From NCBI GenBank assembly GCA_963402885.1, contig OY727103.1, forward strand, positions 15,960,085 to 16,024,084: a stretch of 64,000 nt of DNA, written 5' to 3'. This document shows, piece after piece, positions 1 through 64,000 of this stretch (the first letter of the stretch is position 1; each line of letters begins with the position of its first letter). Both the position numbers and the translations under genes were made by a program. The notes beneath the pieces were generated by a model, which was not told where the DNA came from, searched no databases, and was given only the letters and a program-made list of their open reading frames with translations. The stretch is from Antedon bifida (Eukaryota > Echinodermata > Crinoidea > Comatulida > Antedonidae).

Positions 1-99
1 ATATAAACGTGTGTATTGTATACATTTTTTAAAGGCCAATTGAATTTGTTAATCTTAAATGAAATGTTTATACAGTATAGAAACAAATTAAATGTTTAC

Positions 100-357
100 C
101 CTCATCACATCCTTGGGATGGCGATATTGTAGCGGTTAGAGTATTGGGTTGTTGCTGTTCTTCTTCAGAAACACGTTCGTTTTGATGTTCTTCTTTTACT
201 CCGTATTTGTCTTGTTCATAGCCATGATAGCCATCACCGTGAGTAGTGGAATAAGGTTGTATGCCTCTACCTACAGCACATGCTTTTTGCTGGGGTTTTC
301 GTGCTTTGTTCGTTGGTTTGTACGTATTAGCAGCCATTGCGGGTGTATGGTGCACTG
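100..357 (-). CDS. possible internal exon of an unidentified minus-strand gene
   Basis: On the minus strand the sequence is open for about 86 codons. It is bounded by an acceptor (TTTGTTTCAG, before base 357) and a donor (GAGG then GTAAAC, after base 100). The encoded segment is hydrophilic and looks disordered: it has HGDGYHGYEQDKYG, then an acidic/Gln run EEEQQQ, and it reads into ISPSQGCDEG at the donor. No domain is recognised. The length (258 nt) keeps the frame. The acceptor lies a few bases from the TTTGA-repeat tail of a retroposon fragment, so the exon could also be a chance ORF or an exonised sequence. No flanking exon was found in the window. Confidence 0.4.
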
Positions 358-365
358 CTGAAACA

Positions 366-560
366 AACATCAAATCAAATCAAATCAAAATTTATTTCTT
401 CCACATAAAAAAAGAACAAATATCCAATATAAATTGAAATATGAAGGAAGAGGGCAAAACTCAAAAAGTAACGCCAGATGAAAAATAGAAATTCATATTG
501 AATTAAATATGAGCAGACACTGTCAGATCTCGGCGAGATTGTCGCACTTTTTGATGTGTG
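366..560 (-). repeat. 3' fragment of a non-LTR retroposon with TTTGA-repeat tail
   Basis: Read on the minus strand, the segment ends in AAATAAATTTTGATTTGATT and about three tandem TTTGA units. Such a tail is typical of the 3' end of truncated LINE or SINE copies. The 63-aa ORF here has no recognisable domain. The family cannot be named from sequence alone. Confidence 0.4.
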
Positions 561-1906
561 TCTCACTGCCGCCCACCCAACACAACCCTGAATTGTCCAG
601 TTTCAACCTATATTGGTCGCCTGTGGTATATCTGAATTAGACATTTCTACTATAATTCTACCGGTCTATATTTTCTTTCTTCAGCCTCAACATGGTGGGG
701 CTAATGACTTTAAAAAATAGCTAAATTACCAAATAAAAACTTAAAAGCATTTCATCAATTTCTTCTGAACTTGTATTCATTACTGGGTGCCGTAAGTATA
801 TGTAAAACTCAGGTACTTGAAAACACCAAATGTTATAAACCCTAACCCTGCCAATAAGTGTTTTGTTTATAGGCCTAAATCACGATATTTGTCACTTGAC
901 TCAATGACCGTTAGATACGTTTGGTCATTTGTCACTAGGACTATTTTGTAGATCCTTCAATTTAAAAATTCATTAGCATTCTTACCTTTCAGTCAGGTGC
1001 ACACGACATAAGCTGCAATTGTCCGACGACCGACTTCAATTTAAACGCAGTGCGACAATAGATTTGTAGTTCACACAATCATTTCATGTTTTATGACAGA
1101 AGGAACTTCTTTTCTAGTTAATCGGTCTTATCATTTTCAAATTTGAATATCAAATTTGGATTGTGAGTAACTATAGGCTATATACTGCACACGGTAAATT
1201 CCAAACCCTTAGAACAATACATCATTAAAATTAGACATTAAACTTGGACTGTATTACAATTTTCGATGACTTTACATTTTATTCATGTGTTCTTCATAGA
1301 TACCTATATTATGTAACTATTGGATACCATTATTACTTATTTAATAGGCTTATCTATAGATATTACGTAACTGTCTAAACTTGATAAACATTTGGCATAA
1401 AAAAGAATGTTCTTATAGGAATGTATTTTACTGAAATACAGTATCACTTATACCATGTGACCATGGACAAACGATGTATGAACAAATATTTGAATACCAA
1501 TCATAAGTACATCTTTAGCACAACAAACGCGTCACGCAATAGACAGGGTCTTTTTTCATTTTTTTATACCTTCCAAGCACCAAATTTGATCATGAAAGAA
1601 ATAAAATAAATTTCAGATTGATTCAAAACGTCAAATCATTTGTGTTACCTTCAAATCACTTATTCAATTTAATATATTCTGTATATTGATTTAATTGACA
1701 AAGTATGTCATAGAAATAAACGTTTAATTGCATCAACAGTCGTTAATCTTTTGCATCTCAGTAGGCATATGTGTATTAAATACTGGGCCTTGGTATGATC
1801 AATATTATGGCTTTACGAAAATTTCAATTGTATTTCAACACGTCATATCAATCGCCTATACTAAACATATAGTTACCACTAGGATGAAACGCAATGACGT
1901 ACACCC
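561..1906. other. non-coding stretch, no gene seen
   Basis: AT-rich sequence with only short ORFs and no paired splice sites around them. Nothing supports a gene. A half-copy of the CACTAGG..AACGCAA repeat begins near 1871. Confidence 0.5.
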
Positions 1907-2047
1907 TAAAGCTTGGTTTCCACTAGGACCCAACGCAAGGACGTAGACGCAACGCAAGCTTAGTTCACCAATCACACGCGACTGTTCGAATAATCTATCG
2001 CTTGTGATTGGTAACATCGTTGCGTCCTAGTGGCAACCAAGCTTTAA
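1907..2047. repeat. MITE-like element, family B (GCTTGGTT inverted ends)
   Basis: The ends are inverted copies: AAAGCTTGGTTTCCACTAGG on the left, and CCTAGTGGCAACCAAGCTTT on the right. The inside carries ACCAATCACA and its reverse complement TGTGATTGGT. Related copies lie near 19,962-20,065 and 59,085-59,230. There is no coding capacity, which fits a non-autonomous DNA transposon. Confidence 0.6.
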
Positions 2048-2767
2048 GAATATATCTGGTATAATATTCTTTCGTACTTATACAGGCGAACCAATCCATT
2101 TAGCTTGTGATTGGTCAAAGTAGTTTTGTAAGTGGTAACAACCATGTGCTAATCCATGTAACAACACACCAGCAACTGTGTAACTGGAGGAATACTGAAT
2201 AAATCCATCCGGCAAATAACTCAGCACTAAAAGTTGTAGTTGGCCTACCTATCTATGTATGAAGCAAGTAAACACATATTGACAGTACAACGTGTTTCAC
2301 TAAAGTCTATACCAATTTTATTACTGTAATGAGTTAGTATTCACTCTTAATATATTGTTAAACTACAATAAAATTAGTATCAGTGCTATTAGATGATGTG
2401 CATTATATAAGTTAAAATGATAGCATTCTATACAACAAAACATTTAAAAAACTCACTTCTCTAAGACTAACAGTTCATTTTATAAATTAAATTTGTTTAT
2501 CATAATTATCATGAATATGTTTGTGTGTTACTAGCTACTAGTGCTCTAAACTAAACTATTATTTACATACGAAATATAATACATTATTTTCTTGCATTTT
2601 CATAATAGGTTATATGTTTATATACTTTTCTTAGAAAAATATCAAATTTACTCAAATTCAGCCAAATTAAACTTCAATTTTATTTTATGATCAACAGCAA
2701 AGAAAATTCTACAATTTTATTATTTATAATAAGTTGCTTTAATAGTGTAAAAATCATTATATATTAT
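2048..2767. other. 3' flank / 3' UTR region of the zinc-finger gene
   Basis: No ORF of interest. On the minus strand AATAAA occurs near 2,680, about 90 nt after the zinc-finger stop codon, and is a reasonable polyadenylation signal. The rest is AT-rich sequence without visible structure. Confidence 0.4.
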
Positions 2768-4726
2768 TTATGAAGTGACCATAGGTATGTCAGAGGTCAA
2801 ATTAGGCTTCTTGATTGGTCGGCAAGAAGCTCCTCGTAGATGGCGACGTACATCAGCCGCGCGTGTGAAGTCGCGTCCGCATATGAGGCACTGTCGTGTG
2901 AATGCGCCGACGTGAGTGGTTAGGTGAACGCGTAGGTGACTGGCTTCATTGAACACCTCTTCGCAATACGAGCATTTGTGAGTGATGGTAGTCTCAAAGT
3001 GTATACAGCGATGCATCAGCATATCTTGAGCATGTTCAAACTTTTTGCCGCAGATGTCACATTCTTTACTCATGCTGATCTCACCTTCTTCTAAAGCTTT
3101 GTCATCGTCCTCTTCACCATCAGATTCTGCCGTCAACAATATCGACCCTTCTTCGTCATCACAATCTTCATCGCCCTCACTCTCTTCCATAATAATATCA
3201 TCTTCCGTTCCCTTCACATAGTTCTGAATCTTCTCCACCACTAGGCCCGCAGCTTCATCCTGATTCTCATCACCGCTCTCGTCTGCGATCACCGAGCACG
3301 AGAGCATGACCTTTTCATACTCCGCGTCAAGCGGTTCCTCTTTGATGATGATGTTATTACTTTCTTTCTGGATATCTCGGAGTACCTCCTCTTCACTTTC
3401 GCTTTTCTTGGCAGAGTCAAGTTGTGAGAAGCACTCGCTCATGCTGGAGTCAATGTTTTCAAGCATGGAACCTGGCGTGATCTCACCTTCCTCATTGATG
3501 TTTTCACCGTCCTGAACCAGTAATCCTTTCTCAGTTTGCTGTTTGAATGTAATATTGTGGCTAACATGAAGATGTGTAGCCAGGCTGGATCGTTGTCCAA
3601 AGCTCTTTCCACACAAGTGGCAGCAGATCATGTGGCCAGTGTGCGTGTGCTGGTGTTCCTTCAGACTTGCCAGAGTGTAATAAGCCTTGCTGCATTGAGC
3701 ACACTTGTACTTCGGCAAACTGGTGTGGCGTAGCTGATGAATGCGTAGCTCTCGGTGACGGTGGAACTGTTTATCGCAGACTTTACAGATGAACGGTTTG
3801 ATGGTTGCATGGGTCTGACGATGTTCCTTCATGTGGTGGTGGTACTTGTACGTTTTCCCGCATACATTGCACGGAAATCGTCCTTCATCGTTTCTACCAG
3901 GAAAGTCTTTGGCGCCACCTTCTCCGACATACTCTGTGTGGAAGCGATTCATGTGTTTACGGAGGACATCTGGATTACGGAACGTCTTGTTGCAAATACC
4001 ACATTCACATATTGTCTGGCTTGTGGAGGCTTCTGTGCAGGCATCGCCTCTGATGTTCTTCAGTAGCTCAATGTTAGAATTATCTAATGACTCAGCAGGA
4101 CTGATCTGACTGCGGCTAATTGCTACTGGTGGTGGTGGTGGAGGAGGAGGAGCAGCAGTAGCAGGAAGAATTATCTTCAACTTGGTTTTTGGTGAAGCTT
4201 GTTTCTTGTTTATAGGTGTAGACGTAAGTGGAGAGGGAGTCGTTCCCTTTGCCATCATTACATAGTTATTTAAAACCTGTATGGACCCACCTTGGGTAGT
4301 AGTCGAGTTGACAACCGGTTGAAGCTGGAATAAGTTACTGCTTGGTACGATGTTACCTTTTTCATCAACGACCTGTATCTGCATCGGAGTTGGGCCAACC
4401 TTGTTTTTGACATTCACTGGCAAGGGCTGTGCCACCAGTCCAGTAGGTATTGGTGTAGGTGACGGATTGCTGTTTGAAACGCTGTTTTCCGATACCTTAA
4501 CCTCGACACAGCAATCATCATTCTCGGAGCCAAACTGTATTTGTCTATCAGAGATACCAACCCCTCTGCCATCGACAATGCGCTCAAAGTTGCAAGATTT
4601 CAGTACACCTGTTCTGTCAAATTCCTTAAGGAGTTCACCAGAAGCATAGTACTGGCCATTCTTTGTGTTGTCTTGCTTTACCAACAAAAACACTTCGCAC
4701 CTTGTCTGTACGTATAGTTCATGCGC
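2768..4726 (-). CDS. terminal exon: second half of MADS-like domain plus eight zinc fingers
   Basis: The acceptor TTGTTTTCAG lies directly before GCG CAT GAA (Ala-His-Glu). The open frame continues upstream of the acceptor only as far as an intronic ATG at 4744, which should not be used as the start. The exon encodes 652 residues plus the stop. Each classical finger keeps the C-x2-C and H-x3/4-H spacing. Fingers 1-5 form one block and 6-8 a second, separated by about 165 acidic residues. Confidence 0.88.
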   Translation of the reverse strand, partial: AHELYVQTRCEVFLLVKQDNTKNGQYYASGELLKEFDRTGVLKSCNFERIVDGRGVGISDRQIQFGSENDDCCVEVKVSENSVSNSNPSPTPIPTGLVAQPLPVNVKNKVGPTPMQIQVVDEKGNIVPSSNLFQLQPVVNSTTTQGGSIQVLNNYVMMAKGTTPSPLTSTPINKKQASPKTKLKIILPATAAPPPPPPPPVAISRSQISPAESLDNSNIELLKNIRGDACTEASTSQTICECGICNKTFRNPDVLRKHMNRFHTEYVGEGGAKDFPGRNDEGRFPCNVCGKTYKYHHHMKEHRQTHATIKPFICKVCDKQFHRHRELRIHQLRHTSLPKYKCAQCSKAYYTLASLKEHQHTHTGHMICCHLCGKSFGQRSSLATHLHVSHNITFKQQTEKGLLVQDGENINEEGEITPGSMLENIDSSMSECFSQLDSAKKSESEEEVLRDIQKESNNIIIKEEPLDAEYEKVMLSCSVIADESGDENQDEAAGLVVEKIQNYVKGTEDDIIMEESEGDEDCDDEEGSILLTAESDGEEDDDKALEEGEISMSKECDICGKKFEHAQDMLMHRCIHFETTITHKCSYCEEVFNEASHLRVHLTTHVGAFTRQCLICGRDFTRAADVRRHLRGASCRPIKKPNLTSDIPMVTS

Positions 4727-5496
4727 CTGAAAACAATTATGCATTCAAAATTTATATATATATTTAATAAATATCAAAAGGAAAGTTATTGAAAAAAATA
4801 ACAATGCCAAGGATATCAGTGTTTGGATCTCAATGGAGAAACAAATAAAATAAGTGCAAACAGCTAAATCAAAGCGAAAGTAAAACAGCCAGAAAGAAAT
4901 TGCAGAGCTTTCAGATAATACTAACCCTTCCTAAGTGCAAATAAATATTTTATATTAGGGTGACCTAAACAAAATTATTGGCCAAAAATATCCAGTAGGA
5001 AGGGCGGGACATTTGTCGAACCACCCTTCCATTTCATCGCATTAAAATGAGGGAAGGGGTTAAATGTTTAAACCCTTATTTGGTTGATGTATAGCTCAAA
5101 GAATTCATTTACAAATCTATAATAATTAAAGAACTGATTTTTTAAAATTTAGTAAAATAGTATTAGAATGGGGTTCTTTCATGTATAAGCCTATTTTGTT
5201 TTGAATTTTGTTTGTTTCCTTTGCTAACAATAATAAATAATATTGTATCTGTTATAATATCATTATCAATACACTGTATCACAAAGAAATAAAAGAATTT
5301 CTCATTGTCATTTACGAATCTGCTTTAACCAAATGAGGTGAGTCCAGACATTTATTTATCTGATGATGATAATAACACTAACAGTAATAATACTTCACCT
5401 TCATAAAAATGGTCTTTTTCAAATGTTCTACAACCCACGCCCTCAGCATATCATTCTGAATGTACTGCATTTTGTAACAGTTATTGTGCACCAACC
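2768..5496 (-). CDS. MADS-like domain / C2H2 zinc-finger protein (two coding exons seen)
   Basis: Two minus-strand exons join in phase 0: 5496-5399, then 4726 to the stop codon at 2768. The first begins two bases into a codon, so either another exon lies upstream or translation starts at the ATG at 5470 (context AAAATG). From that ATG the product is 676 aa. Residues 1 to about 60 (KMQYIQN.., KKTIFMK|AHEL.., CEVFLLV, GQYYASGEL) align without gaps to the SRF-type MADS domain. Then come a Pro-rich linker, five C2H2 fingers (about 264-287, 310-330, 338-358, 366-386, 393-414), a long acidic region with a sumoylation-like IKEE, and three more fingers (580-600, 609-629, 637-659). The last finger is C2HC. 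Likely role: nuclear DNA-binding regulator. The zinc fingers are certain; the MADS assignment is inferred. Confidence 0.85.
5399..5496 (-). CDS. upstream exon: first half of MADS-like domain
   Basis: An acceptor (GTTTTACATTGTAG) precedes base 5496, and the exon ends ATG AAG with donor GTGAAG at 5398. It has 98 nt: two bases finishing a codon, then 32 codons without a stop. Joined to the terminal exon it gives KKTIFMK|AHELYVQT. The segment KMQYIQN corresponds to KMEFIDN at the start of the SRF MADS box, and the number of residues from there to the shared A-x-EL is the same. Confidence 0.65.
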
Positions 5497-8400
5497 CTAC
5501 AATGTAAAACAACGAGAATTGAAAGTTGCGGATTCACAATAATATAGACTGACTCTGTAGGCCTTGTAATACGGGAGAAAATGTGGATAAACGGAAGGAA
5601 GAATAATCTTAGGCATTGGATACAAGTCTAAAATGTGGCAGTCTCACGGCTAAAATGGGAGCGTTGGCATATGTATGCACACTGGGTTATATAACAAAAA
5701 AAAAAAGGCATATTCCTACACCTCACATGGGCAATGTAATCATTTTAAAATAAAATCAGAGTAGTATAAGACTCTAGGTATATTATAATTTAATAAGTTA
5801 TTCAATGACCAACGCCTTCTTTTATATATTTCGGAATATAATATGTGCAAATAATCTATTTGGTGGTACAATTTATATTAGATTTTTATTTGATCAATAA
5901 TTTTATAGCACATCTAGATGCACACTTAATTCCAATCTGCAATTTCACCAATTCATTTTTCTTCATATTTCTTACATTGGCTGAGCCAGTCTAGGCCTAG
6001 CTAGAAAGAAGGAAAACCTGTCTAGCTAGGCCTAGCTTGATCACTGTTTTTAATAATCATTATATACAATATCAACATTTATTTGTTTTTATATAAATAC
6101 AAGGAACATATTTTCAGTGGAATTAAATTCGGAAGTGTTTGGAAAATAATATTATGTATTGCATGAGTCGTATGTTGCGATAGGAATGATTATTTGACCT
6201 TTTTGATGACGAAACACTCTGGGAGATCTCGACAAGCGGCGGGGATGGATTCAATTATCCACATTCGCCGTTGTTAAAACAAGTAAATTATCGTTAACTA
6301 TCATCGGTTATGTGTCTGATTTCCACCAGTGAACATTGTAGTAATACAGGTGGTTTATGTTATAAAATATCGGCGACTAAAAAATAGTCTAGGCCCACTC
6401 GTTTCCACCCATGTTAGCTAAAATCATCATGACCCAGTGCGCAGTGACTCGCTCAAAGGGACGCAAACACAACCGTACAGCGTTGGCGTTTTATAGAGTG
6501 TGGCGTTTGCGCCGCACGGCCATCATGTATTTAGCACTCTGTAATTTAATCACAGACGTCTATCTCCCTAACAACACACATTGTGTGTAGTACGTTGTTC
6601 CAGTTAACATATAGAAACATACATGTCACTACCCCAATAATATATATAAGTACTACCTTTCAAACTTTATGCCAAAACAAATTAATCATGGGTTCCTCTG
6701 CTAAACAACTGCGCTTACGAAGAGCGGGCTCGGAAAAGGACGCCTCTTGCCACTTCCTACGTAGCGTGTTATCTGGCGCCCTCTTACTACACGTTGCGTT
6801 TATAAAACCAAACAAAAGGTGGGTTTCCTAATACGTGCGTATGTTTTTTATATATTTTTTGTTATAAAGTTATAAAAGTTTCATTAAAAAGTTTCTGAAC
6901 TTTATGTACGTCTATTGTAATAAATTATTAATCAATTAAAATTGCCATGCTGATAAAATCGGTTTGTTTTAATCCAATTCATTACGTAACTATACGGTAA
7001 CTGATTAACATAATTTTTCGTTCAATAATAACGAAAAAAAAAAAGTCTGTTTCTATTATAGGACCACTTAAAACGACCACCTTTTCATGTTAAAGATTTT
7101 TTTTAAACACATCGTATGATACATGGCTTAGTAAGAGGTAGCTAAAACATATTGATCTTATATCTATATTTCATGGGATTCATATGAATTTAATATTCAT
7201 TTGGTAATTTCAATATCTTGACAATTATACGTCTAGCCTTGTGCCCAGATATTACCATGATATTTTCCGCTCTATTAAATTACTATTCTGTATAGGCCTA
7301 TTGCTGATCGGTACCCTTTCAATTTTTATCATTGGAGGCACAAATATGATAAAAAAAATAATTTTAATTATTGTTATAATAATTATGTAACATCAGTCTC
7401 GCGCCTATTTTTCCTGTGAAATTCGAGGACAACAACAATTTATTTTTTGTTATGTCTCATGAATTAATGTCCTCTCCTTTTAAACATTTATTTTAGTTTC
7501 GAAATTAATTATTTATTATTAAAAATTAATAGAATTTATTAAAAATCTTTCAACTTCATGCGTCTCCATTTCTTAACATTTCACACCCACACCCCAAAGT
7601 TAGACATCAGAGACACGCCCATCTTTATTTTTACATAAAAATCAGGAAAAAGTGACAATAAAATGCCAGCTTAATGGGTTTGTTTACCTTTGATATTTAT
7701 ATCAAGTTATTTATTTATTTTCCGATACTACTATTGGTAAAATCATGATAAAATTTAAATATTTGTACACTGTAAATAAGACAAATAAAAATAAACAATA
7801 TAACACCAAGTAATTTCTTATAAGTAATTTATTTTATTAGAGAAATGTTGACAAAAATGGAAAAAAAAATATTTAATAATTAATCTTTTACAATAAACAT
7901 TTATAAATAAAATATAATAAAATATTTTTTTTTGTTTCAATCAAATTTTATTGAAAACAAATTTAATTTTAAAACATGTAATAAATCTTGTACAATAATA
8001 CATTCATCCAAAAAATAAAAACATTAATTTTCTTTCAATAATACATAATATTTAGTTATGTAATTGTTTATTTATTACTGACTTTTGTGGAAAAAGAGAA
8101 CAGAGGTAATAATTTAACAGTACTCAATTATTATAGAAATTAAATTAAGTTTTGAAGATGAAAACCACAATTATATAGTATAAACTTTATATATCTTTTT
8201 CTTGTGCAAATCTTCAAATACTATAAAAATAGACATTTTTATTATCAATTTCAGATACAATTGTCATACATTTCTTCACTCCACTGAGAGATGACATTAG
8301 AGTTAACTTCTAAATTCACAATAGAGGTAGTTTAAAATGTAACACGTACAAGAGGTTACCCATATAGGTCAAAGTTCAGGGTGGGCTAGTTACCATGGTG

Positions 8401-8562
8401 GGCTTGTATTCAAGTCTGTACTGTAGCGTTTAAATTTTCTAAGCCTATTTGGTCTTCTTATTTGGATTAACATTACAGGGCCATACCTATTCAAGACAGC
8501 AAAATGGTGTAATTTATTCATTTTCTGAGCTATATTGATTGCGTATTCAGCATTACGCAATG
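5497..8562. other. intergenic stretch between the zinc-finger gene and tafazzin
   Basis: No further exon could be assigned. On the minus strand CTATAAAACG near 6,487-6,497, inside a locally GC-richer patch (6,420-6,560), could be a TATA box for the zinc-finger gene. This is weak. AATAAA on the minus strand near 8,237 could serve as the tafazzin polyadenylation signal. Confidence 0.35.
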
Positions 8563-8661
8563 TTATTTTAATAGTAAACTGTCGTGTAACGCTTCTGCCT
8601 GTATTTTTAGCGGCTTCATCTCCTCTTCGATTATGTCTGTTATTTTTTTTCGCATTGCCAC
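8563..8661 (-). CDS. TAFAZZIN: tafazzin exon 8 (stop codon)
   Basis: After the acceptor CTATTTTAG the frame gives VAMRKKITDIIEEEMKPLKI and QAEALHDSLLLK, then TAA. A longer ORF in another frame over the same bases (8390-8719) is not the real reading. Confidence 0.93.
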   Translation of the reverse strand: MAMRKKITDIIEEEMKPLKIQAEALHDSLLLK

Positions 8662-11600
8662 CTAAAATAGTAAAACACAAATGATAAATGCATAAAAGGT
8701 AACAATAATAGTGCAGCACTTCCTAATATGGGCCATAAATGATTTGTTATATATTATATACATTTTTTTTATACTTGATACTATTATTATATATTGTTTT
8801 TTTCAAAAACAATATAGCAACATTACAACTTGTGGCCAATGACCAGATTGCATGTCACCTTTTAATACAGGCTCTTAAAGATATAAAAAAAACACCAATA
8901 TATAAAATACATAAAAAGATGAAAAATGAAATTTACTTACTGGATTTAAATTATGTTTTTTCATTCCTTCTAGAATTTCTTTCAAATCTATTGGCTCACC
9001 AAAAACTATTGTGATCTTTTTCCCGATTTGTGGTATATATGGTGCTCTGTTTGGTAATATGTTCTCCATTCCCTGATGCCAAAATGGAAGCACTATTGGT
9101 GCTTTATTGCACTCCATTATAGCCCTACCAACTCCTGTAAAAGAAATGTTCATTAGTATTTGTAGTATGACCCACGTTAGCCTGGAGTAATCATTTCAGT
9201 GATAGGTTTGGCGAAAGCTGATAGCTAAGGCTAGAGCTATATTTGTAGGGCTGATATGTTGCAACAAATTTAATAAAGACTTACCCCATTTAAACCTTAT
9301 GAACTCTCTTGTCATGTTAACTTTTCCTGAAAAAAAAAATTAGAAAAAAACAACTAGAGGTATGAACGCCAGGCTGGTGAACTGGAAGTCGTGGGTTCAA
9401 GTCCCACACGAGAATTACTTAAAGTATAGTAGCATATCATTACCATATTTGGGCATATGACTACCATATTTAGGCACATCACACTTTTTTTGTCATACTA
9501 GTTTGATAGTGTAGACAGACCTTTATAGTGAGAATAGTGTTAGCATGGATATCCTGTAAGGAAGCCAAGCCTGTAGCCAAGGATTATGTGTAGTGGAAAA
9601 GAAATCTCCCAGCCCATAAGTAAAATAATTTACATAAAAAGAAAACGTCTACTAATGCAATCAGCTAATATGTCTATTCTATCACTAGTATTACCTTCGG
9701 CAAAGAAATGAAGCCACTCGCCACAGTTGAGCCTTTCAATTCCGAAATCAAGGGCCTTCTGGTACACCCCATCACCTGAGTAAAAATAAATGTGTACTCA
9801 TGAAGTAGGGGTAGATATGAGAGGTAGGGGTAGATATGAGAGGTAGGGGTAGATATGAGAGGTAGGGGTAGATATGAGAGGTAGGGGTAGATATGAGAGG
9901 TAGGGGTAGATATGAGAGGTAGGGGTTGATATGAGAGGTAGGGGTGGATCTGAGAGATAGGGGTAGATATGAGAGGTAGGGGTAGATATGAGACGTAGGG
10001 TAGATATGAGAGGTAGGGGTGGATATGAGAGGTAGGGTAGATATGAGAGGTAGGGGTGGATATGAGAGGTAGGGGTGGATATGAGAGGTAGGGGTAGATA
10101 TGAGAGGTAGGGGTAGATATGAGAGGTAGGGGTAGATATGAGAGGTAGGGGTAGATATGAGAGGTAGGGGTAGATATGAGAGGTAGAGGTAGATATGAGA
10201 CGTAGAGGTAGATATGAGAGGTAGGGGTGGATATGAGAGGTAGGGGTGGATATGAGAGGTAGGGGTGGATATGAGAGGTGGGGTGGATATGAGAGGTAGG
10301 GGTGGATATGAGAGGTAGGGGTGGATATGAGAGGTAGGGGTAGATATGAGAGGTAGGGGTAGATATGAGAGGTAGGGGTAGATATGAGAGGTAGATGAAA
10401 GGGTTAGGTGGTAACTCAGTAGGGGCGGGTAGTGTAGTGAAGACAAGTTGTCTTGTGTTATGGAAATGTATGTATGATGAATGGTAATTAGTAAGTAGGT
10501 ATTAGGATACTTATTACACCACAAAACTAAATTATAATTACTTACCTCTTATTGTAGGAAGGCCTTTACCCATGTGGAAGAAATATGTGTGCCTAGTTGT
10601 CTCAAAGCACAATTCATTAGCTGGAAGCCCCCTTTAAACAAAACAAATAATATCATGTAAATCACTTATTTTTATATAGATTATATGACCCCTGGCCCTA
10701 AAGTTATCATTGACTATTTTCAAAACAAATTTGGTTGGTATTTATTAAATTATAGTAGTACATAAATGACTATCGCAAAATGAAAGTTAGTATTTTTTTT
10801 TCACATACCATCTCGTCTTCTTTCGGTTCCTCAAATCTTTATAATCCATACAACCTAAAAAAAACCAATAACAAACATCATTAGATATTAAATATACGTG
10901 TTATGCGCGATTTGAACGATTTGCGCAATTTGAAATTGCGCAAAAAATTCCTTGCGCAATTTGAAATTGCGCAAAGAATTCTTGCGCAATTTGAAATTGC
11001 GCAAGGATTTTCTTGCGCAATATTAAATTGCGCAATCAACTTGCGCAATTTCAAATTGCGCAAGAAAATCCTTGCGCAATTTCAAATTGCGCTGCACAAT
11101 TTGTAAAATTGTCAAATTGCGCAACAGAATTCTACCAGAATGCGTGCTAACGTCGACGATTGGTTAACAATAATAATTTATTTGAAACTAAACATGAAAC
11201 ATATTAAATGCGAAGATAACATGTGTATAATACACAACATAAATGGCATACACAATTAAATAATATTATCACTCATTGTAACTTGAAATACATCAAAATA
11301 AATGTAAAAATAACAAAAAATAATGTAGAATACACAACATAGTCTACCGCCACCAACGTTTAGACTTGCTATCAAAACATAGCCAGTACTAGTGCCTGGC
11401 TAGAGTAATACCCGCCCGCCGGAGAACACCACCGCTTTGTTTTCCTTTGTCGGGTCTTCGTTGGTATGCTAACAATAACAACATTTTCACTATTAAAATA
11501 AGGAAATGCGATATTATCTTTAATTTTTAATCATTCTTAGAAATTACTATGAAAATATGGGTGTGCATGATTTCACAATCTGTCGAAAAACCTTGCACAA

Positions 11601-12356
11601 TTTGGAGATTACTTGCGCAATTTATTACGTTTCTTGCGCAATTTGAAACAGATGTTTCAATTTAAATTGCGCAAGGAATTCTTTGCGCAATTTTAAATTG
11701 CGCAAATCGTTCAAATTGCGCATAACATACACACTCTACTCAGAAAAAAACTTTGGTGGAACCAATGTTGATTTTTATATTAAATTAATTAAATTTGAAA
11801 CATTATTTTTTTCTTTTTTAATGCTCGCCCATCACAAGATGTATTTCTTCATCATGACTTCTTGCAGAATTTGTAAATAAATGAAATGAAAGCGATATAT
11901 TTACCCCATAGAAGAGGATCATCTAGGCATGAGGTGTGATTGGAAACTGTAATCAGCGGAATGTCATGTGCCCGATGTTTGATCGCTTTATTGAGAGCAG
12001 ACAGATTTACAGTTTTTAATGTGTTCAACCAATCTGAAATTTTAAAAAAAATTTTTTAATTAAAAGTTTAGTATAAATTCATATATTATTTTATGTATTT
12101 AGGCCTAGCCCTATTAGGTAAACATTTAATTATTAACATTTAAAAACAATGCATATGATATTAGGCCTAGGCCTAAGTGAAGGCAGTGTAATATATACCT
12201 AAATAAGGCAAATAAATATTTTAGGCTAGGCCTAGGCTACGTACTTAACCAGACTTTGCAAAGGGTAGCAACTCCAAAATGAGTCGCCGCCGTGCCGAAC
12301 TTCCAAACAAATCCAGGTTTGGCTGGATATCTCCACTGGCCTGGCTTCAAAGGCAT
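8563..12356 (-). CDS. TAFAZZIN: tafazzin, mitochondrial cardiolipin transacylase (complete, 8 coding exons)
   Basis: Coding exons on the minus strand: 12356-12245, 12033-11905, 10854-10809, 10631-10546, 9775-9695, 9326-9285, 9134-8941, 8661-8563. All join in phase and give 262 aa, the length of the human isoform lacking exon 5. The family moves acyl chains between phospholipids and lyso-cardiolipin at mitochondrial membranes. Seen here: N-terminus MPLKPGQW with a hydrophobic stretch; the acyltransferase HX4D motif in SNHTSCLDD (His70, Asp75); RGDGVYQKALDF at about 124-135; FAEGKVN (about 149-155), where the family normally has FPEG; GVGRAIMECN..PIVLPFWHQGM; QIGKKITIVFGEPI; and the C-terminal helix MRKKITDIIEEEMK. 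The start is the first ATG of the only open frame in exon 1. Confidence 0.95.
8941..9134 (-). CDS. TAFAZZIN: tafazzin exon 7
   Basis: Encodes GVGRAIMECNKAPIVLPFWH through GKKITIVFGEPI and KKHNLNP, ending at CCA|GTAAGTA. It covers the conserved C-terminal half of the acyltransferase fold. Confidence 0.95.
9285..9326 (-). CDS. TAFAZZIN: tafazzin exon 6 (42 nt)
   Basis: A micro-exon encoding GKVNMTREFIRFKWG between an A/T-rich acceptor ending CAG and the donor GG|GTAAGTC. Confidence 0.93.
9362..9414 (+). repeat. tRNA-like fragment (box B present), likely SINE head
   Basis: GTGGGTTCAAGTCCCACACG has a perfect tRNA T-arm with box B. The upstream half (CCAGGCTGGTGAACTGGAAG) is only partly tRNA-like. 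No full cloverleaf can be drawn, so this is a SINE or tRNA-pseudogene fragment in a tafazzin intron. Confidence 0.5.
9428..9526. repeat. MITE family A, truncated copy
   Basis: It keeps the right end CTAGTTTGATAGTGTAGACA and the internal ACCATATTTGGGC/CACATCACA words shared with four longer copies in the foxP introns. The left terminal repeat is missing. Confidence 0.65.
9695..9775 (-). CDS. TAFAZZIN: tafazzin exon 5 (FAEG motif)
   Basis: Encodes DGVYQKALDFGIERLNCGEW and LHFFAE, with Gly split over the donor GAAG|GTAATA. The codon GCC gives Ala150 where PlsC-type acyltransferases have Pro in FPEG. Confidence 0.93.
9801..10394. repeat. 19-bp minisatellite, about 31 copies
   Basis: The unit is GAGGTAGGGGTAGATATGA (19 bp) with small variants (GGATAT, GAGACG, one-base deletions). 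It fills most of the intron between tafazzin exons 4 and 5. A 250-aa minus-strand ORF through it is just the repeat translated with a 19-codon period. On the transcribed strand the repeat is CT-rich. Confidence 0.95.
10546..10631 (-). CDS. TAFAZZIN: tafazzin exon 4
   Basis: Encodes GLPANELCFETTRHTYFF and MGKGLPTIRG. Donor GAG|GTAAGTAA. It joins directly to the DGVYQK exon, as in vertebrate transcripts without exon 5. Confidence 0.93.
10809..10854 (-). CDS. TAFAZZIN: tafazzin exon 3 (46 nt)
   Basis: A micro-exon of 14 codons plus two split codons (CMDYKDLRNRKKTRW), flanked by TTTTTTTTAG and GTATGTGA. Its register matches human ILKLRHIWNLKLMRW. Confidence 0.9.
10899..11727. mobile_element. foldback element with TTGCGCAA-rich inverted arms
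   Basis: The outer ends are inverted copies: TGTTATGCGCGATTTGAACG on the left, and CGTTCAAATTGCGCATAACA on the right. Both arms contain tandem short palindromes of the form TTGCGCAATTTGAAATTGCG, at 10,901-11,120 and 11,590-11,727. The 470-bp centre is unrelated AT-rich sequence. No transposase ORF is present. The element lies in the intron between tafazzin exons 2 and 3. Confidence 0.75.
11905..12033 (-). CDS. TAFAZZIN: tafazzin exon 2 (HX4D catalytic motif)
   Basis: Acceptor AAATTTCAG, donor GGG|GTAAAT. Encodes WLNTLKTVN through PLITVSNHTSCLDDPLLWG. It holds the catalytic His and Asp of the HX4D motif. Confidence 0.95.
12245..12356 (-). CDS. TAFAZZIN: tafazzin exon 1 (start codon)
   Basis: Encodes the first 37 residues plus one base. 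The frame at the next acceptor requires a donor at TTAA|GTACGT (phase 1), giving VWLN|WLNT. This reproduces the K-x-x-L-x-W-L-N-T pattern of invertebrate tafazzins. A stronger-looking donor one codon earlier (TCTG|GTTAAG) would break the frame. Confidence 0.85.
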
Positions 12357-12765
12357 TATATCCCTACTTTTAAGCAATTGGCTAGCTATTACTAATGCCA
12401 GACACACTCCCTAGTATCATAATATTTTAAATAATGTTTAATTCTTTACAAAAAAGAAGATTCCAATAGGCCTAGGCCTACACTCATAAAATAGTCTGTA
12501 GGCCTAGCCTAGTGCAATTCACCGGCCCCTGATGAAATATAATTTGTGTTTAGCGACCTCTCTTGGTTGGGGTGGTGGTGGTGCTCACGTGTACAAATTA
12601 AAAAGGTTCTTTACCGTAATTTTAAAAAATCCCACTCTCTGATATGATGGAATTATATTTGTGTTTGCCGCCCTCTTTGGCGAACGTATGAATAAAAAAG
12701 AAAGTCGATCTCTCCTGTGTGTGTGGAACGTCACGTCATCATCATTTACGGTGGCCCACAACTAT
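12357..12765 (-). promoter_or_regulatory. tafazzin upstream region with E-box and imperfect direct repeat
   Basis: Upstream of the tafazzin start lies a canonical E-box CACGTG (12,586-12,591). An imperfect direct repeat (about 12,531-12,567 and 12,639-12,682) shares TTTGTGTTT and the CCTCT core. No TATA box is evident in tafazzin orientation. Promoter assignment rests on position only. Confidence 0.35.
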
Positions 12766-14510
12766 CACGCACACTATAACACAGAATCACACAATTAAAG
12801 AAGGAATTACACAATTAAAGAAGGAATCACACAATTAAAGAAGAAATCGCATATAAACAAAAGAAAGCATGAAAATATAAAACGAAATGCACAAATAAAG
12901 AAGAAATGCACAAATAAAGAAGAAACGCACAATTAAAGAAGAGCTAAGCACAATTAAAGAAGTCCGCAACAAATTCGAAAGCTCCTCGCACAATTAAAGA
13001 AGTCCGCAACAAATTCGAAAGTACCTCGCACAATTAAAGAAGTCCGCAACAAATTCGAAAGCTCCTCGCACAATTAAAGAAGTCCGCAACAAATTCGAAA
13101 GTGCCTCACACACAATTAAAGTACAGTAGTCCGTATGGAACGCCATTGCTGCCTCCGGCAGCAAACTTTAATTCTATTCGGCTCTTTTACCATTACGTTT
13201 GGCTCTTTTACCATTCGGCGCATTTCTATTCGGCGCATTTACCATTACGTTCGGCTCTTTCAGCATTCGGCGCATTTCTATTTGGCCCATTTACCATTAC
13301 GTTCGGCTCTTTCAGCATTCGGATCTTTTTTATTCGGCCCATTTACCATTACGTTCGGCTCTTTTTAATTCGGCCCTTTTTTATTCGGCTCTTTCTGCAT
13401 TATGTTCGGCTCTTTTTGATTTGGCCCTTTTTTATACGGCGCAATTAAATTCTAACCTTTTACATGGGGTCAAATGGAAGAAAATCAACGGCTGGAAATG
13501 AGTCTATGAAAAGTTTACAAAACATATAGATGCAGCATGTAAAGTGTTTGGTTGGTTGAATTAAATGAATTTGAAGGCTATTTCAATTTATTGACATGAT
13601 TAATGTGTTAGCTAGAGAACTTGCAATTGTCCCACCTTATTGACCATTTTGAGAGAGAAAAGGTTTGATTTATGGCCTAGGCTAGCTAGGCCTAGCCTGT
13701 GTCAGCCTAACATTTAATAATAATAATTTACCCTTTCTCTCTCAAAATTTGTTAAAAGATGAATTAATTTTAGGTTATTCAACACATCTTTAATCGGTTG
13801 GCTACTCATGGTTGGCGCCATGATGATGAAATGTTTGTAAACTTTTCATAGACTCATTTTCAGTCGTTGATTTTCTTCCATTTGACCCCATGTCAAAGGT
13901 TAGATTTTAATTGCGCCATATAAAAAAATGCCGATTTAAAAAGAGCCCAATGTAATGCAGAAAGAGCCGAATAAAAAAGGGCCGAATCAAAAAGAGCCGA
14001 ACGTAATGTTAAATGGGCCGAATAAAAAAGAGCCGAATGCTGAAAGAGCCGAACGTAATGGTAAATGGGCCAAAAAGAAATGCGCCGAATGCTGAAAGAG
14101 CCGAAGGTAATGGTAAAAAGGCCGAATAGAAATGCGCCGAATGGTAAAAGAGCCGAAGTAATGGTAAAAGAGCCGAATATAATTAAAGTTTGCTGCCGGA
14201 GGCAGCAATGGCGTTCCATACGGACTACTGTACTTTAATTGTGCGAGGTACTTTCGAATTTGTTGCGAACTTCTTTAATTGTGCGAGGAGCTTTCGAATT
14301 TGTTGCGAACTTCTTTAATTGTGCGAGGTACTTTCAAATTTTTTGCGGACTTCTTTAATTGTGCTTAGCTCTTCTTTATTTGTGCATTTCGTTTTATATT
14401 TTCATGCTTTCTTTTGTTTATATGCGATTCCTTCTTTAATTGTGTGATTTCTTCTTTAATTGTGTGATTCCTTCTTTAATTGTGTGAATATGATTTATAT
14501 AGTGTGCGTG
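12766..14510. mobile_element. large foldback element (1.75 kb) with tandem-repeat arms
   Basis: The arms (about 12,766-13,527 and 13,831-14,510) are reverse complements, starting CACGCACACTATA and ending TATAGTGTGCGTG. From outside inward each arm has a CACAATTAAAGAAG repeat array, then longer units with CCGCAACAAATTCGAAAG (CGAAC or AAAAA variants on the right), then TGCTGCCTCCGGCAGCAA, then a tandem region of CATTCGGCTCTTT/TTTACCATTACG units, then a unique segment up to TGGAAATGAGTCTATGAAAA. The centre of about 300 bp is unrelated. ORFs in the arms are repeat translations. No transposase is encoded. Confidence 0.85.
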
Positions 14511-16040
14511 TCTAGCGTAATTTTGACAAACGACCAATGAACAGCGTAGCTTTTTCGGACCATTATCAACATGAAAACAAACAACTACATTGGTACTTGT
14601 TTTATTATAATATCACTCAGATTAAATCTATTCCTAAATTAATTTGAAAATGTATACTTTTATTAATTAAAATACTAGATTAATTAAAATTGTAGATTCC
14701 AATTAAATTACTTTATCTCATTGTATAAAATCATACTTTATTTTGAAAAAAACAACAAGAATGTAACAAACATCTCGGGTCACAGACAGCTTGTTTGGAG
14801 AACCAAGTATATGCAGGGAAAAACAAGATAAATACAAAACACTTAAAATACAGATTGATAAGTTTAAGCTTGACAATTTCTTTCTATTTCATACTTACAT
14901 TAGGAACTAAAAATGATATATAAAATGACAAAATGTTCAGTCGTCGTTCCTTCCGTACGTACGTGTACGTATCATCAAAGATTGTATAGCGCCGCTATAT
15001 AAGATCTTTGGTATCATCTGCTTTTGTCGTCGTCAAGAGAGATGCGCCGATGATTAGAAAGCGCAAACGCGCACATCGCGCGCGCGAATTAATCCCAGGG
15101 ACCTGCTGGTGATCAGGGGAATACCCTTATGTAATGGGGAATTCCCTTATATTTGAACAAGTGTTAACTAATTATGATTATCAAAAAAAAAAAAAAAAAT
15201 TTTTATCAAAGTTTTGATTTCGTGGTTGTGAAGTGTAACTTTAGAGTCTTATTTCCAAAGACAAGTGAATTTTTAAAAGGGTCGCAATGTCTAACATTAT
15301 GATTAAAATACAGTAAATCTTTCTCCTGTTTCCAATAAATTGGAAACTTTATTTAAATTTATTGTATAGCGCCATCTAACGACTGAAATGTATCTTCATT
15401 AAAAACCTTAAATGTTTGCGCGCGAAAGTTAGTATAGGCCTACTAGATGTGGGCCTACTGCAGCTAAAGAAAAAAGAAACAGTGCATTTTCATCTTATGA
15501 AACAAATATGTTATTATTGGATTAATTTATTGCAAAATATATAAGTTAAATAGTAATTCTGAGAGTCGCATTTGTAGGCCTACTATTAGTATTAAAACAA
15601 TAGGCATACTTCGACACATTGCATATTTAAGGTTATTGTCAAACAAATATTCTTTTCAAAAAAAAAAATGGTACTTTCAGGTATAATACTATTAGTAAAT
15701 ATACTATATTTAACGATGCAGTTTTAAACCTTAATTAATATATAATTCAAAACATAAATTAGGCCTATTAGGTTTAATAAATATCTTAAAAAGTGCAGTA
15801 TTTGTACAATAAAAACAAATAAAATGTATGTAATATTAACGGCATGAAAATATGATAACAATTTCATTATTTTCTTTTAAAAAGCAAAAAACAACTAATT
15901 TGTTTTAATATGGTTTAACTTTATTTTTTTTTCAAAGTAACATTAGTGCAGTTACTGCTATTTGAACTGCTACTTAAGCTTAGGATTCAGTGTATAAAAC
16001 ATTTTTAGCATAAGTATAATAAATAGTTGGTTAATTCGCT
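14511..16040. other. non-coding stretch, no gene seen
   Basis: No supported exon. A small imperfect hairpin lies at 14,975-15,020 (ATTGTATAGCG / CGCTATATAAGAT arms). The word TTGTATAGCGCC recurs near 15,362. The rest is AT-rich. Confidence 0.4.
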
Positions 16041-16042
16041 CA

Positions 16043-16454
16043 TATAAAAGACAGAAGCGGTTGGGGTGGTTTGTTTACACAGCAGGTGTATAAACTGTGT
16101 GACGTCAATATCAGACCGATTCGCTTCCTTTAACAACAATGTGTTCGGTTGGAACTACTTCAAGTTCTTCTTCTAATTAATTTTAATCTCTCTATGTTTT
16201 TTGAATTAGAATTTGATAATATAAATTTACATTCTTTATATTTTATCAAACTATACCAACAATAAATGCATAAGACGTTTTAAAAAGATTGTGTTCATGA
16301 TACCGTTGCGGAATGATATTCAAGTTTGTTTATAATTGTGAAACATCCAGTTGTGGCCTGTACACAAAGCCTGGAGCTGCTGATAACAAGCGATTGTACT
16401 GAAATTCACCCGAAAATACTCTTTCAATCTCATCTCTTTGAGTAGAAATATAAG
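16043..16454 (+). promoter_or_regulatory. candidate promoter and 5' non-coding exon
   Basis: In order: TATAAAAG (16,043-16,050); a forkhead-type site TGTTTAC (16,072-16,078), roughly where transcription would start; and a full CRE TGACGTCA (16,100-16,107). About 350 bp further on is a strong splice donor AAG|GTAAGTAA after base 16,454. No long ORF lies between. This fits an untranslated first exon of a plus-strand gene, either the small gene at 23,241 or foxP at 26,785. No transcript evidence is available. Confidence 0.3.
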
Positions 16455-19400
16455 GTAAGTAATATTATAACGATATTCCGAATTTAACTGTTTTTCACGC
16501 TGTCCGGTGCACACGATTGATGATTTTTATTTTTGTGTAGTTGTTGTTATTTGTGGCCCGCAATGGCTTTCGCAGAGCCCCGAATAAATAATTTGCATAG
16601 GAAATAAATGCGGACCTTGCTATTGTGGATGCACGTACGTACATCACATGCATGCATGGTCGCACGATTGTAAAGATATGTCACTTTGGATCTTCGATGT
16701 TAATCAGTCCAAGTACTTGGCTGGGGAGTAGATATAAATGATCTGCTTTCCTGTAAAAAAAATATCGCACGTTGATTTATAATAAAGGAACCACTAATTA
16801 CAGTAAATGATTCGTCCTGAAGTTATCAAACACACCGGCGTGCACCGTGCTCATGTCCGCCACTGTTGTACATGTGGGCCGGGATTACTCAATTAATAAC
16901 ACGATGGCCTAGGCCTAGACTTTGTGAAGGATTCTCTCTTTTATCAGTTGATCTTGCTTAAATCATGTATATGACAGGTAGAATTATTTTACAGTAATTT
17001 TATTTAATGCAAATACAGAACCATCAGTTCTGAAATAAATGTTTAATATATAACTACAAAGAGGCCACCGTGAGTTGCTGTGTGATATAGAAATTGTAGA
17101 GGCAACCAACCAACCAGTTTTTACATTACATTTTACATTATTGTTTAATTTATTTGATTATTATTGTTTAATATTTTGTTCAGCGCATTCCTTTTTATTT
17201 GTTTATGATTCATTTGCCAGGATTAGCGGGTAGCAAGGAATGATGGTGATAACAAAATAAACAATCTCATCTTTCAGATTTTATTTCACATTCTGCCAAT
17301 GGATCATTCCCTGATCAGAGAATTTAATATTTTAATATTAATAATGCCTTCATATTCAATTTTTACATAATTAATATTTTAAGTAGTAAAACCAATATGG
17401 CAGTTTTATTGCCTGTGTATTATAGTGCACATATTTTATGCATTAGCAAATAATATTATTTTTAATAGCATTTTAAATTATTAATTTAAAATTGTACAGT
17501 ATTGCCACTGGTTGCTGCCATGCACACATTCCCATGATGTGTTTTAGTTAAAAGTTTAATTGCATATTTTCATTTCTATTTATATCTTTGTATTTGAATT
17601 TGTTGATAATAATTATCAAACCTAAAATTATGATAGACAGACTATAGAAGTATTTATAAATGTCATGTTTACATTTTCTCAGACCCAAAGAAAAGTCATT
17701 TGTACCAAATTAAGAATTGTTTTTAAAATATTATCGTCCCACAATTGATATTGTTATTTATACATTAGTTTGTTTTGGGTATTTGTATAACATTGCTATC
17801 TATAAATATTATTATAAATATTATTAGTTAGAAATTCATAAATATATAATAACAGAACTAGCATTTTTTTACAAATCCGTAATTCAAAGTTAGCGTAATT
17901 TTTATGCCAGTCCCATTATAGTACAGTAGATTCGACTTGGGCAAAGTCAACTGTAGTGCAGTAATGGTTTTTAAAAATAAATTATATTATAAAAATATTG
18001 ATAATGTTAACAATTCGCCAGTATTTTACCAGGTAATACTGTACGACTTGAATGATATTGCTTACAGTAGTTTTCCAATATTTTGAACTGATTAGTTGCT
18101 TGAGAATATTGCAGTGTATAGACCACCTAGCTTGTACAGTATGTTATGATGAGTAATTGAATTAAAGGATACACATATATTGATTGCATTTCTCTGCTTT
18201 GCTCTCTGCATACACAAATTGTCATAATTTATCGATAATCAACTACAGTCAACTCTCCCGAAACCGGAAACTTTCTCAACACCTACTGTACATTGCAGTT
18301 ACAGTAGTATTCTATTAAAACAGTCCAGTTAAATAGTATTGTACTGTATTAAATCGGTCTTTAGTATGTGTATAAAACTATAGTAAGTATATGTATGTTA
18401 CATAGAACAGTACTCTACACAGTAAGCATTTCTGTTTACTAAAAAATGTCATTTTAACAGAAATATATAAATATACTGTAATTGGTACCATAGAGCCATG
18501 TATTCTCCAATTTAAAAATCTTGTTTTCTAAAATAGGTTTTTTTTTTACTTGACCCAAATAGAAAGGGAACATGTCATGTAAACAATATGTATGGCATTT
18601 TCATTTGTATTTCAAATTACTACGTGTGGATGAGACCATACTGCTAAGGTGTGTACAATTGAATTTAGCGCAGATAAAATGAAATTAACGCATGAAATTG
18701 ATCCGCAGTAGAAAATTGAAAGCAACATAAGAGTATTTGTTTACCTAAGGTTTGTTGTGTGAGTCGACGGTGTTTACCCAGTGAGATGGACTGCTGAGTT
18801 TCTCATTGATATGCCCAGCTTCCACAACAAAGGCATGACTACACAGCTGTCATCCTATTTGTGAAGGGCCTAGCAATAAATATCGCATCTTAGATCATTC
18901 ATTTATTAAGTAATATGAACTTACAATAGACAACTGTGCATCTATTTTGCGCTTATTAGAAATAAGTGTAATATCACATTAGATCATATTGTAATACACT
19001 AAGCAAGGCAAAACTGTGAAGGGCCTAGCATTCATATCATTAATATATTAGATTTAAAATATAATATGAAATTGCTTAACATACTGTACAGTATATTCAC
19101 AAGTAGTAGACCACCATGAATCTATTAAAAAATTATAGACCATTCATTTAATTTGTTAAATGGTTTTAATATTGCCTACACAGTAGGTTCACCAAAGGGT
19201 CACACACTACCCTTCAAAGTGTTAAGCCCCAGATTAAGTTACATCTTGCACATGACTTTTAATTTTCACATAATCAGCAATGTCATTCTCTTCAAACATT
19301 TTATCAAATATGATCACATTACTTAATGTTGTGCATTTTTCCGTTAATGATGCTGTTTATGTGCGTTTTGCCCAGTTTGCTAATTTTAAATGGTTCATTT

Positions 19401-19961
19401 TTGAGCCATTAAAATTCAAAGTACTCCTTTGAGAGAAAGTTTTTTTAAGGTTGATTTTGTTTTGCCTGGATGTGTTTATTTCCATGAAGTAAATAGCAAG
19501 TTCGCCTAGTGGGCCTTGGGTGGAAATTGGATTGGGGTTTGTGAACGATACGCCTCGAAGGACTGTAACGGCAAAACGAGATCCTGTTGTTGTTTTGCAC
19601 ATCCAGTTCAATCAGAACGGGATGTTTAACGAAATTGTATATTCAAATTGCACAGCAAAGAAAACGGTTAAGATTTATAATGTTTTAGTAATTAAAGATG
19701 ATTTGACTGTTGGCTTCTGTATTGTATTATTGTTGCCAAAAAAAGATTTCAAGTTGTGGGTATATGATGCAACTATAAACATCTTTCCATATACTGTAGT
19801 ACTGGCATTAGTAAAGCAAGCTGTATAGTATCTGCAGCATTGTAAAAGCCTACTGTAGCATTTATAAATTAGTTTTTTATCATGACTAGTTGCAGGGAGG
19901 AGGTACATTGGGTCCTTGCCATGTTGAAATTAGACGGGATGGAAGACCTTAAAATAAGCGT
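16455..19961. other. non-coding stretch, no gene seen
   Basis: AT-rich and rich in short ACTGTA/TACAGT words. Short ORFs occur on both strands at 19,357-19,828 but lack convincing splice sites or domains. Confidence 0.4.
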
Positions 19962-20065
19962 TAAGCTTGGTTCTTACTAGTTTGCAACGTATAATCCATC
20001 ACTTGTGATTGGTCAAATTACTTGCATTGTACTTGCGTTCTTGCATTGCATCCCCAGCGGCCATG
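19962..20065. repeat. MITE family B, diverged copy
   Basis: Begins AAGCTTGGTTCTTACTAG and contains CACTTGTGATTGGTC and TTGCATTGCATCC, matching the family at 1,907 and 59,085. The right terminal repeat is degraded. Confidence 0.45.
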
Positions 20066-21465
20066 AGGTTGGATGGAGGCCTATGTCAAAATCTTGCGCC
20101 AATTTAGTTTTTATTTACAGTAATATTTAAACAGTACTGTAGGTCATCTTGCGTACTGTACTTTATATTTCTGGGTCTATAGCACTGTATGTTATCTACG
20201 GACTATAGTTTTTAGTTTTATATAGCAAATGCACTGTACTAAAAGTTTGTTATATTTTTTGTAAAGTGTGTCAGCCGCGGCATTTGGTAACACAATCAGG
20301 AGGCAGGGACAGAATTAAAATGGCTATACTTTTTGCGTTGTTTATGTTTGCTACTAAACTGTTATCATTGAATCCTCTAGCTATCAGCAATTTACAGTCT
20401 TTGTTTATTTGCTTGGCTAGAAATCAATAAAGCGACACTGTGTTGTTTGTTGGCCCCTGTAAACATCTGCTTCACCCATCATCATCACCATGGTAACATA
20501 AATTGTTTGCTACTCAAAGTGAGAACATTATTGAGAATGAGACTTAATTAGATCAGCGATGTGATGGACTGCTGTTGTTTAACTCTTGTTTAGATAACTA
20601 TGCATCAAAATAATATAATAGTAAACCAGTATAAATTTAATTTACGTTTCAAGACATGTCAATAAACTACTGTAATATACTAATCAAAACCAGAGGAAAA
20701 TGTTTTCACTAATATAAAATGCTGTATTGTTAAAGTTGTCTGGGCTGGACTTAAAAGTAGCCGACAACGGAAACTCCGTTGATAATCATGTTTATTGTTT
20801 TCTACAACCTAGAGGGAGCCTGTCAAACTAATGTAGATATTGATAAGTATTACATACATACAGTATTAATTCAATTCATCTTTTATTGGTCTAATTCATG
20901 TAAAAATAAAAATCAGAAAATCTTAGTTACAGTAATACATTGCAGTTTAAAATTGTAATGGTACTTTAACAATAGAAAAGTAAAAATTGTCCATGTATTT
21001 TAAACTGCAATCATGTGCAGTAGTACTGTAAGTATTAACGAAAATATATCTATTGAAATTTCTTATGTTTTACAATGGTTTAGATGCAGCTATGTTTAAT
21101 AGCTTTCACATTGTTTATTTTTGTACTAGCCTATTATTTATTGGTGTTTATATTATAGATGTTTACCTTATTCCCTGTTTTAATAACTACTACCCTTGGG
21201 CTTTGTTTATACAGTGTTTACTGGTTAAATCCTGAATACAAATTTCATGTGCAAAATATTGCTGTTTATATTATTAGAATGAGGAGGAATGTTTGGGTTA
21301 CTAGATACCAGTTTATTTAGGTTTATTTACACTATTTTATTTTTAGAAAATGTACAAGACAATATCACAATATTTTTTACGGTAGAAGCCCTACTACCTG
21401 AAACTTGTTGACATGTTTTTAAATGTCTGCACACACTAGTCTGTTTTACAATGTACACGTACATA
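20066..21465. other. non-coding stretch, no gene seen
   Basis: No supported exon or structured repeat; AT-rich sequence with scattered TACAGTA words. Confidence 0.4.
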
Positions 21466-21572
21466 CAGTGGCGGATCCAGGATTTTAAATAGTGGGGGCC
21501 AAGGGCCTGAAAATGGTGAAATGAAGGGCTGAGCTGATGTCCTATCTTTTGCATTACTTGGATCTGCCCCTG
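21466..21572. repeat. short MITE with hAT-like ends
   Basis: The inverted ends are CAGTGGCGGATCCAGG and its diverged complement TTGGATCTGCCCCTG, giving a 107-bp element. CAG..CTG ends with a GGC core are usual for hAT-derived MITEs. No clean 8-bp target duplication is visible. Confidence 0.55.
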
Positions 21573-22304
21573 CATTAAGCAGTACCGAATCATGTCGGAG
21601 TTTTTATTTGGCGGCCTAAAATTATCGGAAACCCCTGGTACAGTAAAACAATAATTATGGATATATCAAGACCTACACATTACGCAAAAAAAAAACCTTT
21701 TCCAAATTCCATGTGTCTAAACACAATTCAATTCTGTCAAGTCAGAAAGTCATTCTGCACACATTCATATCATAGAATTACATGCGCAGAACGTCTGTTT
21801 AACAGAACCAGGTGTCCTAGATTTTAAGGCGACCAACTTGGCTACCAAGTCGCATTTTAAATGAAGCTCTCAAACAAAGTAAATTTCCCATTATAAAACA
21901 TGTCTTGTTTGTTGTTGAGTCTAGAGATTAGAAGTGGAAGTACTACTTTGTTTACTGATCAATGTCACCTCACCAGGGACCTAGTATCTACTATCCACTG
22001 CTTCTCATCCATCAATCAACTCTCATCAATACACCAGACACTACATTACTCTCCAGTAAACAAGCCCCTGAGATTTCTGTTTTGTTGTGAAGAATACCTG
22101 GTCAACTATAAAACAGTTTACTTTTGAAACTTGTAAACAACTTTTTATAGTTTTCTTTAAATAGAAATCTTGATTTGCATCAAGGGACTGATTATACAGA
22201 AGATATTGTCTAATCTAAACATAAGCCATTGGCTTTAAACTTGAACGTTTTTAACTGATGATATTCTAATTTACGGTTGTGATTCACATTGTGGTGGGTC
22301 AATG

Positions 22305-22405
22305 GGGTAGGGCTTGAGACACGTGTCCAGGGCTTGATATACACTTGTGTCCAGGGGTTGATACGCATGTCCAGGGCTTTAGACGCGTGTCCAAGGCTCG
22401 ATATT
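22305..22405. repeat. degenerate ~22-26-bp tandem repeat (GTGTCCAGGGCTTGATA)
   Basis: Four imperfect copies of a unit containing TGTCCAGGGCTTGA follow each other, with variants TGTCCAGGGGTTGA and TGTCCAAGGCTCGA. Confidence 0.7.
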
Positions 22406-22694
22406 TGAATTTTTAGTTACTAGATCACCGAGCAAGTTTATTCAGAGTTTGGCTAGCCTGTTGCCTGTTTAACAAGCCATTCATTCATTGGCTAATTTTC
22501 ATTTCTTTACTGAAGGTACCGTAGTATACCTCTTCCTGTGGTAGGACTGCTAACCATATAGATTCGTTACTAATTACCAAGGTCAAGTCTACTATACAGC
22601 TGTACACCCAGGCTTATGGGATGATATTTAACATTGACTGTATGATTATGCTTCCCATCTGAAAAGTACTGTATTTTAGGTCCAGTGTACACAT

Positions 22695-22815
22695 CTAGCT
22701 CATGTGCACTTTAAAGAACCTAGTATATCTTTTGAGATGAGTAGGAGGTTACCCCTGCTACAGTAGTACATACACAGCCACTGATCATAACTGGGCCCTC
22801 TGGTAGAACAGTCTT
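22695..22815. repeat. dispersed repeat, copy 1
   Basis: Shares ATGTGCACTTTAAAGAACCT and CAGCCACTGATCATAACTGG with 40,898-40,985. Spacing between the blocks differs, with a 25-30-bp insertion here. No coding potential; family unknown. Confidence 0.6.
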
Positions 22816-23240
22816 TGACTTGAGGTTACCCAGTATAAAGAAATAATTGCTATTGACTACTTTCCTGGTCTGAACATTTAAAAATACGATAATAATTTAT
22901 TGTTGGTGTACAGTATTGGTAATTTTTTATAGCAATTATTTGAAATTATTTCTATTTAAATATATTCTTAAATTATGCAGGCATTTAGATAATTTAAATG
23001 TCATTGGAACACAAATCATATCAATAATATCATCATAAAAATTACTATAAAATTTGGATATTGAATGTCGACAAAGATATTTATATTACTGCTTTTTATT
23101 TAGTCTGCTAATCAACTGACAATCATAATGGCTTGAGTGGGTTGGTTTGATTTCAGTATGACCTGCTTTGACCTCTGTCGTGCAGCAGACGACCTAGCGT
23201 TCTGAGCTCCATAACTATAAGTTGTATTGTGTTGGTAACA

Positions 23241-24728
23241 ATGGCGCTAAGATTGCTTGTAAGTCTTATAATTCATATCGTACTTATAGTAATTGTAAAG
23301 ATTTAAAAAACACAATTGAACTGTAGTACTATACAGTAATACTGTACAGTACATAGTCTAAAGAAATTTACAAAATACTTATAAAGATAGACCCTGTCTG
23401 ATTGACTATATTAAATTGTAGCTCTATTAAAACTTTTGATAATAAAGATTTTAATAATGATTTTAAGAATAATAATATTCATTCTTATATAGCGCTTATT
23501 GCACAATGCTTCAAGCGCGAACACATTATTACCCCAGTATTTTTTTTTTTATATAACGACACATATGGAAACATACTACCATAATACACCTAGTAATCAG
23601 TGCAAAGTTGTGTCTTGACCTAACCGGGTACCCATTGGTACACCTGGGTGGAGAGAGGCAAACGTAAGTAAAAGATCTTGCCTAAGGATACAAGCAATTC
23701 AGCGAGATTTAGATTCAAACTCATGATCTTGCGATCGGTAATCCAACGTCCAACACACTGCGCCATACGCCCTTACAGTAGTTTCTTATAATTAATGATC
23801 ATTTCTCTGATTAGAAAAAACTACTCTATGTCTTTATTCATTGTACTGTATAGCCCAAATAAAATAATTATAACGGTTCCAATATAAACCGTTTCATATA
23901 AAAATATTAGTAAATTAAATCTTGACACTTTCGTTAATCGATTCCAATTGTACTAGACTTAATGGCCGCAGGTGTGAATGAATGGAATCGTAACGTACAC
24001 AGTAAGAATAAAGAAATCGTGGAATAATTATGTTTCCTATGTTGACAAAAGCTAAGCTAAACGAAAGATTTTAATGTTTGAATTGACTCATTATTTGAAA
24101 GCTATATTAGATTAATGTTTGATTCGGGTGAAAAATATACAGAATTTGATTTGACTATTTCATTACATACTGTAATAAATAAATCACTTTTTGATCTAAA
24201 TTTGAAGAAAATAAGTTAATGATTGTAACAGTGGCTGCATTTTTATTGCAAAATAAGCAAAAAGCTAAAAAAAAATGTATTATACAGCAAACAACAAATA
24301 AAATCTTTGCTCAAACATAATGTATGCATCTTGTACATTCTCAAAAATTTGTCTCTAAATATTAAGAACCTTCTCTGGCCTTCTACTTGCGTGAAAACAA
24401 GATTTCCACAAAGCGAGATCAACATTTTTATAAAATCAGTGATAAAAGAACATTATACTTCTGAATATGACCATTGTTATAGAAATGGTACACAGTATTA
24501 TTTTAGTAGTTATTGAACAATTGCTGTATTTTTCTATATTCTTTTAAACTTTCTTTTCAGTTTATACTTTATAATAGTTTGGGGAAACACTTTAAAAAGA
24601 ACAATTCTACAGGAAATCATGTACAATCTGGGGATTCCCCTACAGTAGTAATTGAGGAAAAAATACCAGTATCGGATGCAGAAAACAGAGCCCTCTACAG
24701 CAGATTAGAAGATCAAGAATGGCCATAA
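23241..24728 (+). CDS. small two-exon gene, 61-aa protein of unknown function
   Basis: Exon 1 gives ATGGCGCTAAGATTGCTT (MALRLL) at 23,241-23,258, followed directly by the donor GTAAGTC. Exon 2 (24,561-24,728) follows TTCTTTTCAG in phase 0 and ends in TAA. The joined protein starts MALRLLFILYNSLGKHFKK and has a short hydrophobic, then basic N-terminus that could act as a mitochondrial or membrane signal. It continues through a polar middle (NNSTGNHVQSGDS, VVIEEKIPV) to DAENRALYSRLEDQEWP. AATAAA occurs near 24,906. I do not recognise the family. The exons carry ordinary codon use and clean splice sites, but an extra exon in the 1.3-kb intron cannot be excluded. Confidence 0.6.
23458..23776 (-). 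repeat. tRNA-derived SINE
   Basis: On the minus strand the head reads GGGCGTATGGCGCAGTGTGT (box A-like), followed about 40 nt later by AGTTTGAATCT (box B-like). Then comes a body containing CTCTCCACCCAGGTGTACCA and TGGGTACCCGGTTAGG, and an AT-rich tail. The tRNA-like head plus conserved body is the SINE layout. It lies in the intron of the small gene. Confidence 0.65.
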
Positions 24729-24837
24729 ATCTTTTACCAATTAGAGTTTAGATAGTATACCATGTGGTCAGACAATTTTTAATTTAAATCAACCAGGCTT
24801 GAAAGATGATAAAGTTGACTAAAAATAATTTATTTAA

Positions 24838-24985
24838 ACTAAATGGAGTCGGGCTAGTACTAAATGGAGCTGGGCCAGTATTAAATAGAGCCGGGCTAAT
24901 ATAGTAATAAATAAAGCCAGGCTAATACTGAAGTTGAACTAGTTCATGGAATAGAGTTGGGCTAGTATTAAATAGAGCCGTGGTA
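24838..24985. repeat. degenerate tandem repeat (TAAATGGAGCCGGGCTAGTAT)
   Basis: Five to six imperfect units with AAATGGAG or AAATAGAGC followed by GGGCTAGTA or GGGCTAATA lie just downstream of the small gene's stop codon, possibly inside its 3' UTR. Confidence 0.6.
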
Positions 24986-26419
24986 ATAAATATAGTACCA
25001 AGTTTCTGATTGATTGGATTGATTTTTAAATGTGGGCCATGCTACAGATTTCCAGACTGTAGCTCTGTTTGTTGAGCTTTTGGAGCAATTTCAAATCAAA
25101 CTTATATTTAAAAGGTTTCAGTTCAGTGATTAAAAATCTGAATTGTTTGCTTTTATTCTAAATCCAAACACATTTGTTGACTTGCTTTCTTTTCTAAAAC
25201 TAAGCAACAAATAAACTTTTGAAATTCGAAATACTTTGCTTTTTGTCTGAAACTCCACATTTTACAAAGTGTATTTGTTGACTTTCTTTCCCTTTTAAAC
25301 TTAACAATAAATACCTTTTGTCTGTGATTTAAAAAGTTAACAAACTTTTAAGAAGCTAAAGCATCAAGCTTTTGTCTAACTCTGCATTTTCAAGAGTACA
25401 TTGTTAAAAGATTGACCAAAAATACACAATAGTATAATATACTGCCTGCAGTAGAGTACATTTATAATAGAGCGGAGTTCAGTTGTAGGTCTCATTGTAT
25501 TGTTTTGGCTTGACCCCATTCAGAGGTGGTACTAGGCTTGTTGTTTACTTAACCATATGGAAGTGTGTTTCCTGAGCTCGGCATGCATCATTGTAAACAT
25601 GCAAACAAGCCACAAGTTGCATCTTTGCTTTGTCTATCGAGGAAGTTGTTCGCTTCTGATAACTTGTAAAGTGTAATCGCTAAGATTTCAGACACTTTAC
25701 AATGTCTTAATTATTGTTTGTATCGTACTTATTAATTTTTATGATATTTGTAGACATTTTTTTAAAAATAGAGATAATAAAGAAAAATGATATTCAATGT
25801 ATTACATTTACATTTGAAACATTTGTAGCTGTAAATTTCTTGAAGCTAGAAATGACTTTTATCACACTATAATCAAACTGCTTTAATGCACTATCTCAGT
25901 GCTCGCAGAATCAAAACAAAATTGGTACTCAAAGTTACCTTTCCCCATTTTTTCCCCCGTCATATTTTTTCTAAAAATGTCTTCACCTTAAACTAGTTTT
26001 TTTTTTACTCAAAAGGTCAGAACAGCTTGTGTTACATTTTTCTTCTGGGATTTTATTAGGTTGCCCTTCAGGATAGACCATTTTAAATTTAGTTGCCCAG
26101 TGTAAATTTTTAGTTGCCATGGGACCTCGGGATACTGATTCTGTGAGCACTGCCTTCTAATTTCGAGGGTCATTAAAGGGTTAAAGAAAGTTCTTTATTT
26201 GGTGATATAATTTCTCCTCTGTATTTTCAGATTGCCATGGGCAAGCTTTTTCTAGAGTTTCAAAAAATAAATATCTATTGGGAAAGAAAGGCTGAAGGAA
26301 AATTATTATCATCTTGTATTAAAGTAACACACTAGTAGTCCTATGAGTCAAAACTGTATTTATTGTGGTGAACAATCTATTTTTATTTGTTGTTTAAAAT
26401 AAATGAAATCTTATTCCTT
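24986..26419. other. non-coding stretch, no gene seen
   Basis: AT-rich; no exon with supporting splice sites was found on either strand. Confidence 0.4.
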
Positions 26420-26667
26420 TTATTCATTGTTTATTACGATTACGATAGTTTCTATTCCTTTGGCAACTTCTGGAAATATAATGGGTTCACTGCATTGCTG
26501 AACTGTAATTTGTAGTACTGTAGACACTTTTAGTTCAAAATTCTCGGAATATGCATAACTGTAAAATGTCTTTAACACTAAACAGCCCTCAAAGCTAGGC
26601 TGATTATTATTTGACAGTGCAAACTGAAACATCATTGTTTGTAGTTGAATAATATTGCAGAAATCCT
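26420..26667 (-). CDS. possible terminal exon of an unidentified minus-strand gene
   Basis: A pyrimidine-rich acceptor (TTTTGTTTATCACCCTAG) precedes base 26,667. The frame then runs about 82 codons (EDFCNIIQLQTMMFQFAL.. FEGCLVLKTFYSYAYS.. VQQCSEPIIFPEVAKG) to TAA, which overlaps an AATAAA signal. Composition is balanced and protein-like, with no stop over 246 nt of AT-rich DNA. No domain is recognised and no upstream exon was identified, so this remains a candidate. Confidence 0.35.
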
Positions 26668-26784
26668 CTAGGGTGATAAACAAAACATACAAACATTTCC
26701 TGCAAGTTATCTGTATGGTAAAATCATCTGTCCTTCCATTATTCCATTTATTCTAATGAGGATATTTTGTTTTGTGTTTTTCAG

Positions 26785-26940
26785 ATTGGAACCAAAGAGC
26801 AAACTTTGTAGCAAAAGAGCAGTCTTCTATGAGTCCCCATGAGCCAACACTCTAGGGATCAGGAGAGGCCAAGGACTACCTCTACTATCTACCGAAGCAA
26901 GTCAGAAAATGGAACCTCCAAGGATGTAGTCCATTACCAG
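26785..26940 (+). CDS. FOXP: foxP first coding exon with 5' leader and uORF
   Basis: Acceptor TTTTTCAG before 26,785 shows that at least one untranslated exon lies upstream. ATG at 26,839 is the first in frame (a TGA sits three codons before it) and gives [18 protein letters not shown] and on to DVVHYQ at the donor CAG|GTAAGA (34 codons). A short uORF starts at ATG 26,829 and stops at 26,855, overlapping the true start in another frame. The sequence is not clearly similar to vertebrate FOXP N-termini; assignment rests on phase (0 to 0) and position. Confidence 0.65.
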
Positions 26941-29900
26941 GTAAGAAGCAGAAACACAGAGCTATAATGATCGCCACACCAGGTGACAACCATTGGGAGT
27001 ACCGCTCAGAATTATTGCTCCTTTTGAATCCATCGAGAGTACCCGTAGTATACCCGTAATTTTAACAGCCACTGTGCTTCTTGTATTATTTGCATGATAT
27101 ACGAGTATAGCTATATTTACAACTTGTTTTGTGTTAACACGTTTGTGGTCTAGACACCAGATACAGTATAACACTGAAACATTTCGGACATATCGGAGTT
27201 ACATCAGAGTTTTATTGCAGTTCACGATAAGATGGTATAAAAGAGTTAACTGAGCTCATAAGCACTTACGCGAATTGTTAACTGCAAATCCGTGGTGTGC
27301 ACGCATAACTCAAGTGTGTTTGCACATAGCTAATGCCATTTTATCTACTTTCATGTATCTTTCAACTACTTTTCAATCTGATAGATGCATAATAGCTAGG
27401 TTCACCTACTGTATATGGTCAGTATTTTAGAATAGTGAGATTGCAAAAGATCCATGTAATTTTGTTGAACAATTCAAAAGCAATGTTTTGTTGCGTGTGT
27501 CTACCCCAAAAAGGTCACGTTTGCAGCACAATAACAAACTAATAAAATCATAATGTGTTACGAGAACAAAGTTGATTTAGCCTGGAGAAAGTACTTTTTT
27601 TAGTGCTAAACACTGTCAATAAAAGTACACACAATTCCTTTCAAACTGTACAGGATGTATAATGTACTGTAGATCCAGAAAAATGTTAAGTTACCTAAAA
27701 AATGCTATAAAATATGATTTAAAAAAAGGCATATGGTTAGTATATACTAACTGTAAAATATTGATTCCAGTCCTTACTAAATTAAAAATTTATCTTTCCA
27801 TAAATTTATTAATTAATTAATATTTTACGATAAATTGTATGTTAAATGTACAGTATGACATACTGTAGTAAGCAACTTCAACTGATGGCTACCATTGTGC
27901 GTTGAACCATGACACTCCAAGTCCCATCACGTATACAATTTGCGACAATCCACAACCTAGGAACAAGATAAGTCATGTTAATTCATTGTGAACATTGCAA
28001 GGAAGTTGGGAATTCCTAAACACAGTTTTTAGGCCGAGATGACAACTGACCACACATCAATGGTAGGTCCTTCATTTTCCCAAAACGAATGCATGACTGC
28101 AAGTTACCCTGATTGGACCTCATTGGCCTGTCTGAATATTGAAAAAAGATTAAATGTACAAAATTGAAATTTTTGTTTCTGTATAAGGTTTTAATTTAAA
28201 TCTATTTTAAAAATAAAATGATGTACCTGGCAGAGTTTACTACAGTGACTAACCCAAACATGTCCGTCACATTCAATCAAAAGGTCACGACCTTTCAATC
28301 AATCAACATCATGTCTTTTTTATTCACATCATTTTAAAACAGAAATGAGAATTTTTTTGATAACTTATCAATTTTAATTAAGTGATTTGTCAAATGATAG
28401 GAAATGATAGATTTTAAGCAGAGATACAGTACTGTATGTTTGATCTGCTGAATGGACAATAAGGATGTATTCTACTTGATAAATAAGTTACATCGAGTGA
28501 TAGAGAATAAAGGCAAAACTCAACAAGTGACTATAGACCTGTCTGCATGATGTTTAATAAACGTTTATTATAATAGATGCAAAATTTACACTACAGTATA
28601 TGCTGACTGCGTTTCTGTTCCGAAAAAAATGTTTAAATCATTTGGTCATCAATCACCACCTATTGACTGAATTTTGTGAGAACATCACCTCCCAGTAACT
28701 GAAAGTTGTCAGAACAGCATCTCACAGTAACTGAAAGTTGTCAGAACATCACCATCCTTTAACTGAAAGTTGTCAGAACATCACCATCCAGTAACTAAAA
28801 GTTGTCAGATCATCACCACCCAGTAATTGAAAGTTGTCAGAACATCACCATCCAGTACAGTAACTGAAAGTTGTCAGAACATCACCATCCGGTAACTGAA
28901 AGTTGTCAGAACATCACCATCCAGTAACTGAAAGTTGTCAGAACATCACCACCCGGTAATTGAAAGCTGTCAGAACATCATCATCTGGCAACTGAAAGAT
29001 GTCAGAACAGCATCTCCCAGTAACTAAAAGTTGTCAGAACATCTCCACCCATTAACTGAAAGATGTCAGAACATCACCATCCAGTAACTGAAAGTTGTCA
29101 GAACATCACCATCCAGTAACTGAAAGATGTCAGAGCATCACCATCCAGTAACTGAAAGTTGTCAGAACATCACCATCCAGTAACTGAAAGATGTCAGAAC
29201 ATCACCATCCAGTAACTGAAAGTTGTCAGAACATCACCATCCGGTAACTGAAAGTTGTCAGAACATCACCATCTGGTAACTGAAAGTTGTCAGAACATCA
29301 TCATCAAATAACTGAAAGTTGTCAAAACATCACCACCTAGCAACTGAAAGTTGTCAGAACATCCTAACTGTTGTGACCACATCCAGGATATACCTCATAT
29401 CGTGTAGCGTCAGATATTTTACTGTGGTTTTGCATTATAGTCAATTGGTCAGATGCTCTACTCTGACGTAATTGTACTGTGTACTAAGAAAATTGAGAAC
29501 ACTTTTGCACAAAGCTACTTTGCAGTAGTTAAACAATTACCATTGCAATATCAACAGTAAAGCCCTGTTGTGTCTCCAAGCTAAGAAAATAAGTGTTACA
29601 TTGAAAATTAAGGAAGAACTTTGTTTGCAAAAACAAAACCTAGAGTACACCACACTGTTCATGTTACATGTGCAGTTCTATCTGTAAGATATTGTTGTTT
29701 TATTGCCATAATAGAATTATAATAATAATACAATTATATTTTCATTTTATATACTACAAATAATTGTATAATAATATTGTTTGTTATCATTTATTCATTT
29801 AACATCATAGCCAAGTCCACTACCTTTTCTACTGCCTCAAATCTCTTGCTCTTTACACACAAAATTAAAGATAATTGTTGCTTTTACAGAATACAATGTT

Positions 29901-32900
29901 TGTATTCACTGCAAAGAATGTAACTTACACACCCATTGATAGATAATAGAAAGCTTAGGGTGTGACAAGATAGATATACTATTTATATGGGTGAAAGGTA
30001 ATATACTGTATGTTGGGTGGTAGAAATTTAGGCTGGGTCATCCCTCCATTAATCACCCTGGATTTTTATCACCTTGGATTATTACTTTTTCTGCATCTTG
30101 TCCACCTTTATGTATAACTATTCATTATCATTTGTACAGTGCATAATAAAGACGACAGGAAACAAAACCTTTTCTAGACAAAATAATCTATTTCATATGT
30201 TAGTCATTGGGGATATTATACAAAATACCAATAAATGAGAAATACAACACCATTAGCATTTAACTCGTATACTTGTTAATTCAGCGGAAAGGTTAAATTA
30301 ATCTTCTTCGCTGAATTTTATTCCAGGCGCGTAGGTTATAAATTGCGTTACTCGAGGGTAAATTAAGTGATCAAGTACGCTCTGGCCACCTATTTTTTTT
30401 TTTCCAGTTATCAAAATTTGTATTTATTCCTGTCGCATACAACTACTATGAAAGTTACTGTTTAATAATTTAGAAACTGTAATATATTATAATTCTGTGT
30501 AAATGACTGCGAATTCTCATGCTTAATAATTACAGTGCTTAGAATGATGATGCAATAATACTGATTATGAATACAAAATTAAGATAACCATACTGTAAAC
30601 AAATTCTGGGCAATTTAGTTGAAAATTGTCAATACATTTTTTACCTACTGTAGTAATTAGTTATGTTATTTGAGCTATACTGCCCTCCTCCTTGTACAGT
30701 ATACAGGTTTTTTTTCCGTGAATATGGGACATAATAGATATTTTATTTTTAAAATGTACAATTACTTTGGATTTCATACTAAATTAGATGTATATTTAAT
30801 ACCAAAAAACTGAATAAAAAAAGTAATAAAAGATAAATTCATTAAAAAGATTTAGTCTATAAATAACCATTTAATAGTAATTTTCAAAATAAAAATGGCA
30901 AACAGATGGTGCGTTTCTTATTAACAAGCTCTGCGGACTACATCTAAGAAGACGTGATCACCGTTTCATCGACCTTCACCGATGAAAATAAAACGCATTG
31001 TAAAAAATGAGGAAATTATTGTGAACAATCTTGACAGATAAAGTATTGTAAAATTGTTAATAACATCAATTATGTAAACAGAATTGAAGGTTTAAGTAAA
31101 CCAGCCATTCACCTTTTGGTTCATACCATTCTTATAGCGGGGATATTTCAAGAGTTCAATAAAGATTTTTTAGCCCCGAGTTCTATAAATAGTCTGGGAT
31201 TGCATTGACCAACGGTTCACTGTAACCAGTATCTTGGAGGAGTGATTTCTAGCCACATGGGCACATTGTTCTCAACTTGCTCATAATGTTAGTAGTTTTT
31301 AACATGTTACGTTAAACATTTTCCACATGCGCACATGTTTCTTACTGTGTAAAATGAATTTCGAACAGCTTTGTACAGTAGTTGCTTGAAAACGAAAGTA
31401 CAGTATGTACTCAAGATCAAGGGAAAACCCAGAAGCAGGGCTTTTCGTGATGTCGGTTGTTGATTTGTCCATAATTATTTCCCATAATTTTAGGCCCAAA
31501 ATTATTTTGCAACCAATCCTTAGGTAAACATGATAAGTCTGGTGTCGGAATGAGTGTGAGACCTAATAAAAAGTTTTCTAGTTGTCCAATTGTGAGAAAG
31601 TTAGTAAATTAATAGTACAAAGTTTTCCTGTGTAAAGTAATAATGTATTTTCCACACAAGCATGTAAAATAAAATATTGAATCAACGGTAACTGTTTTTA
31701 TCCAACCTTTGTTTAATAGAAATATTCAACAAAACTCTGCAGCATCGGTTTATTATAGAAAACTTTGCATGACAATGTAGGAACAGTTCATTTATAGTGT
31801 ATGACTATTCACTATTCCCAATAGAGAGAGTACTCCATATACTACATAGCTTTTGTGTTTTCCTACCACAAAACCCAATGAGCTAACTAAAGCCATGTCT
31901 GTACATTTTGAATCACAGGAAATTACAAGCACAAAGAAAGTTCATTTATTAGAATTTCCAGGATAAAAGCTTTATATTCTATATTCAGAAACAATAAGAG
32001 TTCTTGTGGCGGCGATGTCTGAGCTTAAGTACGAACTTTTAACTGGTGTTCTAAATTCTATGTGCTTGAATACATTATAACATTGAACTCATTTGGTAAC
32101 ATTTTCTACAAATGTACAAATTTAACGTTAAGGGTAATATATTTAAATATATATATATATAATTCTATAATGAATAAAATGATTACATTTAGTAACATTT
32201 TCTACAAATTTTAAAACTTTAAAATTAAGTGTAATATATATTTAAGTGTATAGTTCTATATTCTATATATGAAATGAACACATTTAGTAACATTTTCTAC
32301 AAATTTTATAAGTTCAAAATCAGAGAAATACATTAATATACCTCCAATTAAAGATAATTTTTCTTCTGAAAATAAAATTTAAATTATACCAGCAATAAAC
32401 AAACACCCCCCCCCCCCCTTAACTGCCTCATCTCCCCAGTATCCAGTCAATTGATATATTTGATATGCTATTTCTAATAAAAATCATTATTTTAAATTGT
32501 ACTGGTATACAACAGTTACGATACACCATACGATTTGAATTTGTGACTAATGATTCCCTTTTGGAAAATATTGCATACCGGTAGCTTTGATTTCTTTATA
32601 ACGATATGATATTGATTTGAAATGCACGACACAAACACTTGTAAAGCCTATTTATTTGATTACCTCCTATTGTCCGCAAACACTTGCTTAAAGAAATTCT
32701 ACATTTTGAACGGTGGTCGATGAATATTCATGTAAAGATGAAAAAAGCCCGACTAATTTAAATTCAATTGAAGCAAATTCGCCATTATTGAAATTGATAA
32801 ATTGGTTGTTAGTAATTATATTGTTATAAACATTATTTTAATTTTACAATTTGCATACCATAGATATTTCCACAGTTATGTTTTTAGTATGTAGTGTTGA

Positions 32901-35900
32901 CGTACTTAATGTCGGTTTTTTCCCACCAACTGTTTTAGATAGTTCAGTATAATGTATTGCCCCACATGTCTTAAAACATGTCAAAGCTTAGAGAATGGAT
33001 ATCTCATATTTATAATTGGCTCTAATAACACAGAATTGAATTCCTGTACCATAGAATAGAACTTTTGTAACATGGAATGGAACTCTTGTACCAAGGATTG
33101 GAGAGCTCTAATTAACACAGAAAATGAATTCCTGTAAACATAGAATGGAATCCTTGTAACATAGAATGGAACTTTTGTAGCATGGAATGGAGAGCTCTAA
33201 TAACACCAAATTTATTTCCCGTAACAGAATAGAATTCCCGTAAACATAAAATGGAATTCCCATAACATACAATAGAATTCCCGTAACATACAATAGAACT
33301 CTTGTAAAATGGAATTTTTATAACATACAATGGAACTCTCGTCATCGCAATTCTCAATGCAACAGACTTATGTAATTATTATAATAATGTTTTTCTACCA
33401 CCATCCTAGTGCAGTTGTCAATCAAGGTATAGTTGTTTATCTAGTAATTTATATTAATTTATTTTCCTGTCTGTATGTTTATCTACCACTGTTTATTTTC
33501 TTATCTACTCCAACATGAACCATTGTTTAATTTTATATAGGAAATACTGTAGTACCAAAATTATAATTATTTATGTTCTGTTAGATAAAGTACCATCTAC
33601 AGGAGAGGTTGCATATCCATAAATGTTGCAATAATTTCCAAAAGTAATGATGTCACCAGATTTTGTATTCACTTGTCCATCTTAAATTAAAAAGTTAAAA
33701 AAGATATTGGACCACAGACCATCAACAAAACTCGCAGTATAGCAAAATAATTGGAAATTTAAATTACCAGTCGTTTCCTAGATGAATAAAACAAAGATAA
33801 ATTATTTCCTAAACATGCAGTTATTTTAATGATAAATATTAGTCGTTAATCTCTACGAATTCCGTCATGGATGTTGTAAACGTCTTATGGATGCTAATTT
33901 CTTTGTGAATGAATTATGTATCTCAAACATGTTGTGGTGAATTATTAAAATTGTCATTAAAGCAAGTAAACATTTTTTATTCATAACAAAGTTGAATTAA
34001 TGTTAATTTTGTTGAAATCAGAAGTTGTAATGTTGTTTAGTCAGTTGTGTAGAAGTACAGTACTTTAGCAAGTTAGGTAGGTAAACTATTTGTACTTGTA
34101 AAAAGTCGCATAGATTTGAATTTGTCAGGGCCGTACGCAGGATTTTATTTGGGTGGGTGCGGATTAATATTTTGGACCTTTTTCATAATATTGAGTACTT
34201 ATTTATTTTAAGACCCTATAAAATGTGGACCTTTTGCATTTTGGGGGGGTGCGTACGCGCCCGTCGCACACCCCGACCCCCACCCCCCCTGCGTACGGCC
34301 CTGTTTGTATTATATTTTATACCTATGCCAATATTTTTATTCACATCCTTACCATTAGCTAAGTACATCTTGACCTTTGCCCCTTCCTTGCTCATTCTTT
34401 CTCCTCTACTTTGCCCTTTCTCATTCACATCCTTACTATTGAGCACATCTTAACCTTTGACCCTTCCATACTCATTAGCTCTCCTGTTCTCACTCGCATC
34501 TTTCCCATTTTCTGCACATATCTAAAACCCTTTCTTGTATAGTTTTTTTGGAGTTGTTTTGTGCCCTCTATAGTTTAGATGTCAATATTACACACAAATT
34601 AAAGTTCCTCATGGTTTTTTAAGGGTATTTTTCTTTTTTTCAAATGATTTTATTTCAATGGGGAAAAAACAATTTGTGCATAGCAAGAGATGGTTATGAG
34701 TTAAATGTAACAGCCGCTTCGTAGCTAAATTGACTATAATCAATAGAACAACATCAACAACGCAAGAATAACAATAACACAATTATGATGACCGGGTATG
34801 GAGAGGTCGATAATAACAACACTAATGCGCTTGCTGAAAACATAAATAACCGACTACCGATAAAAACAACAATAATGGAATTATTAATGTTATTAATATA
34901 TTATCCTGCGTCTCTCTGTTTACAATTAAAACAAATTCTCCATTTACATTTTAGACAAAAACACTGCAAAACTACTGAATTTCAAATCTGTGTTATTTCA
35001 TATTAATATGTTCTCATATAATATACATTTGTAATTTTAGTAATTATGTATTCAGTAATATGAAATTATGATATAGGAAGAATTAGTGTTAAACGTTTGA
35101 CTAGACGCCAACTTGGACTGAGATGTATTAGATGAACCTCGCTATACCCTACCCTGGGATATCCTGACATGTGTAGAAAACAGCCGCTAACTATTTAAAC
35201 TTGGTATGAAGAATTACATACAGCATACTTGTCTGGGATGTACGCAAATTACATTACTTTTTTCCTACATCAACAAAGTCTCTCTTTTGTACAATACATG
35301 TCTATAGTACAATATTACAGTAACATGTTTTATTCTGTTAACACCTTGTGAAAATGGAAACAAAAACATTAAATTGCTGGTTTATTTTTATTTTTTTTAA
35401 ATTTACCAATATTTTTATTTTTTAAATAATTACATTTGAGCAAAAGACCACTTTTTCATTCATAATAGGTACTTTGTGGCCAAAAGGTTACAAAAAAAAC
35501 AGCGTTATATTTTCTTCTGCGAGTCCATTTCAGAAATTCTATGATACCATGAGACCAAGCCGACCATTTGATTTAAACGAGACCACTTGATTGATGCGAG
35601 ACTCGCAACTCTTAGGACACAAGAAATATATCTAAAATATAACATTTTTTCTTTGAATCTAACCTTGATTTGTAATCTTTTCTGTCTAGATTGCCTAATA
35701 AATCTTTCCTAAAACAGTATTAGCATCTGATGATACTCTTAATCTTTATTTATTTACTGTCCTTACATCTCTCTCAAACACCAAATCGTTTTTGAATTAT
35801 CTTTTCCACATTGTCTCGGCTGATCAAGCATCGTTTTAGTCACCATAAAACATAAAGTACTTAAAACCATTTGGTGTCGATATTGTTACTCAAGTGGTAA

Positions 35901-38900
35901 TGTTGTGATGAGGTGCGTATGATGGATGGCTATCTAAATAGTTTACAACAAACTTAATGTACTTCCCAATTTACATGCCTTTCTTCTATCTTAGCGTTTA
36001 TTTTGTTTAAAATGCATTGTTTTTGTGATGCTTCAAAAGTGGAGGTACTTTTTAATGACTTGTTTATTTCTTACAATTACCATATTATAGTTGTGTTCAC
36101 ACACAACAGAGTTAACTTTCTTATAACTTTGTGTTATTATAACCTCTAATGAGGTTTCAGATGTACAGGTATTCCTGCTGTACATCCAAAGTACCTTTAA
36201 TTAACTCTGATGTTTCAGAAGTGATAACCTGCCCACTGGATTATTAACAGCAGATTATCGGATTTAATTTGTGCGTGTGAACACAGAACAAGCTGAACTA
36301 CAATCTAACTCCAATAGATGACTAATTAATTCCGATAGAGGAAAGAGCATGTCGTCGTCGTGGTCCTGTGAGTCATGACTGACCCTTTGTGCTCCTGCTT
36401 ATGATGACATTCCACCCATCTCTATCCTGAGCATAGCGAGAAGCTGTGCACACATCCAATCCTGTGATCTCTCTAATACCATCAGTCCATCTTATCTTCT
36501 GTCTACCACGTTTTCGCTTGCCTTCTACATGACCTTGTGCAATTATCTTTTCCAGGTTGTCACCTTCTCTCCTGGCAATGTGACCAAAGTACTGAAGTTT
36601 GATCTTATCAACCTTCTGGCATAGGTTGACTCTGCTTCCAATCTGGTTGTTAACAAATTCATTTGACTTATGCTCCTTCCACGATATCCTCAACAATCTC
36701 CTCCAACACCACATTTCAAAAGCTTTGATCTTCTTTCTATCCGCAGCTCCAAGAGCCCATGTCTCAGATCCATAAGTGGCAATCGGAAATACCAATGCAT
36801 TCATGATATGAATCTTTGTGTTTCTTGATATCCCTCTATCCTTCCAAATGTTGGTAAGACCTATTGTGGATGTTCTAGCCATAGCGAGACGACGTTTTAT
36901 TTCCTCTGAGCTTCCTCCAGTGTCAACAATCAGGGAGCCAAGAAAGTTGAAGGTGTTGACTACTTCTATGTCCTCTCCATCTGCTTGAATGCGATGTTCA
37001 TTCTCATTCTTCCTTCCACTTATCATTACTTTCGTCTTCTTGACATTGAGGTAAAGACCATATTCCTCACTGGATTGCTTTACTCTTTCAATCAGATCTT
37101 GGAGTTCTGCCGCAGTTCTTGCAAGTAAGGTTGTGTCATCTGCATATCTCAGATTATTTAATTGCCGGCCACCGATAGATATCTGCCCCTCGTATCCATC
37201 CATGGCAATCCGCATGATGTATTCTGCGTAGACATTAAAGAGATACGGTGACAGGATACATCCTTGGCGTACTCCTTGACCTATCGTAAACCAGTCGCTA
37301 TCTCCACACTCTGTTCTGACCGTGGCTTCCTGCCCATCATATAAGGATTTTATCAAGACAATCAGATGTGTTGAGAAGCCCATTTTGCGCATTACTCTCC
37401 ACAATTTCTGGTGTTGAACACAGTCAAAAGCCTTTGTGTAATCTATGAAACAGAGGAAAAGTGGCTGCTGAAATTCCATGGTCTTCTCCATCAAATTCCT
37501 CAAGTTTCCAATCTGATTTCTCGTCCCTCTTCCTCTCCTAAATCCAGCTTGCTCTGGTGGTAATTCACTTTCTAACTTATTCCTGATTCTGTCTGCTATA
37601 ATGTGGAGCAGGACTTTACTAGCATGAGGGATAAGTGAAATGGTACGGTTGTTAGCACATTCCCTTACATCCCCTTTCTTCGGTAATGGGAGAAATACTG
37701 CCTTTTTCCAGTCTTCGGGCCATTCTTTACTCTTCCAGATCTTGTTGCACAATCTATGGATGATAACAACACCTTCCTCTCCACTTTCCTTCAGCAATTC
37801 TGCCTGGATGTTATCTACTCCTGGTGCTTTACCATTTCTTAACTTCTTCATTGCATTTTCAACTTCACAGAGAAGAATATCTGGGTCATCTTCAAAATCT
37901 TGCTGTTCTCTCTCCTCCTGTGTATCATCATCTTTGGATGCATACAACTGTTCACAGTATTCCTTCCACCTTGTTTTGATTTCATCTTCTTCCGTCAAGA
38001 TGTTACCATCTTTGTCCTTCAGAACATTGAGCCTGTTGCTAGGTTTTGAAGTCAGTAGCTTGATGTTTTTATACATGTCTTTGGTGTTGTTTGTAGCGCT
38101 GTCCTTCTCCACCTCGGCACATCTCTGTCTGATGAACTCTGTTTTGTCATTTCTGATTTGTTTCTGGATTTCTCTTGATAAATCCCGGTATTCTCTTCTC
38201 CTCTCTGCACTTTCCAGTCCTTTTTCTTTGACCTCTCTCCTCTGATCAGCCAGGGCAAAGACCTTTTCTGTCAGCCAGGGGTTTCTTCTGCTCTTGCGTT
38301 TGGGGATCGTTTTCTGTGCTGTTTCTAAAGTTGCCTGCTTGATGTCTTGCCACAGCTCATCTGGGGTGGATTCTTCCGGGTCAAGTTCCATTAACTTCTG
38401 AAATTTGTTCTTCACTTCCACTCTATAAGTATCATCTAACTTGGTGGTATCAAATCTCACTGGTTTTCTTGGCTTCTTGATCCTTCTCAATTTCATCTTC
38501 ATGGTAGAGACGAGAAGCTGGTGGTCTGATCCGCAGTCTGCTCCTGGATAGGTTTTGGCAGAAGTAAAATTAGATCTCCATCGCTTCTGGACCAGAATGT
38601 AGTCAATCTGATTCCTATAGCTTCCGTCCGGTGATAACCAAGTATACAACCGCCTTGGGTGCTGCTTGAAGAGGGTGTTAAGGATCATTAGTCTATTTTC
38701 TTGGCAGAAGTCAATCAGCAGTTCTCCTCTCTCATTTTGCTCTCCTAGTCCGTAGTTGCCCATCACATTTTTGTTGGTGCACTGTCCTCCTACCTTGGCA
38801 TTAAGGTCACCAATAATTACCAGGATGTCTCTCTTATTGATGTTTTCTATTGTCTGTTGCAGTAGCTCATAGAAAGTGTTAATTTCATCTTCGGTGGATG

Positions 38901-41900
38901 AAGAAGTGGGTGCATAGGCTTGAATAATTGTGAGATTCATAGGGGTTCCTTGAATGCGGATGGTGATGATTCTTGAACTGACTGGGTTATAGCCAAGCAC
39001 GCATCTGGCTACCTCCGGGCAGGCGATAAAGGCAACTCCCTGTTCTCTTTTTTTCTCAGTACCAGAGTAGTAAACAACTTGTTTGCTTGATGTTACAAAG
39101 TGCCCTTTCCCTGTCCATCTCACCTCTGATACACCACACAAGCTAACATCACGTCTCTCCAATTCTCTTGTCAAAATGTCCAATTTCCCACTGTTCATTG
39201 TCCTGACGTTCCAGGTAGCAATTTTCAAGGTAGTTTTCCAGAGGTTACATCTGTTATCATTTCCCTTGGCGTTATCAGCTCCTGCATGTCCAATTGGCTT
39301 TAATGCAGCAGCGTCATCGATGCAAGGTATGATGTCATCTGGCCTCTCTTCCCCAGTTGCACTTGAGACACCTTCCGGCCTGGGGGTCCCACTTTCCGGT
39401 GTCATAACTCTTTTATCATTAGTTGAAATCATCATCAGGTATACGCGGCAAAGAAATTAGGTGGTGGTTTGCCATTGCCTTCCACCTCTGCTGGATGGCC
39501 GCCGTTGGCTCTCCTGAGCCGGCGCCCTTAAAAGATGGATTTTGTTTTTAGTTCCACCTGGGTGTCCAGCCACCCACCTCACCAGCACCTAAGTGGGTAC
39601 TGGTGGGGGTGCGGGTTTAGTCGCCCACGGCCCGACCCTGAACAGGTTGTACTGGTTACAGGTTACCAGTAGCAAGTCCCCTCAGTCTGACTCCAGTCAG
39701 ACGAGGAGACTTGACCTGACATGTAAATATAGCTTAATATACTGATACTGTAGTTTTGTGCCCGACAATCGCTGACAAATTCACTCATTAAAATTGTTTC
39801 AAAATTATTGGTTTAAAAGCATCTGTTTCACCCAAAACAGATTTTGTATTTTTGGTGAACTTCAGCAAAAATAAAAATACCATATTATGGAATGTACAGC
39901 AATTTCTTGTTAATAATAAAAATAGTAAAATTTAAATGAAACCTATTGATATTTAAATGAACTATTTTTTAGGGTTAAAATTAACTGATCTGAGTAAAAA
40001 CACAACTTTTATGAGTAATCCCATACCATGTGGTCAGTGTGTTGATACTATGATACAGTACATAGGATACTGATCTCATCTCTTTTCACATCTCATAAAT
40101 CAAAATGTTCAAAACAGCATAATATTGTATGTCAATTTCACAGAAGTGACAATAAATTTTTATGCAAAAGTTAAGAATTTAAAAAAATGACACCACATTA
40201 ATGGTTATTTATAATGTTGTATATAAACTTTTAGCAGCGAATATAGCTCATGGGCAAATAGTGTCTAAACTACTACTACTACTTTACTACTAACTCTACT
40301 TACTATTAAGGGGACACCTTCGGGACTCATCAAAGTGTCCCCTTAATAGAGGTTTTCCATAGTGTTTATTGGTCCTCATTCATTTCAAAGGAAAGTGTTC
40401 CTTAAAGTGGGATGTCCCCCGAGTAAAGGTTTCCCAAAGGAGAGGTTGTACTGTAATTATTATTATATGGTATATGTGTATTTCAAAAATATCATTGATT
40501 CATAACATTTTGGCAGCAGAAAATATGGTACAATTTATTTCACAATTTTGTATTTTTTTAGAAGTCCGATTTGAAGTCGCCTCTGAGCCTAATATCTCAC
40601 CAGGGCCAGGCTTTCATCTTACCTCAGCAACTCACAGCTCAGCAAATGCAGCAACTCTTACAGCAACCAAGTGTCATGTCACCACATCAGTTACAGCAAC
40701 TCTTGCAGCTGCAACAGCAGACGTTCATACAGCAGCAACAGGTAATTCACTTGCAATGTCTTGTGGGCTGCGACAAGTAGTTGCAGAAGATTAGTTTTTC
40801 AGCAACTTTGCTTTTGTTGGTATATCATAATTGATCATGCAAGGAAGCCTACTAAAATGTTGGCCAGAGGAAGAGATAAGAAAATAGTCTTAGATAATGT
40901 GCACTTTAAAGAACCTAGTACATCTTTCGAAACAAGTAAGGGGTTACAGCCACTGATCATAACTGGGCCCTCTGGGAGACCAGTATTTGAATGAAGTATT
41001 AGAACTAACACCAACAAAAAAAGTTTTTTAACCACCTATATGAATAATATGCCATAATGGTAAGAGATCTTGGGCTAATCTGGAAGTTACTGTTATTTCT
41101 ATAGTACAGTATCAGAATTTATTTTACACATTTAATCGCATTCCTATGTATATTAGATTGGAAATTCATTAAATTGGAAATTCATTAAATATAACAAGAA
41201 ACAGCTTACGCATTGTTTGAAATATTAAAAGGAAGAAACGTGTAACGCAACGTTGGAATTATGTTAATAACTAATAATATCAACAGATCACTGTTTCTAC
41301 ACAATTTATTAGATGCACTTGAAAGCTAATTGGTTTCACGACAACAATCTAATATAAAATTATAACAAAGCTTAATGTAATGTTGAATATTAAAATCGAA
41401 GTGTAAAATTGCAACATTGTTAAAATCGTGTTTAATAAATAATGAAAATACCATTTCTATAATATTTAATAGATGCACAAATGAACGTATATTAGTTCCA
41501 CTACAGTGACCTATATAAAATTGTTGATCACTTAAGCTTTTACAAGCTGATTCTTCCCATTTAACACGACGTAATTGAGTAATTCCGAAGACGCACAAGT
41601 TGCCACCACCTAAAACCATTAGAATGTGTAGTTAGTAACGAGTTGAGAATCCGTGCCAAGTCTCAATTTGGGTTCTGTCACTCATATATATTAAGTAAGT
41701 GTCTCTCCCGGTTATTCTTCTCAAAAATGTCGTTTTTATTGTGCTGTTATCTACGACTGTGTATCATGGTTTACGTGTAATGCCTCATTCAACGAACAAA
41801 CAACCCTCGTAAAGGCACATGCATACTAAATATAACAAATGAAATGACACGTTGAAATCGTTTATATTCTCTTGTAAGTAGACCTGCCTACACTACGCAA

Positions 41901-44900
41901 AACTCCTCGAGTAATATTGATACTTTTCAGTTAATCTTGACTAAATAATATCGCCAATATCTATGCTTTAATGATTTCTAGTCTTGATGAAATTAAGTAT
42001 TAAGCAAGAACCTATATTCATTGGATGATCGCAGAATATTCTGTTAAACTTTTTCCATTTAGCTTGTTGTTATTCTAAGCAAATTATCAACCCATAAAAC
42101 TTCCAATTACGGACCGGCTATATTTGTAGTGATTCAGAAAAATGTAGCTAGTTGTTTCCTTAATTGGAGCTTGTCTTTAATTAGAATGTCTTCAGAGAGC
42201 GAACTGGTTGATCATAGTGATACAATTCATTATTAATACAGTGATGTATTTAACCAAATTATGGAATTAAATCAGGGTTTATTACATTTACAATACAAGT
42301 TGTATTTTTTTTTGGTAACATCTGTCCTAGACTTATAACATACAGTAGTGGAAATGACTAGAAGAATTTTAATGAAACCGAAATAAACTTATCTTTAATT
42401 TTGTTTGCCATACCAACAACACATCAATCAAAGTCTTGTGAACGGCACGTACATGTTTCTCCCGATTCCTGTTGGAATGAGTGGATTAAGTTTACACCAA
42501 ACATCTGAAATGTATCGTTGGATAAACTACACAAGTTGTGTACGTTTCCATGACATCCGTACATCAGTTGGTAATTAGCTGTCGTCTGGTAATTGAGTGA
42601 ATTCATTGGAGAACAATCAGGAATCGGTTTTAGCAAACTAAGAACAGCAGACTCATCCTGACGTAAAATAGTCTGTGTCATTGTATAACATTTTTTTTAG
42701 TATAATGTGTACACTGTTTGTTAAACCTCTATTGATTTATGAATATTGTTACAGTGTGAACAGAAAACTTACAGTTAAAATCTTCCTATAATTTAATCCA
42801 GTGTGAATCAAGGCTTTAAGTCCATTTTTGCCTAATTTACATGGATAGACCAATAATAGCCATATCTCCTCAAAGACTCAGATATAACTCTAAAAGTAGA
42901 AAACTCAACACACCACTACAGTACATAAATGGTACAGTCCACGAACCATGCCTTCAAGTGACATGGAAGATGGTTCCATCTGTCACCAACAAGATTACCC
43001 GTGGTTTTGTAGTTAAGGTACTTTGCCTGTAAAGTAAAAGGCTTTATGTCCGAATCTTGCAGTTTAGGTGAAATTTAATGGACAGAATTACTGCAGAATA
43101 CAGTATTATTGAATCTAAAGGCAACATTTTGTAACTATTATCTAAATTTGATTATTAAAACAGGGTTTTTTTGTGATAATGATGAAGATAAATTTAGTTT
43201 TTTATAGTCTCATCTAACCTCATAATATCTGCAAAAATAAAAACTGTTTACATTGATGAACTTAGCTTCTTTAAAAAATGTAATGACCTTAACCTGACCA
43301 TGTGTGTAATCTCAAATAAAAATGTTCATTTAAAAGGCTCAACTTCAAAAGCTCGTCATATTTGTTTTTTACTCGTTAATAAGGATTCTAACACACGTAT
43401 TTATTAACCGCATCTAAGAATGTCCTCCGGTCTGATAGCTAACACAACGTTTCTGAATTATTTACTTGGATGGTTTTACTTTGGCTAAGCCACAATATTT
43501 TAGCTATAAATATTTATATGTAAAGGTATATACATTTATAAATATGACTCGGGTTTGGATGGGCCTGGATATACTAGTCATCCCTTAGGATTTAAATTGT
43601 AAATCTAATGTTTATGCTGTTAAATTAATGGGGCCTCAATCACCTCTGTCGCAGGCCAGTATCAGTGTTTAGATTTTGTCGAAGGTCATGTCCCAATTAT
43701 ATGTATTTTAGTAAAATGTTGTCAGTAAATTTTAAATTTTCTCGAAGGAGGATGTTGATGTATCACATTTTTCATAAGGCATGTGTTTGATATTTTCTAT
43801 TGGATTTGATTTTACTTGTGGTACAGTAGTTTGATTAGTACCATAACATTTAATTAAAGTAGTTCCATACTCGAAACATTTACTAGAGATGTTTGTACAC
43901 ATGACGCAAAACAAATTACCACCAAGCATGTGTCCAAACTATGCTTGTGAGCATTTCGTTTCAGAATTTGGAATAGCTTATAGAAGTTATCACAACTTGT
44001 ATATGTTTATGAGCATGCTCAAATGAAAAATCTGTTGGTTTGTATTTTTTGTTGCCATCAAAGAATTTGTTGTGCGAAATTTATTTTACCATACCAGTCT
44101 CCTTTCTAATATATCATACTTGTGTCTTTGCAGGAGTTACAGAAGCAAGCTCAGATTCTACAGCAGATGCAGTCAGCAGCTGGAGATGTCAAGGTCACCA
44201 AGATACAGCAGCAGCAACAGCAGCACCTGCAAGCTCTGGCAATGCAACAACATCTGATGACACAGGCTGGACAAATCCTTTTACCGCAGTCAAACCAGGC
44301 CATCCATCTATCGCACTTAGGACAAGGTAAGTCAATGATATTTAGTAACTCATGACAAATAGGTCTCCTATTAAAGCTCTGTCTACACTATCAAACTTTA
44401 TGTGACAAAAAGATATATATATATATATATATATAGAAGATAATATCACTACCATATTTAAATATATATACCATATTTTGTTGCATAAAGTTTGATAGTG
44501 AAGACAGAGTTTAAGAGGACACCTTCAGGACTAACAAAGTGTCGACTTGATAGGAGTGTCCCAAGAATAAGGATTGGTATACTGTAGTATTAAAACATAT
44601 TTTTGCGTTTCACAGGAAAGTGAAAATCATTTGCATAATTTGCATACCAGGTGAACTGTGTGAATGAGCATACCATTGATCAAGAGGCTTTTTGTTGCTC
44701 TTGGCAATACTCCATAGAATAGTTTGATGACCATTCATTCCCCCAAACACAGATTTGTGATTTTCATACCAATTAGTTGCGTGACTAAATTATACAGATT
44801 TATATGTTTATTATTTATTCGCATATATTATAATTAGTTCATAGTCGATTTAAAAGTACATTTAGTACAGCATATTTTTTGTCTTGTTTATTTCTGTTTA

Positions 44901-47900
44901 TTGAACATTTGTTTTGTTTTTATTGATTTAATTGTTGTTATGTTTGTTTCTTTATTATACCTGCATTTATAGAAACATATTATTCTTAATTATAAGTTTG
45001 TTTACATAATATTAATATGAATACATTTACAGTATATAGTAAATGTATTAAAGGAGGGGAAAATATAGTATTTACGGGTACCAGTCGGTGGTAACAGGTT
45101 ATCCAGGGATGAAACAAAGTTTGGCGATGGGTTCAAAATAATTAATTTTTTTTTTGTAATGATTAAATGTGAAAATATTTATACTGAAATAAAGAAAACG
45201 TTTGGTGGAATGGCTTCCTCCTGGCGCGAGTATTTCCTTCAAGTTTATTAATTTGTTCATATTTATAATTTGCAGAATCATTTCTGAACAAAGAAGTCAT
45301 GTAATTTATGATTTTGATTATTAATATTCCATTTTCCTTTGGGATATGTAATAATTCCTAATCAAGGGTTTTATTCCAGTGCAATGTTATTGACTTCTTA
45401 ATGCTACTCTAGCTTTATGAATATTCATTAATAAATATGAATTATTCAAAACTACTTTTTTATTAATTTTCTGAAAGATTAAAAGCTTGTTAAAATTGTG
45501 AATTATATTTTAAATGATTTTAAATAGACCTACACTGATGAAGTTTTTTTTTATAATTATTTAGCACTCAATACAATTTTATTTATTTTACAAATTTAAA
45601 TAGAAAGTAAATATACAAAATGATGGAATTCTTCCTTTTTTTTATGAATAATTTGTCTTTTATTTTAAAAATATAAATGTCAATAAAAAGGAAACGTTGA
45701 TTATGAAGCAAATATTAAAATCTCAATACTCTCATCATAAAGTGTCAGAAATTAATGTTTTTCTTTTTTTTAATGTTTAAAATTATTCAGAATATTTTGA
45801 CAAATTCATATTTACTGTTAATTGACAGCTCGTGAGCAATGTATCGCACTATAAATGCATTTCCTTTTTGCTAAAAGTCAAAGTGATTGTTACATGTATG
45901 GGCACATTTCATTTTTTATGAGACATAGCTGTCAAAAGAAAGAACTGAAATAAAGATGTTTAAGGATTACGTTTGCCGTAATATTCTTTAGTTCGCCTGT
46001 CTTCTTTGACACATTAAAGTGTACATTAAAGTTTGATGGTAATATTGACGATATTCTCATTACAGCTTCAGCTTAGTTGATAGATCTTTATAGATCCTTT
46101 TCCCACTAAACTCAATTTAGCGAAACTTGCAATATGAAATTGTCTTCCGTTTCGTGAAATTGTCAGATTCGAGGCCTTGTCATTTAAAAGTGTGAAAATA
46201 CTTCTTGACTACATACCTGTGGACAAAAACCTACCTTTATGATGTTAACATTTTAATAGTCATGCATGAGAGTTTTTATACAATTCTTCTTGTTCTGGTA
46301 TAAATGTTTTCAATCTATTGTTTCCTGATTTGTTTATTTGTTATTATTTTTAAATAGAATAGGATTGCTTACAATAATATCAATAAAAACAGTAAATTAT
46401 TGTTTACAATCAACATTTTTTATTTCAGACTTTATCTAAAGTTAAAATATAATATATTACAGTTATTTCATAATCATTTTTTTTTTTTTTAAATCACTGA
46501 CTTTCTATCTAAAAAATATTAAATTTATAATAGAATTTTTGAAAAGTTACAAAAACTCAACTGTTTTTGTTGACATACTTTTTTTTTTAAACTTACGGAT
46601 TTTGTTTATTACAAAAAAATGTTTTGAAAAATTGTTACCAACATCAAAATTAAAATGCAATAAAAAGGGACAAATGTACAAGTATTAAATAACTAATTGA
46701 GTTATAAATGAATTTTAAAGTAATTGAGATATCACATAAATGTTATCTACTTTGTACTTTGTAATTAAGATTTTGAGTCTTAAATCAGTTTAATAAATTA
46801 AAAACATCAACTTTCTTTCCTTTTAGCAATGAGTGCCGCAGAAGTCCAAGCGCTCTGGAAGGAGGTGTCTGCAAATGTTGTCGACGAGAAAGGCGGCAAT
46901 GTATCAACAGGCGCGAGTTCATCGGGGTCATCTGTAGTCACGCAGTCACGGTCTGTTGTCAAATCCATTCCAGAGGGCGCTCTCATGCATCCAGCTGGTT
47001 TTTTGGTAGCTCCACCACAAATGCATCCACAAGGAATGATGTAGGTTAAATGTTTTTTTTGTTTAAAATTACGACATTTATCAAGTGAAACTAAATGACG
47101 CTTAGGTAGTAGAGAAAGTTTACAGAGAGTGCAAATTACTATATATATTTTTACCTTATAATTTCTTATAGTTTTTGTATGTGACAGGGTTGTGTCTTCT
47201 GTCAATAAATTTATACTCCTGAAATACTAAATTTATGCAAACAATCTGAATGTAAAAGTTAAAAGAAACTAAACAATTTTGTGCTGAAAAACGTGTTGTG
47301 TATGGAATAAATTTTAATACAATAGCGATAGACAATTAATGGCACTCTTCTGCATTTATAAACAATAGCCTTTAGGGCATGGACATTTGAACCCTGGGTA
47401 ACTGTCATTGACAAATAACATGGAAATCATAAGCAATATTGTCAACACATTAAGGAAGCGAGCGTAATTTGAATACACTGCTAGGAAGCTGGATATAATT
47501 AACTCTGTTTCCTTCTAACCTACTTGTTTTTTCTACTTTTTTTCTTCATTATTATTTCACTGTATATCACTCGCGTGATTGGTTTAGGGTGAAAACAAGC
47601 GTTAATGCGTGCATGCAGATAATAAATATGTGTTGTCGCTGCGTACATGTTTAGATTAAAATTCATTATGATGTGTTTTGTAGGCTGTAAACGATGACCT
47701 TTACTTATGAAATGTTTCCAGGTCAAAGGTTAAATTGACCCAAATGTATTCATAAATGGTAAATCTAATGATTGTTAGTAATAGAGATACAACTAGAGTT
47801 GTTATAAAAGAATTTGTAATAGAATAAAGAGCTTTATTTATTGAATACATTTAAAGCAATAATAGAAGCTAGATTTAATAAAATAGAATTGAATATAGAA

Positions 47901-50900
47901 GGTGCATTATTGAATAGAGATACATTTATTGAATAGAGGGTACATTTATTAAATTGAATGTACTTTTATTGAATAGAAGGTACATTTATTAAATTGAAGG
48001 TATATTTATTGAATAGAGGGTACATTTATTGAATAGAGGGTACATTTATTGAATAGAGGGTACATTTATTAAATAGAGGGTACATTTATTGAATAGATAG
48101 TACATTTATTGAATAGAGGATACATTTATTGAATATAGAAGGTACATTTATTGAATAGAGGATACATTTATTGAAAAGAAGTTGTATTGAATAGAATGAT
48201 ACATAGGTAGTGACTGAATGTATAGAGTACTGTACAGTTATCTTCTAATTCCAGGGTGATTGGTTCAAATCTTAACACACTACTATTATATTTGAGTCAA
48301 TAATGATACCATGACAATACGTCGTTAAACATAGCACATATCCTATAAATAGTGAGTTAATTTACTCTTGAATGTCTTACAATATTATTACAATAATGCA
48401 TTGAAATTTTCAAGTTTTTATGATATGTAATTATTGATTCTGTTGTACATTTGTAAGTCGTCCATTGTATCCGAGTTTACATTTCAATATCTTACTGGCA
48501 ATGCACTTTAAATTGTTAATATCAAGTTGAACAAAATTATAGAGTCAATAACCAATGTAATTGTAAAATTAAAATAAGTCAAAAGCTCTAATATTTAAAT
48601 CTTTTTAACACAAAGAAGTTTTCTACTCTTGATACAATAAATAAGCAAATGTATTTATTATTTATGATATTCGTACTTGGAATCAGGTCATTCACCCCGA
48701 AAGAAGGTTACGACTCATTCTACGCATACAATCAACAGTGGTTTGACGTGTGTGATAGCTAGACACGCATTTCTCCCAGGGTAGCTATAGAGTTTAGCGT
48801 GACTCGGGGGATTTCCGTTGCTCACTGTGAATTGACAAAGTTACACTTTTTAGCGTGTTCAATGGAGCTGAATCGTTACAAATAATCATACTTCCGTGAA
48901 TAAGAAATATATTTAATTATAAACTGTATACTGTTGATTATTTTATGTTGATAATATTCTATCTTTTTTTTTTTCAGTTTTACTTTTGATGTTTAGATTT
49001 TAGAATTATATAAAGAAATTTGAAAGTGATTGGTTTCATAATTTTCTGAAATAAAAGAATGAATGAATAAAAATGAAATTAAATGCTTTCTTGAATCCAT
49101 TATATATAAATAGTCTATTAGTATCAAATTATTATTATAACTTCTTTCATTTCAGAATTCCAGGAGAGGAGAGTGCAATAGGCTCAACAATCCATCCACT
49201 ATATGGACATGGGATGTGTAAATGGCCTGGATGCGAGACTAGTTGTGATGATTTTTCAAGCTTCCTCAAGTATGTGTTTATATAATTTTTTTTTTTGTAA
49301 TGTATTTTGTTTTCTTGTCATTCAATAAAAAATATATAAAGATTTTTAGTTAGAGTAGAACCCCTCCCTTGGGACACGTCTATTAAGGGGACATGCCTAT
49401 TAAGGGGACACTTCCCTGTGAAACAAACAAGGTGCTATATGTTATAACACTATAACCAACCCTACTCAAAGGATACCTCTATCAAAGGGACACTTTAACT
49501 GTTTGAAAAAGCATTGATCTTAATTTGATTTTCATCAATCCCCCACAACCACTCTCTTATGATTGGAGTTTTAACTGTAAACATAATCTGTGCATCTATC
49601 AATATTGTGAAATTTAAAATCTCTTGATAACATTATTAGTAATGAACTTTGACATTTGACCTAAGTAAGTTAATTATAAATTGGTTACCTACTAATTTAG
49701 GTGTTAATAAGATAGTGTTTGCAGTATGTTATTAGTGGATATCCTAGATTAAACGAGTGCTTTAAGTATGTTTAATGTTAAAGGTCAAATCTATGAACTA
49801 TCCATCATGAGTACAGTAGGAGTCGGAAACAGAGGTGGTTAGTGATGATTAATGACACGTGTTATATGTTTAAATTCTGGGAAAAAGTGGGAAAATAACT
49901 AATTATGAAATATTACTTTAATAATTTGACAAACATTCAAACAATGTGAAAATAGGACTATTTACAATAATACAATTTACAATGTTATGTTAGTTTAAAT
50001 TCTGGGAAAAAATGAGACAACAAATATTCATTAAAATGTTTATTAATAAATTTGGCAAATATTGCAGCTATACTAATTTTTGTTAATTATAAACAATTTT
50101 ATGGTACTGTTGTATTATGTTTAAATTCTGGGAAAAAATTGAAAAACAAATAATCATTAAAATGTTTGTTATACATTTTGCAAATATTGCAGCTATACTT
50201 ATTTTTGTTTATCAAACAGTGTAAAAACTTCAAATATGTAGATTTATTTAACGTATATATATTAATTAATTAATTTCTGGGTAAAAAAATTGGAAAATAA
50301 TTTATATTATTGAAATGTTTCTTAATAACTTTGGAGCTACTTACTTTTGTTATCAAACAATTTAAAAATTAATCTCAAATACGCTATTTACCTGAAATAT
50401 AACTTACAATTTTATGGTAGTCGTTATATACAGTTAGATTGGTTTCTTCATCTTCAAGTCATTACTGTTTAATATTTATATGGCATGACAGAATAAGATA
50501 GAGTTTTGACATAAAGTAATTGAGAGGGTCATCTTTCACCTTATTTTGTCTATCTTGTCGTTGACGCGGATCAACATCCAGTATACGATTACCTCAACAA
50601 CCGAGTCAAGTCGAGATTAAATGCTCTTGAATAAACAGATTATATCAAGGGTATGCGTTTTTTAGTATTTAACTGTATTTACAATTTAAAGGATAAGTCC
50701 TCTTGGGAGTCGTATGGTTAGAGCAAAAAGTCGATACTTATCTTCTGTCACTAACTCTCCTTGGATCGTTTGATGGTATTTGGTTAATTCATTTTTAAAA
50801 TTGGGTATTTGTTTTAAGTCGTTATTTGTTCTTGACGAAATTGCATATGAGCAGATGGGGAACTCATTTTTCATGGTCATACTGTATATAAAAAAAATTG

Positions 50901-53900
50901 TTTGCATACTAAGTCGAGAAAGGTAAATGTTTGGTCAAGAAACCTAATGTCATTGAACCATGTCGTCATTTTCTAACATTCTGTTTGTTTTTCATACAGA
51001 CATATTAATAGTGAACACGCATTGGACGACAGGAGCACGGCCCAAGCGCGTGTTCAAATGCAAGTTGTCAACCAATTGGAAATACAACTAGCCAAAGAAC
51101 GTGAGCGACTCGCGGCTATGATGGCACATTTGCATATGAAACCACCTGAGCCAAAGACACCTGTATCAACCGCAGTACGTTATTTGTTCTTTTATCATTT
51201 CAATGTTTTTTGCAATAAATAAAAGGAAAAAAAAAAAGATGTATTATCTCAAAAAAATAATCAATCAATTTGAAATATTTGTATTGTAATAATGCATTTA
51301 AATATTAACAAATTAGTTATTAACCTAATTTTTATTGAACTTATCATACATTAATCACATGTTTCATTGCTGTATTAACTTTGATCATTGTCGTTCATTT
51401 TTATGATTTATTGAATTTATCTTTTTTCTAGTCTGTTTATTAAGCATTACAAAGCAAATTATTATTTTTTTAACAGGCAAGTCCACCAGCTGTGAAATCA
51501 GTCATTGTACAATCACCAACTGTCGTCCAATCACCCCCCGCCCATCTTCCACCTCCTCCAGCCCCTCAACATATACCCCCTCCCCAAACATTACAAATTA
51601 TATCATCCACACCTAATCTGCCTTCCCCTCATCCGCACCCACCTCCTAGCCCCATTCATACCCCAATCAGTTCCGGTCCCATTCGCAGACGGATGAGTGA
51701 AAAGTACGGAGTGTCTCTGGATTCTGGTGAGTCTGGGAATATAATAGTAGAATAATATTTATAGAATTTCGAATGTAAAAAATAATATTTATAAGGACTG
51801 TTAATTTTAACTAAATGCTTTTAAAATTCAAAAACAAAACAAAGAATTGTTGACAAAGGTGCTGATCAAACAAAATGCTTAAATTTCAACAACAAGATTT
51901 AAGTTTCATTCTGGCTGTTGTTTCATTTCGCAATCTGGGATTGTAGACATTTTACCCATAATGCAACATGCGACACTGAATCAAATGAAGACTCATTGAT
52001 TATGAAATCCAATTATGTTTTCATCATTCACGTCTGCTACTAAGTTTAAAGATTTGGTCAAGTTATCATTTCTGTGTTTCTGTATTATAATGCATGGTTC
52101 TATGCTGTAAATATGTAAATAATAATAAACATTTATTTATACTGCAAAATAAAGTACTTATTATTGCTAATACTTATCTCTACATAAATTGGGAAAACCC
52201 AAGTCTGTAATTACAGTGGTTTGCCTTGGACCAAATAGATCAAATTTCCATTAAAATTACTTTCACCTTTGGGGTAGGCATATACCTGAGGACTGAAAAT
52301 AGTTTGCCCTAAAGTGGATCATTTGGGTGACAAGGGGCTATATTTCTATCCTTTAAAAAAATAAATTTAAAGAATAATGTTATTTTCACGTTACATTTCA
52401 TTTCACCATTAAAAAAATTCCATTGCATTTCTAAAGGCAGAAAACACTACTATTTTAAAATACAGTATTAAATGCCTGAATTCAATTTAATTAAGAACAT
52501 GTCCTAATTAATATACATCAGTAACCATTTCCATCTTCATCAGTGTTGCATTTTTGTAACTAACATCAGTTTCCTCACTCTCCTTAAAACATTAACAATT
52601 TCATTAAACAATGTTACCATATGCTACATATTTGTAGTACTATATTATTTATACAGATTCATCCATCTGTGGTTGAAAGTGTATTTTCATATTACATCTT
52701 TGATGATGGTATTGGTTATTTTATTGCTTAAAACCAAAGTAATAGAAATTATTTTATATTTCTAAATCAATGCCTTTTGCTTGCTTTTTAGGCCTGATGC
52801 TAGGCCTCCAAAACCTACCAGTTGAACACCACCGTGAGTAGTCATTTTTAGCCCTACACATATGGGAGGGGGGTCAATCATTGCATGCCTACCCCATTAT
52901 TTTCTTTGTCATGTCAGGTCCTTTAACTTTCCTACCAATACACACTCCTTCCAAAAATCCTGGTGACGCCTTAATTTTGATTACAAAAAAATCATGTAAA
53001 GAAATTCAAACATTACGTTAAAAATAATAAAGCATGTTGTTTTGGTAACATTCTTCCCATAATTAGTATTTATTTGAAATAAACTTTTGATTTTAACAAT
53101 GTAGAAGATCACTATAAAAATGTATGAAGGTAAAGTAGTATACAAAACTAAATGTGTTTCGTATTTAAGTTATTTCTTAAAGGATAAATTGCAATTTAGA
53201 AAAACAAAATGTGTTGTATTTATTTATGTTATAGCATAACATATTATTTTGGGTATAGAGTGTTTGGTTACATAGTAATAATTAGTAGTGGATGAAGTAA
53301 ATATCAGGTTTTACTTTCTTTTTAGTATTTGTGTAGTGAATTTAAGTAATAAACCTAGCTGTGTAGCCATATGTTTTACAATTCTATGGTCCTTGTTCAA
53401 ATCCTAGCTTAGACCAGGGAGCAGATTTATCAAACATGCTTGGAAAAAACCCCCATATTTGTTTCAAGTCAATGATTTTGTCAGTTTTCGATATAACCTA
53501 AGCGAAATATTTATTAGGTCTCAAAGTATATCCCATAAAATAAAACATAAAATTAAAATTTGTTTTATAAATATAGCCACAGTTTTCACTTGTGAACATT
53601 TTAACTGTTTTGACTTTGGCAATATTGATAAATATTATAATCATCCTAGAACATTTCCTTTAAAAAAAATGGAACATTAATGAATTGAAATAAATATGTT
53701 AGCTTGAAATCACAATTATTATTTCTAAAAAAATTAATAATAATGTTTAATTAAAATAAGAATATAATTTCACATTAGACATCCTACCATTATACCACTG
53801 GGGCTTACATGATATGATTAAAATATATATATATATATATCCAGTATGGAGTTTTCCATTTAGTTTTAATGATTTAAACCTAGAGGCATCTTGTATATTT

Positions 53901-56900
53901 CTGAATTTAAATTGTGTATTTCTGTTTGAATGTTTGTTTATACTTGCGATAGCTGTCTGGTTTTTATTCCTTTGTTTTGCTAGGGTCAAGCTCTTCTTGT
54001 CCGCTGGTAAACTGTTTTATAAGTTGTTTGTTCGTTGTATAAACACAGCAACCTCATTTGTAAATAATTAAGGATAGAGAAATGTGATTTACTTGCTAGA
54101 CAGATGCTACTTTGTTTATTCAAGGATCTAGTTATTTAGAAATCTAAATAAGGAAAAAATGAACAGTTTCTGAAAACAACAGTAGATTGTAAATGCTATT
54201 AAATGTTATGAATAATAAAATTAATACTTATAAATGCTCATAATCGCTATTTTATGAAAAATATTGACTAATGTTCTGAGGGTCAGACATCTCTTTCTGT
54301 GAGATACTAAAACCCAACATATGTTGACCGAACGAACATGGCACAAAACCAGGTATTCGGATAAAAAGATAGCAAAACCCAAAAAATAATTTTTATTTTG
54401 AGGTGTTATTTCAAATTACATAAAAGTATATTGAAATATATTTGTTTGTATTTCTCCAGTGCTTATACCAATCTATTTTGGTTTAAGATATTAGATTTCT
54501 GTATGAATTCGAGAGAAGCAAACAAAATGTGATATTGCAGAGTTTTCTGTTTATTTTCATTTGTTTTACTATGGATATCAAGTCCTAGTATGTTGTTACA
54601 CAAAAGAAATGCTATGCTTAAAATAATATAATATTAAGAGGGGTGTCACGAAACCTAAGACCACGAAAGCTAAGACCCCCTAAGACCTAAGATCACGAAA
54701 GCTAAGACCCCCTAAGACCTAAGATCACGAAAGCTAAGACCCAAGACCTAAGATTACAAATTCTAAGATATACTACAGCTTATAAAAAATACTTGTTTAT
54801 CCATACATAATTTTAAACATAGTAGGTTTCATTTATTACCATAAATATAATTAAATACTACTGCAAAACATAGATAAACTCACATTATTTTCGCCCGTTG
54901 AGTGAATGTATATTTTTTCTTTACAACAAACAAACTTGACAGGTTGTTTGTTGGTATATATTTACTCCATTGTGTTGGTTCAGAGGATGTTTTTCTTTCG
55001 CACCTGCCTTTCTTGTATTTTGACTCCAAATTTGTTAACTAACTTTATCCTGTGTACTGCATGACCATTGGTGTGTACTGCATGATAAATGTGAACTGAA
55101 GGCAGAGGAGGCGTTCCATAGAATACCACACTTTAAAATTAGGACTTATAAGTACTTTCAGAAGGAGAAACACATAAAAACAAATAAATAAATCCTTTAA
55201 ATTGATGATTTTACAGACGTGTTTCTTTGTATACTGTAACTCCTCCCCATGCTCAATGTTTTTGTTTCTATGGAGCGCAAAAAGAGCCACAATGATAGTA
55301 CACGTATAAAAACAGAAAGAAAACGAAACAAAAAAACTTATTATCATGATTTTTAAATTAAAATTTATTTGCGAGTATTTGTTTCTTCGTACTAGCATGA
55401 TTATACTATTATCATTACGATTTTAATTTTACATTGTTCCATCCACACTGTAGATGGACTCCACAGAGTTTTCAGCCCTCTACATAATTTTTGCTCTTTT
55501 GACGTTCCATAGAAACAAAAACATTGAACATGGGGTAGGCCTACTGTACTGTAGGCTATTCATGCGAAATTCGCAAACAGTATGTGTGCGAGAAAAACGT
55601 CTGTAAAATCATCAATTTAAAAATGTATTTGTTACTTTTTATGTGATTCTTTTTCATAAAAGGGCTAATTCTAAGGTGTGGTATTCAGAATAAATGTTGG
55701 GAGTTAAAATACAAGGCAGGCGCGAAAGATAAATATTTGTAATCTTAGGTCTTGGGTCTTAGCTTTCGTGATCTTAGGTCTTAGGGGGTCTTAGGTTTCA
55801 TAACACCCATAGTAAGAGTGGTTAGATAGTTGGGAGTCAAAGGTGGTTGCATATATTTTTGATGAGAAAAAGGCAATTTAGGCTAAACCATCCTATTCTA
55901 TCTAAATAAAGCCTTACCGTTTATTTTTCTTTCATTTCTCAAATATAGAAATTCAAAAGAATTGTGAATTCTATCGAAACGCAGATGTGCGCCCACCTTT
56001 TACATACGCAGCTCTGATCCGACAAGCGATTGTGGAATCACCGGGAAGGCAGCTTACCTTAAACGAAATTTACAATTGGTTCACGAGAACGTTTGCTTAC
56101 TTTAGGAGGAATGCGGCTACTTGGAAGGTAACTAAAGTGGTAAACTATAATGCATAGAAATTGTAAGAGTATACATTAGTGTCACCACCTAAAAGTGTGT
56201 CTCGTAGTTCAGTAGAATGAGACAAGTGAGAAAGTTTTTGCAAAATTCTCACAAGTTCTGTAATTCTAGTTCTGTGAGAATTGTACAAGTTCTGAGGAGT
56301 CTCCCACTAGTTCTGTGAGACTCTTAAAAGTTCTGAGAGTCTCCTAACAATTCTGTGAATCTCCTACAAATTCTATAGTTTCTTACAAGTTTTGTGAGTC
56401 TCTTATAAGTTCTGTGAGATTCCTACAAGTGAAGTCTTTACTGGTTTGATTTGAGAAAAGTACATTGTAAATCACTAGAAGAAGTGAAGAAAAGAATCAA
56501 ACACAGAATTCTATTCTAATCGGCCATAAAGCTACCTTTTATTGCGAAATGACATGTATGTTAATGACGATCGTTAACGACCGTTACCTTAGATGTTAAA
56601 CTAATTTAGGAAGTATTAAATGTGAAATTTATGAAGATTACTACTGTTATAAGATACATGTTGAGAAACGAAATCATTCTAACTGTACATTTGTAATCTC
56701 AGCCTTTGAATCTAAGTTAATTTAAAGATAACTTGAACCGAGACATCTACTAAATGCTAATTGTAATTCTCGTTAAACATGTACATAAACTTAAATAGGT
56801 AGAGTATTCATGTAGGTAATTTCGTTTGTCTGTTTCAATGCTATCTAAAGGGATGATTACGGTGCAAGTGTATATCGCCCCTCTTGTCGCTTTATGGCCG

Positions 56901-59900
56901 CCTTTTCAAGGCAAGTCGAGTACAGTTGTTTTCTTTTTTCATACTCGGCAATTACAAGATGGACTATAATGAACTTAGTGTCTGTCTACACTATTAAACT
57001 TTATGTGACAAAAAAATGTGATGTACATATATATGGACATGATGATGTCATATCACTACCTATTTGGGCGCATCACATTTTTTGTCAAACTAGTTTGATA
57101 GTGTAGACAGAGCTTTAGTCTGTTTTGAAATCTTAGGAAGTGGAGCCGTGATTTACAACCCAGACTCTAGGTCAGGATTGAAACCCTGACTTTAGGATTT
57201 GAAGGCAGGCACATTAACCACCAAGCTACAGCTCCACTAAATTTATATACATTTTTACAATTATAAATTTACAATTCAAAATATGCACATAATCCTGTAC
57301 TTGGTCAACCACACTTAAATATTTTACCTTCAGATACACAGTGCAGAGAATACATTTTTTAACAGGTTTCCCCTAAAATATTAAAAACCTGCTTGTATTT
57401 TCCTGTTATATTTTTCATATAAGTAAGAGGTGGGACTTGTGGTTGATGTCTTTATTGTCTTAATTATGTAAATTACTTGTTGTCGGAAAACATTTCAGAA
57501 CAGGATGCTGTGAGGCTGCTTGCAGATAATCAACTTATTTACAACTCAGTTGAATTTCCAAAAATGGTCACATAAGTAATCCAGATAAACTTTGTTTCTA
57601 TTCGTGTGTGGTTTTTACTTCCCAATTCCCCAAGTCTGGAGAAGAAAACTTAATTCTGCATAAATTAAATCACATATTAAATTCACAGAAACTCTGTGCA
57701 GTGATGTACCGGAAATTAATTAATTTGTAAATGTAAAAGATTAGGAAATTTGTCATAATGAGAAAAAGTTGCCCCAACAGCGAATCGAACCCGGATTACA
57801 GACATCCTACTATTAGACCACTGGGGCTTGCAGAGTACTATGGTTTAAATTTGATTGGATAGCATCCTAAAGCTGTGTCTACACTATCAAATTTATGTGA
57901 CAACAACATGTGATGTGCCCATATATGGACATGATGATGTCATGTCACTACCATATCTGGACATATCACTACCATATTTGGGTACATCACACCTTTTTTG
58001 TCTAACTAGTTTGATAGTGTAGACAGAGTATAATACAATATATTTGTAGATGGATTATTGGACAACCTCAACATGCCAACTTTGTGAAGTACCATAACAT
58101 TTAATGCCCAGTAGTTTTCTTTGTTAGCCCTGGGGTCTGTACGAAAAGCGACAAAAAACACCTTATTTAGCATAATTTTATTAACGGCCATATTAGAGTT
58201 TGCCTTTCTTAAATACAAACATTGCAATCAAATGCTAATTACAAGTGGAGGATTTTATATTATGTAGGCTCAACATCCTCCACTAACCTGTGTTTGTTAT
58301 TAATGAGAGGTATTTGCTTTGGCGTTGTGTAGCCAATCCACTTGTCCGCTGCTGAATCTGTTTGTCGTATTGTTGACATTATCCTGTGTGTTTGTTTGTG
58401 GATGACCTAGATTACTTCACCTCCTGTGAGAATCTATGTTAACATCAAATTCATGTTGCTTACAAATTACGTTTCCTCACTTTGAATTTATTTAAATCAT
58501 TATACTCATTATTATTGTTATAAACGCAAATGTTGCCATTTGCACCCTTGGGAACAAAAATATTTACGTTTCTACTATTCATATATAATGTAAACAGGTT
58601 GCAGCAACAATAGAGAAATTTGAACTTGTGTTATTTTTAATCTATTTATTTTATTATTTTATCGTTTTGTTTGCAAACAATGGTGTTAGTATAGAATTTT
58701 TAGCAAAGTAAGTAAACAAAACTGAAAAACAACAACATTCATTTCTTAAATATTTACAATTTAAGAAAAACAACAAACATTCATTTCTTAAATATTTACA
58801 ATATATTTGGGTTGTTACTGTTGTTTTGTAGTTTCACTTACCTCATATTGTAACTGTTTTTGATCTAAAAATGAAAGTGTTGATGAATTTACAGTTTAAT
58901 GTTACATTGTTTACAAATGAGCTTATAATTGTTTGAGAAAGCACAAACAAATGTTCTTATGGTAACATTTAGAAGAGAAAGGTCATATTAATGTGACATT
59001 TCTATTCTGTAATAATAATATATATTAATAACTTGTATGAGTTGTATCCACATACACTAGAGTTAACCCTGCCCTATGTGCTTTTATGCTTGGTTCCTAT
59101 TAGAGATGCAACAAAAGAGCGTAATGGAACGTCAGTGTTTTGACCAATCACAAGCAATTATTCGATTGGTCAACTCGCTTGTGTTGCATTTACGTCCGTC
59201 TGTTGCATCTGTAGTGGGAACCAAGTATAAACGCGCATAGGTCTGAATTGCGGTAAGTTAACTCTGGCCTTACATTCGATATAACTCTGATGTCCCTCCC
59301 ATGTAATGTACCTTTTACTGTAACTAAGTTTATGTGATTTAGACGCGATTGAGGAATGGTATGAAATATTTCTTACATGATCGAAACATAATTCATTACA
59401 AAAATAGAATATTCATATGTAATTTTATTGTGTAATTTATTTATATACAACAATTTAGATTTTAACTCATAATAAGAAGATTTTGTAGCTGCCATTATCC
59501 ACCACAAAGTGCTCAAGGTGCCTGTGAAAAGCCAAAGAAAACTTACTTGCATACCTAAAGAACTACAGTACCATTAAACCGATAGACAATACAAAACACA
59601 CATAAAAAAGATTGTTTTTTCTTCTTTTGTTTTGCAGAATGCAGTACGACATAATCTTAGTCTTCATAAATGTTTTGTTAGAGTCGAAAATGTGAAAGGA
59701 GCAGTGTGGACAGTAGATGAATTGGAGTTTATGAAAAGAAGGCCACAGAAACTCCAAATATCAGGGTAAGATGTCTGAAGCTGTACAATATATTTCACAC
59801 TAATCCAATCTTTTTTAGAGGGAGTAAAGTTCTGTCTACACTATCAAACTAGTTTGACAGAAAAAGTGTGATGTAAATATGATAGTGATGTCCTCAAATA

Positions 59901-62900
59901 TGGTAGTGATATGACATCATCATGTCCATACATGGGCACATCACATTTATTTGTCACAACAAGGCTTAAGGAATTGACCCTCTTAGCTGCGAGCTCATGT
60001 CTGAATAACAATAATTAGGTGATCATTTAGAATAAAATGATCACCTATTGTTATTGTATAAAATCTTTATTATTATTTTTTTTTTTATTATTTTTTTTCT
60101 TTTTATTGTTTCTGTACACTATTTTGTGTAACAATTATCTCAAAAAGTTTAATGTCAATGATTACAAAAATTTCAGAATATCTTTCAAATAATACAACTT
60201 AATCCTAATAAGCTTTCCAGCGTGATCACTCATCCGTGACGACATTTATACGCCATTTTGCAAAATCACATTATCAATCATATCTCCATAATTCATTATC
60301 ACATATTAATGAAATTCACTACACGTAAACTTCAGATCAAGGGTAAAAATATTAGCAAATAAAAACGCACGCACACGTAGGTTCATGCGCGTGATATCGC
60401 GCGTTAAAAATTTAAAACGCTCAAAATTAAGTTTTGATCAATTTAGAGCATGAATTAGGCCATTTGCGTGTTTCAAAAAATTACTGCGCAAAAATGCGTT
60501 TTTGCACGCGCGATACTTAAAAAGCGTAAAAAATATGAATTTTTTTTACAAATCTCATTCTACTCACCATCCTTAGTACATTCACCAAATTTGAGTCAGT
60601 TCCGACTTAAAATAACGCTATACGAGCACGTTAAAAATGACAAAATGCGCACATTTATTTTACAAAAGTTCTGAAAATGGTGAAAAATAGGTCTTTTTTA
60701 AAATGAAAATAATTCTTCAGAATGCAAGATGACCCCCGATTTTTTTTACTTATTCTGGAAGCCATTGAGTTGTAGATATGAATTCATGTACACATTTTAC
60801 GTACAAAATGTTTTGACGTCATCAAATGGCCACTTGAATTTAAAAATTAGGATTTGTTATCTTTTTGTGTAGATTATCACATTCAACAGAGCGCATCTTG
60901 GTTATGTGTGCTCGAATTTCGCACAACTTTCAGTATGTGCTTGCTTAATTAATTATCTTTATCATGAGTTGACACTATCTTCATTTTAATGACGTCATCA
61001 CGCGTAAAAACTTGAATAACTTAGTTCGTGTAATTTCACCTTCGCAGTAAATTTGAATATCTTACAGCTCTTCAGAATTGAAGGTTACCTTGATGATTAT
61101 AATTTATTATGAAAGCTGATGAAATGTAGATATTAATTCATATAAAAATTAAGCCTATCGGATGTTGTGACGTTAACATATGGCCAGTTGAAGTGAAAAA
61201 GTAGTTTTTTCATATTTTTCGTCAAAGTTATACACAATTCAAAGAGCGCGCACAGCGCTTCTACGTGCCAAATTTTTTTCCAAATCTTATAGTTTTTTGC
61301 TCAATTAATTATCTTTCGAAATTGTCATCTTAAAGTTTAGTTTGATAACGTCATCATGCCAAAAAATTAGAACATGTGTCCCGTAATTTCACCTATGCTA
61401 CACTGTATATAGATATACAGTATATACTGTACATATTGTATATGGCATATAGGCACAACTCAGCACTATAAGCATATAATAGGATGGCATACATCAACAT
61501 TTTCCGATCGTATGTTAACGTACGTGCATGTTTAAAAAAAAATTAATTTCAGTAAAATGATAAAAATGATCACCTATAATTCGTCAAAGTGACGAATTAA
61601 ATTCTAGTTATTCGTATGTTTTTTTTCAGGAGCTTAAGTGCTCCCACTACCCCCACCACGGCTTCCTCTCCATTACTTCATAGAAATCCAATTCCACTCA
61701 TAAAAAGTGACATGGTAGATCTGCACATGTACCCAATGAAAGACATTAAACATGAACTGGTAAGTTGCTATTAATTATTCACTACTGTAGCTTTTAATAT
61801 TTTAGCATGACAATGACAATAGCTTGTTTCTTTTTTCAACCTCTCATAGAACATTCTTTGTCATAAAAAAGTACCAAAGATAAATTTGAGTCAACTACAT
61901 ATGTATGTATGAACACCAAAATATATATATATATGTAATTGATAATTTGATATATAAATATTCTGTCGGCTACACGCAGCAAGTTTAAGTAATAATTAGG
62001 ACATAGGAAATGATGATTATTAAAATCTACACAGTTCAATTTCAAATTGTTTACGTTGTAAGACGATGTTTCACCAAATTAATACATCTTATACATATAT
62101 ATATGTACACTAGACCTACATGACTTCAATAAATTTGTTTTCCCTTTCAATTTTAACACATTTGTTTCTGTATTTGCAGACTGGCAGTTCTTGTCCCCAG
62201 TATCCGTCCTTTGCATCCAAATCCTCTGGCCCCTTATTATCCCCCAGCGGCAGAGAAAATTCCATCATAAGTCTTGGGGAGGAAGCCAGAGTTCGTAGCG
62301 AGCTGGCTTCAGAAACCGCGTCTCCCGAGTTACATCTGCAACCCCGAAATTTAAACAAAGCAGATGAGATGATGGAAAAGGATATGGATAATGAGAGAGA
62401 TGAAATAGAACAACGATACATTGATAAAACTGACGAAAGAGACATTGAAAATGGAGAAATGTAAGTCTGTTTTTGGTAGTATAGTCTGTTTTTTTACAAA
62501 TATAACCATTGTCTTGTCTATCAAAAACGTGCTTGCATATGCTAGACCATTGCAATTTAGTAATATTAGACGGAACAGTAATTTAATAACTACTTCGAAG
62601 TAACTTTGCGTCAGGGAGCTAAGTTAATTGGTCAGAGCCGCACCCATTTGTTTTGAGTATTCTCGAGTGTACTTAGTATTATCAAGTACAGTCACGTCGG
62701 AGTAGGGCAAGCATCTGACCAACTAGAAGGATTGTAATTGTCGTGTAATCATTTATGGTTATCCTTGACAATATTCCTAAATTAAGAATGTAAAAAAAAA
62801 GGATTATATATTATATTATCATAATAATAGGCTTTAAACCCTTTCATAATAATGTTTGCAAAGTCCTAACTCAAAAAAATGAAATATCAGGAAAATATAT

Positions 62901-64000
62901 GAAAGAATTGCCAGAGATAAAATTAATAATATAAATATCAAACTATAGAGGGTGCTTTTACAAAAATAAGTCTTGATATATTGATTTTACTAAGCATTTT
63001 TGACATCAAAATATTGATTTTTTTTTTAATCGGGCAATGTCTGTTATATACTTATTTACAAATAAAGAAATTCAGAAATTGGAAAATTGTGAAAGTTACA
63101 ATCAAAAAGACATACAAAAGCAGGTAATAAATATACTTGGAATTTTCCCAAGTAATGTTAAAAAATTCATAATCAATTTTGATTTCATCCTGTTGAAAGA
63201 AAACCGATTCTTTTTTGTTAAAATTATTCTTTATTATGTTGCTAATGGTTTCATCCTCTCATAATGTAATTTTAACTCCTAAAGAAAATCTTGAAACGCC
63301 TGTCTAAACAATGCAGTTCATAGCAAATATATAAAATAAACACTTACAACATCTAATGCAAAATGAATATAAATAAACCATATTTATTCTGATAATCTGT
63401 CGCATCTGTTACAAACCCTTGTCTGTTATTATAGTAGTAGTGTTATATTTATTGTAGGATGTTTATTAAATTATATCCTGCGATTTATTTTTTTCTGTAC
63501 TTAAAATATCTATTTCTATGATGTTCTGATTATGGGAAAAAAAAACGAGAATAACATACCTTATAAATATTTAATGTCATTATGTATAAAAATAGGGGTT
63601 TTTTTCATTTGATTACATAAAAGATATCTTTTAAATATAGAAAATAAAATTAAAATAATACAAATATATTAATATAAAAATTAATTTTTTATTTACGAAG
63701 GCTTGGAACTTCTTTATGACTGCTTTATTTTCATAGCTTTTTGCTTATTTTACCTATAAAGAGATCCAGCAACCCATTTTTACAGCAACACTTTGGAAAT
63801 AATACATAGATTATTGCATTTAAGTTTCTTGTTTTTAGTTTCTGGACAAGCAACAAACAAAATCATTGTCTAATTTGTATTAAGAATTTCATGGAAAACG
63901 AGATAAGTAATGTATCAGTATTACAAGTGACTAATATATATTTCCTGTTTTTCATATAGCATTGAAGACGATCCACAAACACAATCTAGAACCTATGCCA
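26785..64000 (+). CDS. FOXP: FoxP forkhead transcription factor (partial, 3' end beyond window)
   Basis: Coding exons: 26839-26940, 40562-40741, 44134-44326, 46827-47040, 49156-49269, 51000-51174, 51477-51726, [52792-52833 optional], 55949-56127, 59638-59765, 61630-61759, 62180-62460, 63960 onward. All junctions keep frame. Without the optional exon the protein reads: Gln-rich N-terminal region (about 35-158); [10 protein letters not shown], as in vertebrate FOXP; C2H2 finger (Cys251, Cys256, His269, His274); leucine zipper (Val291, Leu298, Leu305, Leu312); Pro-rich linker with [13 protein letters not shown]; forkhead domain about 424-505 with recognition helix [13 protein letters not shown]; and an acidic C-terminal part. 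FoxP proteins dimerise through the zipper and act mostly as nuclear repressors. The N-terminus is shorter than in vertebrates. Confidence 0.95.
28665..29365. repeat. 32-bp minisatellite, about 21 copies
   Basis: The unit contains AACTGAAAGTTGTCAGAACA followed by TCACCATCCAGT (32 bp). Variants such as AGATGTCAG, CACCACC and ATCTGG are shared among neighbouring units, pointing to local duplication. It lies in foxP intron 1. Confidence 0.95.
32085..32340. repeat. tandem repeat, three ~95-bp units
   Basis: Each unit starts CATTTAGTAACATTTTCTAC (first copy CATTTGG) and continues AAATTTTA..AAGTGTAATATAT.. to ATTCTAT..ATGAA. The copies are diverged. Confidence 0.75.
33015..33350. repeat. degenerate ~20-24-bp tandem repeat (CATAGAATGGAATTCCTGTAA)
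   Basis: About 14 imperfect units of AACATAGAATGGAA plus TTCCTGTA or CTCTTGTA, with a longer unit (TTGGAGAGCTCTAAT) appearing twice. ORFs here are repeat translations. Confidence 0.8.
34126..34303. repeat. MITE with near-perfect CAGGGCCGTACGCAGG ends
   Basis: CAGGGCCGTACGCAGG at the left and CCTGCGTACGGCCCTG at the right are perfect 16-bp inverted repeats enclosing 178 bp. Flanking TTTGT on both sides may be part of a target duplication. CAGGG..CCCTG ends fit the hAT superfamily. Confidence 0.7.
36091..36287. repeat. possible MITE (GTGTTCACAC inverted ends)
   Basis: GTTGTGTTCACACACAAC on the left and GTGCGTGTGAACACAGAAC on the right are imperfect inverted repeats about 197 bp apart. The centre holds a further palindrome, TGTACAGGTATTCCTGCTGT. 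Confidence 0.4.
36350..39720 (-). mobile_element. RTE/BovB-like non-LTR retrotransposon, near full length
   Basis: Inserted antisense in foxP intron 1. The single ORF (39435-36373) is intact. The ORF is followed on its own strand by a short tail ending in ACGACGACGAC. About 285 bp upstream of its first ATG look like the 5' UTR. Exact ends are uncertain because no clear target duplication was found. Confidence 0.85.
36373..39435 (-). CDS. RTE-type endonuclease / reverse transcriptase polyprotein
   Basis: 1,020 aa without a stop or frameshift. Residues about 65-320 form the APE-like endonuclease: [63 protein letters not shown]. The reverse transcriptase spans about 540-850: [61 protein letters not shown], and the catalytic [11 protein letters not shown]. 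The C-terminus has [18 protein letters not shown] and [11 protein letters not shown], typical of this clade. The family copies its own RNA into nicked chromosomal DNA. All key acidic residues (GD, SDH, YADD) are present. Confidence 0.95.
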   Translation of the reverse strand: MMISTNDKRVMTPESGTPRPEGVSSATGEERPDDIIPCIDDAAALKPIGHAGADNAKGNDNRCNLWKTTLKIATWNVRTMNSGKLDILTRELERRDVSLCGVSEVRWTGKGHFVTSSKQVVYYSGTEKKREQGVAFIACPEVARCVLGYNPVSSRIITIRIQGTPMNLTIIQAYAPTSSSTEDEINTFYELLQQTIENINKRDILVIIGDLNAKVGGQCTNKNVMGNYGLGEQNERGELLIDFCQENRLMILNTLFKQHPRRLYTWLSPDGSYRNQIDYILVQKRWRSNFTSAKTYPGADCGSDHQLLVSTMKMKLRRIKKPRKPVRFDTTKLDDTYRVEVKNKFQKLMELDPEESTPDELWQDIKQATLETAQKTIPKRKSRRNPWLTEKVFALADQRREVKEKGLESAERRREYRDLSREIQKQIRNDKTEFIRQRCAEVEKDSATNNTKDMYKNIKLLTSKPSNRLNVLKDKDGNILTEEDEIKTRWKEYCEQLYASKDDDTQEEREQQDFEDDPDILLCEVENAMKKLRNGKAPGVDNIQAELLKESGEEGVVIIHRLCNKIWKSKEWPEDWKKAVFLPLPKKGDVRECANNRTISLIPHASKVLLHIIADRIRNKLESELPPEQAGFRRGRGTRNQIGNLRNLMEKTMEFQQPLFLCFIDYTKAFDCVQHQKLWRVMRKMGFSTHLIVLIKSLYDGQEATVRTECGDSDWFTIGQGVRQGCILSPYLFNVYAEYIMRIAMDGYEGQISIGGRQLNNLRYADDTTLLARTAAELQDLIERVKQSSEEYGLYLNVKKTKVMISGRKNENEHRIQADGEDIEVVNTFNFLGSLIVDTGGSSEEIKRRLAMARTSTIGLTNIWKDRGISRNTKIHIMNALVFPIATYGSETWALGAADRKKIKAFEMWCWRRLLRISWKEHKSNEFVNNQIGSRVNLCQKVDKIKLQYFGHIARREGDNLEKIIAQGHVEGKRKRGRQKIRWTDGIREITGLDVCTASRYAQDRDGWNVIISRSTKGQS
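40305..40456. repeat. dispersed repeat family C (AAGGGGACAC)
   Basis: TTAAGGGGACACCTTCGGGA, AAAGTGTCCCCTTAATAGAG and GAGAGGTTGTACTGTA make up this copy. The same words occur at 44,513-44,590 and 49,355-49,500. Confidence 0.6.
40562..40741 (+). CDS. FOXP: foxP exon: Gln-rich region 1
   Basis: Begins [11 protein letters not shown] (vertebrate FOXP has SGLKSP at this place) and continues through [31 protein letters not shown]. Phase 0 at both ends, 60 codons. Matches the VITPQQMQQIL..LSPQQLQ block of vertebrate FOXP1/2/4. Confidence 0.93.
40898..40985. repeat. dispersed repeat, copy 2
   Basis: Same blocks as at 22,695 (GTGCACTTTAAAGAACCTAG, CAGCCACTGATCATAACTGG). Follows foxP coding exon 2 by about 150 bp. 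Confidence 0.6.
44134..44326 (+). CDS. FOXP: foxP exon: Gln-rich region 2
   Basis: [35 protein letters not shown] and [18 protein letters not shown] follow the acceptor TTTGCAG. Donor CAAG|GTAAGTC, phase 1. It corresponds to the LQEFYKKQQ region of vertebrate FOXP with a much shorter polyglutamine tract (six Gln). Confidence 0.93.
44372..44514. repeat. MITE family A, copy 2
   Basis: Ends AAAGCTCTGTCTACACTATC and GATAGTGAAGACAGAGTTTA; the centre carries a TA-repeat. Confidence 0.75.
44513..44590. repeat. dispersed repeat family C, partial
   Basis: TTAAGAGGACACCTTCAGGA, ACAAAGTGTCGACTTGATAG and GGTATACTGTA repeat the pattern of 40,305. Confidence 0.5.
46827..47040 (+). CDS. FOXP: foxP exon: LWKEV conserved region
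   Basis: Encodes [18 protein letters not shown], a Ser/Gly-rich spacer, and PPQMHPQGM. Split codons at both ends fit neighbours (G|CA, AT|A). LWKEV matches LQQLWKEV of vertebrate FOXP. Confidence 0.93.
47890..48185. repeat. 20-bp minisatellite (TACATTTATTGAATAGAGGG)
   Basis: About 13 copies of a 20-bp unit with GAAGG, GGATA and AAATTGAA variants, in the foxP intron between exons 46,827 and 49,156. Confidence 0.9.
48205..48290 (+). repeat. tRNA-like SINE head (weak)
   Basis: TAGTGACTGAATGTATAGAG resembles a degraded box A region, and GATTGGTTCAAATCTTAAC a box B. It immediately follows the 20-bp minisatellite. No full cloverleaf. Confidence 0.35.
49156..49269 (+). CDS. FOXP: foxP exon: C2H2 zinc finger
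   Basis: [20 protein letters not shown] then FSSFLK holds the two zinc-binding Cys; the two His follow in the next exon (HINSEH). This is the diagnostic FoxP finger. Confidence 0.96.
49355..49500. repeat. dispersed repeat family C, copy 3
   Basis: AGTAGAACCCCTCCCTTGGG then TATTAAGGGGACA twice and AAAGGGACAC; same family as 40,305. Confidence 0.55.
51000..51174 (+). CDS. FOXP: foxP exon: leucine zipper
   Basis: [20 protein letters not shown] completes the finger, and [20 protein letters not shown] is the dimerisation zipper (Val291, Leu298, Leu305, Leu312). Donor ACCGCA|GTACGT. Confidence 0.97.
51477..51726 (+). CDS. FOXP: foxP exon: Pro-rich linker
   Basis: Pro/Ser-rich ([34 protein letters not shown]) ending in [17 protein letters not shown], which matches PIRRR(Y/H)SDKYN before the forkhead domain of vertebrate FOXP. 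Donor TCTG|GTGAGT, phase 1. Confidence 0.95.
52792..52833 (+). CDS. FOXP: foxP probable cassette exon (42 nt)
   Basis: Acceptor GCTTGCTTTTTAG and donor ACC|GTGAGTAG enclose 42 nt, phase 1 at both ends. Inclusion adds 14 residues ([13 protein letters not shown] plus changed split codons) and skipping restores the frame exactly. It sits between the linker and the forkhead domain, where isoform choice could change spacing. No similar exon is known to me in vertebrate FOXP. Confidence 0.55.
53350..53415 (+). repeat. tRNA-like SINE head fragment
   Basis: CTAGCTGTGTAGCCATATG followed by GTCCTTGTTCAAATCCTAG shows a box B-like T-arm. Degraded; no complete tRNA fold. Confidence 0.35.
53777..53815 (-). 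repeat. tRNA-like 5' fragment
   Basis: Minus-strand AGCCCCAGTGGTATAATGGT then AGGATGTCT is a good tRNA D-arm with box A, but no T-arm follows. Same head as 57,773-57,830. Confidence 0.5.
54641..55808. mobile_element. foldback element with CTAAGACC-repeat ends
   Basis: Left GGGTGTCACGAAACCTAAG and right CTTAGGTTTCATAACACCC are inverted. Inward, tandem GATCACGAAAGCTAAGACCC units (three left, fewer right) are followed by longer inverted segments: TTCGCACCTGCCTTTCTTG / GCAGGCGCGAAAG, TTGATGATTTTACAGACGTG and its complement, and AATGTTTTTGTTTCTATGGA and its complement. It is therefore almost wholly palindromic with a centre near 55,340-55,500. No transposase. Confidence 0.8.
55949..56127 (+). CDS. 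FOXP: foxP exon: first half of forkhead domain
   Basis: [40 protein letters not shown] and [14 protein letters not shown] are nearly identical to vertebrate FOXP. Donor AAG|GTAACT, phase 0. Ends one residue before the recognition helix. Confidence 0.98.
56225..56445. repeat. degenerate ~23-bp tandem repeat (AAGTTCTGTGAGTCTCCTAC)
   Basis: About nine imperfect copies of AGTTCTGTGAGA/T plus CTCCTACA follow the forkhead exon. Confidence 0.75.
56520..56903. repeat. CGGCCATAAAGC inverted pair, 384 bp apart
   Basis: CGGCCATAAAGCTACC at the left and GTCGCTTTATGGCCG at the right are inverted over 12 bases. It may be a MITE, or paired binding sites: CCATAAA fits caudal and posterior Hox preferences. 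Confidence 0.4.
56977..57116. repeat. MITE family A, copy 3
   Basis: GTGTCTGTCTACACTATTAA on the left and TTTGATAGTGTAGACAGAGC on the right, with TATGGACATGATGATGTCAT inside. Confidence 0.85.
57134..57238 (-). repeat. tRNA-derived SINE head
   Basis: Minus-strand GTGGAGCTGTAGCTTGGTGG (box A-like) and CAGGGTTTCAATCCTGA (box B-like) have near-tRNA spacing. It abuts MITE copy 3. Confidence 0.5.
57773..57830 (-). repeat. tRNA pseudogene or SINE head with shortened anticodon arm
   Basis: Minus strand: GCCCCAGTGGTCTAATAGTA (acceptor strand and box A), CCGGGTTCGATTCGCTG (box B), closing GTTGGGGC, then AACTTTTTC, which would stop Pol III. The 7-bp acceptor stem pairs, but only 57 nt separate its ends, so about 15 nt of anticodon arm is missing. 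Not a functional tRNA. Confidence 0.6.
57868..58029. repeat. MITE family A, copy 4
   Basis: TAAAGCTGTGTCTACACTAT and GATAGTGTAGACAGAGTA ends, with duplicated ACTACCATAT words inside. Confidence 0.85.
59085..59230. repeat. MITE family B, copy 3
   Basis: Ends TATGCTTGGTTCCTATTAG and TAGTGGGAACCAAGTATAA; internal GACCAATCACAAGC and ATTGGTCAACTCGCTTGTG. Confidence 0.7.
59638..59765 (+). CDS. FOXP: foxP exon: recognition helix and wing
   Basis: [38 protein letters not shown] follow TTTTGCAG. This is the DNA-contacting half of the forkhead domain. Donor CAGG|GTAAGA, phase 2. Confidence 0.98.
59825..59968. repeat. MITE family A, copy 5
   Basis: TAAAGTTCTGTCTACACTAT, CTAGTTTGACAGAAAAAGTG, GACATCATCATGTCCATACA; the right end is degraded. 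Confidence 0.75.
59990..61608 (+). mobile_element. Helitron/Helentron-like non-autonomous element (candidate)
   Basis: The 3' end shows a hairpin AATTCGTCA-AAG-TGACGAATT followed by AAATTCTAGT, matching the Helitron 3' layout of hairpin then CTRR before T. The left side holds a strong palindrome, AGGTGATCATTTTAG / AAAATGATCACCT, whose GATCACCTAT word recurs before the 3' hairpin. The interior contains two diverged tandem units of about 320 bp (about 60,755-61,050 and 61,100-61,395). No Rep/helicase ORF. The 5' boundary is uncertain. Confidence 0.45.
61630..61759 (+). CDS. FOXP: foxP exon downstream of forkhead
   Basis: Ser/Thr/Pro-rich [20 protein letters not shown] then [18 protein letters not shown]. 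Acceptor TTTTTTTCAG, donor CTG|GTAAGTT, phase 0. The sequence is not conserved with vertebrates but the frame is continuous. Confidence 0.9.
62180..62460 (+). CDS. FOXP: foxP exon: C-terminal polar region
   Basis: [20 protein letters not shown], an [15 protein letters not shown] segment, then a charged stretch [18 protein letters not shown]. Donor AAAT|GTAAGT, phase 2. The acidic C-terminus resembles that of other FoxP proteins only in composition. Confidence 0.9.
63960..64000 (+). CDS. FOXP: foxP exon, cut by the window end
   Basis: After CATATAG the frame gives [14 protein letters not shown] and leaves the window. Further C-terminal exons should follow. Confidence 0.75.

Follow-up and report, generated by a model that had tools for sequence, protein, structure and literature searches.

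The minus strand of a 64,000-nucleotide stretch of the Antedon bifida genome (hereafter the window) carries, at positions 2768–5496, a gene that ends in zinc fingers, and the question raised by this locus is what its N-terminus is and what it does. A first-pass annotation had proposed a diverged MADS domain, divided between two exons, that is used as a DNA-binding or dimerisation module. Two papers describe the MADS genes of animals as SRF-like and MEF2-like, and in one of them type I is usually represented by one SRF-like factor (PMC10178880, PMC3048864). The reading favored here, with a probability of roughly 0.6, is that the locus is a C2H2 zinc-finger gene with an N-terminus derived from an SRF-type MADS domain, which would now act as a pairing module ahead of DNA-binding fingers.

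The gene can be modeled with two exons on the minus strand. Exon 1 (5399–5496) is bounded by a GT donor at 5398–5397 and an AG at 5498–5497; its 3′ end reads AAG followed by GTGAAG. Exon 2 (2768–4726) is a 652-codon open frame that holds the remainder of the MADS-like domain, a linker, the zinc fingers and the stop codon, and TTTTCAG lies directly 5′ of it. The intron between them (4727–5398, 672 bp) is in phase 0 and splits the domain before the A of A-x-E-L. From the ATG at 5470–5468, 24 codons of exon 1 encode the first half of the MADS-like domain (MQYIQN...FMK), and the second half, AHELYVQTRCEVFLLVKQDNTKNGQY, occupies residues 25–50 (4649–4726). The first-pass claim that the two exons join in phase holds at the level of sequence: the GT and AG sites are present, the phase is 0 and the frame is continuous, so that the predicted product of 24 + 652 codons is 676 uninterrupted amino acids. 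The 5′ end of exon 1 is based only on the AG at 5497–5498. Bases 5471–5496 keep the frame open and are probably 5′ UTR; since they contain no ATG and, if no splice intervenes upstream, an in-frame stop stands 22 codons 5′ of the start, the simplest model would begin translation at the ATG at 5470–5468. The K of the KM motif is encoded by the codon directly 5′ of this ATG and would belong to the protein only if translation started farther upstream. At 6718 of the window (minus strand), a GTAAGC donor-like site follows a locally open frame, which may be a 5′ UTR exon of the zinc-finger gene.

The choice of donor was assessed by comparing the 25 codons before each minus-strand GT upstream of the acceptor with the half domain of A. 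bifida's own SRF, anchored at the intron. Among 3,120 GTs in the window (469 of them within 10 kb), the donor at 5398 ranked first in likeness to own SRF with a score of 31, and the runner-up (score 22) lies 52.7 kb away. That the two exons stay unjoined, with translation starting within the exon 2 frame and the MADS half being a decayed remnant, is the least probable of the alternatives considered, for although the exon 2 frame stays open back to MHNCFQ, whose Met at 4744 falls within the intron, and exon 1 is bounded on its 5′ side only by an AG, the GT/AG pair is in phase and the top-ranked of 3,120 donors sits only 672 bp upstream.

The zinc fingers share exon 2 with the second half of the MADS-like domain. 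They form two groups on the minus strand, placed with PF00096 and a residue pattern: fingers 1–5 (3557–4003; residues 266–287, 310–330, 338–358, 366–386 and 393–414) and fingers 6–8 (2822–3061; residues 580–600, 609–629 and 637–659), with a translated linker containing acidic runs between them (3062–3556). PF00096 exceeds its cut-off in exon 2 in eight stretches (E 3.1e-27, 93.8 bits). The earlier count of eight C2H2 fingers is correct in number but not in kind, as the eighth ends in Cys; the pattern gives seven C2H2 fingers and one C2HC finger. A ZAD, SCAN, KRAB or BTB N-terminus was considered and rejected, with no zf-AD, SCAN, KRAB or BTB Pfam family found for either of the submitted pieces. 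The best match to the fingers elsewhere in the genome is at C1:33112041-33112646 (32% identity, E 3.4e-21). No MADS-like stretch was noticed on reading that frame, and no frame from the 9.9-kb region around it was among the 14 best for a MADS HMM.

Profile searches place the N-terminus closest to the MADS family. When 24,736 Pfam models were compared with the joined 165-residue N-terminus, PF00319 (SRF-TF) came first with E 0.0016 (residues 16–45), which bears out the proposed relationship as the best in Pfam but leaves it, at 18.3 bits, below the curated cut-off of 26 bits. The only other family at E ≤ 10 was DUF3244 (E 0.15), at residues 117–158 and hence outside the MADS-like part. A MADS HMM built from four sequences (own SRF, human SRF, yeast MCM1 and own MEF2) aligned as far as residue 50 and gave the joined sequence 25.1 bits, compared with 11.3 bits for the best of 9,997 shuffles; most MADS scores used sequences starting 1–2 codons before the ATG, and one matching K in them is possibly outside the protein. 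With the same HMM, the second half, taken from one residue ahead of the intron, reached 13.5 bits and the first half 2.9 bits. An HMM of SRF-type sequences only (own SRF, human SRF and MCM1) gave 20.7 bits vs 9.1 bits for the best shuffle, and one of own MEF2 only gave 14.6 bits vs 10.6 bits.

The Smith–Waterman alignment to own SRF scored 63 over 44 ungapped residues, 16 of them identical, and was matched by none of 5,000 shuffles; the alignment to own MEF2 exon 2 scored 51, a value reached by 2 of 5,000 shuffles. Whole-domain scores were 63 for SRF, 54 for MEF2 and 52 for MCM1. Several likenesses pointed out in the first-pass annotation can be traced in these alignments. The stretch from KM to AHEL counts 29 residues, as does the KM-to-AYEL stretch of own SRF; the two align gap-free, with R, K, I and K matching between, and the resemblance of CEVFLLV to the SRF strand is real, with own SRF reading TQVMLLV. 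The proposed pairing of GQYYASG with HVYTFAT lies beyond the local alignment to own SRF, which stops at the preceding residue pair D/E, and the stretch fits MEF2 (FQYAS) better.

Exon 2 taken alone carries a weaker signal. Its first 60 residues gave a score of 32 with SRF, reached by 65 of 10,000 shuffles, and of 45 with MEF2, reached by 4 of 10,000. Among 4,038 real stop-to-stop frames of at least 25 amino acids, drawn from the window and 27 loci with overlapping frames counted repeatedly, the exon 2 frame appeared in three copies against the MADS HMM (8.9, 7.8 and 7.6 bits), and with E values of only 0.27–0.67 it is indecisive as to MADS. Those above it among the 14 best frames were SRF and MEF2 exons and L014 (13.9 bits), a locus that had been fetched by the PF00319 search. 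A phmmer search of PDB chains with the N-terminus returned no MADS chain at E ≤ 10; its matches, three L-aspartate oxidase rows (E 0.21–0.6) and a xanthan lyase (E 3.5), were taken as chance.

The residues themselves are a mixture of kept and altered positions. Among the 17 columns invariant in own SRF, MCM1 and own MEF2, eight are kept (I, R, K, K, A, E, L and the strand L) and nine are altered. The changed columns include those which we take to correspond to human SRF T160, F161, G167 and L178, and these may matter for the fold. The positions presumably equal to human SRF K163 and R164 are now H and L, while the presumed equivalents of R157, K165 and K171 are retained. Four residues that are K, S, K and R in own SRF are D, E, H and L in the zinc-finger gene. 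KM is preceded by codons reading LVHNNCY, vs GRVKI in own SRF, so there is no Gly-Arg arm; an unseen upstream exon could supply extra residues, but not at SRF's spacing. Over the 18-column helix stretch the net charge is +2, vs +8 in SRF, +8 in MCM1 and +6 in MEF2. The hydropathy profile correlates with that of the MADS family at r 0.577, which none of 20,000 shuffles reached. Judged by its residues, the domain has kept the family's A-x-E-L core together with its hydrophobic strand and hydropathy profile.

Structure prediction was applied to the first 91 residues of exon 2 alone, as a single sequence. The model (pLDDT 43.6) has long strands at its own residues 29–36 and 42–51 and no helix of four residues or more, and its strands are not at CEVFLLV (10–16) or QYYAS (25–29), the expected MADS places. 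This half-domain model gives no support for a MADS fold, and it is best regarded as uninformative, because its confidence is so low that it deserves little weight. The first-pass interpretation is partly supported: four partly independent lines favor MADS descent, and the half domain, modeled at low confidence, is without the expected strands.

The position of the intron offers a separate view of descent. The intron of own SRF (C14) interrupts the MADS domain after ATCATGAAGAAG, followed by GTAATC, and the domain resumes with GCCTATGAATTA directly behind TTTGCAG, in phase 0 and before A-Y-E-L. The site is identical in phase and in residue to that of the zinc-finger gene (MKK/AYEL in own SRF, FMK/AHEL here), whereas the intron of own MEF2 (C15) lies 13 codons earlier, between NRQ and VTFTKRK. 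An intron site held in common with own SRF suggests that the ancestor was an SRF-type gene, duplicated at the DNA level. On the strength of the Pfam ranking, the MADS HMM compared with shuffles, the donor ranking and this shared site and phase, an SRF-type MADS gene is the most likely ancestor of the N-terminal domain, and these four lines, which are partly independent, support its MADS descent. The likeness to SRF, the type I animal MADS factor, lies in the ungapped alignment and the intron; SRF differs in its GRVKIK arm and more numerous basic residues, and in the zinc-finger gene the arm is absent and fingers follow the domain. The likeness to MEF2, the type II factor, lies in the second half of the domain, but the MEF2 intron is placed elsewhere and the whole-domain score is lower than that of SRF. 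As the second half alone is closer to MEF2 (45 vs 32 for SRF), which runs counter to the intron signal, the type I assignment comes mostly from the intron and the first half.

It is improbable, if a little less so than a missing join, that the MADS likeness arose by chance or convergence and that the N-terminus is some other small domain. The Pfam score below cut-off, the PDB search without any MADS chain, the alteration of 9 of 17 invariant residues, the lack of significance of the exon 2 frame among real frames and the low-confidence model without MADS strands would all fit such an origin. They are opposed by the agreement of the HMM scores against shuffles, the donor rank and the common intron site, and by the position of the only competing Pfam family, DUF3244, outside the MADS-like part.

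The genome (315.6 Mb in 27 contigs) was searched for other genes of this kind. A six-frame search with PF00319 at E ≤ 10 gave seven stretches: one from MEF2, two from SRF and four with weak scores of 15.4 to 17 bits. Those over the cut-off belong to one SRF, with two exons (C14:13909494), and one MEF2 (C15:5064728). The zinc-finger locus was not among the seven, which confirms the earlier suggestion that the exon split hides the MADS domain from single-ORF searches. No second genome copy of the N-terminus was found, the sole matches at E ≤ 1 being the gene's own two exons. Among viral contigs four stretches fit a pattern and among prokaryote genomes 13 did, with none confirmed in either set, an absence that is expected for an animal gene. 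The mitochondrial contig, C27, suggests a crinoid: its cox1, located with PF00115, shows the expected conserved residues when translated with code 9 (AGR Ser, AAA Asn, ATA Ile), a code common to echinoderms and flatworms, and a frame resembling nad1 runs on the opposite strand. The crinoid Thaumatocrinus naresi also has nad1 and cox1 on different strands (PMC10013537).

The window contains other features besides the zinc-finger gene. Open frames at 8875–9195 and 11852–12055 (minus strand) resemble what we take to be tafazzin exons; the latter has a weak match to Acyltransferase (PF01553, E 0.0017, 18.6 bits, below the cut-off of 23), and the former has no Pfam match at E ≤ 0.01. A 1027-codon open frame at 36376–39456 (minus strand) encodes endonuclease and reverse transcriptase domains (RVT_1, E 8.2e-36) and is, by its domains, a non-LTR retrotransposon of the LINE type. 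A tandem array at 9805–10394 (19-bp unit, 31 copies, 95% match) is open in three minus-strand frames, yet it is not gene-like. Further tandem arrays with 40-bp and 52-bp units, at 12908–13447 and 13939–14364, are followed by what appear by eye to be reverse-complement arrays, and on the same visual impression the layout resembles a large inverted element with its paired arms.

How could a MADS-derived domain function in front of zinc fingers? Two functions had been suggested, DNA binding and dimerisation, and dimerisation would fit better, given that the domain lacks both the arm that would contact DNA and most of the family's net basic charge. The altered invariant residues, the lower helix charge and the missing arm, together with the family-like hydropathy, lead us to infer that CArG binding was lost and the pairing fold kept. 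Because it scores below the Pfam cut-off and the arm is missing, the protein is not classed as a DNA-binding MADS factor. The Gly-Arg N-terminal arm of MADS proteins enters the minor groove, and in SRF and MEF2A arginine 3 of this arm is essential for DNA contacts (PMC7892521).

A different possibility is that the MADS-like part still binds DNA, so that the protein would recognize a composite site made of a degenerate AT-rich half site, bound by the MADS-like dimer, and flanking sites bound by the fingers. This is also unlikely, although it survives better than the other alternatives. It could draw on the retained equivalents of R157, K165 and K171 (human SRF numbering), and MADS dimers normally bind DNA (PMC10178880). 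Conversely, the helix is not preceded by a Gly-Arg arm, D, E, H and L replace own SRF's K, S, K and R, and the net charge of the helix is +2 compared with +6 to +8.

Under the preferred reading, a pairing module ahead of fingers, the fusion would have retained SRF's phase-0 intron within the domain; the match is observed in one genome, from which the history is reconstructed. The MADS-like part would fold as a small helix-strand unit, and this unit may pair two copies of the protein, or the protein with another MADS protein such as SRF. Both finger groups would then bind DNA, and the protein as a whole would work like the ZAD-, SCAN- or BTB-zinc-finger factors. These C2H2 proteins likewise have a small N-terminal domain with fingers farther on, but here that domain would be of MADS descent. 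ZAD and SCAN, at the N-terminus of C2H2 proteins, are reported to form homodimers by preference (PMC5509000).

A literature search of CC-licensed PMC papers found, among the titles and opening lines of abstracts listed, no animal protein that combines MADS and C2H2 domains. In nine species surveyed for transcription factors, 1 to 5 SRF-TF genes were counted per species, the default threshold being 1e-4 (PMC8122590), and with such numbers extra or diverged MADS genes are possible elsewhere. What would be new in A. bifida is a known type of C2H2 factor, but with an unusual N-terminal domain that is probably MADS-derived. A broader interpretation, for which we would put the odds somewhat short of even, is that a C2H2 gene took up an SRF-type MADS domain and made it into a dimerisation module. 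The result would be a class of animal transcription factors parallel to the zinc-finger proteins with ZAD, SCAN or BTB domains, and animals would then have three kinds of MADS-derived gene, SRF and MEF2 being the other two. A MADS-derived zinc-finger gene of this build would escape searches that take one exon at a time, and the gene described here gives comparative studies of echinoderms something definite to look for. If the proposal is true, it would provide an example of a DNA-binding domain reused for pairing after shedding its DNA-contact residues, and the protein, should it pair with SRF, might serve as a natural modulator of that factor.
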